DNA from: Gemmatimonadota bacterium
GTDB lineage: Bacteria > Gemmatimonadota > Gemmatimonadetes > Gemmatimonadales > Gemmatimonadaceae
Assembly (NCBI GenBank): GCA_016871895.1
Contig: VHBO01000004.1
Location: 1-64,000, forward strand
Length of the DNA stretch: 64,000 nucleotides
Direction: 5' to 3'
The notes below the pieces were generated by a model, which had not been told where the DNA came from, did not search any database, and saw nothing but the letters and a program-made list of their open reading frames with translations. How positions within the stretch are numbered: the first letter of the stretch is position 1; each line of letters begins with the position of its first letter. Positions 1-64,000 of the stretch are shown here, in pieces. A program made the translations under genes and the position numbers.

Positions 1-682
1 TCGGCACATCCGCGCGCGGACCGAGGGCGACGTCGATCCCGGCCTGTGCCCACCGGTCCGGGGTCGCGAGCCGCACCGCCTCGCTCCGGTAGGTCCACTC
101 CGTCGTGATCGCCTGGAATCGGCGCGCGAGCGCCCCGCCCAGCACGGTGTCGAGCGCATCACGCACCCGCGTGGAGCAGTTGTCGCGGAAGTAATCGTAG
201 CGGTAATAGCGGTTCTCCGGCGTCGCGTGCTCGGCGGCCGCCCGTGCGAGCATCTCCGCCTCGGCCGGGTCGAGGGCAAGCACCTGCTCGATCGACTCAC
301 GGTCCTGCGCCGCATAGACCTCGAGGAGCCACGACGTCGGGAAGGCCTCGACCCAGTAGCGGGTGTCGCCCGAGAGGAATCGCGCAAGGAACCGCGGTTC
401 GTCGAACGAGAACATCCCCCAGTTGTAGGCGAGATCCGCGCCGGTGAGGAAGTCTCGGACCCGGAGCGCGTTGTGGCCGAATCGCTCGAAGACGGCATCG
501 CCGGGCCCAAAGGTCAGGACCGAGATCTGATAGCGCGGCGGGGCGTCGCCGGTGGGCGCCACCGCCGGCGCCACGACCCGCGCCGGCTGTGCACCGAGCG
601 GACGGACGGCCGGTGCACCCAGCGCACCGAGGATCGCGACGATGAAGAAGGCGAGCCAGACGAAGTCGGCGCGCCGCCTCAT
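1..682 (-). CDS. DUF4105 (Lnb N-terminal-like) periplasmic protein, 3' end cut by window edge
   Basis: About 227 residues are visible and the C-terminus lies outside the window. The protein opens with a signal peptide (basic MRRR, hydrophobic core, ending in LGAQ near residue 32). It carries the hallmarks of the DUF4105 family: FGHNALRV, then YNWGMFSFDEP, then YDYFRDNCSTRVRD with the cysteine expected to be catalytic in this papain-like fold. Some members act as lipoprotein N-acyltransferase-type enzymes; others are uncharacterised. The role here is inferred only at family level. The start ATG overlaps the TGA of the oxidoreductase upstream (ATGA), so the two are probably translationally coupled at the end of the sigma factor-rimO-SpoIID run. 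Confidence 0.8.
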   Translation of the reverse strand, partial: MRRRADFVWLAFFIVAILGALGAPAVRPLGAQPARVVAPAVAPTGDAPPRYQISVLTFGPGDAVFERFGHNALRVRDFLTGADLAYNWGMFSFDEPRFLARFLSGDTRYWVEAFPTSWLLEVYAAQDRESIEQVLALDPAEAEMLARAAAEHATPENRYYRYDYFRDNCSTRVRDALDTVLGGALARRFQAITTEWTYRSEAVRLATPDRWAQAGIDVALGPRADVP

Positions 683-1719
683 CCCCGCCACTCGGTCCCG
701 CGGTCCGCGGACGCGTAGATGAGATCGATCAACTTGTGCAGGCGCACCTGGTCCGTCGGCGGCTCGGCGACGACGTCCCCGCGCACCGCGGCGACGAAGT
801 GCGCGAGCGCGGCGCGATGCGACTGCACGGTCGCGGAGTCGCGCGTCGCGGCGCCCGAGGGAGAGGCGTCGACGATCCGGCCCCGTACCTCGCGCGCCAC
901 ACGGAGCGGCGCGAGGCGCGCCGAGCCGGTCGCCCCCAGGAGCTCGAACCACCAGCGCTCCTCGGTCCCCACGTAGGCACTCTGCAGGTCGAGCGTCACG
1001 GTGAAGCCGCCCTTGCACTCGATGAGCACGATCGCGGCCTCCTCCACCGCGTTCGCCCCGCGGCCCCGCTGCAACGTGACGGCGACGCGCTCGACGCGCG
1101 GGAAATCGGTGAACCAGCCAGCGAGGTCGAGCAGCGGCAGCCCGAGTTCGAGGAGCGCCCCGCCCCCGGCCTCGTCGCGGCGATGCCGCCACGGCGCGAG
1201 CGTCGCCCGATGGCGATACACGCCAGCGCGGACCCCGCGAAACGCGCCGAGATCCCCCTTCCGGACGATGGCATCGAGCCCCTGCGCGTCGGCACGGAAT
1301 CGCTCGGTGTTCGCAACCATCAGCACGCGCCCCGCCTTCGTCGCCGCTGCGAGCGCCCGCTCGACCCCGCGCGCCTGCACCGCCACCGGACGCTCGCAGA
1401 GGACGTGCCGCCCCGCGCGGAGCGCGGAGAGGACGTGCACCTCGTGCAGGTGGTTCGGTGTGCAGACGATCACCGCATCGAGGGCCGACAGCTCGAGTAA
1501 CTCGTCCACATCACCGCAGACATCACGGACCCCGTACCGCGTGGCCAGCGTGCGCGCCTTGGCGAGGTCGTTGTCGCAGAGCGCGGCGATCTGCACCCCG
1601 CGCATCGCGGCGAGGACAGGGAGGTGCGCGGTCTGTGCGATCGCACCGAGGCCGAGCACGCCGACGCGGACCGGGGTGCGGACAGTGGCGGTGCTGCGAG
1701 GAGTGGAGCGGGAGGACAT
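679..1719 (-). CDS. Gfo/Idh/MocA-family NAD(P)-dependent oxidoreductase
   Basis: This 346-residue protein has an N-terminal Rossmann motif (GLGAIAQTAHLP, residues about 22-33) and a C-terminal GFO/IDH/MocA alpha/beta domain. The family normally has an EKP motif; here it reads CERPVAV, a conservative change. Members oxidise or reduce hydroxyl groups of sugars, inositols or bilins with NAD(P); the substrate cannot be read from sequence. The frame is open further upstream, but the added 39 residues are Arg/His-rich and run into the SpoIID gene, so the ATG 14 bases after the SpoIID stop is chosen. It lies between SpoIID and DUF4105, which suggests a cell-envelope sugar substrate, but that is a guess. 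Confidence 0.88.
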   Translation of the reverse strand: MSSRSTPRSTATVRTPVRVGVLGLGAIAQTAHLPVLAAMRGVQIAALCDNDLAKARTLATRYGVRDVCGDVDELLELSALDAVIVCTPNHLHEVHVLSALRAGRHVLCERPVAVQARGVERALAAATKAGRVLMVANTERFRADAQGLDAIVRKGDLGAFRGVRAGVYRHRATLAPWRHRRDEAGGGALLELGLPLLDLAGWFTDFPRVERVAVTLQRGRGANAVEEAAIVLIECKGGFTVTLDLQSAYVGTEERWWFELLGATGSARLAPLRVAREVRGRIVDASPSGAATRDSATVQSHRAALAHFVAAVRGDVVAEPPTDQVRLHKLIDLIYASADRGTEWRG

Positions 1720-1733
1720 ACCGGGGACGCCGC

Positions 1734-3218
1734 TTACTGTGGGATGGGACCGATGGTGGTGCCGGGATAGTACGTCGCGAGGATCGTGCGGGCGTCCTGT
1801 CCGGCGCGCGCGCGCCCGATGGCCCCCCACTGACACATCCCGACGCCGTGCCCATACCCGCGCCCGCGAAGCACGACCCGGGTCAACCGACCCTCGGCGC
1901 GCTCCGCCGCGACAGAAAAATACGAGCTGTTCAGGGCCTCGCCACCCGCGCTCCGCAGCAGCGAGCGCGCGTCGGCGCCCCGGACGCGATAGCTCCCGCC
2001 ACTGGCCCGCACGACGAGGGTCCCGACGCGACCGCTCGTCGTCACGTCATCGATCACGAGGTCGGTCACGCGCCCCGGGCCCGCGGGCCCGACGGCGCTG
2101 TACCGCGCGAGGTAGCGGGCCATCACCGCGTCGAGCTCTGACGACGTGAAGGTCCGCGTCCACGCGAAGCGCGGGGCGAGCTCGCAATAGTGCCGGTCGG
2201 TGCCGGGGATCCGGTCGCTGACCTCCTGCAGGTGGCGCGCCCCCGGGCCGCGCCACGCTTCGGACGCCGAGGCGGTCCGCCCGCCGCAGCTCGAATGGTA
2301 CGGGGCGCTCACGAGCGCCCCGTCGAGGAGGAGGACGAGCCCTGCGGTGTGCGCGACCGCCTCATCGGAGAGGGGCCGCTCCGCCGCCACCCCGCCGTAC
2401 ACCTGGTCCGCGGTCGTTGCGAGCAGGTCGTAGTACGGATGGCGCGGACGCCCCGCGCGGGTGGCGAGGAGCCGCTCCGCGGCGTACGACCGTGCGGCAA
2501 TCGCCTGCGCCTCCACCGCCGGCTCGTCCGCGGCGCCCCGCGAGCCGCCGATCTCAAGCGGGACGACGCCGCGCAGGTACGCCTCGAGCGGGACGAGGTT
2601 CACGACGAGGATCCCCGAATCGGTGGGGATGAGCTGCAACGCGCCGCGATACGCCGCTCCATTCCACGCGATCGGCGCGCCCGCCTCGGCGCGCTGCGTC
2701 ATCGGGGTCGTGTGCCACGCGGTGACGCTGCCGTCGGCGTGCACCGCGCGGAGCCGTGTGCCCCGACGCCGCACCGTCCATCGATCGGTCGCACGGGCGC
2801 GCACCAGCACGCCCTCCATCTCATCGAGGAGCCGCCAGTCCCCGGCGGCACCGAGCGTGACCGAATCCGGGAGGACCCGCAGCGCGACGCGCAGGAGCGG
2901 CCCATCGCCCGCAACGGCGCGCGGGACCCCGCCCCACTCGAGCGGGAACGGTGACTCCGCCGGGGTGGCAGCGGATGGCGCCGGGGCGCCCGTCGCGGCA
3001 CCGCCGGTGCCGGGGGTGCCATCGGCGCGCGTCGGGCCCGGCGCCGGCATCACCGTCGCAGGGACGGGTCTCCGCGTGATCGGGGTCCGACCGATCCGCG
3101 CCTCCTCCTGCTCGAGGGGACGGGAGAGACACCCCGTGACGAGGAGCACCACGCCGATCCGCCACCCGCTCCGCCACCCGGGCCACCGTCCGCGGCCCGC
3201 GGTTCGGTAGCGACTCAT
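1734..3218 (-). CDS. SpoIID/LytB domain lipoprotein
   Basis: The 494-residue precursor has a lipobox (LLVTGC, Cys30), so it should be an envelope lipoprotein. A Pro/Ala-rich linker leads to a SpoIID/LytB domain with YLRGVVPLEIGG around residue 212, AQAIAARSYA shortly after, and the C-terminal GHGVGMCQWGA motif around residue 460. SpoIID of Bacillus is a lytic transglycosylase acting on denuded glycan. In non-sporulating bacteria these proteins are presumed peptidoglycan-remodelling factors; nothing here suggests sporulation. The ATG overlaps the rimO stop (ATGA), so it belongs to the rimO transcription unit. Confidence 0.9.
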   Translation of the reverse strand: MSRYRTAGRGRWPGWRSGWRIGVVLLVTGCLSRPLEQEEARIGRTPITRRPVPATVMPAPGPTRADGTPGTGGAATGAPAPSAATPAESPFPLEWGGVPRAVAGDGPLLRVALRVLPDSVTLGAAGDWRLLDEMEGVLVRARATDRWTVRRRGTRLRAVHADGSVTAWHTTPMTQRAEAGAPIAWNGAAYRGALQLIPTDSGILVVNLVPLEAYLRGVVPLEIGGSRGAADEPAVEAQAIAARSYAAERLLATRAGRPRHPYYDLLATTADQVYGGVAAERPLSDEAVAHTAGLVLLLDGALVSAPYHSSCGGRTASASEAWRGPGARHLQEVSDRIPGTDRHYCELAPRFAWTRTFTSSELDAVMARYLARYSAVGPAGPGRVTDLVIDDVTTSGRVGTLVVRASGGSYRVRGADARSLLRSAGGEALNSSYFSVAAERAEGRLTRVVLRGRGYGHGVGMCQWGAIGRARAGQDARTILATYYPGTTIGPIPQ

Positions 3219-4603
3219 CGACCGAAGCTCCCGACGCTCGGGGCGACAGGGAGCACGAGCGGCCGACGCGCCGTCGCCGAGGCCGCCGCGGGCTGCGACA
3301 GGATCCGACGCGCCGTGGCCCGGAAGTCGTAGTCGTCGATGACCTCGTCGACGTGCACCTCGATGAAGCTCCCCGCGGGCGCGTCCGTCGCGATGAGCGT
3401 CACCCCATCGATGTCATCCGCCTGCCATGGGAGCCGAGCGCGTGCGAGTCCTGACGCGTCGGCGGGCGCCTCGACCAGCGCGGGCACGACCGCGCCGATG
3501 CGCGACTCGTAGCGCTCCGCGGTGATGTGGCGCTGCAGCTCCTGGACCGCCTCGAGGCGCGCCCGCTTCACGAGGTCGGGGACGTCATCCACGAGCTCGG
3601 CGCCGCGGGTCCCCTCCTGCGGCGAGTAGGTGAAGACGCCGACGCGCTCGAACTCCACCTCCCGGAGGAAGTCGAGCAGGGTGGCGACGTCGTCCTCCGT
3701 CTCGCCGGGGAACCCGACGATGCAGGTGGTGCGAATGGCGACCCCGGGGACCGCTTCCCGGAAGCGGGCGACCTTCTCGCGGATGGTACGCTGCCGCTCG
3801 GGGCGGCGCATCCGCTCCAGCACCGGGTCCGAGGCGTGCTGGATCGGCATATCGAGATACGGCACGATGCGATCGTGCGCGGCGATGACCTCGAGCAGCC
3901 GCGGCGTGATTCCCGCGGAATAGAGGTACATGTTCCGAATCCACGGGATCGACGTCTCGCGGAGGAGCGCCTCGAGCAGCTCGGGGAGGCGCACGTCATC
4001 GCGGCGGTCGCGGCCGTAATGCGCGAGGTCCTGTGCGACGAGGTTCACCTCGCGACACCCCTGCAGCTCCAAGAGTTGCGCCTCGCGCACCACATCGGCG
4101 AGGGCGAAGGAACGGTGCCGCCCACGCATCAGCGGGATCGCGCAGAAGGCGCATCCGTGGTCGCACCCCTCGCTCAGCTTCAGGTAGCGCACGAAGGGGG
4201 AGCCGCCAGCGTGGACGCGGACCCCGGGATGCTCGGTGACAGAGGCGCCGACGAGGCCGCGCTCCTGGAGCGCGGGAATGAGTCGATCGGCCTCGGAGGC
4301 GCCAAGGAAGAGGTCGACCTCTGGGAGCGCCTCGGCGAGCTCCCCCTTGTGGCGCTCAACCATACACCCGACGGCGACGACCGCCGTCGCACTCCCCCGC
4401 CCCTTCAGTCGTCCCGCCTCGACGATCGCGTCGATCGACTCCTGCTTGGCGGCGTCGATGAAGCCGCAGGTGTTCACGATGATCACCTCGGCGTCGTCGG
4501 CCTCGGCGACCGGGACGCCCCCGTGATCCATCAGCTCGGCGCGATAGCGCTCACTGTCCACCGTGTTCTTGTCGCAGCCCAGCGTGACGACGCGAAACCT
4601 CAC
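3215..4603 (-). CDS. rimO: ribosomal protein S12 methylthiotransferase RimO
   Basis: RimO adds a methylthio group to a conserved aspartate of ribosomal protein S12 using two Fe-S clusters and SAM. The N-terminal UPF0004 domain has GCDKNTVDSE with Cys10, plus Cys46 and Cys80 as ligands of the second cluster. The radical SAM triad is Cys147, Cys151 and Cys154. A TRAM-like domain fills the C-terminus, with an Ala-rich tail of about 30 residues. The KNTVDSE signature separates RimO from MiaB. Length (462) is normal. The start is GTG and overlaps the yajQ stop (GTGA). Confidence 0.96.
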   Translation of the reverse strand: MRFRVVTLGCDKNTVDSERYRAELMDHGGVPVAEADDAEVIIVNTCGFIDAAKQESIDAIVEAGRLKGRGSATAVVAVGCMVERHKGELAEALPEVDLFLGASEADRLIPALQERGLVGASVTEHPGVRVHAGGSPFVRYLKLSEGCDHGCAFCAIPLMRGRHRSFALADVVREAQLLELQGCREVNLVAQDLAHYGRDRRDDVRLPELLEALLRETSIPWIRNMYLYSAGITPRLLEVIAAHDRIVPYLDMPIQHASDPVLERMRRPERQRTIREKVARFREAVPGVAIRTTCIVGFPGETEDDVATLLDFLREVEFERVGVFTYSPQEGTRGAELVDDVPDLVKRARLEAVQELQRHITAERYESRIGAVVPALVEAPADASGLARARLPWQADDIDGVTLIATDAPAGSFIEVHVDEVIDDYDFRATARRILSQPAAASATARRPLVLPVAPSVGSFGR

Positions 4604-5103
4604 CGGAAGTTCCCGAACGAGAGCGCGACCCCGAAATCCTCACCGCGGAGGAAGCCGATCACGGTCTGCAGCTCGTCGCGGCTGGGCGAGGTGACGCGCA
4701 CCGTGTCGCCCTGGATCGACGCCTGCACCTTCTTGAACTTCTGCGCCTTGATCGCGGCGACGACCTTCTTACAGGTCTCCCCGTCGAGGGACTGCTTGAG
4801 CGTCACGGTGCGGTGCCAGGTGTCCCCGCCCCCGGGCGTCGGCTCGCCGGCGTCGAGGTTTTGCACCGGTACGCCGCGCCGGATCAGCTTCGACTGGAGG
4901 ATGTCCCACATCGCCCGCAGGCGCATATCGGTGTCGGTCGAGAGGGCGACAGTCCCCTCACCGCGCTTGAACTCGACCGTCGCGAGATGCGCGTCCTTGA
5001 AGTCGTAGCGCTGCGCGATCTCCTTCGCGGCCTGGTTCACGGCGTTGTCGACCTCCTGCAGGTCGACGGAGGTCGTGATGTCGAACGAGGCGTCCTTGGA
5101 CAC
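4600..5103 (-). CDS. yajQ: YajQ family nucleotide-binding protein
   Basis: This 167-residue protein covers the whole YajQ/UPF0234 family: it begins with SFDITTSVDLQEVDNA, has QRYDFK and ends with the typical FGVALSFGNFR. YajQ proteins have two ferredoxin-like domains and bind nucleotides; cyclic-di-GMP binding and transcriptional co-regulation are reported for some. The start is GTG; it lies downstream of the sigma factor gene and its GTGA overlap couples it to rimO. Confidence 0.95.
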   Translation of the reverse strand: MSKDASFDITTSVDLQEVDNAVNQAAKEIAQRYDFKDAHLATVEFKRGEGTVALSTDTDMRLRAMWDILQSKLIRRGVPVQNLDAGEPTPGGGDTWHRTVTLKQSLDGETCKKVVAAIKAQKFKKVQASIQGDTVRVTSPSRDELQTVIGFLRGEDFGVALSFGNFR

Positions 5104-5124
5104 GGCGGGGCGGGCTGGCGGGGA

Positions 5125-5154
5125 CCGGGGCCGGCGGTCGCCGACCCACCCCGG
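5125..5154 (-). terminator. GC-rich inverted repeat between sigma factor and yajQ
   Basis: A six-base stem CCGGGG/CCCCGG encloses an inner GGCG/CGCC stem. There is no T-tract, so it could be a weak attenuator or mRNA 3' structure rather than a true terminator. Confidence 0.3.
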
Positions 5155-5158
5155 GAAG

Positions 5159-6028
5159 TTAGCCGCCTAGGTAGCTCTCGAGGGAGCGCGCCTTGGAGAC
5201 GTGCCGGAGACGCGAGAGCGCCTTCTCCTTGATCTGCCGCACCCGCTCACGGGTGATGTTGAGCACCGCGCCGATCTGCTCGAGCGTCATCGGCTCGGCG
5301 CCGTCGAGCCCGAAGTAGAGCCGGAGGATCTTCGCCTCCCGCTCCTTCAGTCCGCCGAGGGCCTGCTGCACCGACTCGACGAGGGCCATCTCGATGGTCT
5401 CCTCCTCCGGGGTCGCGTGCTCGGTATCGGCGAGATAATCGAGGAGGCGGTTGTCCTCGCCTGGCGTCATCGGGGCATCGAGGGAGACGTGCGCCTGCGA
5501 GATCGCCATCGTGCGCGCGACCTCCTCCTCGGTGATCTCCATCCCTTCGGCGATCTCGGCGTGCGTGGCCTCGCGACCGAGCTCTTGGAGGAGAGAGTTC
5601 GCCCGCCGCCCGATGCGATGGAGCGCGCCGGCCCGGTTCAGCGGGACGCGGACGATTCGGCTCTGCTCAGCGAGGGCCTGCAGGATCGCCTGCCGGATCC
5701 ACCAGACAGCGTAGGAGATGAACTTGATCCCCTTCGTCTCGTCGAATTTGTGCGCCGCCCGGATGAGACCGAGGTTCCCCTCATTGATGAGGTCCGAGAG
5801 GGAGACACCTTGGTTCTGGTACTTCTTCGCGACGGAGACGACGAAGCGGAGGTTCGAGCGCACGAGGGTGTCGAGCGCCTCCTGGTCGTTCTCCCGGATG
5901 CGACGGGCGAGCGCCGCCTCCTCCTCGCGGGTGATCAGCGGATAGATGCTGATGTCGCGCAGGTACTGATCGAGCGAGCCTTCGTCACTCGCGCGACGCT
6001 TGCCATTCGGGCGAACGGGGCGCTTCAC
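5159..6028 (-). CDS. rpoD: RNA polymerase primary-type sigma factor (RpoD/SigA)
   Basis: This short (289-residue) sigma-70 factor lacks the long region 1.1 of proteobacterial RpoD, as in Bacteroidota-type primary sigma factors. Region 1.2 begins SLDQYLRDISIYPLIT. Region 2 contains NLRFVVSVAKKYQNQG, LINEGNLGLIRAAHKFD and the -10 recognition helix around YAVWWIRQAI. Region 4.2 has TLEQIGAVLNITRERVRQIK, the -35-binding helix-turn-helix. The start is GTG with a GGAG Shine-Dalgarno nine bases upstream, unlike the leaderless genes nearby. It probably reads the TANNNT promoters described in this window (inference). Confidence 0.93.
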   Translation of the reverse strand: MKRPVRPNGKRRASDEGSLDQYLRDISIYPLITREEEAALARRIRENDQEALDTLVRSNLRFVVSVAKKYQNQGVSLSDLINEGNLGLIRAAHKFDETKGIKFISYAVWWIRQAILQALAEQSRIVRVPLNRAGALHRIGRRANSLLQELGREATHAEIAEGMEITEEEVARTMAISQAHVSLDAPMTPGEDNRLLDYLADTEHATPEEETIEMALVESVQQALGGLKEREAKILRLYFGLDGAEPMTLEQIGAVLNITRERVRQIKEKALSRLRHVSKARSLESYLGG

Positions 6029-6118
6029 GTGGGACGGCTCCGGGGGGCGGGCGTACGCATCACCCTGTCAGTATGGAGCGCGGGCGCATCGGACGGAAGC
6101 ACCCCCGCACCGCCCGTG

Positions 6119-6823
6119 TCATCGGATCAGCGCACCGAGCCGATGCCAGCGGACGCGGTCGGGCCAGGCCTGCTCACGCAGCGAGTCCGGCGTGACGCTG
6201 AAGTAGACGAGCATCGGCGTCCCACGGACGAGCGAATCGGGGACGAAGCCCCAGTACCGGCTGTCGAGCGAGTTGTCGCGGTTATCGCCGAGGACGAAGA
6301 GATGGGCGGCAGGGACGACGATCGGCCCCCAGCGGTTGCGCGTCGGCCGGTAGCGCCGCGCATCGACCCCGGGCGCGAGGTAGTCACGTTGCCACCGGAA
6401 CTCGATGGACCGACCATCGGTCCCGTCATCACGGTGCACGGCGTACTGCTCGCGCTGGGTCTCTCCATTGCGCACGAGTCGCCCATCGACCATCGCGAGG
6501 GTGTCGCCGGGGAGGCCGACGAGCCGCTTCACGAAATGCTTGGTCGGATCCGGGGGGAACTGGAAGACCACCACGTCCCCGCGCGCGGGGGGCCGCACCG
6601 CCGGCAGTTTCCCACCGACGAAGGGGAGTTCCGCCCCATACAGGAGTTTGTTCACGAGGAGGAAATCCCCGACGAGGAGCGTCCCCTCCATCGAGCCGCT
6701 GGGGATGCGGAACGCCTCCACGAGGAAGGCGCGCGTCAGGAGGAAGAGGAGGACGGCGAGCTGCACCGACTTCGCCGCCTCCCAGATCCCGCGCACTTGG
6801 CGCCGCACGCGCGCGAATCGCAT
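6119..6823 (-). CDS. lepB: signal peptidase I
   Basis: LepB cleaves signal peptides at the outer face of the inner membrane. One N-terminal membrane segment (around residues 17-35) precedes the catalytic Ser44 in IPSGSM; the general-base Lys99 lies in FVKRLVGLPGD, and LGDNRDNSLDSRYWG is box E. Length (234) is typical of a compact single-anchor enzyme. It follows the aldehyde dehydrogenase by 11 bases and is probably cotranscribed with it. Confidence 0.95.
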   Translation of the reverse strand: MRFARVRRQVRGIWEAAKSVQLAVLLFLLTRAFLVEAFRIPSGSMEGTLLVGDFLLVNKLLYGAELPFVGGKLPAVRPPARGDVVVFQFPPDPTKHFVKRLVGLPGDTLAMVDGRLVRNGETQREQYAVHRDDGTDGRSIEFRWQRDYLAPGVDARRYRPTRNRWGPIVVPAAHLFVLGDNRDNSLDSRYWGFVPDSLVRGTPMLVYFSVTPDSLREQAWPDRVRWHRLGALIR

Positions 6824-6834
6824 CGATCAGCGCG

Positions 6835-8316
6835 TCAGTAGTTGTCGATCTGTGCGCGCTGCAGCGTCCCGCTGTAATCGACGTAGCCAACCTTCGTCTC
6901 CGAGTAGAACTCGTAGACCTCCCACCCGCCTTCGCGGTGTCCATTGCCCGTCTGCTTCACGCCACCGAACGGGAGGTGCGCCTCGGCGCCGATCGTCGGC
7001 GCGTTCACGTAGGTGATCCCGTTGTCGAGCTGCTGCAGCGCGCGGAAGGCGAGGTTGACGTCCTGCGTGTAGACCGAGCTCGAGAGCCCGTACTTCACGC
7101 CGTTGTTGACGGCGAACGCCTCGGCCGCGTCCTTCACCCGGATCACCGAGAGGACGGGGCCGAAGATCTCCTCCTGCGCGACGCGCATCGACGGGCGGAC
7201 GCCGGCGAGGATCGTCGGCTGGAAGAAGAAGCCGTGCTCGAGCCCCGCGCCCGTGGCCCGCTGTCCGCCGAGCGCGAGCGTCGCCCCCTCGGCGAGCCCG
7301 ATCTCGACGTAGCGCGCCACCTTGGCGAGCGACTCCGCGTGGATCAGCGGCCCCACGTCGGAGCCGGCCACGCGTCCATCGCCGAGCACCAGCGTCTGCG
7401 CCCGCGCGACGAGGCGGGCCAGGAAGGCGTCGTGGATGCCGTCCTGCAGGATCAGGCGGCTCGTCGCGGTGCAGCGCTGTCCGGTGGTGCCGAAGGCGCC
7501 CCAGAGGACGCCGTCGAGCGCGAGGTCGAGGTTCGCGTCGTCGAGGACGATCTGCGCGTTCTTGCCGCCCATCTCCAGCGAGAGGCGCTTGTGCATCCGG
7601 CCGCAGGTCTCACCGACCTTGCTCCCCGTCTCGGTGGAGCCGGTGAAGGAGATGAGCGGGATCTCCGGGTGCGCGACGATCGCCGCGCCCACCTCGCCGT
7701 CACCGTGGAGGAGCTGGATCACCTCGGGCGGGAGCCCGGCCTCGAGGAGGATCTCGACGAGCACGTGCCCGGTGTGCGGAACGTCCTCACCGGGCTTGAA
7801 GATCACCGCGTTCCCGCAGACGAGCGCGGGGAACATCTTCCACGTGGGGATCGCGAGCGGGAAGTTGAACGGCGTGATGAGTCCCGCGATACCGATCGGC
7901 CGGCGGAAGCTCATCGCCCACTTGTCACGCAGTTCGCTGGGGACGGTGTGTCCAAAGAGCCGCCGCCCCTCCGTGGCCGCGTAGAAGGCAGTGTCGATCC
8001 CCTCCTGCACGTCGCCGCGGGTCTCCGCGAGGGGCTTCCCCATCTCGCGGGTCATCAGGTCGGCGAGCTCCTCCTTCCGCGCGGCGAGGATCTCGCCGAC
8101 CCGGCGGAGGATGTCGCCGCGCGCCGGGGCGGGCGTCCGCCGCCATCGGTCGAAGCCGCGGGTCGCGCTCGCCACCGCCCGCTCGACATCTGCGGCCCCC
8201 GAGCGCGGGAAGCGCCCGATGCGGTCCCGCGTGTCCGCCGGGTTGACGTTCTCGAAGTACGTGCCGGACCCGGGCGCGACCCACGCGCCGCCGATGAAGT
8301 TCTGGAAGGTCGTCAT
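6835..8316 (-). CDS. NAD(P)-dependent aldehyde dehydrogenase
   Basis: A full-length (493-residue) ALDH-superfamily enzyme oxidising an aldehyde to the acid. Conserved residues are Asn151 in TPFNFPLAIP, Glu248 in LEMGGKNAQ and the nucleophile Cys282 in TTGQRCTA. The C-terminal pattern LPFGGVKQTGNGHREGG and the closing QRAQIDNY resemble semialdehyde dehydrogenases of the ALDH7/GucD kind, but the substrate cannot be fixed. The gene starts a transcription unit: a TAGATT -10 box lies six bases before the ATG and no Shine-Dalgarno is present. Confidence 0.9.
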   Translation of the reverse strand: MTTFQNFIGGAWVAPGSGTYFENVNPADTRDRIGRFPRSGAADVERAVASATRGFDRWRRTPAPARGDILRRVGEILAARKEELADLMTREMGKPLAETRGDVQEGIDTAFYAATEGRRLFGHTVPSELRDKWAMSFRRPIGIAGLITPFNFPLAIPTWKMFPALVCGNAVIFKPGEDVPHTGHVLVEILLEAGLPPEVIQLLHGDGEVGAAIVAHPEIPLISFTGSTETGSKVGETCGRMHKRLSLEMGGKNAQIVLDDANLDLALDGVLWGAFGTTGQRCTATSRLILQDGIHDAFLARLVARAQTLVLGDGRVAGSDVGPLIHAESLAKVARYVEIGLAEGATLALGGQRATGAGLEHGFFFQPTILAGVRPSMRVAQEEIFGPVLSVIRVKDAAEAFAVNNGVKYGLSSSVYTQDVNLAFRALQQLDNGITYVNAPTIGAEAHLPFGGVKQTGNGHREGGWEVYEFYSETKVGYVDYSGTLQRAQIDNY

Positions 8317-8322
8317 ACCGGG

Positions 8323-8328
8323 AATCTA
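8323..8328 (-). promoter_or_regulatory. -10 box TAGATT, predicted leaderless start of the aldehyde dehydrogenase
   Basis: The hexamer ends six bases before the ATG, placing the transcription start on or next to the A of the start codon. It lies in the 19-base gap after the NtrC-type gene. Confidence 0.65.
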
Positions 8329-8335
8329 GGGGAGG

Positions 8336-9712
8336 TCAGTCGGCGTCGCGGCGCAACCCGTGCCGCTCGATCTTCGCGTAGAGGTTCGACCGGGGCATCT
8401 CCAGGGCCCGCGCCGTCTCCGCGACGTTCCACCCGTGCCGACGGAGATGGTGCGCCAGGTACGCGCGCTCGGCGGCGCGCTTGAACTCGTCCCAGGTGGC
8501 GCAGGCCTCGAGCCCTCCCAGCGGGGAGGCCGGCTCCGCTGCCGACGCGCCGCGCGGGACGACGAGCCGCTCGACGTCGGCCGCGGTGACGCGCGGCCCC
8601 GCGGCGAGGAGGAGGAGCCGTTCGACGGTGTTGCGGAGTTCGCGCACGTTCCCGGGCCAGTCGAGCGCCACGAGCCGATCGAGCGCCCCCTGATCGACCG
8701 GGCGCGCCGGCACCCCGCTGGCCGCCGCGAGCTCCGTGAAGTGTTGGACGAGCATCGGGATGTCGTCGCGCCGGTCCCGCAACGGTGGGACGACGATCGG
8801 CACGACGTTCAGCCGGTAGAAGAGGTCCTCGCGGAAGCGCCGCGCCGCGATTTCCGCGTCGAGCCGCTTGTTCGTCGCCGCGAGCACCCGCACATCCACC
8901 GTGCGCCCGCGCGCCGCGCCGATCCGCGTGACCGCGCCATCCTCGAGCACGCGGAGCACCTTCGCCTGCGCCGCGAGCGACATATCGCCGATCTCATCGA
9001 GGAGCAGCGTGCCGCCGTCCGCGAGCTCGAAGGTCCCGGCGCGGTCGGCGACGGCGCCGGTGAACGAGCCTTTCACGTGCCCGAAGAGTTCGCTCTCGAT
9101 CAGCTCGGCCGGGATCGCCGCGCAGTTGACGGCGATGAACGGGTCGCGGGCGCGCGGTGAGTGCTGGTGCAGGGCGCGGGCGACGAGCTCCTTCCCCGTG
9201 CCGTTCTCGCCGGTGATCAGCACGCGGGCGCCCGTCGCGGCGACGCGCTCCACCTGCGCCACGAGGGCGCGCATCGCGGCGGAGCCGCCCACCAGCGCGC
9301 CGTGCCGCTCCACCGCCTCGCGGAGGCGCTGGTTCTCGTCGCGCAGGGTCAGGTGGCCGAGCGCGTTCCGCAGTGTCACGAGGAGGCGTTCGGTGTCGAG
9401 CGGCTTCTCAAGGATGTCGTACGCGCCGCGCTGCGTCGCCTCGACGGCGTCGGCGATCGTCGCGTGCCCGGAGATCATCACCACCACCGCGGCGGGATCA
9501 CGCGCGCGCAGTCGGCTGAGCGTCTCGAGCCCGTCGAGCCCCTGCATCTTCACGTCGAGGAAGGTCAGGTGCGGCGCGAACTCGGGGAACGCGGCGAGCG
9601 CCGCGGCCCCGCTCGCCACGGCGCGCACCTCGTACCCCTCGTACTCGAGGAGCTGGGCGAGGGCGTGGCGGATCCCCGCCTCGTCATCGACGACGAGGAC
9701 CCGACGACTCAC
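8336..9712 (-). CDS. sigma-54-dependent response regulator, NtrC family
   Basis: This 458-residue protein has three parts. The receiver domain has acidic residues in VVDDE, phospho-acceptor Asp53 and Lys103. The AAA+ domain has Walker A GENGTGKE (168-175) and the sigma-54 contact loop as GSFTGA (215-220) instead of GAFTGA, a tolerated variant. A Fis-type helix-turn-helix ends the protein (ETARALEMPRSNLYAKIE). It should activate sigma-54 promoters after phosphorylation. No kinase is adjacent; the NtrY-like kinase ending at 18195 is one candidate partner. The ATG overlaps the TGA of the small gene upstream. Confidence 0.94.
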   Translation of the reverse strand: MSRRVLVVDDEAGIRHALAQLLEYEGYEVRAVASGAAALAAFPEFAPHLTFLDVKMQGLDGLETLSRLRARDPAAVVVMISGHATIADAVEATQRGAYDILEKPLDTERLLVTLRNALGHLTLRDENQRLREAVERHGALVGGSAAMRALVAQVERVAATGARVLITGENGTGKELVARALHQHSPRARDPFIAVNCAAIPAELIESELFGHVKGSFTGAVADRAGTFELADGGTLLLDEIGDMSLAAQAKVLRVLEDGAVTRIGAARGRTVDVRVLAATNKRLDAEIAARRFREDLFYRLNVVPIVVPPLRDRRDDIPMLVQHFTELAAASGVPARPVDQGALDRLVALDWPGNVRELRNTVERLLLLAAGPRVTAADVERLVVPRGASAAEPASPLGGLEACATWDEFKRAAERAYLAHHLRRHGWNVAETARALEMPRSNLYAKIERHGLRRDAD

Positions 9713-9966
9713 GCCGCCACCCGCGCGCGGCGCACAGCGACTGAGGCCGACGCGCCAGCCGCGCCAGCCGCGGCATCCCGCGCAATCACCCAGGTGATGC
9801 GACCGTCGGCGTGCACGACGAAACCGCCGCGACCGCGGACGGCCGGCCGTTCAATCGGTAGGCGACGCCGGACCTCGGGCCACCACCGATCCTTCGTGGC
9901 CCATCCCGCGGCGCCAAGGACGATCAGAAACAGCCCACAGCCGATGCGACCGAGACAGCCGAACAT
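9709..9966 (-). CDS. small single-pass membrane protein, function unknown
   Basis: An 85-residue protein with one hydrophobic segment near the N-terminus (GLFLIVLGAAGWAT) followed by a basic, Arg/Ala-rich tail. No known family is recognised. It directly abuts the LarE stop codon, has a GGAGGT Shine-Dalgarno inside the end of larE, and overlaps the response-regulator start by four bases, so it is well integrated in the operon. Cysteines at 4 and 9 precede the membrane segment. Confidence 0.6.
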   Translation of the reverse strand: MFGCLGRIGCGLFLIVLGAAGWATKDRWWPEVRRRLPIERPAVRGRGGFVVHADGRITWVIARDAAAGAAGASASVAVRRARVAA

Positions 9967-10860
9967 CTAGCTGACCTCCACGGGGATCGAGGCACCCGAG
10001 GGGAACGTGGGCGCCGGTGGTACACCCTCGCCGCTGACGACCCCCGCGAGAACGTTGAGCGCCCCCGAGCGGAAGGGCGCGAACTCGACCGTCGAGAATC
10101 CCGCGGCGTGCACGGCCGCCATCACACGCGCGGCCTCCGCCCCGGTGCCCCATCGCGCCAACGGTGTCGGGTCGAGCTCCACTCGCGCCCGCTCGCCGAA
10201 GTGACGCACCCGGAGGTTCCCCTCGACCCCGAGGTCACGAAGCGCCGCCTCGGCGGTCTCGACGGTCCGCAGGCGGAGCGGGGTGACGGCGGTGCCGTAG
10301 GGCAGGCGCGACGAGAGACAGGGAGAGGCGGGCTGGTCCCAGGTGGGGATCTCCCGTACCCGTGACGCCGCGCGGATCTCCGCCTTGGTGAACCCGAGCT
10401 CGGCGAGGGGCGAACGCACGCCCCGTTCACTCGCCGCCTGCGCCCCGGGGCGATGATCACCCAGGTCGTCGGCGTTGGTGCCGTCGACGACCACGGCGAG
10501 GCCGCGCGCCTGCGCGACCGGCACGAGGCGCGACCAGAGTTCAGTCTTGCAGAAGTAGCACCGGTTCACCGGGTTCGCGGCATAGCGCGCGTCGGCGAGC
10601 TCCTCGGTGTCGAGCTCGAGCACCGGGATGGCGAATCGATCGGCCACGGCGCGGGCGCGGGCCCACTGTGCGGCGGGGTACGACGCGCTGCGCCCGATCA
10701 CGGCAAGGAGCTTGGTCGGGCCGACCGCCTCGAGCGCCACGCAAGCGAGGTAGGCGGAGTCGACGCCGCCGGAGAACCCGACGAGCGCCGAGCCGTGCGC
10801 CGTGAACCACGCGACCAGCGCCGCTTCCTTCGCCGCGAGGGTCGGGAGAGGGTGCGTCAT
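9967..10860 (-). CDS. larE: LarE-type ATP-dependent sulfur transferase
   Basis: LarE adenylates and sulfurates the pyridinium precursor of the nickel-pincer nucleotide cofactor of lactate racemase and related enzymes. The 297-residue protein has the PP-loop SGGVDS (30-35), the CxxC Cys101/Cys104 in NRCYFCK, and Cys181 in QPASPCLSSR at the sulfur-donor position. Three cysteines arranged like this point to the [4Fe-4S]-dependent class rather than the single-Cys sacrificial class (from family knowledge; not provable here). No larA, larB or larC lies in the window. The gene starts with a TAGCTT -10 box six bases before ATG. Confidence 0.9.
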   Translation of the reverse strand: MTHPLPTLAAKEAALVAWFTAHGSALVGFSGGVDSAYLACVALEAVGPTKLLAVIGRSASYPAAQWARARAVADRFAIPVLELDTEELADARYAANPVNRCYFCKTELWSRLVPVAQARGLAVVVDGTNADDLGDHRPGAQAASERGVRSPLAELGFTKAEIRAASRVREIPTWDQPASPCLSSRLPYGTAVTPLRLRTVETAEAALRDLGVEGNLRVRHFGERARVELDPTPLARWGTGAEAARVMAAVHAAGFSTVEFAPFRSGALNVLAGVVSGEGVPPAPTFPSGASIPVEVS

Positions 10861-10866
10861 CCGTCA

Positions 10867-10872
10867 AAGCTA
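10867..10872 (-). promoter_or_regulatory. -10 box TAGCTT overlapping the comM stop codon; leaderless start of larE
   Basis: The hexamer begins with the TAG that ends comM and sits six bases before the larE ATG. larE can thus be transcribed independently of comM although only nine bases separate them. Confidence 0.65.
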
Positions 10873-12396
10873 TCCCGCCACCTCGGGTCGGAACATCAGG
10901 GCCTCCGCGACCGCCGCCTCGTCTACCGTCGCGCGGCCGTCGAGGTCCGCGACGGTCCGTGCGACCCGCAGCGCCCGATCGAATCCCCGCGCCGAGAGGC
11001 GGAGCCGCTCCGCCGCCGTGCCGAGGAGGGCGAGCGCCTCGGCGGTGATACCACCAGCCGCGCGGAGCCACGCCCCCGGGACCTCCGCGTTGAGGGTGAC
11101 CCCCGAGACCGCCGCGTACCGCTGCGCCTGCGCCGCGCGCGCCACGGTCACCCGTTCCCGCACGACCGCGCTCGAGTCGCCGGCGGCGCGGCCCTGCATC
11201 GCCTCGAGCGCCACGGCCTCGACCCGGACGTGGAGGTCGATGCGGTCGGCGAGGGGACCGGAGAGCCGTTCGCGATACGCCCGGATGGCCGCCTCCGAAC
11301 AGCGGCAGGTCCCGCGCGGGTCTGCGGCGTGCCCACAGGGACAAGGATTCGCGGCCCCGACGAGGAGGAAGCGCGCCGGGAACGGCACCGACTGCGCGGC
11401 CCGGGCGATCACGACCCGGCCGTCCTCCAGCGGCTGCCGCATCGCGTCGAGGATGTACCGCGGGAGTTCGAGGAGTTCGTCGAGGAAGAGGACCCCCCGA
11501 TGCGCGAGGCTCACCTCGCCGGGCCGCGGGCCCGACCCGCCGCCGATCAGGCCGGCGAGGCTGATGGTGTGGTGCGGCGCGCGGAACGGCGGCCGGCGGG
11601 TCGGCGTGCCGCCGGCCGGCAACACCCCGCCGACGGAGTGGATCGCCACCACATCGAGGAAGGCCGTGTCGTCGAGCGGCGGAAGGAGTCCGGCGAGGCG
11701 TCGCGCGAGCATCGTCTTCCCCGCCCCCGGGGGCCCGAGCATCAGCAGGTTGTGTCCCCCCGCGGCGGCGATCTCGAGCGCGCGTTTGGCCGTGCGCTGT
11801 CCGACGACATCGGCGAGGTCCGCCCCGTCTGCCACCGGATCCTCCCGCTGGAGCGTGCCGGCGGCGGGGCGATGTGGCGTCAGCTGTCCGGCGCGCAACG
11901 CGTCGACGAGCGAGCGAAACGAGCCCGCGCAGGCGACCGGGAGCGTGCGCAGGAGCGCCGCCTCGGCCGCATTCCCCTCGGGGATGACCGCGAACCGCGC
12001 CGCGCCGCGATGCGCGGCCTGCGCGAAGGGGAGTGTGCCTCGGACCGCTCGCACCTCCCCGTCGAGCCCGAGTTCGCCGAGGAACCAGCACCCCTCGACG
12101 GCGTCCGCGGCCAGCTGTCCGCTCGCGACGAGGACCCCGATCGCGATGGGGAGGTCGAACCCTGGTCCGTCCTTCCGGACGTCGGCGGGGGAAAGGTTCA
12201 CCGTCCAGCGGCGCGGGGGCAGGACGAAACCGGCGTTCACGAGCGCCGCGGCGACGCGGTCGCGCGCCTCGCGGACCGCCCCCGACGGGAGGCCGACCAT
12301 CGTCCAGCCGGGGAGGCCGGTGGCGGCGTTCACTTCGATGGTGATCGGGACGGCCTCGACCCCGACGACGGCGGCGGAACGGATGGCGGCGAGCAT
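10870..12396 (-). CDS. comM: YifB/ComM family Mg-chelatase-like AAA+ ATPase
   Basis: The 508-residue protein has the N-terminal Lon-protease-like fold of YifB/ComM (TIEVNAATGLPGWTMVGLP, then LSPADVRKDGPGFDLPIA), a ChlI-type AAA+ module with Walker A GPPGAGKT, and a C-terminal helical domain with a Cys-rich segment (NPCPCGHAADPRGTCRC). ComM is a hexameric helicase promoting branch migration in natural transformation. An in-frame upstream ATG exists 60 bases earlier; the ATG giving MLAAIRSAAVVG matches the family start and is preferred. Confidence 0.92.
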   Translation of the reverse strand: MLAAIRSAAVVGVEAVPITIEVNAATGLPGWTMVGLPSGAVREARDRVAAALVNAGFVLPPRRWTVNLSPADVRKDGPGFDLPIAIGVLVASGQLAADAVEGCWFLGELGLDGEVRAVRGTLPFAQAAHRGAARFAVIPEGNAAEAALLRTLPVACAGSFRSLVDALRAGQLTPHRPAAGTLQREDPVADGADLADVVGQRTAKRALEIAAAGGHNLLMLGPPGAGKTMLARRLAGLLPPLDDTAFLDVVAIHSVGGVLPAGGTPTRRPPFRAPHHTISLAGLIGGGSGPRPGEVSLAHRGVLFLDELLELPRYILDAMRQPLEDGRVVIARAAQSVPFPARFLLVGAANPCPCGHAADPRGTCRCSEAAIRAYRERLSGPLADRIDLHVRVEAVALEAMQGRAAGDSSAVVRERVTVARAAQAQRYAAVSGVTLNAEVPGAWLRAAGGITAEALALLGTAAERLRLSARGFDRALRVARTVADLDGRATVDEAAVAEALMFRPEVAG

Positions 12397-12487
12397 CGCG
12401 CGAAGCTGCACGAACCCGCCGCGACGTCGGCATCGTCCTGACGCGGGCGTCACCATCGCGCGGCTACCCTCGCCCCCGGCCGCGCCC

Positions 12488-12493
12488 TACCTT
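12488..12493 (+). promoter_or_regulatory. -10 box TACCTT, predicted leaderless start
   Basis: Located six bases before the ATG of the secreted protein gene, in the short divergent gap with comM. Confidence 0.6.
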
Positions 12494-12499
12494 GCCCGA

Positions 12500-13024
12500 A
12501 TGTCACGTCTGATGCCACGCCTCGTGCCAGCTCTCCGATCGCGCGTCGTCGTCGGGAGCCTGCTCGCGCTGTCGATGTGGCCGCGCGCGACGGTCGCGCA
12601 GGCGTCCGGCTCATACCTCGCGTTGAAGATCGACCAATCGCCGCTCCCCCTCGCCGACCGGGTGACCGACGGTGACGGGACGACCTACCTGATCGAGTTC
12701 GATCGGATGGTGCTGTCGCTGCGCGCGGAGAGCCGATTCCGCGCCATCGTCCGATTCCGTCGGACCCTCACCTCCGCCGCCGGGCAGGCGCGGGGCGGCG
12801 GACGCGCGGCGCCGCTGCAGACGATGACCGTGACGGGCCGCTACGCCGTGACCGGCCGAGCGATTCGATTCACCCCCGACGCCTCCGATGAGACGCGCGG
12901 GCTCCGGATCCTCGACGGCACCGTCGAATCGCGAACGCGCATCGCCGTGCCCTTCGATTACCGCAACGGCCGCGTGACGCGGAACCGCACGCTCCGACTC
13001 GAACTCCGCACCGACATCCTGTGA
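12500..13024 (+). CDS. secreted protein of unknown function
   Basis: A 174-residue protein with a signal peptide (MSRLMPRLV..., ending ATVAQ near residue 35). The mature part is short and beta-rich, with YLALKIDQSPLPLADRV near its start and no motif that I recognise. The frame is open far upstream, but that extension is antisense to comM; the ATG preceded by TACCTT at six bases is used. It overlaps the cyclophilin gene by one base (TGATG), so the two are cotranscribed and may share a periplasmic role. Confidence 0.7.
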   Translation: MSRLMPRLVPALRSRVVVGSLLALSMWPRATVAQASGSYLALKIDQSPLPLADRVTDGDGTTYLIEFDRMVLSLRAESRFRAIVRFRRTLTSAAGQARGGGRAAPLQTMTVTGRYAVTGRAIRFTPDASDETRGLRILDGTVESRTRIAVPFDYRNGRVTRNRTLRLELRTDIL

Positions 13025-13701
13025 TGGGACCGATTCGCTCCGCCGCCGGTGTCACGCGCGCCCGCGCATCCCGCCTCGCGCTCGCCGCGCTGCTGGCGCT
13101 GCTCCCCTGCACCACCCTGCCCGCGCAGGCGCTGACCGACGCCACCCTCGCTGCCGCCGACTCCTTCGTCGTGCGGTTCGAAACCACCCGCGGCCCCATC
13201 GACCTGATGGTGCGCCGCCACTGGGCGCCGCTCGGCGCCCTGCAGCTCGGCCGTGCGGTCACCGATGGGTATTACGATGGGGCCGCCTTCTTCCGCGCAC
13301 TCCGCGGCTTCGTCGTCCAGTGGGGGATCGCCGCCGATCCGGCGCTGACCGCCCGCTGGCGTGACCGCAGGATCCCCGACGATCCGACCACGGAGAGCAA
13401 CCGTCGCGGCACCGTCACTTTCGCCTCGGGCGGGCCCGGCACGCGGACCGTTCAGCTCTTCGTGAACCTCCGCGACAACGGACGGCTCGACGCGATGGGG
13501 TTCCCGCCGATCGGCGAGGTCGTGCGCGGGATGGACGTCGTCGACGCACTCCACACAGGGTACGGCGAAGGGGCGCCTGCCGGTCGCGGGCCGTCACAGG
13601 ACCGGCTCACCGCCGAAGGGGAACCCTATCTGGCGCGGGAGTTCCCGCAGCTCGACCGGATCAGGACGGCGCGGATCGTGCAGGTGTTCGGCGGGCGCTG
13701 A
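13024..13701 (+). CDS. periplasmic cyclophilin-type peptidyl-prolyl isomerase
   Basis: This 225-residue precursor has a signal peptide ending around TLPAQA, then a cyclophilin domain: FETTRGPIDLMVRR at the start, GYYDGAAFFRALRGFVVQWG, and TVQLFVNLRDN. It should catalyse proline isomerisation during folding of exported proteins. A GTG one codon upstream is an alternative start; the ATG overlapping the previous TGA is preferred. Confidence 0.9.
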   Translation: MGPIRSAAGVTRARASRLALAALLALLPCTTLPAQALTDATLAAADSFVVRFETTRGPIDLMVRRHWAPLGALQLGRAVTDGYYDGAAFFRALRGFVVQWGIAADPALTARWRDRRIPDDPTTESNRRGTVTFASGGPGTRTVQLFVNLRDNGRLDAMGFPPIGEVVRGMDVVDALHTGYGEGAPAGRGPSQDRLTAEGEPYLAREFPQLDRIRTARIVQVFGGR

Positions 13702-13722
13702 GGCGCACCGCCGCCACGGCCG

Positions 13723-14268
13723 TCAGGACGTCGGCGCAGGCTCCCCAGCCGTGGCGCGCTTGGCGGCCCGTTTCGCTGCCTCCGCCGCCACCCGCGCCTC
13801 GTACGCGGCCCGCGATTCCATGATCGACCCCCGGCAGGTCGCCGCGCCGCAGGCGCACCGATAGCGGGCCTCGTCCTCCGCCGCCTCGTCCCCGCTCCGC
13901 TGGTACTCGTAGTCGTAGAAGAGTTCCTCGCCGACCGCGATGTCGCGGACCGCGTCGATGAACACACGGCTCCGATCGATCACCGCCTCGCAGTTCGGGG
14001 CGCAGGAATGATTGATGAACCGCGCGTCATTCCCGCCGTGCGCCGCGTCGATCACCGTGCGGTTCGAGACGGCGAAGAGGAACGTGTGATGCTCCGACAT
14101 CGCGGCGTCATCGTACCGCGCGTCGGCCACGGCGTGCGAGATGCGCTCGCCGACGTACTCGATGATGCGCTCGCCGCGCGCGATGGCACGGGTCGCGAAG
14201 GCGCCGCGACCGGCGATGGGGGAGAAGCGGATCTCGAAGGGCGGGGTGCGAGGGGCGCGCGTCGGCAT
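13723..14268 (-). CDS. SET-domain protein lysine methyltransferase
   Basis: The 181-residue protein is essentially a SET domain. It has GRGAFATRAIARGERIIEYVG, the SAM-pocket motif RFINHSC (NHSC at 86-89), GEELFYDYEY with the catalytic Tyr, and a post-SET zinc motif using Cys138, Cys140 and Cys145. These resemble eukaryotic histone methyltransferases; the bacterial substrate is unknown. The tail is Lys/Arg/Ala-rich. The gene has a TAGCTT -10 box six bases before the ATG. Confidence 0.9.
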   Translation of the reverse strand: MPTRAPRTPPFEIRFSPIAGRGAFATRAIARGERIIEYVGERISHAVADARYDDAAMSEHHTFLFAVSNRTVIDAAHGGNDARFINHSCAPNCEAVIDRSRVFIDAVRDIAVGEELFYDYEYQRSGDEAAEDEARYRCACGAATCRGSIMESRAAYEARVAAEAAKRAAKRATAGEPAPTS

Positions 14269-14274
14269 GGAACG

Positions 14275-14280
14275 AAGCTA
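14275..14280 (-). promoter_or_regulatory. -10 box TAGCTT, leaderless start of the SET-domain gene
   Basis: Six bases separate the hexamer from the ATG; no Shine-Dalgarno lies between them. Confidence 0.65.
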
Positions 14281-14297
14281 ATCGCTCCGGGGACGCG

Positions 14298-17200
14298 TCA
14301 CCGGCGGAGCGGGACCCCGATTTCGAGCCCCGCGTACCAGGTCCGCGGCGGTGCCGGCTCGAACACCCGACCGAAGGCGCCGTTCACCGTCACCGCACCC
14401 ACGTACCGCTGGTCCAGCGCGTTCTGCACGGCGAGGAACGGCTCCACCGGATGCGCGAAGAGCACACCGCTCCAGGAGGCGCGCACGTTCAGCTGGCCGC
14501 GTCCCCACCCCGGCACGCGGATCGCGTTGCGATCGTCGGCCCAGAGCGCCGACTGCAGGGTCTGGTCGACGTCGAGGGCGCCCGCGCCCCGCGTAAGGCG
14601 TGCGCCGAGCCGGACGGTCGTGCGCGGCACGCCGGCCAGGCGATTGCCGTCGAGGGTGTCACGGGCGGGGGCCGGCTGCGACACCGACGGGACGGCATAC
14701 GACGCGAACCGATACTCGGCTCGCGTCCACGCGCCTCGGAGCTCGACCCCCGGCCGCGGGACGACGACGAGCCCCGCCTCGACGCCGCGGCTCCGCGTCC
14801 CGCCCGCATTCGCGAAGAAGGCGCGCCCGCCGCTCTCGAGGAACTGCACGATCGCCTCGCGCGCGGTCGCGTCGAACCAGGCGAGGTCGTACTGCACGAA
14901 CGCCCCGCGGGCGCGTCGCCCCGCCAGACGGCCACGCACGCCAAGCTCGAGCGTCGCGACGCGCTGCGGATCGAGCGACGGGTTGAAGCCACCGGCCCCA
15001 TCGACGCGGGCGTTCAATTCGGTCGTCGTCGGCGTCTCGAAGGCAGTCGAGAGATTCACGTACGGTGCCGCCGCGGGGCGCGCCCGCCAGACGGCGCCGA
15101 GGTGCCCGCTGGTCGCCGCCATCACGCGCGATCCCGAGTCGTCCTCGCCGTCGCCGAGGAAGCGGTCATCCACGGCGAAGCCGATCCGGTCGTGCCGCAC
15201 CCCGGCGCTCAGCGTCACCTTCTCCGCCGGCGAGAGCTCCAGATGGACGAAGGGCCCCACGCTCGTCACCGTCTCCCGCTGATCGAGGAGGAGGGTGTCG
15301 GTCGGGAGGTCGCGACGACCGGCGGTGCTGCGCCAGTTCCGTCGCGCATCACGTCCACGCTGCAGGTCGAGCCCTGCCGCGAGGCGCGGCGCCCCCGGCC
15401 CATCGAACCGGCGAACGCCGTCGAGGCGCGCGCCGATCACCCGGCGGTCGATCGTGGAGTAGGTCCCGTTGGTCGCCCCCGCCGGCGCCGGCGGTGCGGT
15501 GGCGAGGGGATTGTCCACCGAGCGTGCCTGGCGATACACGCTGACGCTCCACTCGCCGAGCGCCGTCTCGCCGCGCACCCGCGCGGAGACGTGACGCTGG
15601 GCGACGGCGCGCCGCGCGCCGCGCCGCAGATTCGTCGCCGCGGCGCTGTCGGGGTTCGCCGCCCACTCGGCCGCCGTGAGGGCGCCGGGATTGAAGGCCT
15701 CCGGCGTCTCGCTCGTGCCACCGCGGAGCTCCAGCGAACGGCCTTTGCCGAGCGCGTGATCGAACGCGAGGGCGAGTTGACGCGCGTCGGAGGCACTGTG
15801 CTGACGGAACCCGTCAGTCACGGTGCGGGAGGCGGAGAGGAGCCCGACCGAGCGCCCGGCGCGCGCGGACAACCGGAGCTGGTGCTTTGCGAGCCCGTAC
15901 GAACCCGCCAGCGTCCGCAGGCGGAGGTTCAGCGGATCGGGCGCGTCGAGGTCGGTCGTGAAGGCGAGGACGCCCCCCGAGCCGTTGCCGTAGACTGACG
16001 ACGCCGATCCGCGCAGGACCTCGACCCGACCGATGGTGGCGAGGTCGACGTTGGTGAGTTGGCTCTGCCCGTCCGGGAGCGACTGCGGGATGCCGTCGAG
16101 GAGCACCTTCACCCCGCGGAGCCCGAAGTTCGCACGGCTCCCCGCCCCGCGGATCGAGATCCGCTGATCGACCGCCGCGTTGTAACGGTTGGAGACGACG
16201 ACCCCCGGGATGTTCGCGAGCGCCTCGTCGATGCCGATGGTCGGCTGCGCCCGACGGAGGTCACGCGGCCCCTGCGTGCCGACCGCCCACGGGAGTCGGT
16301 CGAGGGTCGTGCCGCTGCGGGTGACCTCGACGCGGACGGGCGCGACGGTGCGCACGCGCAGGGAGTCGGGGCGTAGCGTGTCGACGCTCGCCCGCTGCGC
16401 GAGAAGTGGAGTGGTCAGCGCGACGGCGCCGAGCCCGACGAGCCGCCGCGCCCATCCAATCCACCGCGCGCGTCGCCGCTGCGCGCGCGCCTCGCGCTGC
16501 GCGGTGCGGACGACGGCGCGCCACGCCGCGCGCATCGCCTCGGCATCGGGGAAGCGCTCGGCGCGGTCAGCGGCGAGCGCACGGCGGAGCCAGCCCCGGA
16601 GCGGCTCCTCGAATCGCTCGAGGTCGATGCGGCCGCCGAGTTGGGCCGCGAGGATCGCGGGCCCATCGCTCCCGGCGAAAGGCGGCTGGCCGGTGAGTGC
16701 GAAGATCACGATTCCCGCGATCGCGAAGAGATCGGTCCCGACCCCCTGCTCCTCGCCGAGGAGCTGCTCCGGCGCGGCGAAGGCGGGCGTCCCCGATGCC
16801 CCGGCCACTGCCGTCCCCATCGCGTTCGCGATGCCGAAGTCGGCGATCCGCCACCGACGGTACCGGTCGATGAGGATGTTCTCGGGCTTCAGGTCGCGAT
16901 GGATGATGCCATTCGCGTGTGCGACGGCGAGGCCATCGAGGACCGCATCGACCTGTGCACCGATCTCCTCGAGCGGGCGCGGCCCCTGTCGCGCGACGAG
17001 ATCGGCGACGGAGCCCTCCTCCTCCAGCTCCATGATGTACCAGTTCACGTCCCCCTTCGCGTCCCACGCGAAGATCGGGACGATCGCGGGATGTTGCAGC
17101 TGCGCGGCAAGCTGCGCCTCGCGGCGGAAGCGGCTCACCGCAGCGGCGTTCCGCGCGATCGTGGGGTGGAGCATCTTGAGCGCGACCTCGCGCTCGAGCG

Positions 17201-18176
17201 AGAGGTCGCGCACGCGCCAGACGGAGCCGTAGGTGCCGGCGCCGAGCGGCGCGAGCACCTCGTAGTCATCGCCCGTCGCGAAGCGGAGCCGATCTTCCTC
17301 CGTCACCACGGCCTGCGCACCGGAGACCCGTTCCGCCGCTGGGACGGCGAGGTTGCTCCCCGCAGAGATTCGCTCAATCTGCCGGAGCATCCCGGCCACG
17401 CTTGAGAAGCGGTCGCCGGGGTCGGCAGCGAGCATCCGGTCGACGAGGGCTGCGACCGTCGCCGGGCAGTCCGGCCGCACGATACGGATCGGCGGGATGT
17501 CAGCGCCCGACGGGAGCTCCCCCGTCAGGATCGCGAACGCGAGCGCGCCGAGCTGCCACTGGTCCGAGGCCGCGGAGGGGCGCCAGTCGGCTCCCCACTC
17601 AGGGGCCCACGGTGTCCATCGGGCGTCGGGCGTGACGCCGGCAGGGATCTCGTCGCGCGGGACGACCCACTGCCATCCCAGGGTCCAGATGCGTCCGGTC
17701 GGCGTCACGTACGCCGTGTCGGGACCGAGCGCGCCGTGCGTGTCGGCGACGTCGTGCAGGTAGGCGAGCGTGGAGCCGATCGCGCGCAGGATCCGCAACG
17801 CGAAGGGGACCGTGTCGGCGCCGATGCGGCGGACCCGGTCACCGACGGTCTCGCCAGTGATCCATCGCCGCAGATAGCCCGGTCCGCGCCGCGACCCCGC
17901 CTGCTGCTGCCAGAAGTGGTAGGTGGTCGGGACGTTCGGATGGCTGCGGTGGGCGAGATGCCGCGCCTCGCGGAAGAGCCAGGCGTGGTGGACGGGGTCC
18001 GGCGCGGTGACCAGCGCGAGCGAGCGGCCCAGCGCGTCGACCACCTCTTGGGCGTGCCGATGCGGCGTGAAGACGCCGGAGCCGCCCCACCGCCAATCCG
18101 GGGGGAGGACCCACCCCTCGAGGTGGGAGGGGAGGCCGCTGCTGGGCCGATTGTGTCCGATGGAAACGTCAGGCAT
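14298..18176 (-). CDS. Ser/Thr protein kinase fused in frame to a TonB-dependent receptor
   Basis: One uninterrupted 1292-residue frame holds two unrelated proteins. Residues about 45-270 are a degenerate kinase fold (HDVADTHGALGPDT where HRDLKPEN belongs), a likely pseudokinase. Residues about 300-550 are an intact Hanks-type kinase: GAGTYG (312-317), Lys334, HRDLKPEN (426-433), DFG (446-448), APE (468-470). Residues about 558-594 are basic, then hydrophobic, ending PLLAQ, exactly like an outer-membrane receptor signal peptide. From about 630 comes a TonB plug (ISIRGAGSRANFGLRG, VEVLRGSASSVYGNGSGG) and a beta-barrel to the end. The only in-frame internal ATG before the signal peptide is Met548, inside the kinase tail. 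A true fusion, internal initiation, or loss of a boundary by mutation or assembly error are all possible. The histidine kinase gene lies 18 bases upstream. Confidence 0.85.
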   Translation of the reverse strand: MPDVSIGHNRPSSGLPSHLEGWVLPPDWRWGGSGVFTPHRHAQEVVDALGRSLALVTAPDPVHHAWLFREARHLAHRSHPNVPTTYHFWQQQAGSRRGPGYLRRWITGETVGDRVRRIGADTVPFALRILRAIGSTLAYLHDVADTHGALGPDTAYVTPTGRIWTLGWQWVVPRDEIPAGVTPDARWTPWAPEWGADWRPSAASDQWQLGALAFAILTGELPSGADIPPIRIVRPDCPATVAALVDRMLAADPGDRFSSVAGMLRQIERISAGSNLAVPAAERVSGAQAVVTEEDRLRFATGDDYEVLAPLGAGTYGSVWRVRDLSLEREVALKMLHPTIARNAAAVSRFRREAQLAAQLQHPAIVPIFAWDAKGDVNWYIMELEEEGSVADLVARQGPRPLEEIGAQVDAVLDGLAVAHANGIIHRDLKPENILIDRYRRWRIADFGIANAMGTAVAGASGTPAFAAPEQLLGEEQGVGTDLFAIAGIVIFALTGQPPFAGSDGPAILAAQLGGRIDLERFEEPLRGWLRRALAADRAERFPDAEAMRAAWRAVVRTAQREARAQRRRARWIGWARRLVGLGAVALTTPLLAQRASVDTLRPDSLRVRTVAPVRVEVTRSGTTLDRLPWAVGTQGPRDLRRAQPTIGIDEALANIPGVVVSNRYNAAVDQRISIRGAGSRANFGLRGVKVLLDGIPQSLPDGQSQLTNVDLATIGRVEVLRGSASSVYGNGSGGVLAFTTDLDAPDPLNLRLRTLAGSYGLAKHQLRLSARAGRSVGLLSASRTVTDGFRQHSASDARQLALAFDHALGKGRSLELRGGTSETPEAFNPGALTAAEWAANPDSAAATNLRRGARRAVAQRHVSARVRGETALGEWSVSVYRQARSVDNPLATAPPAPAGATNGTYSTIDRRVIGARLDGVRRFDGPGAPRLAAGLDLQRGRDARRNWRSTAGRRDLPTDTLLLDQRETVTSVGPFVHLELSPAEKVTLSAGVRHDRIGFAVDDRFLGDGEDDSGSRVMAATSGHLGAVWRARPAAAPYVNLSTAFETPTTTELNARVDGAGGFNPSLDPQRVATLELGVRGRLAGRRARGAFVQYDLAWFDATAREAIVQFLESGGRAFFANAGGTRSRGVEAGLVVVPRPGVELRGAWTRAEYRFASYAVPSVSQPAPARDTLDGNRLAGVPRTTVRLGARLTRGAGALDVDQTLQSALWADDRNAIRVPGWGRGQLNVRASWSGVLFAHPVEPFLAVQNALDQRYVGAVTVNGAFGRVFEPAPPRTWYAGLEIGVPLRR

Positions 18177-18194
18177 CGCCGGAGCGAAACGTAG

Positions 18195-21100
18195 TCACGC
18201 GGCGGGCGGCGGCGGACCGGGGAGGTTGATCGTGAACGTCGCCCCCGCGCCCGGCGTGCTCTCTACGGCGATCGTCCCGCCCCATCCCTCGACGAGCCGC
18301 CGTGCCATCGCCAGTCCGAGGCCGCTCCCGCTCGAGCGCGTCGAGAAGTGTGGGTCGAAGATCCGCGGCAGCAGCTCCGGGGCGATCCCCGAGCCGTCGT
18401 CCTCCACGCGGAGCATCGCGCCGCCCGCCGCGTTCGGCATCACGGTGACCGTCACGCGTCGTGCGCCCGCGAGCCGCGCGTTCTCAAGGAGGTTGAGGAG
18501 CACCTCGCGCAATTCACGGTCCTGCGCGCTGACGAGCAGCGGCCCCTCCGGCCCCTCGGCGCGCCAGTCGATCCCCTCCGCACCGATCCGTTCGAGCTCG
18601 ACCACATCGTGCACCGCACGGGCCGCGTCGACGGGCACCGGCGACGGCGCGCCCGTCGTCACCACGCCGTAGCGGCTGAAGGTCCACGCGAGGTCATCGA
18701 GCCGGTCGATCTCCGCCAGGATGCGCGCGGTGTTCTCCTCGAGGAGGCGCCCGAAATCGCCACGGCCGTCACGATGCGCGCGCTGCAGGTGCTGCATGCC
18801 CAGCCGCATCGGCGTCAGCGGGTTCTTGATCTCGTGCGCCACCTGCCGCGCCATCTCGCCCCACGCGAGCACGCGCTCGGCGCGCACGACCTCGGTCACA
18901 TCGTCGATGGTGAGCACGAGCCGACGCCCCGTCGCGCCGAAACGGATCGCACGCAGCTGCAACCGTCGCCCCTCCCGCTCCACCTCGGTCGCGCGTTCCT
19001 CCGACGCCTCTAGCCGGATCGCATCGACCCACGCGGCGAGCGCGTCACCGAGCGCCGCCGCCACGGGCGTCCCTGGCGGGATCGACGCGCCGAGAATCGC
19101 CTCGGCCCGCGGATTGGCGAGGGTGACGCGCCCCTCGCCGTCGAGCGCGAGCACCCCGCTCGCGACATTGCGCAGCGTCGCTTCGAGTCGCCGCTGGGCG
19201 GTCTCGAGTTCGGCGCGGCTCTCCGCGAGGTCGACGGTCATCCGCCCGAAGGCCCGGAAGACGGGGACGAACTCGATCGGGGGCGGCCCTGACGGCTCCG
19301 GCGCCGGCACCCCGCGCGCCACGGCGAGGACCCGCGCCCGGAGCGCGCGAATCGGCTCGGAGAGCTGTCGCGCCCCGGCGCCGCTCGCCCAGATCGCGAC
19401 GAACGCCCCCAGCGTCATCGCAAAGAGGAGGAGCACCACGAGGTCATTCCGCCGCCGATCGAGGAGGCGGTCATCGAGCCGGGCGGGAGCTCCGAGCACG
19501 AAGGTGACCCCTGCGGCATCGGCGGCGCTGCGGAAACCGAGGCGCAATCGCGTGCGACCGAGCGGCGCGACCTCCCCCTGCACCGGGTCGTCCCCCTCGG
19601 CGAGCGCGAGGGCGATGGCGGGGGGGAGGAGGCGTCCGACCGGGGAGAGCGCGTCGAGGACGGGGTCGCTCGTCGCGGCGAGGAGCCCGTCGGCGTAGAG
19701 GAAGAGCGGGGTGTCGAAGCGCAGGCTCGCGGCGCGAAGCTCCGACGCCGTGGTCGAGACCGCGACGCCCCGCAGCGTCTCCCGCACCAGCAGGTCCCGC
19801 GCCTGCGCGTCCTCGAGCTGAAGGCGTTGCACCGACCAGCCGGCGAAGAGCGCCGCCGGCACCGTGAAGGCGGTGAGCAGGGCGATCGAGAGCCGGACGC
19901 GGAAGCTGCGCAGCAGGTCGCGTCGCCGACGACGCCACCAGCGCCGCAGGACGCCATCGGCCACCACGATCAGGAGCCAGAGCGCCCCGAGCAGGACGAG
20001 GTCGAACGCCACGAGGAGGGCGCCACGCATCGTCAGGGCCATCGGACTGCGGAGGTCGATCTCCGCGTGGAGCCGTCGCAGCCCCGTCGGAGAGGCCGTC
20101 ACCCCATCGCCGTGCAGCGCATCACCGCGCCGCACCCAGGTCAGCGCGCCCGAAGCGGGTCCGCCGACCGGTGCCCCGACCGCCTCGCCGGCGAGCCGAA
20201 GCGCGTACGGGGGTTCGGGCGACGGCGGCGGTGCGAATCCCAGCAACGCGCCGAACGCATCCGGGGTCACGAGGGCTGAGCGCGGGGCGACGACGATCGT
20301 CGTCGCCGTCCCATCGTCGTGCGGGGCGGCGAGCACGAGATGCACCCCGGGATCGCCGGGGACGGCCTGCAGGACGGCGACGCCGGTGGACTGCACCTCG
20401 CGGGAGAAGCGCTCGATTCCCCGCGTGATGCCCGGCCCCCGTCGGACGCGCACTTCATCGATGCGGGACCCATCGGGGGCCCAGGTGGCGATCTCGACCG
20501 GATAGTCCGTGGCGGCCAACTCGGTCGCGCGGAAGGCGTCGAGCATCTGCACGCGGGTGCGTGCCGCGGCGGCGCGATCGAGCGAGGCGGCCGCGCGCTG
20601 CAGGAGCCCCGCCGCCATCGGGTCCGCCGTCTCGAGCCCACGGACATCCGCCTCGGCGAGAGCCACGCGGTCCCGCGTCGTCGAGAGCCAGACGAGCGTG
20701 GTGGCACCGCACGCCGCGACGAAGGCCACCGGCACCACCACGGCGCGGCCGCGTCGGGAGAGCCCGAGCGCGAGGATCGCCGCGACCCAGCACGCCGGGT
20801 GCCACGCGGGCAGGCGGCCCGGCGGCTCGAGCAACAGCACCGCGCTTAGGGCGGCGAGCACCGCGAGCAGCGGAGCGACCCAGACGGGGAGTCCACGCGC
20901 TCCGCCCATCGCGAGCCGCCCGGCGATGACACCGGGCAGCAGCACGACCGTCGCGGCGAGGAAGAACGCCACCTGCCAGGCGATCCAGAGGGTAACCGAG
21001 GCGCCGGACATCGGCAGTTGGATCCCGCCGGCGAGGGCGCGGAGCGCGAAGGGGCCGATCCCCGCCACGACGGCGAGCGCACCGAACGCGATGGGCCGGG

Positions 21101-22178
21101 AGGGGCGCCAGCGGGCGGCGCGGACGGCAGTCAGCATCGCGAGCAGGAGGAGCGCGCTCGAGAGGGCGACACTCGCGGCGTTGGCGGTGAAGGGACCGCC
21201 GAGGGCGACGAAGAACACCGAGGGATCGAAGACGACCGAGCGGTTAGAGAAGCCCGCGGATGGGACCGCCGCGACGACGGCGACCGCGACGCCCCAGGCA
21301 ACGACGCGTTCCCAGAGCGGTCCGCCGCGCCGCCAGGCGGTGGCGACGAGTCCGAGCACGACCAGCCCGAGCAGTGCGACGCCCCACGGGAGCGCCCGCT
21401 CCTCAGCAGCCAGACGTCGGGCATCGGCGTCGAGGGGGAGCGGCCGCGCCGCAGCGACCGGGCCGTCACCGAGGTCGAGCACCACCGCGTCGGGCACACC
21501 GACGGCATCGCCGGGGTCGCCATACGCGAAGCCCGACAGGCCGTGCTGTGCCGCGAGCGCCGCATCGAGGGGCGAGGCCATCGCGAGCGCGGGACGTACC
21601 GCGTGCAACAGGGTCGTCGCCACGGCGACCCGACGGCCCTCGCGGGCGGCCGCGTAGACGACCACGTGGTACGGCGTGATGAGCAGGCCCCGTGGGGCGG
21701 CGAGGGAGTCGAGCGAGACCACGAGCCGACCCGACCACGCGAAGGGCCGACCGTCCTCGGCGACGACGATCGCCCGGTCCGCGCCGGTGGGGCGGGCGCG
21801 GTCGAGCGCGGCGAAGGCGGCGCGTCGGTCGGGCGGGACGGCGAGGGCCGACGCCGCCAGCGCCTCGAGGCGCGGCCCCTCCGTGGCGACGGCCGCGCGG
21901 AGCGCGACCGCCGCCTCGCGCTGTTGCCGCGCCGTGGCCTCCGGTGCGGCGATGCGCGCCAGCGCCCGCTGATGGAGCGCGGCGACGACGATGAAACCGA
22001 CCGCCGCGAGTCGCACCACCCCGCGCCGGCGCCGAGCATCGGGGGCCCCAGCCCCCCAGAGCAGCGGGACCGCCACGACGGCGAGGGCCGCGAGCGCACC
22101 GACCGCCGGCGCGCGCATCCAGAGCGCCGCGGCGACCACGAACGCGGTCGCGGAGAGAGTCCACAGACGGGAACGCAC
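18195..22178 (-). CDS. NtrY-like membrane sensor histidine kinase with very large N-terminal sensor region
   Basis: The 1327-residue protein has roughly a dozen hydrophobic segments in its first 900 residues, interrupted by at least two long extracytoplasmic stretches. A HAMP-like linker (LSEPIRALRARVLAVARG) follows, then a PAS domain (NVASGVLALDGEGRVTLANP), HisKA with phospho-acceptor His about 1115 in QVAHEIKNPLTPMRLGMQHL, and a HATPase domain (LLNLLENARLAG, DDGSGIAP, SGSGLGLAM). The HEIKNPLTP box and PAS arrangement are NtrY-like. The GTG at 22178 is chosen over a GTG 13 codons upstream because a TATTAT -10 box sits six bases before it. No response regulator is adjacent; the NtrC-type regulator ending at 8336 is a candidate. 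Confidence 0.88.
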   Translation of the reverse strand: MRSRLWTLSATAFVVAAALWMRAPAVGALAALAVVAVPLLWGAGAPDARRRRGVVRLAAVGFIVVAALHQRALARIAAPEATARQQREAAVALRAAVATEGPRLEALAASALAVPPDRRAAFAALDRARPTGADRAIVVAEDGRPFAWSGRLVVSLDSLAAPRGLLITPYHVVVYAAAREGRRVAVATTLLHAVRPALAMASPLDAALAAQHGLSGFAYGDPGDAVGVPDAVVLDLGDGPVAAARPLPLDADARRLAAEERALPWGVALLGLVVLGLVATAWRRGGPLWERVVAWGVAVAVVAAVPSAGFSNRSVVFDPSVFFVALGGPFTANAASVALSSALLLLAMLTAVRAARWRPSRPIAFGALAVVAGIGPFALRALAGGIQLPMSGASVTLWIAWQVAFFLAATVVLLPGVIAGRLAMGGARGLPVWVAPLLAVLAALSAVLLLEPPGRLPAWHPACWVAAILALGLSRRGRAVVVPVAFVAACGATTLVWLSTTRDRVALAEADVRGLETADPMAAGLLQRAAASLDRAAAARTRVQMLDAFRATELAATDYPVEIATWAPDGSRIDEVRVRRGPGITRGIERFSREVQSTGVAVLQAVPGDPGVHLVLAAPHDDGTATTIVVAPRSALVTPDAFGALLGFAPPPSPEPPYALRLAGEAVGAPVGGPASGALTWVRRGDALHGDGVTASPTGLRRLHAEIDLRSPMALTMRGALLVAFDLVLLGALWLLIVVADGVLRRWWRRRRRDLLRSFRVRLSIALLTAFTVPAALFAGWSVQRLQLEDAQARDLLVRETLRGVAVSTTASELRAASLRFDTPLFLYADGLLAATSDPVLDALSPVGRLLPPAIALALAEGDDPVQGEVAPLGRTRLRLGFRSAADAAGVTFVLGAPARLDDRLLDRRRNDLVVLLLFAMTLGAFVAIWASGAGARQLSEPIRALRARVLAVARGVPAPEPSGPPPIEFVPVFRAFGRMTVDLAESRAELETAQRRLEATLRNVASGVLALDGEGRVTLANPRAEAILGASIPPGTPVAAALGDALAAWVDAIRLEASEERATEVEREGRRLQLRAIRFGATGRRLVLTIDDVTEVVRAERVLAWGEMARQVAHEIKNPLTPMRLGMQHLQRAHRDGRGDFGRLLEENTARILAEIDRLDDLAWTFSRYGVVTTGAPSPVPVDAARAVHDVVELERIGAEGIDWRAEGPEGPLLVSAQDRELREVLLNLLENARLAGARRVTVTVMPNAAGGAMLRVEDDGSGIAPELLPRIFDPHFSTRSSGSGLGLAMARRLVEGWGGTIAVESTPGAGATFTINLPGPPPPAA

Positions 22179-22184
22179 GAGCGG

Positions 22185-22190
22185 ATAATA
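22185..22190 (-). promoter_or_regulatory. -10 box TATTAT, leaderless GTG start of the histidine kinase
   Basis: Six bases before the GTG; a -35-like CTGACG lies 17 bases upstream of it. The upstream alternative GTG would put this promoter inside the coding region. Confidence 0.65.
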
Positions 22191-22228
22191 CCTGGCCGCC
22201 GGGGGACCGTCAGCCACGCCCCGCCCAC

Positions 22229-22234
22229 TACATT
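22229..22234 (+). promoter_or_regulatory. -10 box TACATT, leaderless start of the efflux operon
   Basis: Six bases before the first ATG of the eight-gene operon, back-to-back with the histidine kinase promoter (start codons 62 bases apart). Confidence 0.65.
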
Positions 22235-22240
22235 ACGAGG

Positions 22241-22999
22241 ATGCGCCGGACCGTCGTCCTATTGTTGTCGGCCCTCCTGCCCCGCCTCCTCGCGGGACAG
22301 GTCGTCGTCGTCGACGAGGGCACCTTCACCCTCCTGCTCCGCGGCACCCGTGTGGGCCGCGAGGACTTCAGCATCCGCCGGTCGCCTTCGACGGCGCAGG
22401 CCGCCTACGTCGCACAGGCCAACGTGCTGATGGGGGAGAGCCGCGTGAGCGTCGCGACCTCGACCGATTCCCTCGGGCTCCCGCTCCGCTTCCAGCACGA
22501 GACGATTGCCGCGGGACAGTCGGCCGCGACGGTCACGGGGGAGTGGCGCGGCGGCCTCTGGTCGGCCCGTTCGGTGAACCCGCTGGGTGAGTCCGCTCGC
22601 GAATTCCGATTGACCGCCGGCACGATCGCGGGGGAGCCGGGGGTTATGCACCACCTCTGGTTCCTCCTCCGCTTCGCCCCGATCGGGCGTCGCACGACCC
22701 TCCTGCTCCCGCGCTCCCTGCAGGCGCGCACCATCCGCGTCGAGGCGGCGGGCTCGGAGCCCTTCGCGATCGGCCTCTCGGAGATCCAGGCCCGTCGCTT
22801 CACCGTCCGGCTCGACGCCGACAACACCGTGCTCTACGAGGCGTGGGTCGATCCGGCGGGGCGACTCCTCCGCGTGCGGATTCCCGGCGAATCGCTTGAA
22901 GCGGTCCGGGACGAAGCCCCACCGAGCGAGAGCGAGGCTGAAACCCTTTCGGCCGATCGGACGTATGCAGGGCAGACCCTCGCCCCACTCACCGCGTAA
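22241..22999 (+). CDS. secreted protein of unknown function (DUF3108-like), first gene of efflux operon
   Basis: A 252-residue protein with a signal peptide (hydrophobic VVLLLSALLPRLLAGQ). The mature part is beta-rich and resembles DUF3108/DUF6134-type periplasmic proteins: an early GREDFSIRR strand, a central HHLWFLL segment, and a late LYEAWVDPAGRLLRVRIPG strand with the asymmetric VDPAGRLLR pattern common in this fold. The assignment is by general resemblance only. It is ten bases upstream of the TolC gene, suggesting an accessory role in export or envelope assembly. Confidence 0.7.
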   Translation: MRRTVVLLLSALLPRLLAGQVVVVDEGTFTLLLRGTRVGREDFSIRRSPSTAQAAYVAQANVLMGESRVSVATSTDSLGLPLRFQHETIAAGQSAATVTGEWRGGLWSARSVNPLGESAREFRLTAGTIAGEPGVMHHLWFLLRFAPIGRRTTLLLPRSLQARTIRVEAAGSEPFAIGLSEIQARRFTVRLDADNTVLYEAWVDPAGRLLRVRIPGESLEAVRDEAPPSESEAETLSADRTYAGQTLAPLTA

Positions 23000-23009
23000 C
23001 CCTTCGTCG

Positions 23010-24479
23010 ATGCTCCGACGTTCTTCGCTCGCGCTCCTCTCCCTGGCCGCCGCCCTGCCGCTCGCGGCGCAGGCGTCCCGCCCGATTCTCACCCTCGACG
23101 ACGCGCTCGAGATTGCCCGGAAGAACAACCCGGCCTACCTGCAGTCGATCACCGGACGGACCCGTGCCGTCGCGGCGGTCCGAGCGGCCTACGGCGCCCT
23201 GCTCCCGAGTGCCGACGCGAGCTTCGGCACGAGTTACCGCGAGGGGCGTCCGCAGTTCTTCGGCGGCGTCGCGTTCGGCGCGACCTCGGACATCATCGCC
23301 TCGAGCTGGAACCTCGGCGCCAACGCGCGCCTGAGCTACAACTCCCTCAACTCCATCCGACGCGCGAACGCCGCCCTCGAGGCGGCGGACGCCGAGCTCG
23401 ACGCCGCGGCGTACACCCTGCGGAGCACCGTGACGGCGCAATTCCTCGGCGCGCTACAGGCGCAGGCCCGGGCTGCCCTGCAGGATACGCTCGTGCAACA
23501 GCAGCAACTCCTGTTGGCGCTCGCCAAAGCGCGCGCCGGTGTCGGCCAGCTGACCTCGCTCGACGTGAAGCGCGCCGAGGTGGGCCTCGGCACCCAACAG
23601 GTGGCGGCCCTGCGAGCCCGGAACTCGGCGGCCGTCTCCCGCCTCCAGCTCTTCCAGCAGCTCGGGGTACCGATGCCCGAGGGGGTCGTGCTGACCGCCG
23701 AGCTGCCGGTGACGGCGCCCACGCAGACGATCGACGACCTCCTCCGCACCGCGCGTCAGGCGAATCCGACCCTGCGCGCGTTGCAGGCGCGGGAACGGGC
23801 CGCCGAGGTGGGCGTGAAGGCGGCGCGCGGCGAGTACACGCCGACGCTCAGCCTCTCCGCCAATGTCGGCGGCGTCGCGCAGCAGCAGCGGGACCTCGGT
23901 CCCGCGATCGCCCAGGCCCAGGCCAGCGCGCTCGCCCGGCAGGCGAGCTGCCTCACCACCGATTCCATCCGCGGTGGCGCGGGGCTCTCCCGCATCACGG
24001 CGCAGTGCGGCGCGATCACCTTCGGCGCGGCGGAAGAGGCCGCGCTCCGCTCCGCCAACGACAACTTCCCGTTCGGCTTCACGCGGAACCCGTACAACCT
24101 GTCGCTCGGCATCTCGCTCCCGATCTTCGATGGCTTCGCCCGGGAGCAGCGGATGCAGGAGGCGACGGCCTCGCGGACCGACGCGCGCTACACGGTGCGT
24201 CGGCAGGAGCTCGCGCTCACCGCCGAGGTGACGTCGGCGCAGGTGACGCTCCAGGCCGCGTTTGAGGCGGTCGGGCTGCAGGCACGGAACGCCGCGACGG
24301 CGCGCGAGGCGTTGCAGTTGGCGGAAGAACGCTACCGTGTTGGGACCAACACCTTCGTCGACCTGACCACTGCCCGCGCGGAGTACGAGCGGGCCGAGAC
24401 GGACCGCATCGATGCGGTCTACGAATTCCACCGGGCGTTCGCGGCGCTGGAAGCGGCCGTCGGACGGACCCTGCGCTGA
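23010..24479 (+). CDS. TolC-family outer-membrane efflux protein
   Basis: This 489-residue precursor has a signal peptide ending LPLAAQA and two repeated halves with long coiled-coil helices typical of TolC channels (LTLDDALEIARKNNPAYLQ near the start, LQLAEERYRVGTNTFVDLTTARAEY near the end). It should form the outer-membrane duct of a tripartite pump with the adaptor and ABC proteins encoded next. The frame is open upstream into the preceding gene; the ATG after that stop is used because it starts the signal peptide. Confidence 0.93.
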   Translation: MLRRSSLALLSLAAALPLAAQASRPILTLDDALEIARKNNPAYLQSITGRTRAVAAVRAAYGALLPSADASFGTSYREGRPQFFGGVAFGATSDIIASSWNLGANARLSYNSLNSIRRANAALEAADAELDAAAYTLRSTVTAQFLGALQAQARAALQDTLVQQQQLLLALAKARAGVGQLTSLDVKRAEVGLGTQQVAALRARNSAAVSRLQLFQQLGVPMPEGVVLTAELPVTAPTQTIDDLLRTARQANPTLRALQARERAAEVGVKAARGEYTPTLSLSANVGGVAQQQRDLGPAIAQAQASALARQASCLTTDSIRGGAGLSRITAQCGAITFGAAEEAALRSANDNFPFGFTRNPYNLSLGISLPIFDGFAREQRMQEATASRTDARYTVRRQELALTAEVTSAQVTLQAAFEAVGLQARNAATAREALQLAEERYRVGTNTFVDLTTARAEYERAETDRIDAVYEFHRAFAALEAAVGRTLR

Positions 24480-24491
24480 CCTGAGGAACAG

Positions 24492-25772
24492 ATGACCAAG
24501 CGGACCAAGTACATTTTGGGAGGCGTCGGCCTCCTCATCGTCGCCGGCATCGGCGGGAAGATCGCGGCGGGCAAGCGGGAGAAGCCCGTCGAGGTGCGGA
24601 TCGAGACCGTCAGGCGCCAAGACCTCGTCGCCTCGGTGACGGCGAGCGGCCAGGTGATCCCCCGCACGAAGGTCGACATCTCGTCGGACATCACCGGGCG
24701 CATCACGCGCCTTGCGGTGAAGGACGGCGACGAGGTGAAGGAGGGCCAGCTCCTCCTGCAGATCGACCCGCAGCAGTTCGAAGCGCAGGTGCAGCGCGCG
24801 GAGGCGGCGCTCGCGAACGCGCGGGCGAGCCTCGCGCAAACCCGGGCCAACCTCCTGCAGGCGCGCCGCAATCTGGAGCGGCAGCAGGAGATCCGACGCA
24901 CCAACGCGGCCCTCGTCTCGGCGCAGGAGGTCGAGCAGCTGGAGACCCAGCTCGAGGTGAATCAGGCGCTCGTCGAGGCGGCGCAGGAGAACGTGAAGCA
25001 GGCCGAGGCGTCGTTGAAGGACGCGCGCTATCAGCTCTCGCGCACCACGATCTACGCGCCGATGAGCGGCCGCGTCACGCGCCTCAACGTCGAAGTCGGC
25101 GAGACCGCGATCATGGGGACGCTCAACCGCGACGCCGCGACGTTGATGACGATCTCGGATATGAGCGTCCTCGAGACGAAGGTGAAGGTCGACGAGACCG
25201 ACGTCAGCCGGATCAGCCTTGGCGACTCGGCGGTCATCCAGCTCGACGCCTTCTCGGACACCACCTTCGTCGGCCGGGTGGTCGAGATCTCGAACAGCTC
25301 CGTCCGCGGCGCGACCGCGGGGGCCGCGACCACCAATCAGGCGATCGATTACGAGGTCACGGTGCGCATCCTGAACCCGCCGCCATCGACCCGACCGGAC
25401 TTCTCCTCGACGGCCAAGATCATCACCGACACCCGGTCCGGCGCGCTCGCGGTCCCGATCATCGCGCTCACCGTGCGCGAGGAGACGGGGGCGGAGGTCG
25501 ATTCCACCTCGCCGGCGGCCTCCCGGACCCCGGCCGTCGAGGTCGGGAAGAAAGATGTCGAAGGGGTCTTCCTCATCGGCGAGGACAACACAGTGACCTT
25601 CCGCGCCGTACGAGTGGGGATCGCGGGCGAGAAGCACTTCGAGGTGCTCGGCGGTCTGACCGGCGGTGAACGGATCGTCGCCGGGTCGTACCAGGCGATC
25701 CGCGAGTTGAAGGAGGGCCAGATGGTGAAGGAAGCGACGGAGCCGACGACGGCCGGGACGAAGGCCCCATGA
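24492..25772 (+). CDS. periplasmic adaptor (HlyD/MacA-type membrane fusion protein)
   Basis: A 426-residue adaptor anchored by one N-terminal hydrophobic segment ([16 protein letters not shown]). The split biotinyl-lipoyl domain is seen as [23 protein letters not shown] and [20 protein letters not shown], with a roughly 100-residue coiled-coil hairpin between them, and beta-barrel and membrane-proximal domains following. It links the ABC permeases to TolC. A TGAGGAA Shine-Dalgarno precedes the ATG, which fits a downstream operon gene. It overlaps the ATPase start by four bases. Confidence 0.93.
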
Positions 25773-26578
25773 GCACAGCGACGATCGAGGCACCGATGAG
25801 CACCGCTGCCGAGCGGGAGGCCGTGACGAGCGCCGTCGGCGCCGCTCCTGACCGCGACTGGGTGATCGTCACCCGCGGCATCAAGCGCGAATACGATATG
25901 GGGGGCGAGATCATCCGCGCCCTCCGCGGCGTCGACATCGCCGTCAAGCGGAACGAGTACGTCGCCATCATGGGCCCGTCGGGCTCCGGGAAGTCGACGC
26001 TGATGAACATCGTTGGCTGCCTCGACACGCCGAACGCCGGCGAGTACTGGCTCAACGGCCAGCTCGTGAGTGCGATGCAGGATGACGCGCTGGCGCGCGT
26101 GCGGAACAAGGAGATCGGGTTCGTCTTCCAGACCTTCAATCTCCTCCCCCGCGCGACCGCCCTCGCGAACGTCGAACTCCCCCTCGTCTACGCCGGCGTC
26201 CCAGCAGCCGAGCGGAAGCGCCGGGCCACGGAGGCGCTCGAGAAAGTCCAGCTCGGTCAGCGGATGCATCACAAGCCGAACGAGCTCTCGGGCGGCCAGC
26301 GGCAGCGTGTCGCGATCGCGCGTGCCCTCGTGAATGACCCGTCGATCCTCCTCGCCGACGAGCCGACGGGGAACCTCGACTCGCAGACCTCCGAGGAGAT
26401 CATGCGGGTCTTCGAGCACCTCGCGAACACGGGGCAGACGGTCATCATGGTGACGCACGAGCCCGACATCGCCGCGCACGCGCGCCGTGTCGTCGTGCTC
26501 CGCGACGGCACGATGGCCTCCGACGAGACGCAGGCCCAGTTCGTCGCTCGGCTCGGGATCCACGCGCCACAGCTGTAG
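25769..26578 (+). CDS. ABC transporter ATP-binding protein, MacB/LolD type
   Basis: This 269-residue ATPase has Walker [10 protein letters not shown], a Q-loop ([13 protein letters not shown]), signature [15 protein letters not shown], Walker [14 protein letters not shown] and the H-loop His in MVTHEP. The GNLDS Walker B and short length are typical of ATPases serving MacB/FtsX-type permeases. It is the only ATPase in the operon although four permeases follow. About 30 poorly conserved residues precede the domain; a second ATG at codon 10 is an alternative start. Confidence 0.94.
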
Positions 26579-26582
26579 TCGG

Positions 26583-27821
26583 ATGCCGTTCCTCGAGGCG
26601 GTCCGCCTCGCCCTGCAGACCATCCGGGTGCAGAAGTTGAAGAGCTTCTTCACCCTGACGGGCGTGATGATCGGCGTGATGTTCCTGATCGCCGTCGTCT
26701 CGATCGTCGAGGGGATGGCCGACTACGTCGAGAATGACTTCGCGGTGAGCATCATCGGGACGAACACCTTCACTGTCAGGCGATACCCGAACTTCCAGGA
26801 TGTATCGGACGAGGAGTGGCGACGGCTCCAGCGGCGGCCTCGGCTGTACGCCCCGGCGGCCGCGGTAGTGCGCGAGGCGCTGCCGAGCGCGACGTACCGC
26901 ACGGCGATGGTGAACGAGAGCTTCTTGCCGGCCGCGGTGCCGGGTCTCCGTCCGCGGTCCGTCCAGGCCGTCGCGACCGAGGCGAGCTACTTCGACATCA
27001 AGGACTACGAGATCGCACAGGGCCGCGCCTTCAACGCGCAGGAGGTCGCGCTCGGGGCGAAGGTGCTTGTCGTCGGGAGTGAGGTCGCCTCGTACTACTA
27101 CGCCGGGCTCGACCCCATCGGGCGCGAGCTACGCGTCACCGGGATCCCCTACACCATCATCGGGGTCATCGAGGCGCAGGGCTCCGTCTTCGGCTTCTCG
27201 CTCGACCGGCTCGCCGTCGCACCGATCACGTCGCCGCTCAGCCGTGCGCTACGGCCGCGCGGTGACGTGGAGGAAGTGGTCGTGCAGGCCCCGACGCGCG
27301 AGGCGATCCTCGATGGGCAGGAGATCGTCCGCGGGGCGCTCCGGGCCTTCCGCGGCCTTAGCCCGGGCGAGGAAGATGACTTCTCCATCGCGAGCTCCGA
27401 TGCCGCCCTCAGCTTCCTCGACGAACTCAAGGGGAAGCTCGTGCTCTTCGGGACCGCCCTCCCCGCCATCGGCCTGATCGTCGGCGCGCTGGTCATTATG
27501 AATATCATGCTCGTGGCGGTCGCCGAGCGGACCCGCGAGATCGGCATCCGCAAGGCGCTCGGCGCTCGGCGGCGCGACATCATCGCGCAGTTCCTCGTCG
27601 AGGCCTCCACTCTCTCCATCCTCGGAGCGATGATCGGCGCGGGCCTTGGCATCGGCCTCGCCCAGCTCATCGCCGCCGTGACGCCGCTCCCGGCGAGCGT
27701 CGCACCCTGGTCCCTCGTGGCCGCGCTCGTGGTGGGCGCCGGCGTCGGCATCACCGCTGGCATCTATCCGGCGAGCCGGGCCGCGCGACTCGACCCGATC
27801 ACGGCCCTCCGGCAGGAATAG
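26583..27821 (+). CDS. MacB/FtsX-type ABC permease, type A copy 1
   Basis: A 412-residue permease with the usual layout: one N-terminal membrane helix (FFTLTGVMIGVMFLIAVVSI), a large periplasmic MacB-type domain, then three C-terminal helices. It shares with the third permease the sequences IMNIML.AV.ERTREIGIRKA and RLDPITA and a PLPA motif before the last helix, setting both apart from the second and fourth. It follows the ATPase by four bases. Confidence 0.92.
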   Translation: MPFLEAVRLALQTIRVQKLKSFFTLTGVMIGVMFLIAVVSIVEGMADYVENDFAVSIIGTNTFTVRRYPNFQDVSDEEWRRLQRRPRLYAPAAAVVREALPSATYRTAMVNESFLPAAVPGLRPRSVQAVATEASYFDIKDYEIAQGRAFNAQEVALGAKVLVVGSEVASYYYAGLDPIGRELRVTGIPYTIIGVIEAQGSVFGFSLDRLAVAPITSPLSRALRPRGDVEEVVVQAPTREAILDGQEIVRGALRAFRGLSPGEEDDFSIASSDAALSFLDELKGKLVLFGTALPAIGLIVGALVIMNIMLVAVAERTREIGIRKALGARRRDIIAQFLVEASTLSILGAMIGAGLGIGLAQLIAAVTPLPASVAPWSLVAALVVGAGVGITAGIYPASRAARLDPITALRQE

Positions 27822-27824
27822 CCG

Positions 27825-29090
27825 GTGCGCTTCCGTGACCGCTTCCTGATGAGCCTCGAGGGCGTGGGCATTGCCCTCGACTCGCTCCGCGCCAACAAGG
27901 TCCGCGCCGCGCTCACCATCTCCGGTGTCGCCATCGGCGTCTTCGTCGTCGTCGCGATGGGCGCGACGATTCACGGCATCAAACAGTCGTTCGCCGACGA
28001 TATGGACGAGTTCGGCGCGAGCACCTTCCAGGTACGCCGCACGGACCCGAGCTTCAGGAACTGCAACCCGACCAACGAGAACTGCCCGGAGTTCCGGTAT
28101 CCGGGCGTCTCCCTCGCCGAGTGGCGTGCGGTCCAACGCCTCCCCGAAGTCTCGAGTGCGATTGCGTGGCTCCTCGGGAGCGGCACGGCGACCTACCGGG
28201 ATCGGGAGATCAAGAACGTCGGGTACGACGCGCAGAGCCCCGAGTGGATCAGCACGGATGTCGCCGACATCAGCCCGGGCCGCAATTTCAGCGAGACCGA
28301 GCACGACGCCGCTGCGACGGTCGCGCTCGTCAACGACACCCTCGCCACCCTGCTCTTCGGCGACGCCGACCCGATCGGGCGGCAGATCGATCTCGCCGGG
28401 ACGCGCTTCACCGTCATCGGGGTCTACCACACCGAGGCGGGCTTCCTGAAGTCTCTCGACGGCCGCGGCCCCGACCGCCCGCGGATGGTCATCCCGATGC
28501 TCACCGCGTGGAACCGCCTCGACGTGTGGCGCCGTGGGATGCTCCTTTTCGTGAAGCCGCGCCCCGGGGTGCCGCGCAGCGAGGCGATGGATGCCGTCAC
28601 AGCGACCCTCCGCGGGATGCGAGGCCTCCGCCCGCGTGAGGCGAACACCTTCTTCCTCGTCGGGCAGGACCAGATCCTCGATACGTTCAACCAGCTCTTC
28701 GGAGCGATCTTCCTCGTCGGGATCGGCCTCTCCGCCGTCGGGCTCCTCGTCGGTGGCGTCGGCGTCGTAGCCATCATGATGATCTCGGTCACCGAGCGGA
28801 CCCGCGAGATCGGCGTCCGGAAGGCACTCGGCGCGACGTACGGCACGATCCTCTGGCAGTTCCTCGTCGAGGCCTCCACCCTGACCAGTCTCGGGGCGGG
28901 GATCGGCCTCCTCCTCGGCGGTGGCCTCGCCTGGATCATCCGGGCGAACTCCACGATCCCGGCCAGCATCCCGCCGAGCGCGATCATCCTTTCCTTAATT
29001 GCGGCCGCCGTCACCGGGGTCGCGTTCGGGATGCTCCCCGCCACGCGCGCCGCCCGGCTCGACCCCGTCGAGGCGCTGCGGCACGAATAG
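27825..29090 (+). CDS. MacB/FtsX-type ABC permease, type B copy 1
   Basis: A 421-residue permease with the same four-helix plan. Features shared with the fourth permease but not with the first or third are AIMM.SVT.RTREIGVRKALGAT, the QDQILDTFNQL-type stretch before the second helix, and the C-terminal EALRHE. The periplasmic domain has a Cys pair (NCNPTNENCPEF) absent from the other copies. The start is GTG three bases after the previous stop; an ATG nine codons later is an alternative. Confidence 0.9.
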   Translation: MRFRDRFLMSLEGVGIALDSLRANKVRAALTISGVAIGVFVVVAMGATIHGIKQSFADDMDEFGASTFQVRRTDPSFRNCNPTNENCPEFRYPGVSLAEWRAVQRLPEVSSAIAWLLGSGTATYRDREIKNVGYDAQSPEWISTDVADISPGRNFSETEHDAAATVALVNDTLATLLFGDADPIGRQIDLAGTRFTVIGVYHTEAGFLKSLDGRGPDRPRMVIPMLTAWNRLDVWRRGMLLFVKPRPGVPRSEAMDAVTATLRGMRGLRPREANTFFLVGQDQILDTFNQLFGAIFLVGIGLSAVGLLVGGVGVVAIMMISVTERTREIGVRKALGATYGTILWQFLVEASTLTSLGAGIGLLLGGGLAWIIRANSTIPASIPPSAIILSLIAAAVTGVAFGMLPATRAARLDPVEALRHE

Positions 29091-29093
29091 CTT
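29088..29093 (+). promoter_or_regulatory. -10 box TAGCTT inside the efflux operon, overlapping a stop codon
   Basis: The hexamer starts with the TAG stop of the second permease and lies six bases before the GTG of the third, matching the leaderless promoter pattern. It would let the second permease pair be transcribed alone. Confidence 0.5.
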
Positions 29094-29099
29094 TCGGGC

Positions 29100-30341
<1,242 letters not shown>

Positions 30342-30343
30342 CG

Positions 30344-31594
30344 ATGCGTCTCCCGTCGCTCGCTCAGGCGGAGGAGAACCTCCGGATCGCGATGGAGACG
30401 CTGCGCGCCTCCAAGCTGCGCTCGGGGCTCACCATCCTCGGCGTCGTGATCGGGGTGGCGACGGTGATGACGATGGCCTCGCTCGTCGAAGGGCTCCGCA
30501 GCCAGATCATCAGCACCGTCGAAGTCGCCGGCCCGACGACCTTCTACGTGCTGAAAGCGTATTCGAGCACGCCGGTGAACCCGCAGAATCCGCCGGCGTG
30601 GATCCGCATCCGCCCCGACCTGCGGGACGCGGAGGCCGAGCGCATCCGCCGACTGCCAGAAGTGGCGTACGCGGGGATCTGGGGGCAGACACTCGCGCGC
30701 GTGGCGTATCGGGGTGAGCGGACCCAACCCGTCGGGCTCTTCGGCGCCGATGCGGGGTTCACCGAGATCCAGGGCGGGACGCTCGCCGACGGCCGCTGGT
30801 TCACACGCGCGGAGGTGCTCTCGGGCGCAAGCGTGGTGGTGCTGCAGGAGGCAATCGCGCGGCGGTTGTTCGGCCGAGAGCGCCCAATCGGTGCGACCGT
30901 GCTCGTCGGCGGACGGCCGATGGAGGTGATTGGCCTCTACCTCCCGCCGGAGAACATCTTCGCTCCGCAGGGCGCGGAGACGGGGGCGATCATCCCCTAC
31001 CGGCTCCTCGACGCGCAGTTCCAGTTCGACAAGACCAATGCACAGTGGATCCCGGTGAAGCCACGCGCCGGGGTGACCGTCCCGCAGGCGCAGGAGGCGG
31101 TGACGATCGCGATGCGTGAACTGCGTCGACTCCGCCCCGCGCAGCGGAACTCGTTCGACCTCGTCACCGCCGACCAGATCCTCGACGTCTTCAATCAGCT
31201 CACCGGGGTGTTCTTCCTCGTGATGCTCGTCCTCGCCTCGGTCGCGCTCCTCGTCGGCGGGATCGGCGTGATGGCGATCATGATGGTCTCGGTGACGGAC
31301 CGCACGCGGGAGATCGGCGTGCGCAAGGCACTCGGCGCTACGCGGCGCGACATCCTGCTGCAGTTCCTGATTGAGGCGGCGACGCTCACGGGGATCGGCG
31401 GACTGATCGGGATTGCGCTCGGCCTCGGCCTCGGACGGACGGTCACGGCGCTGCTCGGGATCTCTGCCGCCCCTCCGGTCACGATCACGCTGATCGCGGT
31501 GGCCGTCTCCGGGGGGATCGGGCTCGTCTTCGGGATCCTCCCGGCGCAACGCGCGGCGCGCCTCGACCCGATCGAGGCGCTGCGGCACGAGTAG
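30344..31594 (+). CDS. MacB/FtsX-type ABC permease, type B copy 2
   Basis: A 416-residue permease and the last gene of the efflux operon. It is the close counterpart of the second permease (ADQILDVFNQLTG, AIMMVSVTDRTREIGVRKALGAT, ending EALRHE). The ATG comes two bases after the previous stop. The N-terminal helix includes SGLTILGVVIGVATVMTMASL. No ATPase or terminator hairpin follows. Confidence 0.91.
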   Translation: MRLPSLAQAEENLRIAMETLRASKLRSGLTILGVVIGVATVMTMASLVEGLRSQIISTVEVAGPTTFYVLKAYSSTPVNPQNPPAWIRIRPDLRDAEAERIRRLPEVAYAGIWGQTLARVAYRGERTQPVGLFGADAGFTEIQGGTLADGRWFTRAEVLSGASVVVLQEAIARRLFGRERPIGATVLVGGRPMEVIGLYLPPENIFAPQGAETGAIIPYRLLDAQFQFDKTNAQWIPVKPRAGVTVPQAQEAVTIAMRELRRLRPAQRNSFDLVTADQILDVFNQLTGVFFLVMLVLASVALLVGGIGVMAIMMVSVTDRTREIGVRKALGATRRDILLQFLIEAATLTGIGGLIGIALGLGLGRTVTALLGISAAPPVTITLIAVAVSGGIGLVFGILPAQRAARLDPIEALRHE

Positions 31595-31666
31595 GCACGC
31601 GACGGGGACGTGTCCGACCCGCACGCCATAGGGAACAGCACGCCGTCCGACTAGCTTTCGCTCTAC

Positions 31667-33118
31667 ATGACCTTCGACTCACTCGGGCTCTCTCCCGCCC
31701 TGCTGCGCGCCGTCCACGACCTCGGCTGGACCGCCCCGACCCCCATCCAGCGCGACGCCGTCCCCCCCGCCCGCGACGGGCGCGACCTCCTCGCCTGCGC
31801 GATGACCGGCAGCGGGAAGACCGGCGCCTTCCTGCTGCCGTTGCTGCACCGGCTGCAGGACGCGCCGACCCGCGCCACGCGCGCGCTCATCCTCACGCCC
31901 ACGCGTGAACTCGCCGCGCAGGTCCACGCCGACTTCTCCGACCTCGCCCGCCACACCGGGCTCCGCGGCGCCGCGATCTTCGGCGGCGTCGGGATGGGGC
32001 CGCAGGAGACCGCGTTCCGGCAGCACGTCGACGTGATCATCGCCACCCCTGGGCGGCTGCTCGATCACCTCTCGCAGCCCGGTGGCTACGTCGACTTCCG
32101 CGGCCTCGAGGTGCTCGTGCTCGACGAGGCCGACCGGATGCTGGATATGGGGTTCCTTCCCGACATCAAGCGCGTCCTCACGCATCTGCCGAGGCGGCGC
32201 CAGACGCTCTTCTTCAGCGCCACACTCCCGGCGCCCATCGTCTCGCTCTCGCGCGAGATGCTGCAGGACCCGGTGCGCCTCAACGTGGAGCGCATCGCGC
32301 AGCCGGCGGCGAAGATCGAGCAGGCGCTCTGGCCCGTCGCCGAGCCGCTCAAGGCCGATCTCTTCATCGCGCTGCTGCGTCAGGACGTGGTGGGGAATGT
32401 GATCTGCTTCACCCGCACCAAGCACCGCAGCAACCGCCTGAGCGATGTGCTCACCCGAGCGGGGATCGCGAACGCACGCATCCACGGGAACCGCTCGCAG
32501 AACCAGCGGACCGAGGCCCTCGCCGATTTCAAGGCGGGGAAGGTGCGCGTGCTCGTCGCCACCGACATCGTGGCCCGCGGGATCGACGTCGAAGCGCTTG
32601 AGCACGTGGTGAATTTCGACGTGCCGCACCTCCCCGAGGACTACATCCACCGCGTGGGCCGCACGGCCCGCGCCGATGCCACGGGCGAGGCCTTCACCCT
32701 GGTGTCGCCGGAGGAGGAGAGCGACCTGCGCGCCATCGAGAAGGCGATCGGCAAAAAGCTGCCGCGCCGGACCCTCCCCGGATTCGACTATCACCACAAG
32801 CCGGTCGAGCGCTTCGAGGTCCCGATCGCGGAGCGCATCGCGGCCATCCGCGCGCGCAAGGCGGAGGAGCGCGCCCGGGCCAAGGAGAAGGCGGCGCGGC
32901 GCGAGGCGCAGGCCAAGGCCGAGGCCGAGCGTTCGGCCCGGAAGGGGAGCGGCCCCGCACGTCCGCAGCTGCGATCGTCGGCGGGTGGCGGAGCGGCGAG
33001 CGGTGGGCAGGCGAGCGGTGGACCCAGTGGGGCCGCTGGCGGTTCCGGCGGTCCCCGCCGTCGGCGTCGACGCGGCGGACATGGTGGCGGTGGCGGGCGG
33101 GCGGCTCCGACGGGCTGA
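31667..33118 (+). CDS. DEAD-box RNA helicase, RhlE type
   Basis: This 483-residue helicase has all core motifs: Q motif before residue 30, AMTGSGKT (Walker A), PTRELAAQ, TPGRLLDHL, LDEADRML, FSAT, and HRVGRTAR in the second RecA domain. A basic linker rich in Arg/Ala/Glu and a low-complexity Gly/Ser/Arg tail ending in GGGGGRAAP follow, likely RNA-binding. It unwinds structured RNA in ribosome assembly or decay; the exact client is unknown. A TAGCTT lies nine bases before the ATG, giving at most a very short leader. Confidence 0.93.
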   Translation: MTFDSLGLSPALLRAVHDLGWTAPTPIQRDAVPPARDGRDLLACAMTGSGKTGAFLLPLLHRLQDAPTRATRALILTPTRELAAQVHADFSDLARHTGLRGAAIFGGVGMGPQETAFRQHVDVIIATPGRLLDHLSQPGGYVDFRGLEVLVLDEADRMLDMGFLPDIKRVLTHLPRRRQTLFFSATLPAPIVSLSREMLQDPVRLNVERIAQPAAKIEQALWPVAEPLKADLFIALLRQDVVGNVICFTRTKHRSNRLSDVLTRAGIANARIHGNRSQNQRTEALADFKAGKVRVLVATDIVARGIDVEALEHVVNFDVPHLPEDYIHRVGRTARADATGEAFTLVSPEEESDLRAIEKAIGKKLPRRTLPGFDYHHKPVERFEVPIAERIAAIRARKAEERARAKEKAARREAQAKAEAERSARKGSGPARPQLRSSAGGGAASGGQASGGPSGAAGGSGGPRRRRRRGGHGGGGGRAAPTG

Positions 33119-33293
33119 CAACCACCGCTCCACCCTCGGCAGACCGGGAGTCCCGGCGATCATCCCTACGGGGCCCTCGCGACCGCCCCACGGGGTGCCG
33201 AATCGCCCCCAACGTTTTCGCCGGACCCGACGTCTCATTGGCTGAGGCCGCGCCGCGGCCCGCGCCACCACCATCCGATATCCGGAGGCCCTG

Positions 33294-33743
33294 ATGTCCC
33301 GTATCCGCCTGCTCTTCACCGCGCTCGTGCTGAGCGCCTCGACCGTCGCCGCGCAGGGCGGGATGGGTGGCCCGCCGCCGGGCGGGATGGGTCAGGGTGG
33401 TCCCGGTGGGATGGGGGGTGGCCGAGGCGGGATGGGCGGCCAGGGCGGGATGATGAACCGCCAGAACGAGATGCTCTTCAAGGACATCACCCTCACCGAC
33501 GCGCAGAAGGCCAAGGTCGATTCGATCCAGGCCAAGGGACGCGCCGATCTGATGGAGATGATGCAGGGGGCCGGGATGCAGGCGATGCAGGACCCCGGGA
33601 TGCGCGAGCATATGATGCAGATGCGCGCCAAGCAGATGGCCGACATCCGCGCCGTCCTCACCACCGCGCAGCAGCCGGTGTTCGACAAGAACCTCGCCGA
33701 GATGCCGCAGGGCCCCGGCAGCGGACGTCGCCCGCCGCGCTGA
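33294..33743 (+). CDS. Gly/Met-rich periplasmic protein, Spy/CpxP-like
   Basis: A 149-residue exported protein: signal peptide ending VAAQ, then about 30 residues of Gly-Gly-Met repeats, then a helical region with an LTDAQKAKVDSIQ motif and very many methionines (MEMMQGAGMQAMQ). The LTxxQ-type helix pair resembles Spy/CpxP proteins; the methionine richness would suit copper or silver binding, or oxidant scavenging. Both ideas are inference. It has a strong GGAGG Shine-Dalgarno, so it is not leaderless, and it stands alone before a strong terminator. Confidence 0.75.
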   Translation: MSRIRLLFTALVLSASTVAAQGGMGGPPPGGMGQGGPGGMGGGRGGMGGQGGMMNRQNEMLFKDITLTDAQKAKVDSIQAKGRADLMEMMQGAGMQAMQDPGMREHMMQMRAKQMADIRAVLTTAQQPVFDKNLAEMPQGPGSGRRPPR

Positions 33744-33775
33744 CGTCGGCAGCGGTTCCGCCGACCGCGTTGCCA

Positions 33776-33808
33776 GAGGGGGCGCCCGTCCGAGGCGGGC
33801 GCCCCCTC
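33776..33808. terminator. strong bidirectional terminator hairpin
   Basis: A perfect 13-base-pair stem (GAGGGGGCGCCCG with its complement) and a seven-base loop sit between two convergent genes, 32 bases after one stop and 19 from the other. There is no long T-run, but position and stability argue for termination in both directions. Confidence 0.75.
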
Positions 33809-33827
33809 GTCATTCACGACGCGCGCA

Positions 33828-34394
33828 TCACCGCGGGTCGTCCCGTAACCGCCCGCTGATGATCACGTCCCGGGCGATGCCGTCGCGGACGAGCGCGCCG
33901 CGCAGGACCCCCTCATCGCGGAACCCCGCCTTGGTGAGCACGCGCCCCGACGCCTCGTTCCCCACCCACCGCCGCGCCTCCACACGGTGCAGACCGAGGC
34001 GATCGAAGCCGTACTCGAGCACCACCCGGACCGCCTCCGTCGCGATCCCACGCCCCCACGCGGCACGAGCGATCCAATAGCCGATCTCGGCCCGCCGGTG
34101 TGGCCACGCGAAGCGCAGCATCACTGCGCCCACCACGGCGCCGACGTCCTGCTGCACGACCGCCCACGTGGCCACCGTCCCCGCCGACCACTCCCGCTGC
34201 GTGGCCGCGATGAAGTCGTCGGCCGCTCCAGGTGGGTACGGATGCGGGATCGACAGCGTCTGCTCGGCCACCGCCGCATCCGACACGGCGGCCTCGACGG
34301 CGACGGCGTCGCTGGCGACGAAGGCGCGGAGCACCAGCTGGTCCGTCGACAACACGGGCATCGGACCGGCGAAGGGGGACGGCGAGGGACGCAT
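33828..34394 (-). CDS. GNAT-family N-acetyltransferase, RimJ/RimL type
   Basis: A 188-residue acetyltransferase with the acetyl-CoA-binding stretch YWIARAAWGRGIATEAVRVV and the following GLHRVEARRWVGNEASGRVL typical of the RimJ/RimL (Acetyltransf_3) group, which modifies protein N-termini, amines or antibiotics. The substrate is unknown. The frame is open upstream but is antisense to the deacetylase gene there; the ATG preceded by a TATGCT box at six bases fixes the start. Confidence 0.88.
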   Translation of the reverse strand: MRPSPSPFAGPMPVLSTDQLVLRAFVASDAVAVEAAVSDAAVAEQTLSIPHPYPPGAADDFIAATQREWSAGTVATWAVVQQDVGAVVGAVMLRFAWPHRRAEIGYWIARAAWGRGIATEAVRVVLEYGFDRLGLHRVEARRWVGNEASGRVLTKAGFRDEGVLRGALVRDGIARDVIISGRLRDDPR

Positions 34395-34400
34395 CCCGTG

Positions 34401-34406
34401 AGCATA
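34401..34406 (-). promoter_or_regulatory. -10 box TATGCT, leaderless start of the acetyltransferase
   Basis: Six bases before the ATG and 28 bases from the opposing TACATT box; the two divergent start codons are 52 bases apart. Confidence 0.6.
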
Positions 34407-34434
34407 GCACATCGCGGCCCTCCCCCGACACCGG

Positions 34435-34440
34435 TACATT
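34435..34440 (+). promoter_or_regulatory. -10 box TACATT, leaderless start of the BshB1-like gene
   Basis: Six bases before the ATG; same hexamer and spacing as at the efflux operon start. Confidence 0.65.
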
Positions 34441-34446
34441 CCGGGG

Positions 34447-35169
34447 ATGGACGCCCCTCTCGACCTCCTCGCCGTCGGGCCGCACCGCGACGACGTCGAA
34501 CTCCTCTGCGGCGGCACCATCGCGCGCCAGGTCGCCCTCGGGCAACGCGTCGGGATCCTCGACCTCACCGCCGGGGAGATGGGGACGCGCGGCTCCGCCG
34601 CCCTCCGCGCCGAGGAGGCCGCACGGGCCGCGCAGGTGCTCGGCGTCGCCGTGCGTCGCAACCTCGAACTCCCCGACGCGGCGATCGAGAACACGCCGGC
34701 CACGCGGGAACGGTTGGCCCGCGTGATCCGCGAGCTCCGTCCCCAGGTGGTGATCGCCCCGGCCCCGCGCGGGCGGCACCCCGACCATCGGGTGGCGAGC
34801 GAACTCGTGCGCGACGCCTGCTTCCTCGCCGGCCTCGCCAAGCTCGACCCCTCGACGGCGCCGCATCGCCCGCGGAAAGTCTGCTACGCCATCGCGTACC
34901 GGGAGGATGCGGTGAAGCCGACCTTCGTGGTGGACATCACGGACACCTTCGAGCAGAAGCTCGAGGCGATCCGCTGCTACGACTCGCAGTTCGACGGCGC
35001 GACGCAGGCGGGCGAGGTGTACCCCAACGGCGAACCGCTCGACGACCTCGTGCGGCATCAGGCGGCGCACTACGGCGCGTTGATCCGTCGTCGCTACGGG
35101 GAGCCCTTCCTCACCGATGAGACGATGCGGGTCGACGACCTGCGCACCCTCGACGTCGCGACCTTCTGA
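34447..35169 (+). CDS. bshB1: BshB1-like LmbE-family zinc deacetylase
   Basis: This 240-residue LmbE protein matches BshB1, which deacetylates GlcNAc-malate in bacillithiol synthesis. It has the metal motif as PHRDDVE (normally AHPDDxE; the His, Asp and Asp are kept), NLELPDAAI, GRHPDHRVASELVRDA, FVVDITDTFEQKLEAIRCY and SQFDGA. BshA and BshC are not in the window. The KynB-like gene follows after five bases. A mycothiol-type or other GlcNAc deacetylase is possible but less likely from the C-terminal motifs. Confidence 0.82.
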   Translation: MDAPLDLLAVGPHRDDVELLCGGTIARQVALGQRVGILDLTAGEMGTRGSAALRAEEAARAAQVLGVAVRRNLELPDAAIENTPATRERLARVIRELRPQVVIAPAPRGRHPDHRVASELVRDACFLAGLAKLDPSTAPHRPRKVCYAIAYREDAVKPTFVVDITDTFEQKLEAIRCYDSQFDGATQAGEVYPNGEPLDDLVRHQAAHYGALIRRRYGEPFLTDETMRVDDLRTLDVATF

Positions 35170-35174
35170 GGGCG

Positions 35175-35798
35175 ATGCTCGACATCTCCGTCCCGTTCGC
35201 ACCGACGACGCCGCCGTGGCCGGGCGACACCGCGTGCAGCTGCGGATGGGCGTGGTCCCGCGCGGCGGGGGCGAGCGTGAACGTCGGACGGATCGAGACG
35301 AGCCCCCACGTGGGGACGCACGCCGATGCGCCGCTCCACGTCGCGGATGCGGCCCCCGGCGCTGACGCGCTCCCGCTCGCACCCTTCATCGGGGCCGCGA
35401 TGGTCGTGGATGTCCGAGGGCACACCGGTCCGCTCGACCTCGCGGTGCTGCGCGCGGCCGGGTGCCCTGCGGGCGTCGAGCGGCTGATCCTCCGCACCGA
35501 TCGCACCGTCGCCACCGGCGCCTTCCCCGACGAGTGGCCGACGCTCACCGCCGAGACGGCCGAGGCGCTCGTGCACGACGGACTGCAGCTGCTCGCCGTC
35601 GATTGTCCGAGCGTGGATTCGCGCACGAGCACCACGCTCGAGATCCATCATCGGCTCTTCGGCGCCGGCGCCTACGTCCTGGAGAACCTCGATCTCCGCC
35701 ACGTCCCCGCCGGTCGGTACCACCTGCACGCCGCCCCGCTGAAGACGGGGGCCTTCGACGCCGCTCCGGCGCGGGCCCTCCTGACCCCGCTCCCCTGA
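35175..35798 (+). CDS. cyclase-family hydrolase, arylformamidase (KynB)-like
   Basis: A 207-residue member of the KynB/cyclase family. The metal-binding signature appears as SPHVGTHADAPLH, followed by LAVDCPSVD and ENLDLRHVPAGRYHLHAAPLK, as in N-formylkynurenine formamidase of tryptophan degradation. No other kynurenine-pathway gene is nearby, so the substrate is uncertain. It is probably cotranscribed with the deacetylase. Confidence 0.85.
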   Translation: MLDISVPFAPTTPPWPGDTACSCGWAWSRAAGASVNVGRIETSPHVGTHADAPLHVADAAPGADALPLAPFIGAAMVVDVRGHTGPLDLAVLRAAGCPAGVERLILRTDRTVATGAFPDEWPTLTAETAEALVHDGLQLLAVDCPSVDSRTSTTLEIHHRLFGAGAYVLENLDLRHVPAGRYHLHAAPLKTGAFDAAPARALLTPLP

Positions 35799-35854
35799 CC
35801 GGAACGTTCCCGCCCGCGGCTGCGTAGCGTTCCGTCCGGCTCCCCCGACCCGAG

Positions 35855-37738
35855 ATGCCCGTGCTGACGCCCTCGAAGTCCCTCCGCGCCGCGATGCTCG
35901 GCGCCGCCTTCCTGCTCCCGCTCGCCCCCCCGCTCGTCCACCCCCTCGCCGCGCAGTCCCGCGCGACGATGCTCCCGGTCTGGCCCGACGAGGGCCCGAT
36001 GACCTGGGCACCGCGGCCGACCGAGGCGGCGATCACCGCGAACGACCTGCGGACGCGGCTTTACCAGATCGCGGACGATTCGATGCGCGGCCGTCGCATC
36101 GGCGAGCTCGGCAACGCGAAGGTCACCGCCTACATCGCGCGGGAGTTCGAGCGACTCGGCCTGCGCCCCGCCGGTGACGGCGGCAGCTGGTTCCAGTCGC
36201 TCCCCTACGGCACCTTCGGCATCGATGCGGCATCGGCGCGCCTCAGCGTGGGGCGCGGCACCGCACCGCTCGCGATGGAATGGATCCCCGTCGCACCGAA
36301 TGCGGCGAACGGGGTGGCAGCACGCGCCGCCCTGCAGAATGTGACGGCGATCTATGCCGGCAGCACGACGGATACCGCCGCGCTCGATCCGGCGCGGTTC
36401 CGGGGCCGCATCGCGGTCTTCGTGAGCGGCGCACCCGGCGCAAGCGGCGGGGCGGCGCCCGCAAGCTTCGTCAGCTGCGCCGATGTCCCGAACAAGTTCG
36501 GCGCCGATGCGGTGATCGCCTTCGAGACGGCGCAGCGTGCGACCCCGCGCCCGGCGGCCCCCGCGCGCCCCGCGACGCCGCCGCCCAGCCCGTACCGCCG
36601 CGCGATCGCTGCCGGGGCGGTGGGCGTGCTCGTCGTCGGGCTCGACGCGATGGCACCGGCAACGCGGACCGCCGCGGTCGCCGGCGCAGGGATGATGCGC
36701 CCCGCCGCGACGCCGGGGGCCGACGCCACGCTCGCCGCGGCGACGATCGCCCGCGCTACCGCCGAGCGGCTCTTCGGACGCCCGCTCAACGACCTCGCCG
36801 TCGGCACGACCGGTGGCCACGTCTCGGGACAGTGGCAGTACGCCTGGCGCGCCGCGCCGGAGACGCACGCGCGGAATGTGATCGCGATGCTCCCCGGGAG
36901 CGATCCGACGCTGGCGGCCGAGTATGTGCTTGTGGGGGCGCACAACGATCACGTCGGCGCGAACACGGCGCCCGTCGACCACGATTCCCTGCGCGCCGTG
37001 AACACGGTGACACGCCGTCAGGGCGCGAACGACCCGGCCTGCATCCCGACCGCCGAGCAGCAGCGTCGCATCGACTCGCTCCTCGCCGCGGCCCGGCGCG
37101 TCCGCCCGGCGCGTCTCGACTCGATCTTCAACGGCGCTGACGACGACGGCTCGGGCACCGTGGTCCTCCTCGAGATCGCCGAGCGCTTCGCGAGCGAGCG
37201 GCCGGCGCGCTCGATCCTCTTCATCTCGCATCAGGGGGAGGAGGCGGGCCTCCTCGGCTCGCGCTGGTTCGTCGACCACCCGACGGTCGATCTCTCGAAG
37301 ATCGTCGCGGCGCACAATATGGATATGCTGGGCAAGGGTCGGGCGGATCAGGTGCGATTCGGCGGGCCGAACTCAGTGCAGATGCTCGGCGCACGTCGCC
37401 TGTCCCGTGAGTTCGGCGATATGATCGACTCGGTGAACGCGAACTCCGCCGAGCCGATGGCGATCGACCGGAGCTGGGACGTCACCGCCAACCCCCTCAA
37501 TCGGTTCTGCCGCAGCGATCAGGTGAGCTACGTCGCGAAGAACATCCCGGTGACGTACTTCTCGCTCGGGTACGCGCAGGATTACCACCAGGTGACGGAC
37601 GAGCCGCAGTACATCGAGTACGAGCACTCGGCGCGTCTAGGCCGCTTCATCCACGACGTGATGCTCGCGATCGCGACGCGGCCGAACCGCCCCGCCATCG
37701 CCGGCGCCGACCCGTCGTATCCGAGCTGCTTCCGCTGA
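35855..37738 (+). CDS. secreted M28-family zinc aminopeptidase with PA domain
   Basis: A 627-residue exported peptidase. After the signal peptide (ending HPLAAQ), a PA-type insert spans roughly residues 130-330 (RFRGRIAVFVSG, then an Ala/Pro-rich part). M28 ligands are visible: His and Asp in LVGAHNDHVGAN, Asp in NGADDDGSG, Glu-Glu in HQGEEAGLLGSRWF, Asp in AHNMDMLGKGR and His in DYHQVTDEPQY. It should remove N-terminal amino acids in the periplasm or outside. A TAGCGT box about 25 bases before the ATG is a possible promoter with a leader. Confidence 0.92.
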   Translation: MPVLTPSKSLRAAMLGAAFLLPLAPPLVHPLAAQSRATMLPVWPDEGPMTWAPRPTEAAITANDLRTRLYQIADDSMRGRRIGELGNAKVTAYIAREFERLGLRPAGDGGSWFQSLPYGTFGIDAASARLSVGRGTAPLAMEWIPVAPNAANGVAARAALQNVTAIYAGSTTDTAALDPARFRGRIAVFVSGAPGASGGAAPASFVSCADVPNKFGADAVIAFETAQRATPRPAAPARPATPPPSPYRRAIAAGAVGVLVVGLDAMAPATRTAAVAGAGMMRPAATPGADATLAAATIARATAERLFGRPLNDLAVGTTGGHVSGQWQYAWRAAPETHARNVIAMLPGSDPTLAAEYVLVGAHNDHVGANTAPVDHDSLRAVNTVTRRQGANDPACIPTAEQQRRIDSLLAAARRVRPARLDSIFNGADDDGSGTVVLLEIAERFASERPARSILFISHQGEEAGLLGSRWFVDHPTVDLSKIVAAHNMDMLGKGRADQVRFGGPNSVQMLGARRLSREFGDMIDSVNANSAEPMAIDRSWDVTANPLNRFCRSDQVSYVAKNIPVTYFSLGYAQDYHQVTDEPQYIEYEHSARLGRFIHDVMLAIATRPNRPAIAGADPSYPSCFR

Positions 37739-37809
37739 CCATCGGTGATCGCGTCGATCGACGCGCCACCGCCGTGCCCGCCGCCCTCCGTTCCCTCATC
37801 CCACCTCCG

Positions 37810-40425
37810 ATGCCACGCTCCCCGCTGTCGCGATTCCTCCTCACCGCCATCGTCCCGGCCGTCGCGCTCGGTGCGCAGCAGCCGGCCGCCTGGGATCCGA
37901 AGGCGATCCTCGCAGCCGAGCGCTTCGTCCGCCCGCCCGCGGCGATCGAGACGATCGTGATGACCCCACGAGTCGATATCCGACTCGACCGACTCAATCC
38001 GGCACGCACGTTGGCGCTCCGGACCACCGGCGCCGACCGCGGGGCAATCGCCGCCTACGGGGCGCCACATCAGTACCTCGGCGGCCTGAACGTGGACACG
38101 CGCGCCAACCGGTCGCGCGAGCTGACCGTGAGCACACGCACCGGCCTCGTCGTCGTCGACCCGAAGACCGGGGTCGCGCGCGCGCTGCAGACGCCGGCGG
38201 GCGCGACGATCGCCGCGGAGACCTGGTCGCCGCGCGGTGACCGGATCGCCTACATCGCGAACTTCCCGACCGCCTCGCACGCCTTCGTGGCCGACGTCGC
38301 GACCGGCCGGAGCACGCAGGTGACCCGGACCCCGCTCCTCGCGACCCTCGTGGACGAGCTCCGCTTCACTGCGGATGGCACGGGGCTCCTCGTCGTCCTC
38401 GTGCCCGAGGGACGTGGCCCGATCCCGACGCACGCCACCGATGGCGTCGAGGATGGCCCGCGCGTGCGGATGACTGGGGCGCGCAAGGTCCCTCAGCCCG
38501 TGCACTGGAGCCTGCTCGAGGATCCGCACGAGAAGGCGCAGTTGAAGTGGTATACGACCGGGCAGCTCGCCCTCGTCGACATCGCGTCACGCCGTGAACG
38601 CCGCATCGGCGCCCCGACGATGGTGCGCGCCGCCGATCTCTCGCCCGACGGCGGGCACCTCCGGGTCACGCGGATGACGGAGCCGTTCTCGTATCTCGTC
38701 CCCGTCTCGTCATTCGGCAGCGTGCAGGAGCTCTGGGATCTGACCGGCCGAGTGGTGGCGACCTTGCAGACCACCCCGCTACGTGAAGAGGCACGAGGCC
38801 CGGATGCGCCGGCGGCGCCCGACACGGGGAAGCGCAACCTGCAGTGGGATCCGGCGGGTCGTGGCCTGTTCTATTTGAAGTCGGTCTTCGCGGCGGCACC
38901 GGCGGAGGGACGCGGTGGCGCACGGAGCGGGAATGCCGGCGGCGGCAACGGCGGTGCGGCCGGCGCACGTGGCGGCCGCCCGCAGGCGACCGCGGTGCGC
39001 CTGATGCGATGGTCGGCGCCCTACGGGCCCGGTGACACCGCGCTCGTGCTGGAAGCGGGGCCGCAGCTCAGCGGGTTCGCATGGAGCCACGACGGCGCGA
39101 TGCTCTTCGTGAGCGACAGCGGGCAGGCGTTCGCGGTCCGGCCCACGGAACCGACCAAGCGATTCCCCCTCGGTCGTGGCGTGACCATCCCCGGCGGCGG
39201 CGGGTTCGGCGGGGGCGGTGGCTTCGGCGGTGGGACGCCGACCGCGGATACCGTGGGCACTGGTGGCACCCTGCTGACACACGCCGGCGTCGGCGCGCAG
39301 ACCGGCGTCCTCACGACGCCCGACGGGCGCGCCGTGTTCGTGAGCGGACAGCGGACGTACGGCACGGAGTGGCACCGTCGGGCGCCGCGGCCGTTCGTCG
39401 ACCGCATCGAGATCGAAACCGGTGCGCGATCGCGCGTCCTCGACAGCCCGGCCGACGTGTTCGAGCGGCTCGTGGCCCCGCTTGACGATGAGCTCCGCGA
39501 GGTCATCGTGACCCGGCAGTCGCCGACGCTGATCGAGGATAGCTGGCGACGGGACACGCGGACCGGCGCCCTCACGCGGCTCTCGACCGCCGTCGACGCG
39601 GCCCCGCAGGTGACGCAGGCGGTGCGGAAGCTCATCCGCGTGACCCGCCCGCGCGACGGCCTGCAGATCTGGACGAAGGTCGTGCTGCCGCGCACGTACC
39701 AGGCCGGCGTCACCCCCGGCGTCCTCTGGTTCTATCCGCGCGAGCACACGTCGATCGAGGCGTACGAGAAGACCCGCTGGAGCACGAACATCAACACGTT
39801 CCCTGCGGTGCCCGCGTCCCGCCCTGCCACCGCGACCGAGGTCTGGGTCGCCGCCGGCTACGTCTTCATCGAACCCGACCTCCCGATCCTCGGCGACTCG
39901 GGCCGGATGAACGACAACTACACGCGCGACCTCAAGGAAAGCCTCGACGCGGTGATCGATGCGCTCGTCGACTCCGGCTTCGTCCGGCGCGACAACATCG
40001 GGCTCGGCGGCCACAGCTACGGGGCCTTCAGCACCGTGAACGCGATGACGCTCGTTCCGTACTTCAAGGCGGGGATCGCCGGTGACGGGATGTACAACCG
40101 GTCGCTCACCCCCTTCGGCTTCCAGAGCGAGCGGCGGAGCTTCTACGAGGCACAGGCCACCTACCTCGATATGTCGCCCTTCTTCCGGGCCGACAAGCTG
40201 AGCGGGGCGCTGCTGCTCTACCACCATCTCGAGGATCAGAACACCGGGACCGCGCCGATGAGCTCGATCCGGCTGTTCAACGCCCTGCAGGGGCTCGGGA
40301 AGCAGGCGGCCCTCTACCTGTATCCGTACGAGGACCACTCGGTGATGACCTACGCGAGTGACCTCGATCAGTGGGCGCGCTGGATCGCGTGGTTCGACAC
40401 CTACCTCACGGGGGCGCGCCGCTAG
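37810..40425 (+). CDS. secreted prolyl oligopeptidase-type S9 serine peptidase
   Basis: An 871-residue protein with a signal peptide (FLLTAIVPAVALGAQ), an N-terminal beta-propeller-like region interrupted by two Gly-rich low-complexity linkers, and a C-terminal alpha/beta-hydrolase domain. The nucleophile Ser is in GLGGHSYGAFSTV, the acid in HHLEDQNTG and the His in YPYEDHSVM. It is related to dipeptidyl/acylaminoacyl peptidases and likely finishes peptides from the M28 enzyme just upstream. A GTG 12 codons earlier is an alternative start. Confidence 0.92.
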   Translation: MPRSPLSRFLLTAIVPAVALGAQQPAAWDPKAILAAERFVRPPAAIETIVMTPRVDIRLDRLNPARTLALRTTGADRGAIAAYGAPHQYLGGLNVDTRANRSRELTVSTRTGLVVVDPKTGVARALQTPAGATIAAETWSPRGDRIAYIANFPTASHAFVADVATGRSTQVTRTPLLATLVDELRFTADGTGLLVVLVPEGRGPIPTHATDGVEDGPRVRMTGARKVPQPVHWSLLEDPHEKAQLKWYTTGQLALVDIASRRERRIGAPTMVRAADLSPDGGHLRVTRMTEPFSYLVPVSSFGSVQELWDLTGRVVATLQTTPLREEARGPDAPAAPDTGKRNLQWDPAGRGLFYLKSVFAAAPAEGRGGARSGNAGGGNGGAAGARGGRPQATAVRLMRWSAPYGPGDTALVLEAGPQLSGFAWSHDGAMLFVSDSGQAFAVRPTEPTKRFPLGRGVTIPGGGGFGGGGGFGGGTPTADTVGTGGTLLTHAGVGAQTGVLTTPDGRAVFVSGQRTYGTEWHRRAPRPFVDRIEIETGARSRVLDSPADVFERLVAPLDDELREVIVTRQSPTLIEDSWRRDTRTGALTRLSTAVDAAPQVTQAVRKLIRVTRPRDGLQIWTKVVLPRTYQAGVTPGVLWFYPREHTSIEAYEKTRWSTNINTFPAVPASRPATATEVWVAAGYVFIEPDLPILGDSGRMNDNYTRDLKESLDAVIDALVDSGFVRRDNIGLGGHSYGAFSTVNAMTLVPYFKAGIAGDGMYNRSLTPFGFQSERRSFYEAQATYLDMSPFFRADKLSGALLLYHHLEDQNTGTAPMSSIRLFNALQGLGKQAALYLYPYEDHSVMTYASDLDQWARWIAWFDTYLTGARR

Positions 40426-40474
40426 CGGCCCCGTCGCGTGCGACGTGTCGGCCCGGGCAGAACGGGTCGACGCG

Positions 40475-41005
40475 TCAGGGGGGCGGCGGCGCGACCGGGA
40501 AGGTGATCCGGAGCGTCTCACCGGGGGGGGTGGCCCGCCACGCCTCCAGGAGCGCCCCCTGCAGCCGCCCGATGGCGGCGAGCTGATCGTCACGAACCGC
40601 CTGACACGGGGCACGCCCCGTGCGTGCCGCCTCGAGGGCGAGCGCCTCCGCCAACGCCTCGGCATCGACGGCAATCGCGCGTTCGATGTGCCCGACCACC
40701 TGCTCGACGCAGAGCGCCGCCGCCGGCAGACGCTTCACGACGCCGGCGGAGGCGAAGTCATCGATGTCCCACCCCTGCGCGATCAGGCCGAAGAACGCGT
40801 CATCGACGCCGAGGACGCTCTCGACCGCGCAGTGGGTGAGGTCGTGCGTCGGGAGGAAGGGGTGGACGCGCGCCCAGGTCCGCGTTCCATCCACGCGGAC
40901 GCACGCGAGACTCGGTCGTCCATCCGAGGTCCGCTTGAGCTCGATGCGCAGGGTGCGCCGGACAGGCGTTAGGTCGCCGTGAAGGACGGTGCGTTTAGGC
41001 GCCAT
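40475..41005 (-). CDS. conserved-looking protein of unknown function with HDLTH motif
   Basis: A 176-residue soluble protein; no family is recognised with confidence. The middle holds a striking PTHDLTHCAVESVLG stretch followed by AFFGLIAQGWDIDDF, which looks like a conserved functional core; the C-terminal part is helical and ends in a Pro-rich tail. The start is the ATG seven bases after a TAGGTT box, rather than an in-frame ATG 14 codons upstream that would encode a Gly-rich leader crossing the promoter. It diverges from the cysteine desulfurase gene. Confidence 0.65.
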   Translation of the reverse strand: MAPKRTVLHGDLTPVRRTLRIELKRTSDGRPSLACVRVDGTRTWARVHPFLPTHDLTHCAVESVLGVDDAFFGLIAQGWDIDDFASAGVVKRLPAAALCVEQVVGHIERAIAVDAEALAEALALEAARTGRAPCQAVRDDQLAAIGRLQGALLEAWRATPPGETLRITFPVAPPPP

Positions 41006-41012
41006 CCTCGGG

Positions 41013-41018
41013 AACCTA
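41013..41018 (-). promoter_or_regulatory. -10 box TAGGTT, near-leaderless start
   Basis: Seven bases before the ATG of the HDLTH-motif gene, in the divergent gap with the cysteine desulfurase. Confidence 0.55.
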
Positions 41019-41059
41019 GACCCGCCGCCGCCACCCCACCAGCACATCGCGGGGCGGCC

Positions 41060-41065
41060 TATATT
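41060..41065 (+). promoter_or_regulatory. -10 box TATATT, near-leaderless start of the cysteine desulfurase
   Basis: Seven bases before the ATG. This start removes a 28-residue N-terminal extension that would cross the promoter. Confidence 0.6.
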
Positions 41066-41072
41066 CCCCGCT

Positions 41073-42236
41073 ATGTCCGCCCCCCCGATCTATCTCGACC
41101 ACGCCGCCACGACCCCGGTTCGTGCCGAGGTCTTCGACGCGATGTCGCCGTTCTTCGGCCCGCGATTCGGCAACCCCTCCTCCGCGCACCGCTGGGGGCG
41201 TGAGGCCCGCGCCGCGCTCGACGAGGCCCGGGAGCGCGTGGCGCAGTGCCTCGGCGCCGCACCGGACGAGGTCTGCTTCACGAGCGGCGGGACCGAGTCG
41301 GACAACCTCGCCGTCCTCGGCGCCTGGCGCGTGCTCCGGACGCAGGGAAAGCGCGCGGTCGTCACCTCGCCGACGGAGCACAAAGCCGTCCTCGTCGCGG
41401 CGCATCAGGCGGCCAAGGAGGGCGCCGAGGAACGCCTCCTCCGCATCGACGCTACCGGGCGCATCGACCTCGCCGAGGCGAGCATCACCCTCGGCACCGA
41501 CACGGCCGTCTGCTCGCTGATGTGGGTGAACAACGAGACAGGGGTCGTGCAACCGATCGCCGAGCTCGCCGCGCTCGCGAAGGCGCAGGGCGCCCTCTTC
41601 CACACCGATGCCGTGCAGGCCTTCGGGAAGGTCGAGGTCGACGCGCGTGCGATTCCCTTCGACTTCGCCTCCGTCAGCGGGCACAAGGTCGGCGCGCCGA
41701 AGGGAATCGGGGCCTTCTACATCCGACGCGGGACCCCCCTCGAGCCCCTCTTCTTCGGCGGCTCGCAGGACCGCGGCCGCCGCCCCGGCACCGAGAACGT
41801 CGCCGCCGCCGTCGGGCTCGCCCGCGCGATGGAACTCGCAGTCCTCGAGCGCGAGGCGCACTGGCGGACCTTCGAGGCGATGCGCGACGCGCTGCAGGCC
41901 GCGCTCGAGGCGAAGGTGCCCGGGCTCGTCGTCCACGGCGGCGCGGCGCCGCGCGCGCCGCACATCTTGAATGTCTCCGTCCCCGGCACCGACTCCGAGT
42001 CGCTGCTGATGGCGCTCGACCTGCAGGGTGTCGCCGCCTCCAGCGGCTCCGCGTGTCAGAGCGGGAGCATCACGCCGTCGCACGTGCTCTCCGCGATGGG
42101 CGTCGCACCGGACCTCGCGAACGCCGCGATCCGGATGAGCTTCGGCGCGCTGAATGGGCCCGACGACGTGGCGCGCGTGGCGGAGCTCTTCCCCGCCCTC
42201 GTCGCCAAGGCCCGCGGGCTCGCCGGCGTCGCGTGA
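41073..42236 (+). CDS. cysteine desulfurase, IscS/NifS type
   Basis: This 387-residue PLP enzyme removes sulfur from cysteine as a protein persulfide. It begins with IYLDHAATTPV; Lys205 in SVSGHKVGAPKG binds PLP, and the persulfide Cys328 lies in SSGSACQSG followed by PSHVL. It overlaps mnmA (GTGA), so its sulfur is probably routed to tRNA thiolation, though it may also feed Fe-S assembly. No iscU or iscR is adjacent. Confidence 0.94.
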   Translation: MSAPPIYLDHAATTPVRAEVFDAMSPFFGPRFGNPSSAHRWGREARAALDEARERVAQCLGAAPDEVCFTSGGTESDNLAVLGAWRVLRTQGKRAVVTSPTEHKAVLVAAHQAAKEGAEERLLRIDATGRIDLAEASITLGTDTAVCSLMWVNNETGVVQPIAELAALAKAQGALFHTDAVQAFGKVEVDARAIPFDFASVSGHKVGAPKGIGAFYIRRGTPLEPLFFGGSQDRGRRPGTENVAAAVGLARAMELAVLEREAHWRTFEAMRDALQAALEAKVPGLVVHGGAAPRAPHILNVSVPGTDSESLLMALDLQGVAASSGSACQSGSITPSHVLSAMGVAPDLANAAIRMSFGALNGPDDVARVAELFPALVAKARGLAGVA

Positions 42237-43327
42237 CCCGCGGCCGTGTCCTCGTCGCGATGTCCGGCGGCGTCGACTCATCGGTCGCCGCCGCGCTCCT
42301 CGTGCGGCAGGGCTACGACGCCGTCGGCGTCACGATGAAGCTCTTCCACGACGGCGGGGAGATCCCCGACCGTCCGTGCTGTTCGCTCGACAGCGTGAAC
42401 GATGCCCGGCGCGTCGCTGAATCCCTCGGCATCCCGCACTACGTACTCAACCTGCAGGACGAGTTCGGACACGACGTCGTCGCGGACTTCGTCGCCGAAT
42501 ACGCCGCGGGGCGCACACCGATCCCCTGCGTGCGCTGCAACACCTTCACCAAGTTCCGCGACCTCCTCGCGAAGGCCGACGCCATCGACGCCCGCTGGAT
42601 CGCGACCGGCCACTACGCCCGCCTCGCCGATGGTCGGCTGCAGCGCGGGCGTGACGACGCCAAGGACCAGACCTATTTCCTCTGGGGGATCGATCGTGGC
42701 GTGCTCGATCGGCTGATTCTCCCAGTCGGGGACCTCACCAAGACGGAAACGCGAGCCGTCGCGCGCGAGCTCGGTCTCCTGACCGCCGAGAAGCCGGAGA
42801 GTCAGGAGATCTGCTTCGTTCCCGACGGCGATTATGTGAAGGTCCTCGAGCGCGAACTCCCCGCGGACGCGCCGGCGCTCTCGCCCGGCCCGATCGTCGC
42901 GCTCGACGGCACCGTCCTCGGCACGCACGACGGGTTCGCGCGCTACACCATCGGCCAGCGCCGCGGGCTCCCGGGTGGGCGTGCCGAGCCGCTCTATGTG
43001 GTCGCGCTGCGTCCAGATGATCGCGCGGTGGTCGTGGGACCGCGCGAGGCGCTGCTGGGCCGCGGACTCCGTGCGATGACGGTCCGATGGCTCGTGGACC
43101 CGGCGCCGGTCGTGGGGACCACGCTGCACGTGCGCGTCCGGCATCGGGCGACGCCGGTGGCCGGCACACTGCTCGCCGTTGACGGCGATGCGGTGGAGAT
43201 CGCGCTGGAGACGCCGGTCCACGCCATCGCACCGGGGCAGTCGGCCGTCTTCTACGATGGCGACGTCGTCCTCGGCGGCGGCGTCATCGCCGCCGGTCGC
43301 CGTACCCTCCCCGTCCGCGCCGCCTAG
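42233..43327 (+). CDS. mnmA: tRNA-specific 2-thiouridylase MnmA
   Basis: MnmA makes 2-thiouridine at the wobble position of Lys, Glu and Gln tRNAs. The 364-residue protein has the PP-loop MSGGVDSS (10-17), a nucleophile Cys99 in TPIPCVRCN and the partner Cys194 in QEICFVPDGDY, then TIGQRRGLPGG and a C-terminal barrel. The GTG start overlaps the desulfurase stop, coupling sulfur donor and user. Length is normal. Confidence 0.96.
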   Translation: MTRGRVLVAMSGGVDSSVAAALLVRQGYDAVGVTMKLFHDGGEIPDRPCCSLDSVNDARRVAESLGIPHYVLNLQDEFGHDVVADFVAEYAAGRTPIPCVRCNTFTKFRDLLAKADAIDARWIATGHYARLADGRLQRGRDDAKDQTYFLWGIDRGVLDRLILPVGDLTKTETRAVARELGLLTAEKPESQEICFVPDGDYVKVLERELPADAPALSPGPIVALDGTVLGTHDGFARYTIGQRRGLPGGRAEPLYVVALRPDDRAVVVGPREALLGRGLRAMTVRWLVDPAPVVGTTLHVRVRHRATPVAGTLLAVDGDAVEIALETPVHAIAPGQSAVFYDGDVVLGGGVIAAGRRTLPVRAA

Positions 43328-43414
43328 TCGGCTCGCCTGAGCGAGTGGCCTGATCACGTCGTCGGATCGCGTCGCGCCACTGATGACAGCGCGCGTGCAC
43401 CCGACCGCGCGCGA

Positions 43415-44329
43415 TCAGAGCTCGAGATCCGCCGCCTCCGCGAACCGCCGCATCAAGTCGGCTTGCGCGTCGGTCAGCCGCTCCGGCGCGACGACCTTCG
43501 CCTCGATGAGCAGATCGCCCGTACGCTCGCCCGACACGATCCCCTGCCCCCGGATGCGGAAGCGCTTCCCGCTGGACGTCCCCGCTGGCAGCGTGAGCGT
43601 CACCTGACGCTCGTCGAGCGTCGCGACCGTGAGCTTCGTGCCGAGGGTCGCCTGCGCCACGTTGATGGGGACGATGCGGATGAGATCGAGGCTGTCACGG
43701 GTGAAGACCGGATCGCCCTGCACCTGAATCGTGATGACGAGGTCGCCGGCGGGTCCACCGCGACGCCCCGCTCCACCCTGCCCCCGCAACTTGATGCGTG
43801 ACCCGGACTCACTCGCCGCCGGGATGGTGACGAGGATCTTCCGATGGGCCCCATCGAGCTCGAACTCAAGGGGAACCTTCCCGCCGCGCGCCGCGGTGCG
43901 GAACGGCACCTCGAGCGTGGTTTCGACGCTGCCGCCCTTCTGCGGGCCGGGCTGACGCGGCGCGCCGCCGCCGAACATCGACCCGAAGATGTCGCCGAGC
44001 CCACCGAGCCCACCGAGATCGAACTCCCCCATATCCGGCGGCATCCCGGGCGCGCCTGGCCCCGGACCGCGGCGGCTGCCCCCACGGGGGCGCGCGAACC
44101 CCTCGAATGCGCCGAGGCGGCGCATCTCGTCGTACTCCGCCCGCTTCTTCGCGTCACCGAGCGTGGTGTAGGCCTCGGAGATCGCCTTGAAACGTTCCGC
44201 TGCCTTCGCGTCGCCGGGGTTCGTGTCGGGATGGAACTGCTTGGCGAGCCGCCGATACGTCTTCTTGATCTCGTCGGCGGCCGCGGTGGGGTTCACCCCG
44301 AGCACGGCGTAGAAGTCCGGTTGGGCCAT
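43415..44329 (-). CDS. DnaJ/CbpA-type J-domain co-chaperone
   Basis: A 304-residue J protein. The J domain has HPD at 33-35, followed by a Gly/Phe-rich linker (SMFGGGAP) and two C-terminal substrate-binding domains. The Cys-rich zinc finger of canonical DnaJ is missing, so this is a class B (CbpA-like) protein. It follows grpE by 19 bases; dnaK is not in the window. Confidence 0.93.
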   Translation of the reverse strand: MAQPDFYAVLGVNPTAAADEIKKTYRRLAKQFHPDTNPGDAKAAERFKAISEAYTTLGDAKKRAEYDEMRRLGAFEGFARPRGGSRRGPGPGAPGMPPDMGEFDLGGLGGLGDIFGSMFGGGAPRQPGPQKGGSVETTLEVPFRTAARGGKVPLEFELDGAHRKILVTIPAASESGSRIKLRGQGGAGRRGGPAGDLVITIQVQGDPVFTRDSLDLIRIVPINVAQATLGTKLTVATLDERQVTLTLPAGTSSGKRFRIRGQGIVSGERTGDLLIEAKVVAPERLTDAQADLMRRFAEAADLEL

Positions 44330-44348
44330 CGGCGAGCGCGGGCCTCGC

Positions 44349-44936
44349 TCAGCCGTTCCACTGCCGCACGACCACGCGCGCCGGACGCAGCAGCGTCCCG
44401 GCGAGGACGTACCCCACCTGATACACCTGCGCGACGGTGCCGTCCTCCTCGGCCCGCTCGGCGGGCGCGGTCGTGAGCGCCTCGTGCCGCGCGGGGTCGA
44501 AGGGCTGCCCCACTGGATTCACGACCTCGAGGCCGTGCCCGGCGAGCGACTTGAGGAGATTCCGCTCGACCAACGCGACACCGTCGACGAGCGTCCGTGC
44601 GTCGGTCGTCGCCGGATCGACGTGCGCGAAGCGCGCGATGTCGTCGATCGTATCGAGGATCCCCTTGAGCAGATGGCTCATCCCGCGGTGCTCGGCTTCC
44701 TGCCGATCCTTCGCCGCACGGCGACGGAAGTTCTCGAACTCGGCATAGAGGCGGAGATACTTGTCCTTCTGCTCGGCCACCTGGGCGGCGAGGGCCGCCG
44801 TGACGAGCCCCGCCTCCTCGTCGCTCGCCTGCAGGACGTCGGAGACGTTCCCCTCGGCGCCGGTCGCCGTCATCTCATCGGCCGGCGAGGGCAGGCTCGA
44901 CTCGTCGGCATCGGTGGTGGTGTGTTCGCCAGTCAT
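44349..44936 (-). CDS. grpE: nucleotide exchange factor GrpE
   Basis: The 195-residue protein has an acidic N-terminus, a long helix (DKYLRLYAEFENFRRRAAKD) and the C-terminal beta domain with GHGLEVVNPVGQPFDPARHEA and GYVLAGTLLRPARVVV. GrpE releases ADP from DnaK. The frame is open upstream into cinA; the ATG ten bases after the cinA stop is chosen as it gives a typical acidic start. Confidence 0.94.
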   Translation of the reverse strand: MTGEHTTTDADESSLPSPADEMTATGAEGNVSDVLQASDEEAGLVTAALAAQVAEQKDKYLRLYAEFENFRRRAAKDRQEAEHRGMSHLLKGILDTIDDIARFAHVDPATTDARTLVDGVALVERNLLKSLAGHGLEVVNPVGQPFDPARHEALTTAPAERAEEDGTVAQVYQVGYVLAGTLLRPARVVVRQWNG

Positions 44937-44946
44937 CCGAGAAATC

Positions 44947-46224
44947 TCACGGGGAGGCCGCTGCAGGGGCAATCGGGGCATCCCGAAGCGCCTGTCGGAG
45001 GAGCGCCAGGGCCAGTTGGGCGCTCCGCTGCCGGATCTCCCCCCGGTCGCCGATCGTGACGGTGCGACGGCTCTGGACGACCCCGGCGACATCCACCGCG
45101 ACGCAGACGGTCCCGACCGGCTTCTCGGGGGTGCCGCCCCCCGGACCGGCGATCCCGGTGATGCTGACGCCGACCTCAGCGCCGATCCTTGCCCGCGCCC
45201 CCGTCGCCATCTCCCGCGCCACCTTTTCGCTGACAGCGCCGACCGCCGCCAGCGTCCCGGGTGCGACGCCGAGCGCCGAGACCTTCACCGTGTTGTCGTA
45301 GGCGATCACCCCGCCGAGCATCACATCACTCGCGCCAGGCACCGCGGTGAGACGAGCACCGAGCCCGCCACCGGTGCAGCTCTCCGCCACGGCGACGCGC
45401 CATCCCCGCGCCCGCAATCCCTCAAGGCAGACCGCCGCGAGATCGGCGTCACCTTCCCCGTAGACCCAGCGGCCGATCCTCTCACGAAGCGCCGCCGCCG
45501 CCGCACCGAGCCGCGCGTCCGCGTCGGCGGCAGGTACGCCTCGGATCGTGCATCGCAGGTCGACGCCCTCCCAGCCGGGCAGGAAGGCGAGCGCGACGCC
45601 CAGCAGATCCTTCGCGAGGTCCCCGAGCGCGTCGGCGAGCGCCGACTCCGCGATCCCCGTGGTCCGCAGCGTGTGCGAGCGGATCACGGCGCCCCCCGCT
45701 CCACGGGCACGGAGCCGCGGGAGGAGCGCATCCTCGCTCATCCCGCGGAACTCGCGCGGCACGCCGGGGAGCATCGCCACCCAGCGCCCCCGCTCGTCCT
45801 CGAGCCAGATCCCCGGCGCGGAGCCGTGATGGTTCTCGAGGATCATCGCCCCGTCGGGGATCATCGCCTGGTTGCGATTCGTCATCGGGAGCGGGCCCGG
45901 CCAGCCGCGAGCGGCCCACCGCGCCTCGAGCGAGGCGAGGATCGCCTCATCGAGTCGCATCGCCCGCCCGAAGAGCGCGGCGATGCTCGGCTTGGTCAGG
46001 TCGTCGGCGGTGGGACCGAGTCCACCGCTCGTGATGACCGCGCCGGTCCGGTCGAGCGCCTCGCGCACCGCCGCGGCGATCTCCGTCGCCCCATCCCCCA
46101 CCGTAGCGCGCCGGACGACACGGATCCCCTCAGCCGCCGCCCGACGGGCGAAGGCGGCGGCATTGGTGTCGATGGTGAAGCCGAGCAGCAGCTCGTCGCC
46201 GATCGAGACGAGTTCGACGTCCAT
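44947..46224 (-). CDS. cinA: CinA-family protein (MoCF-like domain plus nicotinamide-nucleotide amidase domain)
   Basis: A 425-residue full-length CinA. The N-terminal molybdopterin-binding-like domain starts VELVSIGDELLLGFTIDTN and has ITSGGLGPTADDLTK; the C-terminal deamidase domain has VAVAESCTGGGLGARLT and GITGIAGPGGGTPEKPVG. It hydrolyses NMN and ADP-ribose-type compounds in pyridine nucleotide salvage. It sits between pgsA and grpE with 10-11-base gaps, a common neighbourhood (pgsA-cinA). Confidence 0.95.
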   Translation of the reverse strand: MDVELVSIGDELLLGFTIDTNAAAFARRAAAEGIRVVRRATVGDGATEIAAAVREALDRTGAVITSGGLGPTADDLTKPSIAALFGRAMRLDEAILASLEARWAARGWPGPLPMTNRNQAMIPDGAMILENHHGSAPGIWLEDERGRWVAMLPGVPREFRGMSEDALLPRLRARGAGGAVIRSHTLRTTGIAESALADALGDLAKDLLGVALAFLPGWEGVDLRCTIRGVPAADADARLGAAAAALRERIGRWVYGEGDADLAAVCLEGLRARGWRVAVAESCTGGGLGARLTAVPGASDVMLGGVIAYDNTVKVSALGVAPGTLAAVGAVSEKVAREMATGARARIGAEVGVSITGIAGPGGGTPEKPVGTVCVAVDVAGVVQSRRTVTIGDRGEIRQRSAQLALALLRQALRDAPIAPAAASP

Positions 46225-46235
46225 GGGACGGAGCC

Positions 46236-46922
46236 TCAGCCGACGCGCGGTCGGCGGAAGAGGTCGCGGTGGCGCCGCAGGTAGTCGGCGAGCGAGACAA
46301 GGGTGAGCACGAAAGCCACGGTCATCGTCACAAGGCCGATGAGACCGAGGAGATTCGCGAGGAACGTCGGGAGGGGTCCGTGCCACACGTTCCGGTCGAA
46401 CGCCAGCTTGGCCCAGAACCAGCAGTAGGCCACGCCGAGCCAGGTGTACTGGAACCCCGCCTTCCACTTGCCGAGCCGTTGCGCCGCGACGACGACGCCG
46501 CGGGCCTGCGCGAAGGCGCGGAACCAGGTCATGAAGACCTCGCGCCCGACGATGAGGACGAGCACCCACCACGGGAACCAGATCGGGTCGAGGCCCCACG
46601 TGGTGAACGCATACGCGCTCCGCTCGGCGACGGCCGGCAGCCGCGCGAGGAGGGGATCATCGGGACGCGCCTGCAGGAGGAACATCGGGATGAACGTCCC
46701 GATCAACAGCAGTTTATCCGCGAGAGGGTCGAGCACCTTTCCGAGGTCGGTTACCAGACCACGCTCGCGCGCGATCTTCCCGTCCCAATGGTCGGAGATC
46801 GCCGTCACGAGATAGAGCGCGAACGCGGCGAAGCGGACGCGGACCGACGGGATGAAGGGCAACAGCGCCAGTAGCGGCGCGGCGACGATGCGCGCTGCCG
46901 AGATGGTGTTCGGGACGTTCAC
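46236..46922 (-). CDS. pgsA: CDP-alcohol phosphatidyltransferase, phosphatidylglycerophosphate synthase-like
   Basis: A 228-residue integral membrane enzyme with the CDP-alcohol phosphotransferase signature SDHWDGKIARERG then TDLGKVLDPLADK, and about five or six membrane segments. It likely makes phosphatidylglycerophosphate from CDP-diacylglycerol and glycerol-3-phosphate; linkage to cinA supports pgsA. The start is GTG (NVPNTISAARI...), with no clear Shine-Dalgarno. Confidence 0.9.
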   Translation of the reverse strand: MNVPNTISAARIVAAPLLALLPFIPSVRVRFAAFALYLVTAISDHWDGKIARERGLVTDLGKVLDPLADKLLLIGTFIPMFLLQARPDDPLLARLPAVAERSAYAFTTWGLDPIWFPWWVLVLIVGREVFMTWFRAFAQARGVVVAAQRLGKWKAGFQYTWLGVAYCWFWAKLAFDRNVWHGPLPTFLANLLGLIGLVTMTVAFVLTLVSLADYLRRHRDLFRRPRVG

Positions 46923-47027
46923 GCGCGCCCGCCGGGGCGCCCGCCGTTGATCGCACGGGCCGAGGAGGTGATCATCGGCATTGACGGTCCTCCGGAGTGA
47001 GGCGGGGGGCGCGCGACGCGCGGTGGC

Positions 47028-47615
47028 TCACATCACCCTCCGCGCCGAGAAGGCCTGCGCGATCGTCCCACCGTCGGCGTATTCGAGGTCACCGCCCATC
47101 GGGAGGCCGCGGGCGAGTCGGCTCACGGTGACCCCGGTCGCACGGACCTGCTCCTGCACATAAAGCGCGGTCGCCTCCCCTTCGAGCGTCGCGTTGGTGG
47201 CGACGATCACCTCGCGCACCGCGCCCCCCTCGAGCCGGCGGACGAGTGCCCCGACGGTGAGATCCGACGGGCCGATCCCGTCGAGCGGCGCGAGCCGCCC
47301 CCCGAGCACGTGGTACCGTCCGCGAAATTCCCCCGTCCGCTCGATCGCGGGGAGGTCGGAAGCCTCCTCGATCACACAGAGCAGCGTGGCGTCACGGCGC
47401 GGGTCGGCACAGATCGCGCAGCGCTCCCCCTCGGTGAGATTGAAGCACTCGGCGCACGGGCGCACACGCTCCGTCAGCGCGACCAGCGCCTCGGCGAGCC
47501 GTCGACTCTGCTCGGCTGGCTGCTTGAGCAGGTGATACGTGAGCCGCACGGCCGACTTCCGCCCGATGGTCGGGAGGCGCGAAAGCTCGGTGACCAGCGC
47601 GTCGATTGCGGACAC
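47028..47615 (-). CDS. recR: recombination mediator RecR
   Basis: RecR works with RecO/RecF to load RecA at gaps. The 195-residue protein has the helix-hairpin-helix region LPTIGRKSAVRLTYHLL, a four-Cys zinc finger (CAECFNLTEGERCAIC) and a Toprim domain (VIEEASDLPAIERTG, HVLGGRLAPLDGIGP). The GTG five bases after the ybaB stop is the start matching family length; a longer open frame is antisense noise. It is the last gene of the dnaX-ybaB-recR set. Confidence 0.95.
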   Translation of the reverse strand: MSAIDALVTELSRLPTIGRKSAVRLTYHLLKQPAEQSRRLAEALVALTERVRPCAECFNLTEGERCAICADPRRDATLLCVIEEASDLPAIERTGEFRGRYHVLGGRLAPLDGIGPSDLTVGALVRRLEGGAVREVIVATNATLEGEATALYVQEQVRATGVTVSRLARGLPMGGDLEYADGGTIAQAFSARRVM

Positions 47616-47620
47616 GGCCG

Positions 47621-47944
47621 TCAGAACGGGAGCGGGAACGGCAGGTTCCCGAGACCGAGGCCACTGGCCAGCCGCTGCATCTCGGCCTCGGCCTGCTCGC
47701 GTGCCTTCCGCTGTGCATCCTGTGTGGCGACCGCGACGAGGTCCTCGAGCATCTCCACGTCGCCGCCTTGCACCGTGGCTGGGTCGAGGCGCACCGACTG
47801 CATCGTCCCGCGTCCGTCGACGGTGACGGTGACGAGCCCACCCCCCGCCGAGCCGGTAACACTGATCCGCTGCAGCGACTCCTGCAGCTCCCGCATCTTG
47901 CCCGAGACCTGCTGGGCGGCCTGCATCATCTTCAGGAAATCCAT
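47621..47944 (-). CDS. ybaB: YbaB/EbfC family nucleoid-associated protein
   Basis: A 107-residue YbaB: N-terminal helix MDFLKMMQAAQQVSGKMRELQ, central VTVTVDGRGTMQSVRLDP and a helical end. YbaB dimers bind DNA as tweezers. The dnaX-ybaB-recR order with gaps of five bases is conserved in many bacteria, supporting the call. Confidence 0.95.
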   Translation of the reverse strand: MDFLKMMQAAQQVSGKMRELQESLQRISVTGSAGGGLVTVTVDGRGTMQSVRLDPATVQGGDVEMLEDLVAVATQDAQRKAREQAEAEMQRLASGLGLGNLPFPLPF

Positions 47945-47949
47945 CGGCG

Positions 47950-49686
47950 TCAGTCCAGGAGCTCAAGGTCGAGGGCATCCACCGCGGCATCGAGAAGCGG
48001 GGACTGCCGGCGCAGCATCGCCATCCGGTCCGCCTTCACCGCCTCTTCGTTGAGCCGTCGGGGCGCGCGATCCCCCTCGGCCGCGACGAGCGTCACCGCC
48101 AAGGCTCGCGCATCGGGGAAGCGATGCTGCAGCGCGGCGAGCACCACCGCCTCCCCGCGCCGGAGGACATCGGCGTGCGCCTCAGACCCCACGGTAATCG
48201 TGACGAGGCCCTGTGCGGTGACCGCGCTCGGCGTCGCGTGCGCGAGGGTACTGGAGAGCAGGAGAGCGCCGTGCGCCCCCTGCACCCGATCCACGACCGC
48301 ATCCCAGTGCTCGGCGAGCCGATTGAGGTCGAGCGCCATCGCCCCCTCGACGCGCGCCGGCGCCGCATCGGCGATCTCCGGCGTCCGCGGCGCGGGCGCC
48401 GGCCGACTCGGCGCCGAACGTGTCTCCAGCTCCGGCGCCGCCCGCTGGGCCGGCGCGGCGGTGCGCTCCGGTGGGGCCGCGCGCCGCGAGGGCGCGGGAG
48501 CGGACGTCCCCGTCGCGATTCCCGAGGGCGGCGTGGCGCCCGCACCGGCACCATCCCCCACCCCACGCAGGACTGACTCAAGATCGAGCGTCCGATCCAT
48601 CAGGGCGAAGCGCACGAGCAGCGTCTCGAAGAGCAGCTGCGGCTGGCCGCTGCGGCGCACCTGCGGCTCGATCTCGGCCGCCAGATGCAGCATCCGGAGG
48701 AGGTCTCCCGCGTGGAAGCGCGGCGCCTGCGCCGCCAACGCCTCACGGACGCGGTCCGAGAGGTCGGGGAGCGCCCCGCCGAGGACGACGGCGAGCTGCG
48801 CGCGGAGGAGCTCGGCGAAGTCCACGAGGAGCACCGCGAAATCCACGCCGTGGTCGGCGAGCCGTCCCACCGCACCGAAGACGTCCGCCGCGCGTCGCTC
48901 CGCCACCAACGCCAGCAGGGCGAGGTGTTCGTCCTCGTGCACGAGCCCGAGCGCGTCGCGGACCCGCTCGGCGGTGAGCGCGCGCCCCCCGAGCGAGAGG
49001 GCCTGGTCGGTGAGCGAGAGGGCGTCGCGCATCGACCCATCCGCGGCGCGAGCAAGCATCGCGAGCGCCTCCGCGTCGGCGGTGACCCCCTCTGCCTCAA
49101 GCACCGCCGCGAGCCGGCTCCGCACATCGGCGGGACCGATCCGGCGGAGGTCGAACCGCTGCACGCGCGAGAGTACCGGTGCGGCCGCCTGCTGGATCTT
49201 CTGCGGCTCCGTCGTCGCGAAGACGAAGACCACGCGCGGCGGCGGCTCCTCGAGCACTTTGAGCAGCGTGTTCCAGGCCTCACGCGTGAGCATGTGGGCC
49301 TCGTCGATGATGTAGACCTTGTAGCGCCCCGCACCTGAGGGCGCGTACATCACGCGCTCCCGCAGCTCCCGCGCGTCGTCGACGCCGCGATTGGAGGCGG
49401 CATCCATCTCGACCACATCGAGCGAGGTACTCCCGCCCCAGATCCGCTCACAGCAGGCGCAGCGGCCGCACGGCTCGTGATCGGGAGACGGCGCCTCGCA
49501 ATTGAGCGCCATCGCGAGGACACGCGCGAGCGTCGTCTTCCCGGTGCCACGCGGGCCACAGAACAGGTAGGCCTGCCCGAGCCGGTCGGCGGCGATCGCG
49601 TTGCGCAGCGTCGTCGCCACGTGCGACTGCACCGCCACCTCGGCGAACCGACGGGGCCGATACTTCCGGGCGAGCGCGAGGGACAT
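47950..49686 (-). CDS. dnaX: DNA polymerase III subunits gamma/tau
   Basis: The 578-residue clamp-loader ATPase starts MSLALARKYRPRRFAEV, with Walker A GPRGTGKTT, a zinc module CGRCACC, Walker B IIDEAHML and SRC-like VLSRVQRFDLR. The C-terminal third is Pro/Ala-rich followed by a tau-like domain V region. No A-rich slippery site is visible, so only the long form is expected. The start is fixed by a TATCTT -10 box five bases before the ATG; upstream open frame runs into the SRP RNA. Confidence 0.95.
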   Translation of the reverse strand: MSLALARKYRPRRFAEVAVQSHVATTLRNAIAADRLGQAYLFCGPRGTGKTTLARVLAMALNCEAPSPDHEPCGRCACCERIWGGSTSLDVVEMDAASNRGVDDARELRERVMYAPSGAGRYKVYIIDEAHMLTREAWNTLLKVLEEPPPRVVFVFATTEPQKIQQAAAPVLSRVQRFDLRRIGPADVRSRLAAVLEAEGVTADAEALAMLARAADGSMRDALSLTDQALSLGGRALTAERVRDALGLVHEDEHLALLALVAERRAADVFGAVGRLADHGVDFAVLLVDFAELLRAQLAVVLGGALPDLSDRVREALAAQAPRFHAGDLLRMLHLAAEIEPQVRRSGQPQLLFETLLVRFALMDRTLDLESVLRGVGDGAGAGATPPSGIATGTSAPAPSRRAAPPERTAAPAQRAAPELETRSAPSRPAPAPRTPEIADAAPARVEGAMALDLNRLAEHWDAVVDRVQGAHGALLLSSTLAHATPSAVTAQGLVTITVGSEAHADVLRRGEAVVLAALQHRFPDARALAVTLVAAEGDRAPRRLNEEAVKADRMAMLRRQSPLLDAAVDALDLELLD

Positions 49687-49691
49687 ACCGG

Positions 49692-49697
49692 AAGATA
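49692..49697 (-). promoter_or_regulatory. -10 box TATCTT, leaderless start of dnaX
   Basis: Five bases before the ATG, downstream of the hairpin that follows the SRP RNA. Confidence 0.6.
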
Positions 49698-49723
49698 GCC
49701 GCCCCCACGGGGGGCCGGAACGA

Positions 49724-49767
49724 CTCGCGCGGGGGACCGCCGGTGACCGGCGATCCTCCCGCGCGAG
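49724..49767 (-). terminator. large perfect inverted repeat after the SRP RNA
   Basis: Outer arms CTCGCGCGGG and CCCGCGCGAG (10 bp, perfect) enclose a second palindrome, GCCGGT/ACCGGC. It begins two bases beyond the SRP RNA 3' end and precedes the dnaX promoter, so it probably ends SRP RNA transcription. No T-tract follows. Confidence 0.6.
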
Positions 49768-49769
49768 AG

Positions 49770-49868
49770 TGCCCCAGGCCTGACGGAGCGACGGCGGACA
49801 CCACGTACCGTTGCTGCCTTTCGGCCCTGGCGGAGTTGGCGGGCTGACGCCCTCCGGGACCTGGGACA
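49770..49868 (-). ncRNA. ffs: signal recognition particle RNA, small bacterial type (4.5S)
   Basis: The minus strand holds the SRP core: GCCAGGGCCGAAAGGCAGCA, i.e. an apical GNRA-type loop (GAAA) closed by GCC/GGC with the asymmetric AGCA loop, followed by ACGG. The ends pair over 11 bases (TGTCCCAGGTC with GGCCTGGGGCA, allowing G-T), giving a 99-nt hairpin as in small SRP RNAs. The RNA scaffolds Ffh for co-translational targeting. Position just upstream of dnaX-ybaB-recR matches many genomes. A -35/-10 promoter fits the 5' end. Confidence 0.9.
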
Positions 49869-49873
49869 TTCGG

Positions 49874-49902
49874 AGACTAACGGAGCGGATCCTGCGGGAC
49901 AA
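49874..49902 (-). promoter_or_regulatory. SRP RNA promoter (TTGTCC-17-TAGTCT)
   Basis: The -35 box is at 49897-49902 and the -10 box at 49874-49879 with a 17-base spacer. The RNA 5' end predicted from base pairing lies five to six bases after the -10, calibrating the distance seen at leaderless genes. Confidence 0.75.
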
Positions 49903-49928
49903 TCCGGTCGCCCCCGTGGACCCGCGCG

Positions 49929-49954
49929 CCCCAGCCGGCCTCGCGGCGCTGGGG
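49929..49954 (-). terminator. hairpin downstream of threonine aldolase gene
   Basis: CCCCAGC and GCTGGGG form a seven-base stem around a GC-rich loop, eight bases after the stop codon and before the SRP RNA promoter. Confidence 0.45.
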
Positions 49955-49961
49955 GAGCGCC

Positions 49962-50978
49962 TCAGGGGCGGAGCGCCTCCGCCAGCACCTCGCCGGCGCG
50001 CGCCACCGCCACGTCATCCACGTCGAGGTGCAGCACGCACCGGACCCGGGTCGCGTGCCACGGCGTGCAGAGCACCCCGAGCGCCTTCGCCCGCTCCACG
50101 ACGCCCATCGCCGTCTGCCCGGCGACGAGATCGAGCATCACGATGTTCGTGTCGGGCGGGACGACCTCGACCCCCGGGACCGCGGCCAGCCGGGCGGCGA
50201 GATGCCGAGCCCGCGTGTGATCCTCGTGCAGACGGGGGAGATGCTGCTCGAGACCGTGCAGTGCCGCCGCCGCGAGGATCCCCGACTGACGCATCCCGCC
50301 GCCGAACCGCTTCCGCACCTCCCACGCACGCCGCATCGGCCCCGCGTCCCCGACGAGACACGCCCCGACGGGCGCCCCGAGCCCCTTCGAGAACGAGACC
50401 ATCACGGTCGCGGCACAGGCGGCAAAATCAGCGAGAGACGTGCCGGTCGCGACCGATGCGTTCCAGAGCCGGGCGCCGTCGAGGTGGAGGGGGATCCCGA
50501 GCTCATCCGCGACGGCACGGATGGCCCGGAGCTCCGCGAGGGGCGTCACCATTCCGCCCGCACCGTTGTGCGTGTTCTCCGCGCAGACGAGGCTCGCGCG
50601 CGGCGCGTGGACCGACGCGGGCCGAATGGCGGCGCGCAGGGCGTCTGCGGTCAGCACCGGCCCGCCGCGGACGGCGCGCACCTGTAGCCCGGCCAGCGCC
50701 GCCGTGCCGGCGATCTCCCAGTTCACGATGTGCGAGTCGTCGTGACAGAAGACCTCGGTGCCCGGCTCCCCGAGGAGCCAGAGCGCCGCCTGGTTCGCCA
50801 TCGTCCCGGTCGGGAAATAGAGCGCGGACGGCTTACCGAGCCGCGCCGCCACCTGCGCCTCCAGCCGACGGACGGTCGGGTCGCCGTCGAGGACGTCGTC
50901 GCCCACCTCGGCCTCGGCCATCGCCCGGCGCATCGCCGGCGTGGGCTTGGTGACAGTATCGCTGCGGAGATCGATCAT
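49962..50978 (-). CDS. ltaE: low-specificity L-threonine aldolase
   Basis: A 338-residue PLP enzyme splitting L-threonine or allo-threonine to glycine and acetaldehyde. It begins [15 protein letters not shown], has ENTHNGAGG and [11 protein letters not shown], and the PLP lysine in [22 protein letters not shown] is also conserved. Its ATG overlaps the stop of the YihY gene upstream (ATGA). Confidence 0.94.
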
Positions 50979-51973
50979 CGTGGCGGCCCCTCATCCTCGG
51001 GCGGAAGGTCGCGCGGCATCACGATCGCACGCGTCGCGCGCTTCACGAGGCCGGAGAGATTGAGCTCGAGCGTCGTCGCCCGGTCCACCTGCAAACGCGG
51101 CCGCATCGGCAGGGCCCCGCCTTGAATCAGCCGGACCTCGGCGACGTACGCCACCTCCGCGCCCACGATGAAGACGAGCGCGGCGTAATACGTCCAGAAG
51201 ATCACCGTGAAGACCGCACCAAGTGTCCCGGTGTAAAGCGACTCCGGGGGGTGCGCGATGGTGAGATACGAGAAGACGGCGCGCGCGAGCTCGAAGAGCG
51301 CCGAGGCCGCGAGCGCGCCAGCGAGGACCGGCTTCCACGGGATCCGACGCGCGGGGATCCACCGATACAGCGCGGTGAACGCGCCGACCACGATGGCGAG
51401 CGAGAGCGCGCGGTTGACCGCGTACGCGATGCCGCTCGTCACCTGCGAGAGCACGCCCATGCCCTGCAACGCGGAGCCGAGGCGTCCGGTGGAGACCGCG
51501 ATCCAACCGTTCACGAGCACCCACGCCGAGAGGAGGAGGAGTGCGACCCCGAGGAGCACGAGGTCGAAGAGCTTCCCCTGCACGAAAGTGCGCTCCTTGC
51601 CGTGCATGAAGACGAAGGCCATCACCGCGCGCAGCGTCGCGAAGAGGCGCATCGAAAACCAGACGAAGGTGAGCGCCGCGCCGACCCCGACCACGGTGCT
51701 GGTGCGCGCGACATCGTTCAGCACGGGGTCGAGGATCGACCCCCCCCCCCCGCCCACGGAGGGGAAGATGCCGGCGAGCGCCCCCTGCACGACCGGCTCA
51801 ATCCGTTCCGGCGACTGTTGCAGCAACGCCCCGAGCCCGGCGGCGAGGAGCATCACGAAGGGGACGCCGGCGAGCAGGACCGCGAACGCGACGCCACCCG
51901 CGAGGAACGTCGCATCATCCGCCTCGATCCGACGCCATACCTCCCAGAGGAACCGCCGTTGACGCTGGAGCAC
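50975..51973 (-). CDS. YihY/BrkB-family inner-membrane protein
   Basis: A 332-residue protein with about six membrane segments and family motifs near [35 protein letters not shown] and [19 protein letters not shown]. YihY/BrkB proteins are of unknown molecular function despite an old RNase BN label. The gene starts with GTG, six bases after the aldolase stop. It contains a run of 11 G (minus strand, 51740-51750) encoding consecutive glycines, a possible slippage site. Confidence 0.9.
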
Positions 51974-51978
51974 GCGCC

Positions 51979-53394
51979 CTACTCGCCCGCCTCGGCATCA
52001 TCTGGGGCCGCCTCGATCGCGCTCGCCCGGCCTGGCGCGAGCCGCGGGACCATCGGCCCCGTGACGAGCCGCCGGACCGCCGGTCCCGTCCCCCGTACCG
52101 CGAGCTGCTCGAAGAGAAACGCGAACTTCGCATCATACGCCGCCGCGATCCGCGCCTTCAGATCCGCCGGCAGGTCCCAGAGGGCGCGCTTGAACGGCCC
52201 GAACGCCTTCTTCCGCGTCTTGTAGAAGAACTGCTCGTCGGAGTCGCCCGCCTTCCGCTCCTCGCCCGCGTTGACCGTGAGCCAGGCGTAGATCTCCTCG
52301 CGGAGCACCTCAGGGAGGAGATCATACAACATGTTCTGGAAGCCCGTCGCGAGATGAATCTCCGCCGTCTCCGTCGTCGGGAAGTGATGGAACGCCCCAT
52401 CGGGCAGCGTCGAGGCACCGTGCTGGACGGCGCCGGCGAGCCCGTACCGCTCCCGCGAGACGCGCGAGAGATCCTCGAGCGTCTTGAAGTCGAGTGCGAC
52501 GTCCGCGATCGAGCCATCCGGCAGCACGACCCCGCCGTGCGATGTCCCCGACTGCACCGAGATCTTCGACAGACCAATCATCCCGGGGGCCTGCGCCTGC
52601 AGGCTACGCACGTAGCCGCCCATGAACGCCTCGAGCTCCGCCACGGTCGAGTTCTCCGTCCCCACCTCGCCAATCTCGCCACCAAGCGAGATGGTGACGC
52701 CCGCCGGCTCGAGCGCACGCACGTGGCGCGTCAGCTCGACCCCGACCTCGAAGTTGAGGCGCTGCTGCGCGTCGAGCGTCGGATGTGCCAACTCGACGAG
52801 CGTCGAGGTGTCGAGGTCGATGTTGTAGAACCCCGCCGCAATCGCCTCGGTCGCGAGCAGCTTCACCGCGAGCACCTCGGCGGCCGCATCGACCTTGTAC
52901 TTCTTCGCGTTCACCTGGAAGTGGTCGCCCTGGATGAATACGGGGCCGCGATATCCCTCGCGCAACGCCGCCGCGAGCGCCACCGCCACGTACTCTGCGG
53001 GGCGCTGCTCGGTGTATGCGATCTCTGAGCGCGCGATCTCGAGGATGAATGCACCGCCGTCCATCGCGCGCGCGGTCCGGAAGATGGCGCGCATCGTGTC
53101 GTAGGACGGGCCACGGATGTTCATCGCCGGGACCGTGACCGGCGGGATCTCCCCGCGCCCGCGCGCCATATACACGTCGTGGATCGACGCCGAGAAGGTC
53201 CCGACGGCCCGTGCCCCCTCCCAGATCACCCACCGCGCCCACTCACGCTCGGGCTCGTCACCGAAGACCGCCAGGCGCACGAGCGCATCGATCGCTGACG
53301 GGATCGCGCCCTCGTCACGCAGCGTGACGACAGCGTCGGTGACGTGGAACGCCGGCTCGGCGGCCGAACGGACGGAAGCGGGGAGTGACGACAT
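51979..53394 (-). CDS. class II aldolase, probable fructose-bisphosphate aldolase
   Basis: This 471-residue protein has class II zinc-aldolase motifs: QGDHFQVN (first metal His), LGGEIGEVG (family Gly-Glu loop) and AVQHGASTLP (second His). It is longer than the common 340-residue FBA, with about 90 extra N-terminal residues and a long C-terminal helix region (FFYKTRKKAFGPFKRALWDLP). It should reversibly split fructose-1,6-bisphosphate, in line with the adjacent pgi and pyk genes; a related ketose-bisphosphate substrate cannot be excluded. No clear -10 or Shine-Dalgarno precedes the ATG. Confidence 0.8.
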   Translation of the reverse strand: MSSLPASVRSAAEPAFHVTDAVVTLRDEGAIPSAIDALVRLAVFGDEPEREWARWVIWEGARAVGTFSASIHDVYMARGRGEIPPVTVPAMNIRGPSYDTMRAIFRTARAMDGGAFILEIARSEIAYTEQRPAEYVAVALAAALREGYRGPVFIQGDHFQVNAKKYKVDAAAEVLAVKLLATEAIAAGFYNIDLDTSTLVELAHPTLDAQQRLNFEVGVELTRHVRALEPAGVTISLGGEIGEVGTENSTVAELEAFMGGYVRSLQAQAPGMIGLSKISVQSGTSHGGVVLPDGSIADVALDFKTLEDLSRVSRERYGLAGAVQHGASTLPDGAFHHFPTTETAEIHLATGFQNMLYDLLPEVLREEIYAWLTVNAGEERKAGDSDEQFFYKTRKKAFGPFKRALWDLPADLKARIAAAYDAKFAFLFEQLAVRGTGPAVRRLVTGPMVPRLAPGRASAIEAAPDDAEAGE

Positions 53395-53472
53395 GCAACG
53401 GAGGGCGAGAAGGTGGGACGGCGAGGCGGCACGCGAGGCCTCGCGGCGGTGGAATCTCGGCAATCTGCCGGA

Positions 53473-53487
53473 CCCCCCGAGCGGGGG
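53473..53487 (-). terminator. short C5/G5 hairpin between pgi and aldolase genes
   Basis: CCCCC and GGGGG flank a five-base loop just after the pgi stop codon. A 14-base perfect palindrome (CGCGAGGCCTCGCG, 53432-53445) lies further downstream in the same 100-base gap and may be regulatory. Confidence 0.35.
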
Positions 53488-53494
53488 CAACGCG

Positions 53495-54883
53495 TCAGAG
53501 CACCCAGTCGGGGTCGGCAGCAGGTAACGCCTCCCAAGTGGCCCGCATCTGTGTCCACCCGGGGTGCCCGAACTGATAGTAGGTGAGCTGCTTGCCGAGT
53601 TCCACGCCGGGCTGATCGAGGGGATCCACCCCGTACAGCTGCCCGGCGTAGATCGTCGCCAGCTCGAAGAAGACGAAGAGCCCACCGAGATGCCACGCAT
53701 CGGCACGCGTCACACGGAGCGTCATCGTCGGCCGCCCCATCGTCGCCAAGGCGCCGGCCGTTGCGCGGCACTCGGCACGGAGGAGCTCGCCGAATCCGCG
53801 CCCACCGAGGTAGGTGAGTTCGGCCGGCCCGTCCGCGCCGACGGTGGGAATCACGAGTTCGCCTCCCTCGGACTCCTCCACGTCAAGGAAGGTGACCGTC
53901 TTGTCGATCGGCCCCTCCATGAAGAGCTGCACCTGCGCGTGCTGATCGGTCGCGCCGACCGCGACGATCGGCGTCGGCCCCACGTGCGCGCCCGCGGGCG
54001 TCCGCTTGCCGAGGCTCTCCGCCCAGAGCTGCACGAACCAGGGCGCGAGGTCGCGGAAGGCATCCGAGTACGGCATCAACACGTGCATCCCCTGCCCGGC
54101 TTCCATCTGCGCGCGCCACTGCAGCGCGGCGAAGGCGAGTGCCGGGTTCTCACGCAACGTCCCGTGCGCGCAGCGGTCCCGCATCGCCATCGCCCCATCC
54201 ACCAGCCCGTCGACGTCGAGCCCGAGGAGCGCCGCCGGGACCAAGCCCACGGGCGTCAGCACGGAGAAGCGCCCGCCGACGTTTGGTGGGATCGAGAAGA
54301 CGGGGATCTCGTCACGCGCCGCGATGGGACGCAACACCCCCTTCGCCGGATCGGTCACGAAGGCGAGCGCGTCCTTGGGGGCGATCCCCTCGGCGTCGAG
54401 GCGCGCGCGGATCAGCAGGTACTGCGCCATCGTCTCCGCCGTGCTCCCTGACTTCGAGATGACGAGGACCCGTGTGCGCCGGAGGTCCACCTGATCGAGT
54501 ACACCGCGGACGCCGCGCGGATCGACATTGTCGAGGACGTGCAGCCGCGGCCGGCCGCCGCGCTGTGCCACCGTGCGCGCGTTCCAGTCCCGCGGGAGGA
54601 GCGCGGTCCGCAGGGCGACGGCGCCGAGCGCCGACCCGCCGATTCCGAGGACCACGACATCGTCACAGGTGCCGTCGACCGAGCGCGCCCAGGCGAGGAC
54701 GCGGGCGCGCTCCTCCGCCTGCGCCTCGAACTCGCGGAAGCCGAGGATGCCCCGGGCCGCGTCGGCGAGGAGGCCGGTGTGCGCGGCCTCAAGGCGAGGG
54801 GCGAGGGCGGCAAGCCCCTCGTCGGTGAGTCCCGACGGGACGGCGCGGCGGAGCATGCCGGTGACGTCGAGGCGGATGGTCAT
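53495..54883 (-). CDS. pgi: glucose-6-phosphate isomerase
   Basis: A 462-residue PGI with two SIS domains: VVVLGIGGSALGAVALRTALL, then ISKSGSTAETMAQYLL (phosphate-binding SKSG.T.ET), the GGRFSVLTPVGLVPAAL segment and the catalytic QLYGVDPLDQPGVELGK near the end. It interconverts glucose-6-P and fructose-6-P. The start overlaps the stop of the MBL gene by four bases. Confidence 0.95.
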   Translation of the reverse strand: MTIRLDVTGMLRRAVPSGLTDEGLAALAPRLEAAHTGLLADAARGILGFREFEAQAEERARVLAWARSVDGTCDDVVVLGIGGSALGAVALRTALLPRDWNARTVAQRGGRPRLHVLDNVDPRGVRGVLDQVDLRRTRVLVISKSGSTAETMAQYLLIRARLDAEGIAPKDALAFVTDPAKGVLRPIAARDEIPVFSIPPNVGGRFSVLTPVGLVPAALLGLDVDGLVDGAMAMRDRCAHGTLRENPALAFAALQWRAQMEAGQGMHVLMPYSDAFRDLAPWFVQLWAESLGKRTPAGAHVGPTPIVAVGATDQHAQVQLFMEGPIDKTVTFLDVEESEGGELVIPTVGADGPAELTYLGGRGFGELLRAECRATAGALATMGRPTMTLRVTRADAWHLGGLFVFFELATIYAGQLYGVDPLDQPGVELGKQLTYYQFGHPGWTQMRATWEALPAADPDWVL

Positions 54884-55662
54884 GCGGGGGCGATCTCCAC
54901 GGTGAGGCCGTCGTGGGCCGGGGTGATGCCGGCCGGGAGCGACGCCGCGAGCTCGGCGTGCCCCGTCCGGTGCGTGAGGTGCGTCAGGTACGTCTGCGCC
55001 GCGCCGATGCGCTGGGCCGCCGCGACGGCCTCGTCGATCGACAGGTGCGTGGGATGCGACGTCCGGAAGAGCGCGTTCAGCACGAGCACCCGGACGCCGA
55101 CGAGCGCCGCGAACGCGGCCTCGGGGAGGGCTTTCGCATCGGTGACGTAACCAAGGGCGCCGATGCGGAACCCAAGCACGCGCTGTGCGCCGTGCGGCAC
55201 CTCGAAGGGGAGGAGCTCGAGCGCCCCGATGCGCGTCGGCACTCCTGGCGTGAGCGGCCGAGCGACCCCCTCGGGCTTGCTCGTCCCAGGGAGCGGACGG
55301 ATGGCGTCGTCGAAGATGTACGGGAAGCGCGTCGTCAGCGCCGCGAGGGTCTCGGGCGCCCCGAAGATCGGGAGGCCACCGGGCCGGCGCACCGAGATCG
55401 CCCGAAGGTCGTCGATGCCGTGCGTGTGGTCCGCGTGCTCGTGCGTGTACGCCACGGCATCGACGTCGTGGATCCCCGCGGCGAGGAGCTGCAGTCGCAA
55501 CTCCGGCGGTGTGTCGAGCAGGAGACGCGTCCCCGCCGACTCCACCGCCGCCCCCACGCGCGTCCGACGGTCCCGCGGGTCCGTCGACGTGCAGACGGCG
55601 CAGTCGCACCCCACCTGCGGGACACCGAAACTCGTGCCGGTCCCCAGGAAGGTGAGCCTCAC
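54880..55662 (-). CDS. MBL-fold metallohydrolase, PhnP-like phosphodiesterase
   Basis: The 260-residue protein begins VRLTFLGTGTSFGVPQVGCDCAVC (given in two parts: LTFLGTGTSFGVP and GCDCAVC), the PhnP-type start with its Cys-rich zinc site, then DPRDRRTRVGA and the metal motif THEHADHTHG. PhnP cleaves a cyclic ribose phosphate in phosphonate breakdown; no phn genes are here, so a housekeeping cyclic phosphodiester substrate is more likely. The GTG start overlaps the pyk stop (GTGA); longer in-frame starts lie inside pyk. Confidence 0.88.
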   Translation of the reverse strand: MRLTFLGTGTSFGVPQVGCDCAVCTSTDPRDRRTRVGAAVESAGTRLLLDTPPELRLQLLAAGIHDVDAVAYTHEHADHTHGIDDLRAISVRRPGGLPIFGAPETLAALTTRFPYIFDDAIRPLPGTSKPEGVARPLTPGVPTRIGALELLPFEVPHGAQRVLGFRIGALGYVTDAKALPEAAFAALVGVRVLVLNALFRTSHPTHLSIDEAVAAAQRIGAAQTYLTHLTHRTGHAELAASLPAGITPAHDGLTVEIAPA

Positions 55663-57062
55663 ACCGTCTCGACTTTCAAGAGGTTCGTCGTGCCCGGGAC
55701 ATTGAACGGGACACCGGCGGTGACCACGAACGGCTCCCCCGCCTCGGCGAGGGCATGCTTCCGGAGGAGCATCCGCGTGACGGGAATCATCCCTTCGTAC
55801 GAATCCATCGTCTGCACCAGGAGCGGGATGACGCCCCACACGAGCGCGAGCTGACGATACGTGCGCGGCTGATCGGTGAGCGCCACGATGCGGCCCTGCG
55901 GGCGCCGCCCGGCGACGATGCGCGCGGAGAATCCGCTCTTGGTGAAGACGACGATCGTATGCGCCCCCAGGAGCCGCAGCGCGGTGACGGAGGCGGAGGC
56001 GATGGTCTCCTCGACCGTGGCGGAGCCGGGATGCACCCGATCGAGCCCTTGGCCGCGTGTGACCTCCGCCGCCTCCGCCGCGGTGGCGATCCGACGCATC
56101 GCCCGCACCGCCTCCACCGGATGCGCGCCGGCCGCCGTCTCCGCGGAGAGCATCACCGCGTCGGTCCCGTCGAGAATCGCGTTGGCGACGTCACTCGCCT
56201 CGGCGCGCGTCGGACGGGTGTGCTGGATCATCGACTCGAGCATCTGCGTCGCCGTGATCACCGGGCGGCCATAGCGCGCCGCGAGCGAGATGATCCGCTT
56301 CTGCTGCAGCGGGACATCCTCGAACGGAAGCTCCACCCCGAGGTCGCCGCGCGCGACCATCACCGCGTCAGTCGCCTGCAGGATCTCCTCGATCCGCTCG
56401 AGCGCCGAATCCTTCTCGATCTTCGCGACGAGGAGCATCCCGGCGGGCACTAGGCTGCGGAGGAGCCGGAGGTCGTCGGCGCGGCGCACGAAGCTGAGCG
56501 CGAGGTAGTCGAGGTCCTGCTCGACCGCGAAGACGACGTCGGCCCGGTCCTTCTCCGTGAGCGAGGGCGCCGAGACGTCGACGCCAGGCAGGTTCATCCC
56601 CTTGTTGGAGGTGAGGCGCCCACCGACCGTCACAATGACGTGCACCCGATCCCCTTCGATCCGCTGCACCTCGAACGCCAGGAGCCCGTCGTTGACGAGG
56701 ATGGTCGCCCCCACCTGCACGTCCCGCGCGATGTCGTCGTAGGTCACCGGCACGTCCTCGCCGGTCGCGTGCGCCTCGGGGACGAAGGTGAGCGCCTGAC
56801 CGGCGGTCACCTCGAACGGCTCCGGGAGGACCCCGATGCGGATGCGCGGCCCCTGAAGGTCGCCAAGGATAGCGACCGGGAGCCCGAGCGCGGTCGCCGC
56901 GGCGCGCACGTGCGCGATCGTCTGCGCGTGCTGCGCGTGCGTGCCGTGCGAGAAGTTGATCCGGCAGACGTTCACCCCGGCCTCGAGGAGGGCTCGGATC
57001 GCCTCCGGGGTGCTGGAGGCGGGGCCGAGGGTAGCGACGATCTTCGTGATGTCGTGGCGCAT
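55659..57062 (-). CDS. pyk: pyruvate kinase
   Basis: A 467-residue pyruvate kinase: TKIVATLGPASSTPE, RINFSHGTHAQH, GDLQGPRIRIG, the catalytic Lys in LLVAKIEKDSALER, MVARGDLGVELP and ATQMLESMI. It makes pyruvate and ATP from phosphoenolpyruvate. The C-terminal allosteric-type domain is present. The ATG is chosen because the longer frame is Arg/His-rich and overlaps the transaldolase gene; a C8 tract sits two bases before this ATG. Confidence 0.95.
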   Translation of the reverse strand: MRHDITKIVATLGPASSTPEAIRALLEAGVNVCRINFSHGTHAQHAQTIAHVRAAATALGLPVAILGDLQGPRIRIGVLPEPFEVTAGQALTFVPEAHATGEDVPVTYDDIARDVQVGATILVNDGLLAFEVQRIEGDRVHVIVTVGGRLTSNKGMNLPGVDVSAPSLTEKDRADVVFAVEQDLDYLALSFVRRADDLRLLRSLVPAGMLLVAKIEKDSALERIEEILQATDAVMVARGDLGVELPFEDVPLQQKRIISLAARYGRPVITATQMLESMIQHTRPTRAEASDVANAILDGTDAVMLSAETAAGAHPVEAVRAMRRIATAAEAAEVTRGQGLDRVHPGSATVEETIASASVTALRLLGAHTIVVFTKSGFSARIVAGRRPQGRIVALTDQPRTYRQLALVWGVIPLLVQTMDSYEGMIPVTRMLLRKHALAEAGEPFVVTAGVPFNVPGTTNLLKVETV

Positions 57063-57106
57063 CGGGGGGGGAGAGAGAACGAGGGAGAGCGGCGTACCGC
57101 CGCCGC

Positions 57107-58246
57107 TCAGGGGGCGCCGAGGGCGGTGACCTTCGCGTCGAGACCGGCTATGAGGGTGTCGAACGACCGTTGGAAGGCGGTCAGCCCATCGGCGAGGAGC
57201 GTATCGGTGATCGCGTCGAGCGCGATCCCGAGCTCGGCGAGGTCGGCCAGCACGGCATCGGTGCCTTCCGGTTCCGCATCCACGGTACGCGCGACGAGTC
57301 CGTGATCGCGGAAGGCATCGAGCGTCGCAGGCGGCATCGTGTTGACGGTGTGCGGCCCGATCAGCTGCTCCACGTACAGGACGTCGCGGTAGGCGGGGTT
57401 CTTGGTCGACGTGCTCGCCCAGAGCGGACGCTGGACCTGCGCCCCGCGCGACGCGAGCGCCTCCCACCGCGGCCCGTTGAACCGCTCGGTGAACCGCCGG
57501 TAGGCGAGGCGGGCATTCGCGATCGCGGCTCGCCCCTGCAGGGCCGTGGCCCGCTCGCGCGGGAGCCGCCCCTCGGCGACGAGCCGGTCAAGCATCGGGT
57601 CAATCGCTGCGTCGACGCGGCTCACGAAAAAGGAGGCGACCGAGGCGACCCGCGCGAGATCCCCGCCCGCCGAGGCCCGCTGCTCCAGCCCGGTTAGATA
57701 CGCCTCGACCACGCGGTCGTACGCCGCGACGGCGAAGAGCAGCGTGACGTTCACGTTCAGTCCGTCCGCGATGAGGCGCGTCAGCGCGACGCACCCCTCC
57801 GGCGTCCCCGGCACCTTGATCATCACGTTCGGCCGGTCGACGGTCTTCCAGAGGCGGTGCGCCTCTGCGATGGTCGCCTCCGCATCGTGCGCACTCCCCG
57901 GCGAGACCTCGATCGACACATATCCGTCCTGCCCGTTCGTTGCGGCGTATACGCCGGCGAAAGCATCACACGCGACGCGGACATCGTCGGTCTCGACGAG
58001 CTCGAAGAGTGTCCACGCGTCGCGCGCACCGGCCGCGATGGCGGCCGCGAGCTGCGCATCGTATGCCCGTCCGGTGGCGAGCGCCTTCTCGAAGATTGTC
58101 GGGTTCGACGTCATCCCGGTGAGAGCCTCTCCGGCGATCCGCTTCTCGAGCGTCCCGGAGCCGAGCATCGCCCGGTCGATGAAGTCGAGCCAGATGGACT
58201 GGCCAGCGGCGTGGAGGGCGTGCAACGGGGTCGGGGTCAACGGCAT
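57107..58246 (-). CDS. tal: transaldolase
   Basis: A 379-residue transaldolase of the longer actinobacterial/cyanobacterial type. Motifs include SIWLDFIDR, GMTSNPTIFEKAL, the Schiff-base Lys in NVMIKVPGTPEG, NVNVTLLFAVAAYDRV, and LWASTSTKNPAYRD. It moves dihydroxyacetone units between sugar phosphates in the pentose phosphate pathway. It heads the minus-strand sugar-phosphate block; a TAGATT -10 box lies about 40 bases upstream, so this transcript has a leader. Confidence 0.95.
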   Translation of the reverse strand: MPLTPTPLHALHAAGQSIWLDFIDRAMLGSGTLEKRIAGEALTGMTSNPTIFEKALATGRAYDAQLAAAIAAGARDAWTLFELVETDDVRVACDAFAGVYAATNGQDGYVSIEVSPGSAHDAEATIAEAHRLWKTVDRPNVMIKVPGTPEGCVALTRLIADGLNVNVTLLFAVAAYDRVVEAYLTGLEQRASAGGDLARVASVASFFVSRVDAAIDPMLDRLVAEGRLPRERATALQGRAAIANARLAYRRFTERFNGPRWEALASRGAQVQRPLWASTSTKNPAYRDVLYVEQLIGPHTVNTMPPATLDAFRDHGLVARTVDAEPEGTDAVLADLAELGIALDAITDTLLADGLTAFQRSFDTLIAGLDAKVTALGAP

Positions 58247-58286
58247 GCGATGGACGCGGTGGAGTGAGGAGTCTCAAAGCTCTCTC

Positions 58287-58292
58287 AATCTA
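58287..58292 (-). promoter_or_regulatory. -10 box TAGATT upstream of transaldolase
   Basis: Forty bases before the ATG, giving a leader of about 33 nt, unlike the leaderless genes. No good -35 is visible. Confidence 0.4.
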
Positions 58293-58418
58293 CCATGACC
58301 GAGCCCTCGACGCCCTCGGAAGGACCCGCACGATGCACTGTTTGCCGCGACCTGCCCTGCACGCCCCCTCCCTCGGCCGCCGCCGCGCATTCTGAGGCGC
58401 CGTGCCTCGTCCATCGAA

Positions 58419-58452
58419 CCGCGGGGGCACACCGGTTCGGTGCACCCCGCGG
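58419..58452 (-). terminator. strong hairpin after the DUF2911 gene
   Basis: CCGCGGGG and CCCCGCGG (8 bp) enclose a second stem ACCG/CGGT. It begins nine bases past the stop codon. The remaining 58247-58418 region shows no convincing gene. Confidence 0.6.
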
Positions 58453-58461
58453 CCTCCGCCG

Positions 58462-59025
58462 TCAGCGGACCGTCCACTCCGTCGAGAGCGTGAGCGTTCC
58501 CCAGAGAAGCGTCAGCGCGCCCCGCGCGGGCGCATCGGCGGCGGGGACGAGCGCGATCTGGAACGACTCGAGGGCAGACGGCCGCGTCGCCGCGGTGAGC
58601 ACCACCCGGGCCAGATCCTTCGACGCGTCGTACTCGGTGCCCCACTGCCCCGTGTTGCGATTGATGATCAGGTAGTAGGTCCCACGCTCACGGATCGTGT
58701 AGAGCGAGTAGCTCCCCTTCGGCACGGCGGTCCCGCCGATCGTGAGGTCGACCTCGGTGGTGAGCGTCGTCGACGCGTTGGCCCCGGTGCGCCAGATCGT
58801 CCCGTCGGTCCCGAGCTCGGTCGGCACATTCCGCCCACGCGCGTGGGGCTGGCCATAATCGATCTTGATGGTGAGCGGCGTCGGGGCCGGCTGCCCCGCG
58901 ACGCGCGGCGTGGTGAGCGTGACGACCGCCGTCGCCCGGGTGCTGGGGGCGGCGCTGAGCCGCGGGGCCTGCGCCCCGAGCGAGGTGACGGCGAACAGTC
59001 CGACGAGTCCGATGATTCCACGCAT
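58462..59025 (-). CDS. secreted DUF2911 protein
   Basis: A 187-residue exported protein: signal peptide ending TSLGAQ, then DUF2911 features (IDYGQPHARGRNVPTELG, WRTGANASTTLTTEVDLTIGG, PKGSYSLYTI, IINRNTGQWGTEYD). The function of the family is unknown; it is widespread in Bacteroidota and Gemmatimonadota. A GGAG Shine-Dalgarno precedes the ATG, fixing the start 30 codons inside the longest open frame. It diverges from the CarH-like gene. Confidence 0.88.
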   Translation of the reverse strand: MRGIIGLVGLFAVTSLGAQAPRLSAAPSTRATAVVTLTTPRVAGQPAPTPLTIKIDYGQPHARGRNVPTELGTDGTIWRTGANASTTLTTEVDLTIGGTAVPKGSYSLYTIRERGTYYLIINRNTGQWGTEYDASKDLARVVLTAATRPSALESFQIALVPAADAPARGALTLLWGTLTLSTEWTVR

Positions 59026-59086
59026 GACGATCTCCAAATGGAAGGGACGACAGAGGTGAACGACTGACTGGAAAATACCTAGACGG

Positions 59087-59115
59087 GTTCTATCAGTTCC
59101 ACAGGTCCTGTCCAA
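59087..59115 (-). promoter_or_regulatory. DUF2911 promoter (TTGGAC-17-TAGAAC) with overlapping palindrome
   Basis: The -35 box TTGGAC is at 59110-59115 and the -10 box TAGAAC at 59087-59092, 17 bases apart. The perfect palindrome ACAGGTCCTGT (59101-59111) lies in the spacer and touches the -35, a plausible operator, perhaps for the divergent CarH-like protein. Confidence 0.55.
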
Positions 59116-59133
59116 AGGATTTTGCTGTATTCC

Positions 59134-59164
59134 TTGACACGACCTATCGATGTCCAGATATTTA
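59134..59164 (+). promoter_or_regulatory. carH-like gene promoter (TTGACA-17-GATATT/TATTTA), leaderless
   Basis: A consensus -35 TTGACA (59134-59139) is followed after 17 bases by GATATT, or after 19 by TATTTA, which ends six bases before the ATG at 59171. The ATG at 59150 lies between the -35 and -10 elements and cannot be the start of this transcript. Confidence 0.65.
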
Positions 59165-59170
59165 CCGATT

Positions 59171-60136
59171 ATGACAGAGACCAGTGTCGACCCAATCCTT
59201 CACCCGATGCGCGTGGTCGCGCAACGGACCGGACTCACCCCGGACCTCCTGCGGGCGTGGGAGAAGCGCTACGGCGCCGTCGCGCCGGTGCGGTCGGCGG
59301 GTGGCCAGCGCCACTACACCGACGCCGACGTCGATCGCCTCCGCCTCCTGGTGCGCGCCCTCAAGGGTGGCCGACAGATCGGCCAGGTCGCCCGCCTCTC
59401 GGAGCGCGAGCTCCTCGCGATCGTCGAGGCCGATGAGCGCCAGGCCGAGCTGAATCGTGCCCCCTCCGGTGATGGGCCGGCCGTCGAAGGATTCCTTTCC
59501 AGCGCGCTGATGGCCGTCGAGCGATTCGACGCGTACGCGCTCGAGCAGACGCTCCGCGCCGCCGCCCTCCGGCTCCCCGCCGATGAGGTACTCGACCAGG
59601 TCATCGCCCCCCTCCTCTTCACCATCGGATCGCTCTGGCATCAGGGGCTCCTCCTCCCCGCCAACGAGCATCTGGCGAGTGCGACCATCCGGAAGGTGCT
59701 GACCTGGATGGGCGAGGCCTCCGCCCCACCGATGGGGGCGCCGGTCCTCGTGATCGGGACGCCGGCCGGCCAGCTGCACGAACTTGGCGCGATGCTCGCG
59801 GCGACGAGTGCCGGCGGACACGGTTGGCGCGTCGTCTACCTTGGCCCGAATCTCCCGGCCGAGGAACTCGCGCGTGCCGCTCAGGTCGCGCGGGCCGATG
59901 CCATCGCCCTCTCCGTGATCTATCCGATCGACGACCCGAAGGTCGCCGACGAACTCCGGCGACTCCGCCGACTCCTGCCCCCCAAAGTCTCCCTCGTGGT
60001 GGGCGGCGGCGGGGCAACGAGCTACACTGGCGTGCTTCGCGAGATCGGGGCCGTCACGATCGGTCCGCTCTCGGATCTCCGGCGCTGGCTGCGGGACGAG
60101 GGCCAGCGCATCCTCGCCGGCCAGCGCCCCGCGTAG
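59171..60136 (+). CDS. CarH/LitR-like MerR-family B12-dependent transcription regulator
   Basis: A 321-residue protein with an N-terminal MerR DNA-binding domain (RVVAQRTGLTPDLLRAWEKRYG), a helical B12-cap domain with the CarH signature W-x9-EH (Trp156, Glu166, His167) and a cobalamin-binding Rossmann domain with His203 in AGQLHELG at the lower-ligand position, then GGGGATSYTG. In CarH, adenosylcobalamin makes a DNA-bound tetramer and light breaks it. No carotenoid or photolyase gene is nearby, so targets are unknown. The start is corrected from the ATG seven codons upstream by promoter position. Confidence 0.88.
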   Translation: MTETSVDPILHPMRVVAQRTGLTPDLLRAWEKRYGAVAPVRSAGGQRHYTDADVDRLRLLVRALKGGRQIGQVARLSERELLAIVEADERQAELNRAPSGDGPAVEGFLSSALMAVERFDAYALEQTLRAAALRLPADEVLDQVIAPLLFTIGSLWHQGLLLPANEHLASATIRKVLTWMGEASAPPMGAPVLVIGTPAGQLHELGAMLAATSAGGHGWRVVYLGPNLPAEELARAAQVARADAIALSVIYPIDDPKVADELRRLRRLLPPKVSLVVGGGGATSYTGVLREIGAVTIGPLSDLRRWLRDEGQRILAGQRPA

Positions 60137-60144
60137 CAGCACCC

Positions 60145-60164
60145 GCGGCGGCGCGCACCGCCGC
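60145..60164 (+). terminator. GC-rich hairpin after the CarH-like gene
   Basis: GCGGCGG and CCGCCGC form a seven-base stem with a six-base loop, nine bases after the stop codon, between convergent genes. Confidence 0.4.
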
Positions 60165-60170
60165 AGCGCG

Positions 60171-60200
60171 TCACGTCGCGTCACGTCGCGTCACGTCGCG
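60171..60200. repeat. three tandem copies of a 10-base unit (TCACGTCGCG)
   Basis: Three exact adjacent copies, followed by a decayed fourth (TCGCGTCCCG), in the gap between the CarH-like gene and the M19 peptidase gene. Each unit contains ACGT. Confidence 0.85.
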
Positions 60201-60243
60201 TCGCGTCCCGTCGGCCGCCGTGACGGGACACGCCCACACGGGC

Positions 60244-61467
60244 TCAGCGTGCCCCGTCGAGGTCCGCGATCGTCTTGGTGCTCGGCGCGCGCGTCCGCTG
60301 CAACCGCGCCGCCACCTGCTCCGCCTGTGTGAACACCCGGAGCACGTTCTCCCCCGCGAGCTTCCGCAGGTCGGCGTCGCTCCACCCGCGGCGCGCGAGC
60401 TCCGCGAAGAGCGCGGGGTAGCGCGAAACGTCCTCGAGCCCCTGCACCACGTCCTCGATCCCGTCGAAGTCGCCGCCGATCCCGACGTGATCCGCCCCCG
60501 CCACCCGCCGGATGTGCTCGATGTGGTCCGCCACCTGCGCGAGCGTCGCCCGCGGCGCCGTCGCGCCCGCGGGCCGCTGCGCCGCAGGGATCCGGTTCCA
60601 CGCGATCACCTCCGGCGAGGTGAAGCCGGGCACGAAGGTGACCATCACGACGCCGCCGTTCGCCGGCAGGCGGCGCAGGATCGAGTCGGGGACGTTGCGC
60701 GGATGGTCGGCGATCGCGCGTGCGTTCGAGTGCGAGAAGATGACCGGCGCCTCGGTCACGTTCAGCGCGTCGCTCATCGTCGCCGGTGAGACGTGCGAGA
60801 GGTCGACGAGCATCCCGAGCCGGTTCATCTCGCGCACGACCTCTTCGCCGAAGGCGGTCAGGCCGTCGTGCCGCGCCGCGCCCGAGGCGGCATCGGCCCA
60901 ATCGAGCGTCACGTTGTGCGTGAGCGTCATATAGCGAGCGCCGAGCGCATAGAACGCGCGCAGGGCGCCGAGGGAGTTCTCGATCGCGTGCCCCCCCTCC
61001 ATCCCCATCACCGAGCCGATGCGCCCCCGCGCGAACGCTGCCCGGAAGCCGGCGGCGGTAGTGACGGGCTCAAACCGCGTCGGGTACTTCGCGACGACCC
61101 GCCGCGCGATGTCGATCTGCTCCAATTGCACCTTGGCGTAGCCCTGCGCCGCGATGCTGGAGTCCCCCGGGATGTACACCGACCAGAACTGCCCGCCCAC
61201 ACGGCCCGCGGCGAGCCGCGCGAGGTCGGTGTGGCCGGCGGTCGTCTTGGTGAGGTCATAGGCCTCGACGTCGCGCGGTGCGGTCTTGCTCTCGCGGATG
61301 GCCCACGGGAGGTCGTTGTGCCCGTCGATGAGCGGCGTCGTGCGCAGGACGCGGAGCGCCCGCGCGAGATGCGGGTCGGCCGGCGCCGCCGCGGGCTGCG
61401 CCGAGGCCTGTCGCGCGCCGACGCCGGCGAGGACAACAAGGAGGAGGACGGAGCGGAACGGACGCAT
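60244..61467 (-). CDS. secreted membrane-dipeptidase family (M19) peptidase
   Basis: A 407-residue exported zinc dipeptidase: signal peptide ending QASAQ, metal motif IDGHNDLPWA, Glu in MGMEGGHAIENS, then LTHNVTLDWADAA, VDLSHVSP, FSHSNARAIADHPRN and GIGGDFDGIE. It cleaves dipeptides, including D-configured residues. A TGAGG Shine-Dalgarno lies five bases before the ATG, with a TAGGTT -10 about 26 bases upstream of the ATG, so the transcript has a short leader. Confidence 0.93.
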   Translation of the reverse strand: MRPFRSVLLLVVLAGVGARQASAQPAAAPADPHLARALRVLRTTPLIDGHNDLPWAIRESKTAPRDVEAYDLTKTTAGHTDLARLAAGRVGGQFWSVYIPGDSSIAAQGYAKVQLEQIDIARRVVAKYPTRFEPVTTAAGFRAAFARGRIGSVMGMEGGHAIENSLGALRAFYALGARYMTLTHNVTLDWADAASGAARHDGLTAFGEEVVREMNRLGMLVDLSHVSPATMSDALNVTEAPVIFSHSNARAIADHPRNVPDSILRRLPANGGVVMVTFVPGFTSPEVIAWNRIPAAQRPAGATAPRATLAQVADHIEHIRRVAGADHVGIGGDFDGIEDVVQGLEDVSRYPALFAELARRGWSDADLRKLAGENVLRVFTQAEQVAARLQRTRAPSTKTIADLDGAR

Positions 61468-61493
61468 CGGAACCTCAGGTGAAGGGCCGATGC

Positions 61494-61499
61494 AACCTA
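61494..61499 (-). promoter_or_regulatory. -10 box TAGGTT of the M19 peptidase gene
   Basis: Places the start site about 20 bases before the ATG, leaving room for the TGAGG ribosome-binding site. Confidence 0.45.
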
Positions 61500-61578
61500 T
61501 CGCCCTCGGGCTCGCTTCGCTCCCGATTGGTCAGCGGTGTACTTTAGAGTATCCACCTCACTCCCGTGCCCCACGACC

Positions 61579-63636
61579 ATGCGACTTGCCGCCCTCGTCG
61601 TCCGCGCCCGCCCGGCCCTGCTCACCGCCCTCTTCCCTGCCGTGGTCGCGGCTCAGGCGCCGGCACCCACGGCCGCCCCCGCCGCTCCGAGCCGCATCGC
61701 CCGCGTCATCGTCACCCCCGCGCAGCGCGAGGTGGCGGCGGGTGACACGCTGCGCCTGCGCGCCGAGGCGCGCGACGCGAGCGGTGCCGTCGTACCGGGC
61801 GTCCAGTTCCGCTTCAGCGCGACCGGCGGCCGCTTCGAGGGGAACGTCGACCAGTCGGGGCTCGTGACGAGCGGGTCGACGGGGATCCTCCCCGTCGCGG
61901 TCGCGGCGATCCTGCCGGGCGAGCGCCCGGTGGTGGAGCGGCTCGACGTGCGGATGGTGGCCGGCCCTGCGGCGCGCATCGCGATCGTCCCGGCACCGGC
62001 GCGCCTCGCGCCGGGCCAGCGCATCCGCCTCACTGGCGAGGTCTACTCCCGCCTCGATGACCGACGCGGCGACCGCGTCACCTGGCGGTCGTCGAACCCG
62101 GCGGCGGTGCGGGTGAATGAGGCGGGGCTCGTCACGGCGGTCGCGGCGGGCCGCGCGACGATCACCGCCACGGTCGGCGCGGTCACGCAGACGCTCGCCG
62201 TGCAGATCGTGCCGAGCGCGATCGCGAGCCTCACCGTGACCCCGGGGATCACCGAGGGGCGCACCGGCGACGTGATCCGGTTCCGCGCGGTCGCAAAGGA
62301 CGCAGCGGGGCGGGAGATCGCGGGACTGACGCCGACCTGGAGCTTCACGCCCGGCCAGGGTCTCCTCGAGCCCGATGGCACCTTCGTCGGATACGAGGCG
62401 GGCGATTACACGGTGACGGCCTCGTTCGGGAACCGGACCGCCGAGGCGGCGGTGACCCTGACCGCCCGCGACGTGCGACGCCCGCTCACCGTCGTCGGCC
62501 GTCTGCCGCGCACCCGCTTCACCACCGAAGAGGTCTGGATCCATCCGAATGGCGAGGTCGCCTACCTCGGCTCCGGCTCGGGCGGTGACGTGCTCTACAC
62601 GATCGACATCGCCGACCCGGCGAATCCGGTCGTCACTGATTCCATCGTCGCCAACACGCGCCGCGTGAACGACGTGATGACGACCCCCGATGGGAAGTTC
62701 CTCGTCTTCACGCGCGAGGGGGCCGCCGACCGGAAGAACGGCGTCGTCTTCGCCTCGCTCGAGGATCCGCGGCACCCGAAGCCAATCAGCGAGTTCACCG
62801 ACGGCGTGACCGCCGGCGTGCACTCAAGCTTCATCTACAAAGATCCGAAGTTCGGCCAGCACGTCTTCCTCACGAACGACGGCACCGGCGCGCTCCACGT
62901 GCTCAACATCGACGACCCCGCGCGGCCGCGGCAGGTCGGGCTCTGGAAGACGGAGAACCGCCCCGATGTGGGCCGCACGCTCCACGACATCGACGTGCAG
63001 GACGGGCTCCTCTACGGCTCGTGGTGGAACGACGGGCTCGTGATCCTCGACGTCGGCAACGGCATCAAGGGCGGCACACCGAGCAATCCGGTGCTCGTCG
63101 CGCAGTACAAGTACGACCTGAATGCCCTCTACCGACAGGTGGAGGCGACGGGTGGCCCCGGCTTCATCCGTGGGACGCACACCGCGTGGCGGCACCGGAA
63201 CTACGTCTTCATCGCCGACGAGGTCTTCCCCGCGAGCGGCGTGCAGGGCGCGCGTGACGCCGCCGCCGGGCGCGCCTACGGCCGGCTGCAGGTGATCGAC
63301 GTCTCGGATGTGACCGCCCCGCGGAGCGTGGCCTTCTACGAGCCCGAGTTCGGCGGCGTGCACAACGTCTGGGTGGCCGGCGACTCGCTCTACATCGGCG
63401 CGTACAACGGCGGCTTCCGCGTCTTCGACGTCTCCGGCGAGCTCCGCGGCGATCTCCGCGCGCAGGGGCGCGAGATCGGGCACCTCAACACCGCCGACCT
63501 CAACGGCTTCGTGAAGAACGCCGCGATGACCTGGGGCGTCGTCGTGAACAAGAAGGATGGGCTCGCCTACGTGAACGATATGTACAACGGGCTCTGGATC
63601 GTCCGCATCGAGCCGAAGGCGGCGGTCATCCCGTGA
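61579..63636 (+). CDS. secreted protein with Big_2-like Ig domains and LVIVD-type beta-propeller
   Basis: A 685-residue exported protein. After the signal peptide (ending VVAAQ), roughly residues 35-310 hold three bacterial Ig-like repeats (RVIVTPAQREVAAGDTLRL, WRSSNPAAVRVNEAGLVTAV with the classical NPAVA.V...G.VTA pattern, SLTVTPG). The rest is a beta-propeller of LVIVD-type repeats (VLYTIDIADPANPVVTDS, VLNIDDPARPRQVGLW, LQVIDVSDVTAPRSVAFYEP). It is probably a surface or periplasmic binding protein. A TACTTT -10 lies about 45 bases upstream. It overlaps the next gene (GTGA). Confidence 0.85.
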   Translation: MRLAALVVRARPALLTALFPAVVAAQAPAPTAAPAAPSRIARVIVTPAQREVAAGDTLRLRAEARDASGAVVPGVQFRFSATGGRFEGNVDQSGLVTSGSTGILPVAVAAILPGERPVVERLDVRMVAGPAARIAIVPAPARLAPGQRIRLTGEVYSRLDDRRGDRVTWRSSNPAAVRVNEAGLVTAVAAGRATITATVGAVTQTLAVQIVPSAIASLTVTPGITEGRTGDVIRFRAVAKDAAGREIAGLTPTWSFTPGQGLLEPDGTFVGYEAGDYTVTASFGNRTAEAAVTLTARDVRRPLTVVGRLPRTRFTTEEVWIHPNGEVAYLGSGSGGDVLYTIDIADPANPVVTDSIVANTRRVNDVMTTPDGKFLVFTREGAADRKNGVVFASLEDPRHPKPISEFTDGVTAGVHSSFIYKDPKFGQHVFLTNDGTGALHVLNIDDPARPRQVGLWKTENRPDVGRTLHDIDVQDGLLYGSWWNDGLVILDVGNGIKGGTPSNPVLVAQYKYDLNALYRQVEATGGPGFIRGTHTAWRHRNYVFIADEVFPASGVQGARDAAAGRAYGRLQVIDVSDVTAPRSVAFYEPEFGGVHNVWVAGDSLYIGAYNGGFRVFDVSGELRGDLRAQGREIGHLNTADLNGFVKNAAMTWGVVVNKKDGLAYVNDMYNGLWIVRIEPKAAVIP

Positions 63637-64000
63637 CGCGGGCGTTCCGCCGTCTGGCGCCCGGCACGTCGTGGGCGCCGCTGGCGCTCGCCGCCGTCCT
63701 GCTCCCCCTGCGCGCGCTCACCGCGCAGGGCGCCGCTGCGCCCGTCGGTCCCACCCGCGAGTACCGTGCCACCGTGGTCTCCGAGTCGGTCGATGAGGTC
63801 GCGACCATCGTCTTCGGCCCCGCCGGCGCGCGCGTCGAGCGGACGGCGACGATCGGGCTCTCGTTGATCGATCCCGACGGACCCCACGGCATCGCCGTCG
63901 CGCCCGACCATCGCACCTACGTGGTCACCACCGCCCACGGGATGCCCGGCGGTAGCCTCTGGAAATACCGGCTCGGCACCGAGGGTCCGATCGGACGCGC
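63633..64000 (+). CDS. secreted beta-propeller-like protein, cut by window edge
   Basis: About 122 residues are visible. A GTG start overlaps the preceding stop (GTGA). A signal peptide (LALAAVLLPLRALTAQ) is followed by sequence of the YVTN/NHL propeller kind (TIGLSLIDPDGPHGIAVAPDHRTYVVTTAH). It is probably cotranscribed and functionally paired with the preceding propeller protein; its C-terminus is unknown. Confidence 0.7.
   Translation, partial: MTRAFRRLAPGTSWAPLALAAVLLPLRALTAQGAAAPVGPTREYRATVVSESVDEVATIVFGPAGARVERTATIGLSLIDPDGPHGIAVAPDHRTYVVTTAHGMPGGSLWKYRLGTEGPIGR

Follow-up and report, generated by a model that had tools for sequence, protein, structure and literature searches.

On the minus strand of the window, the 64,000-nucleotide stretch of DNA analysed here, positions 14298–18176 form a single reading frame that runs from an ATG to its stop through 1292 codons, none of them interrupted. 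It encodes a kinase module, an internal signal peptide and a PqqU-like TonB-dependent receptor in one chain of 1292 residues. The preliminary description of the locus had proposed such a frame, with no stop codon between kinase and receptor, and this is confirmed by the open codons, by Pfam matches to Pkinase, Plug and barrel and by the occurrence of the arrangement in five genomes. The openness of the frame is by itself weak evidence, because out-of-frame stops occur only about once per 60–110 codons in this DNA (71.7% GC). The coding signature is unbroken across the junction, with GC3 of 0.86–0.93 along the whole frame. A chance open frame in GC-rich DNA is ruled out by the lack of any stop after the kinase and by the recurrence of the fusion.

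The complete kinase domain (residues 304–550, 16527–17267) has PknB proteins as its closest solved relatives and matches Pfam PF00069 Pkinase over residues 305–512 (1.2e-42). GAGTYG, Lys334, HRDLKPEN, DFG and an APE-like motif are all present; most of these vary little or not at all across an alignment of 37 sequences, and the domain carries the motif set of a Hanks-type, PknB-like Ser/Thr kinase. Against the equivalog model for the PASTA kinase PknB/Stk1 (NF033483) it scores 201.9 with a cut-off of 450, and the Pfam scan found zero PASTA domains. Residues 22–275 (17352–18113) form a degenerate (pseudo)kinase domain with weak Pkinase matches that stay below threshold in the window protein and its relatives (best 4.8e-5, in a relative); in the window, HGAL replaces HRDL and LGW replaces DFG. 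An AlphaFold model of residues 1–640, weak overall (pLDDT 62.6, 20 sequences) and supporting only the kinase folds and a long tail helix, has C-lobe-like helices at pLDDT of about 80–93 in this region. These matches and motifs bear out the earlier reading of a pseudokinase-like domain followed by a complete Hanks kinase. The tandem layout is conserved across all relatives, with HGA at the place of HRD and LGW at that of DFG.

The kinase continues into an Arg-rich helical tail, AWRAVVRTAQREARAQRRRARWIGWARRLV (residues 551–580, 16437–16526), delimited by the model and by comparison with the tails of stand-alone kinases. There follow a hydrophobic core with a proposed signal peptidase I site, LVGLGAVALTTPLLA and then Gln (residues 579–593, 16398–16442), a linker from the cut site to the plug (residues 594–641, 16254–16397) and the plug and β-barrel of the PqqU/YncD family (residues 642–1292, 14301–16253), all on the minus strand. 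The receptor half is a TonB-dependent receptor, both its plug (residues 642–735, 2.4e-18, score 67.0 versus a gathering score of 23.9) and its barrel (residues 827–1235, 6.7e-33, 115.6 versus 27) exceeding the gathering scores.

By sequence, the closest solved relatives of the receptor are YncD/PqqU (6v81 and 9c4o, about 1.1e-71 to 2.9e-71), with homology over the full length of plug and barrel; its score against the PqqU NCBIfam equivalog, 294.9, is below the cut-off of 1200. PqqU is reported to be widespread in Gemmatimonadetes, and the residues named as PQQ contacts in the Escherichia coli protein are Y99, K274, R304, R365 and R536 (PMC12124388). Their equivalents in the window are F684, R856, R885, R942 and R1118, respectively. 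Among 47 homologues, Phe in the Y99 column and the Arg of R304 are invariant; the R365 column is variable and its alignment uncertain. From this comparison, PQQ is the likely substrate of the window receptor. It is not certain to be that of the whole family, because the forms from a second genus, g20, differ at the R365 and R536 columns.

Neighbouring genes and recurrence of the fusion

The fused gene lies between two genes of the same strand that are syntenic in relatives. Upstream, ending 18 bases before the kinase start, is a gene for an NtrY-like histidine kinase (18195–22217); downstream of the receptor is one for a SET-domain protein (13723–14268; PF00856, 1.8e-25), syntenic in two genera. 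The histidine kinase, of 1340 residues, has a very long N-terminal half, and it precedes the Ser/Thr kinase in relatives too. The order histidine kinase, Ser/Thr kinase, receptor and SET-domain protein is preserved in the window's genus and in g20, often with extra genes between kinase and receptor in relatives.

In unfused members of the window's genus, the kinase stops about 35–40 residues beyond an AWR motif, and a separate start codon serves the receptor. The boundary between the two genes reads TGATG in G012, G013 and G003 and GTGA in G005, and such overlap of stop and start is a mark of translational coupling; kinase and receptor genes also overlap in G156, from a third genus. Several relatives of the same genus have 2.5–3.5 kb between kinase and receptor. 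G010 had seemed fused from the listing of open frames, which is ruled out by a TAG about 30 bases ahead of its receptor start. Because the two genes adjoin in most of the genus, their association predates the fusion.

The preliminary description had called for a search of related genomes for kinase–receptor fusions, and four were found. The metagenome-assembled genomes (MAGs) G035, G078, G082 and G086 of g20, another genus of the Gemmatimonadaceae, each carry one kinase–receptor frame with no internal stop, in the same syntenic place (records CAIVZZ010000010, PMYN01000101, JADGQS010000015 and JANYIJ010000054). Their proteins are 57–59% identical to that of the window, and the MAGs bear four different sample names (Umea3, fen_1231, Chersky and GL140). 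Separate kinase and receptor genes in all relatives, which the preliminary description had named as counter-evidence, are thus not what we observe. The gene is fused in 5 of 288 genomes of the order, no further fusion was found in a 298-genome sample of the phylum, and a literature search for fusions of kinases with TonB-dependent receptors found no paper.

In the maximum-likelihood trees, one for the kinase and one for the receptor, the fused state has to arise twice, and the well-supported branches allow no smaller number: the window protein falls among members of its own genus, and one clade (100/99 and 100/100) holds all four g20 forms. The fusion therefore originated twice, each time inside its own genus. 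The spread of one fused gene between genera is ruled out, as both halves group in their own genera. Compared among the three main g20 lineages (G035, G086 and the G082/G078 pair), the large domains have pairwise dS of 0.65–1.16, which is near-saturated, and dN of about 0.02 in the kinase and 0.07–0.11 in plug and barrel; indels at the junction comprise whole codons only. High dS, low dN and junction indels in multiples of three indicate that the joint g20 frame has long been kept, with both halves under purifying selection. The sequence evidence, one uninterrupted frame in five genomes, is best explained by a true fusion, rare and twice evolved, of a PknB-type kinase gene with the adjoining PqqU-family receptor gene. 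For the four g20 copies we regard this as very highly probable.

The junction between kinase and receptor

In the window, the Arg-rich kinase tail leads straight into the hydrophobic core, and residues 545–587 are modelled as one helix that connects the final helix of the kinase with the beginning of the core (AlphaFold, with the model weak overall). In the g20 fusions, the kinase tails align without gaps to stand-alone tails as far as FFG/GFG, and the hydrophobic core and cut-site motif follow directly. The cores of the fused forms fall inside the range of stand-alone signal peptides; the Ala–Gln cut-site ending is retained in the fused and nearly all unfused forms, and the window's LLA–Q ending is also seen in the unfused relative G001. 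Judged from these alignments, the receptor start and the n-region of its signal peptide are lost, and the kinase tail now occupies the place of that n-region.

None of the five fused frames has a usual start codon just ahead of the signal peptide, and no promoter- or terminator-like site was found at the junction. Bradyrhizobium FbcH, a cytochrome b/c1 precursor, contains an internal signal peptide at which signal peptidase cleaves it. The boundary here has the features of such a polyprotein, namely one frame, no usual start nearby and a hydrophobic core with a cut-site motif, with cleavage predicted.

Sparse start codons were also seen at two further receptors. The unfused receptor of G015 (locus L048, near 5004), 2.5 kb from its kinase, has no ATG, GTG or TTG within about 40 codons of its signal peptide. 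A same-genus receptor at a contig end in G006 (locus L053, first 300 bases of the reversed locus) has no usual start just ahead of its signal peptide, the nearest candidates being an ATG within the core itself and a GTG far away; that contig is without the kinase side.

For the window copy only, a one-base insertion, whether a recent mutation or an error of sequencing or assembly, could have joined two overlapping genes. At a three-G site, GATGGGCGCGGC (16445–16456, minus strand), one G fewer would yield a kinase ending ...GWRGGSSGSAPSR before its stop and a receptor beginning MARRLVGLG...; written around GATGGGCGCGG, GATGGGCGCG or GATGGGCG, this one change would give two plausible overlapping genes, the second starting MARRLVGLGAVALTTPLLAQ. 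Both products look normal, the kinase tail so produced resembles the ...GWRGGVSDSKRPNH with which the kinase of G010 ends, and stop and start still overlap in close relatives. The window fusion also rests on one Gemmatimonadaceae genome, presumably a MAG (129 contigs, 2.28 Mb), and the contig of the nearest relative, G008 (93% over residues 951–1292), begins inside the barrel, after the junction. However, comparison of the tails does not favour the minus-one reading overall: HMM scores are 35.7 for frame 0 versus 38.8 for that reading, and frame 0 does about equally well in most relatives. The overlap would be about 40 bases, compared with 1–4 in the coupled relatives of the genus, and the remaining genes of the window appear intact, which argues against a high indel rate. 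Since four fusions exist elsewhere, a true fusion in the window is plausible; we consider it probable, and a stray base rather improbable. The case of the window copy is to be graded apart from assembly error as a general explanation, which the four other MAGs rule out. Of the lost boundary proposed in the preliminary description, then, loss in the course of evolution stands, as close relatives keep stop and start, and assembly error as a general cause falls.

Proposed fate of the joint chain

The best overall explanation of the fused gene, and to us a somewhat probable one, is a single chain cut at its internal signal peptide. The fusion would have arisen when the kinase lost its stop and the receptor lost both its start and the n-region of its signal peptide. 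Ribosomes would then produce one joint chain, whose kinase part would fold in the cytoplasm, and the Arg-rich tail with the receptor's hydrophobic core would enter SecYEG as a signal anchor, N-terminus inside. Signal peptidase I would cut after Ala593, and the freed receptor would proceed to BAM and then the outer membrane; the kinase would remain on the inner membrane, anchored by the leftover signal peptide, and output of kinase and receptor would be fixed at 1:1. A hydrophobic segment that first anchors the kinase and is then cut by signal peptidase had been suggested in the preliminary description, and the retained cut-site ending and a core within the normal range make it the best-supported account, cleavage being its predicted step. 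Counting against a signal peptidase I cut, the window site has Leu at −3, which is not an ideal residue.

Ribosomes might also initiate in the kinase tail and so yield the receptor as a protein of its own, whose signal peptide would be long, leaving the read-through chain as a by-product. The only in-frame starts near the window signal peptide are ATG548, 46 codons upstream of the cut, and ATT573, a rare but permitted start that would yield a 21-residue signal peptide; in g20, a GTG within ‘RE/DVLK’ is common to 4 of 4 fused members. Met548, however, is invariant among kinases without an attached receptor, and no Shine–Dalgarno-like site precedes ATG548 or ATT573. These two observations weaken the internal start at Met548 that had been put forward earlier, and Met548 is unlikely to be a dedicated receptor start. 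The g20 GTG is accounted for by the kinase, because unfused kinases commonly have V or A there. With no stop after the kinase, moreover, the joint chain must arise whenever translation begins at the first ATG, and we regard a dual start as unlikely. We give very little credence to an uncut chain in which the kinase, joined to the receptor by a tether reaching from the inner membrane to the outer, would sense whether the receptor is occupied. Its topology would match that of receptor kinases with this fold, such as PknB, but the roughly 48 residues from cut site to plug would hardly span the periplasm even if fully extended, the cut-site motif is retained, and stand-alone homologues with a similar linker act as free receptors.

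If the joint chain is cut as proposed, the locus would encode a bacterial polyprotein that evolved at least twice, with one product for the cytoplasm and one for the outer membrane. Signal peptidase would separate the two at an internal signal peptide that owes its n-region to the kinase tail; a kinase that was once soluble would now be anchored by what remains of the receptor's signal peptide, and would be produced in a 1:1 ratio with a PqqU-like receptor. We hold the case for this full description to be evenly balanced. Sorting rules would seem to bar a cytoplasmic enzyme and an outer-membrane barrel from sharing one chain. That two fusions occurred separately near the same point, and that selection has kept one of them in four species, suggests that a signal peptide may act when almost 580 residues precede it, and that one chain serving two compartments may be tolerated, perhaps even exploited, by cells. 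The tie between a Ser/Thr kinase and a PqqU-like receptor makes it possible to test, in Gemmatimonadota, for a connection of kinase signalling with PQQ uptake. Automatic annotation may label such fused genes as either kinase or receptor.

Comparison with known systems

Polyproteins split at an internal signal peptide are a known kind of arrangement, and what is unusual here is the pair of destinations. As in FbcH, two proteins would come from one chain divided at a signal peptide within it. The products of FbcH, however, are inner-membrane and periplasmic parts of one complex, whereas those of the fused gene would be a cytoplasmic kinase and an outer-membrane receptor, which are not known to form a complex. 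With PknB and other PASTA receptor kinases the window protein shares a cytoplasmic Hanks kinase, one hydrophobic segment and an exported C-terminal part, and the topology proposed for the fused chain, N-terminus inside, is that of PknB. Unlike the PASTA kinases, it lacks PASTA domains, it would export a β-barrel receptor, and a likely signal peptidase I site closes its hydrophobic segment. PqqU/YncD, a high-affinity PQQ importer, is alike in its full-length plug and barrel, with Arg at the equivalents of R304, R365 and R536, K274 replaced by Arg and Y99 by Phe; it differs in that the window receptor is carried on a kinase. The coupled pairs of G012, G013 and G005 have the same genes, order and neighbours, except that TGATG or GTGA lies between the two genes and the receptor has its own start.
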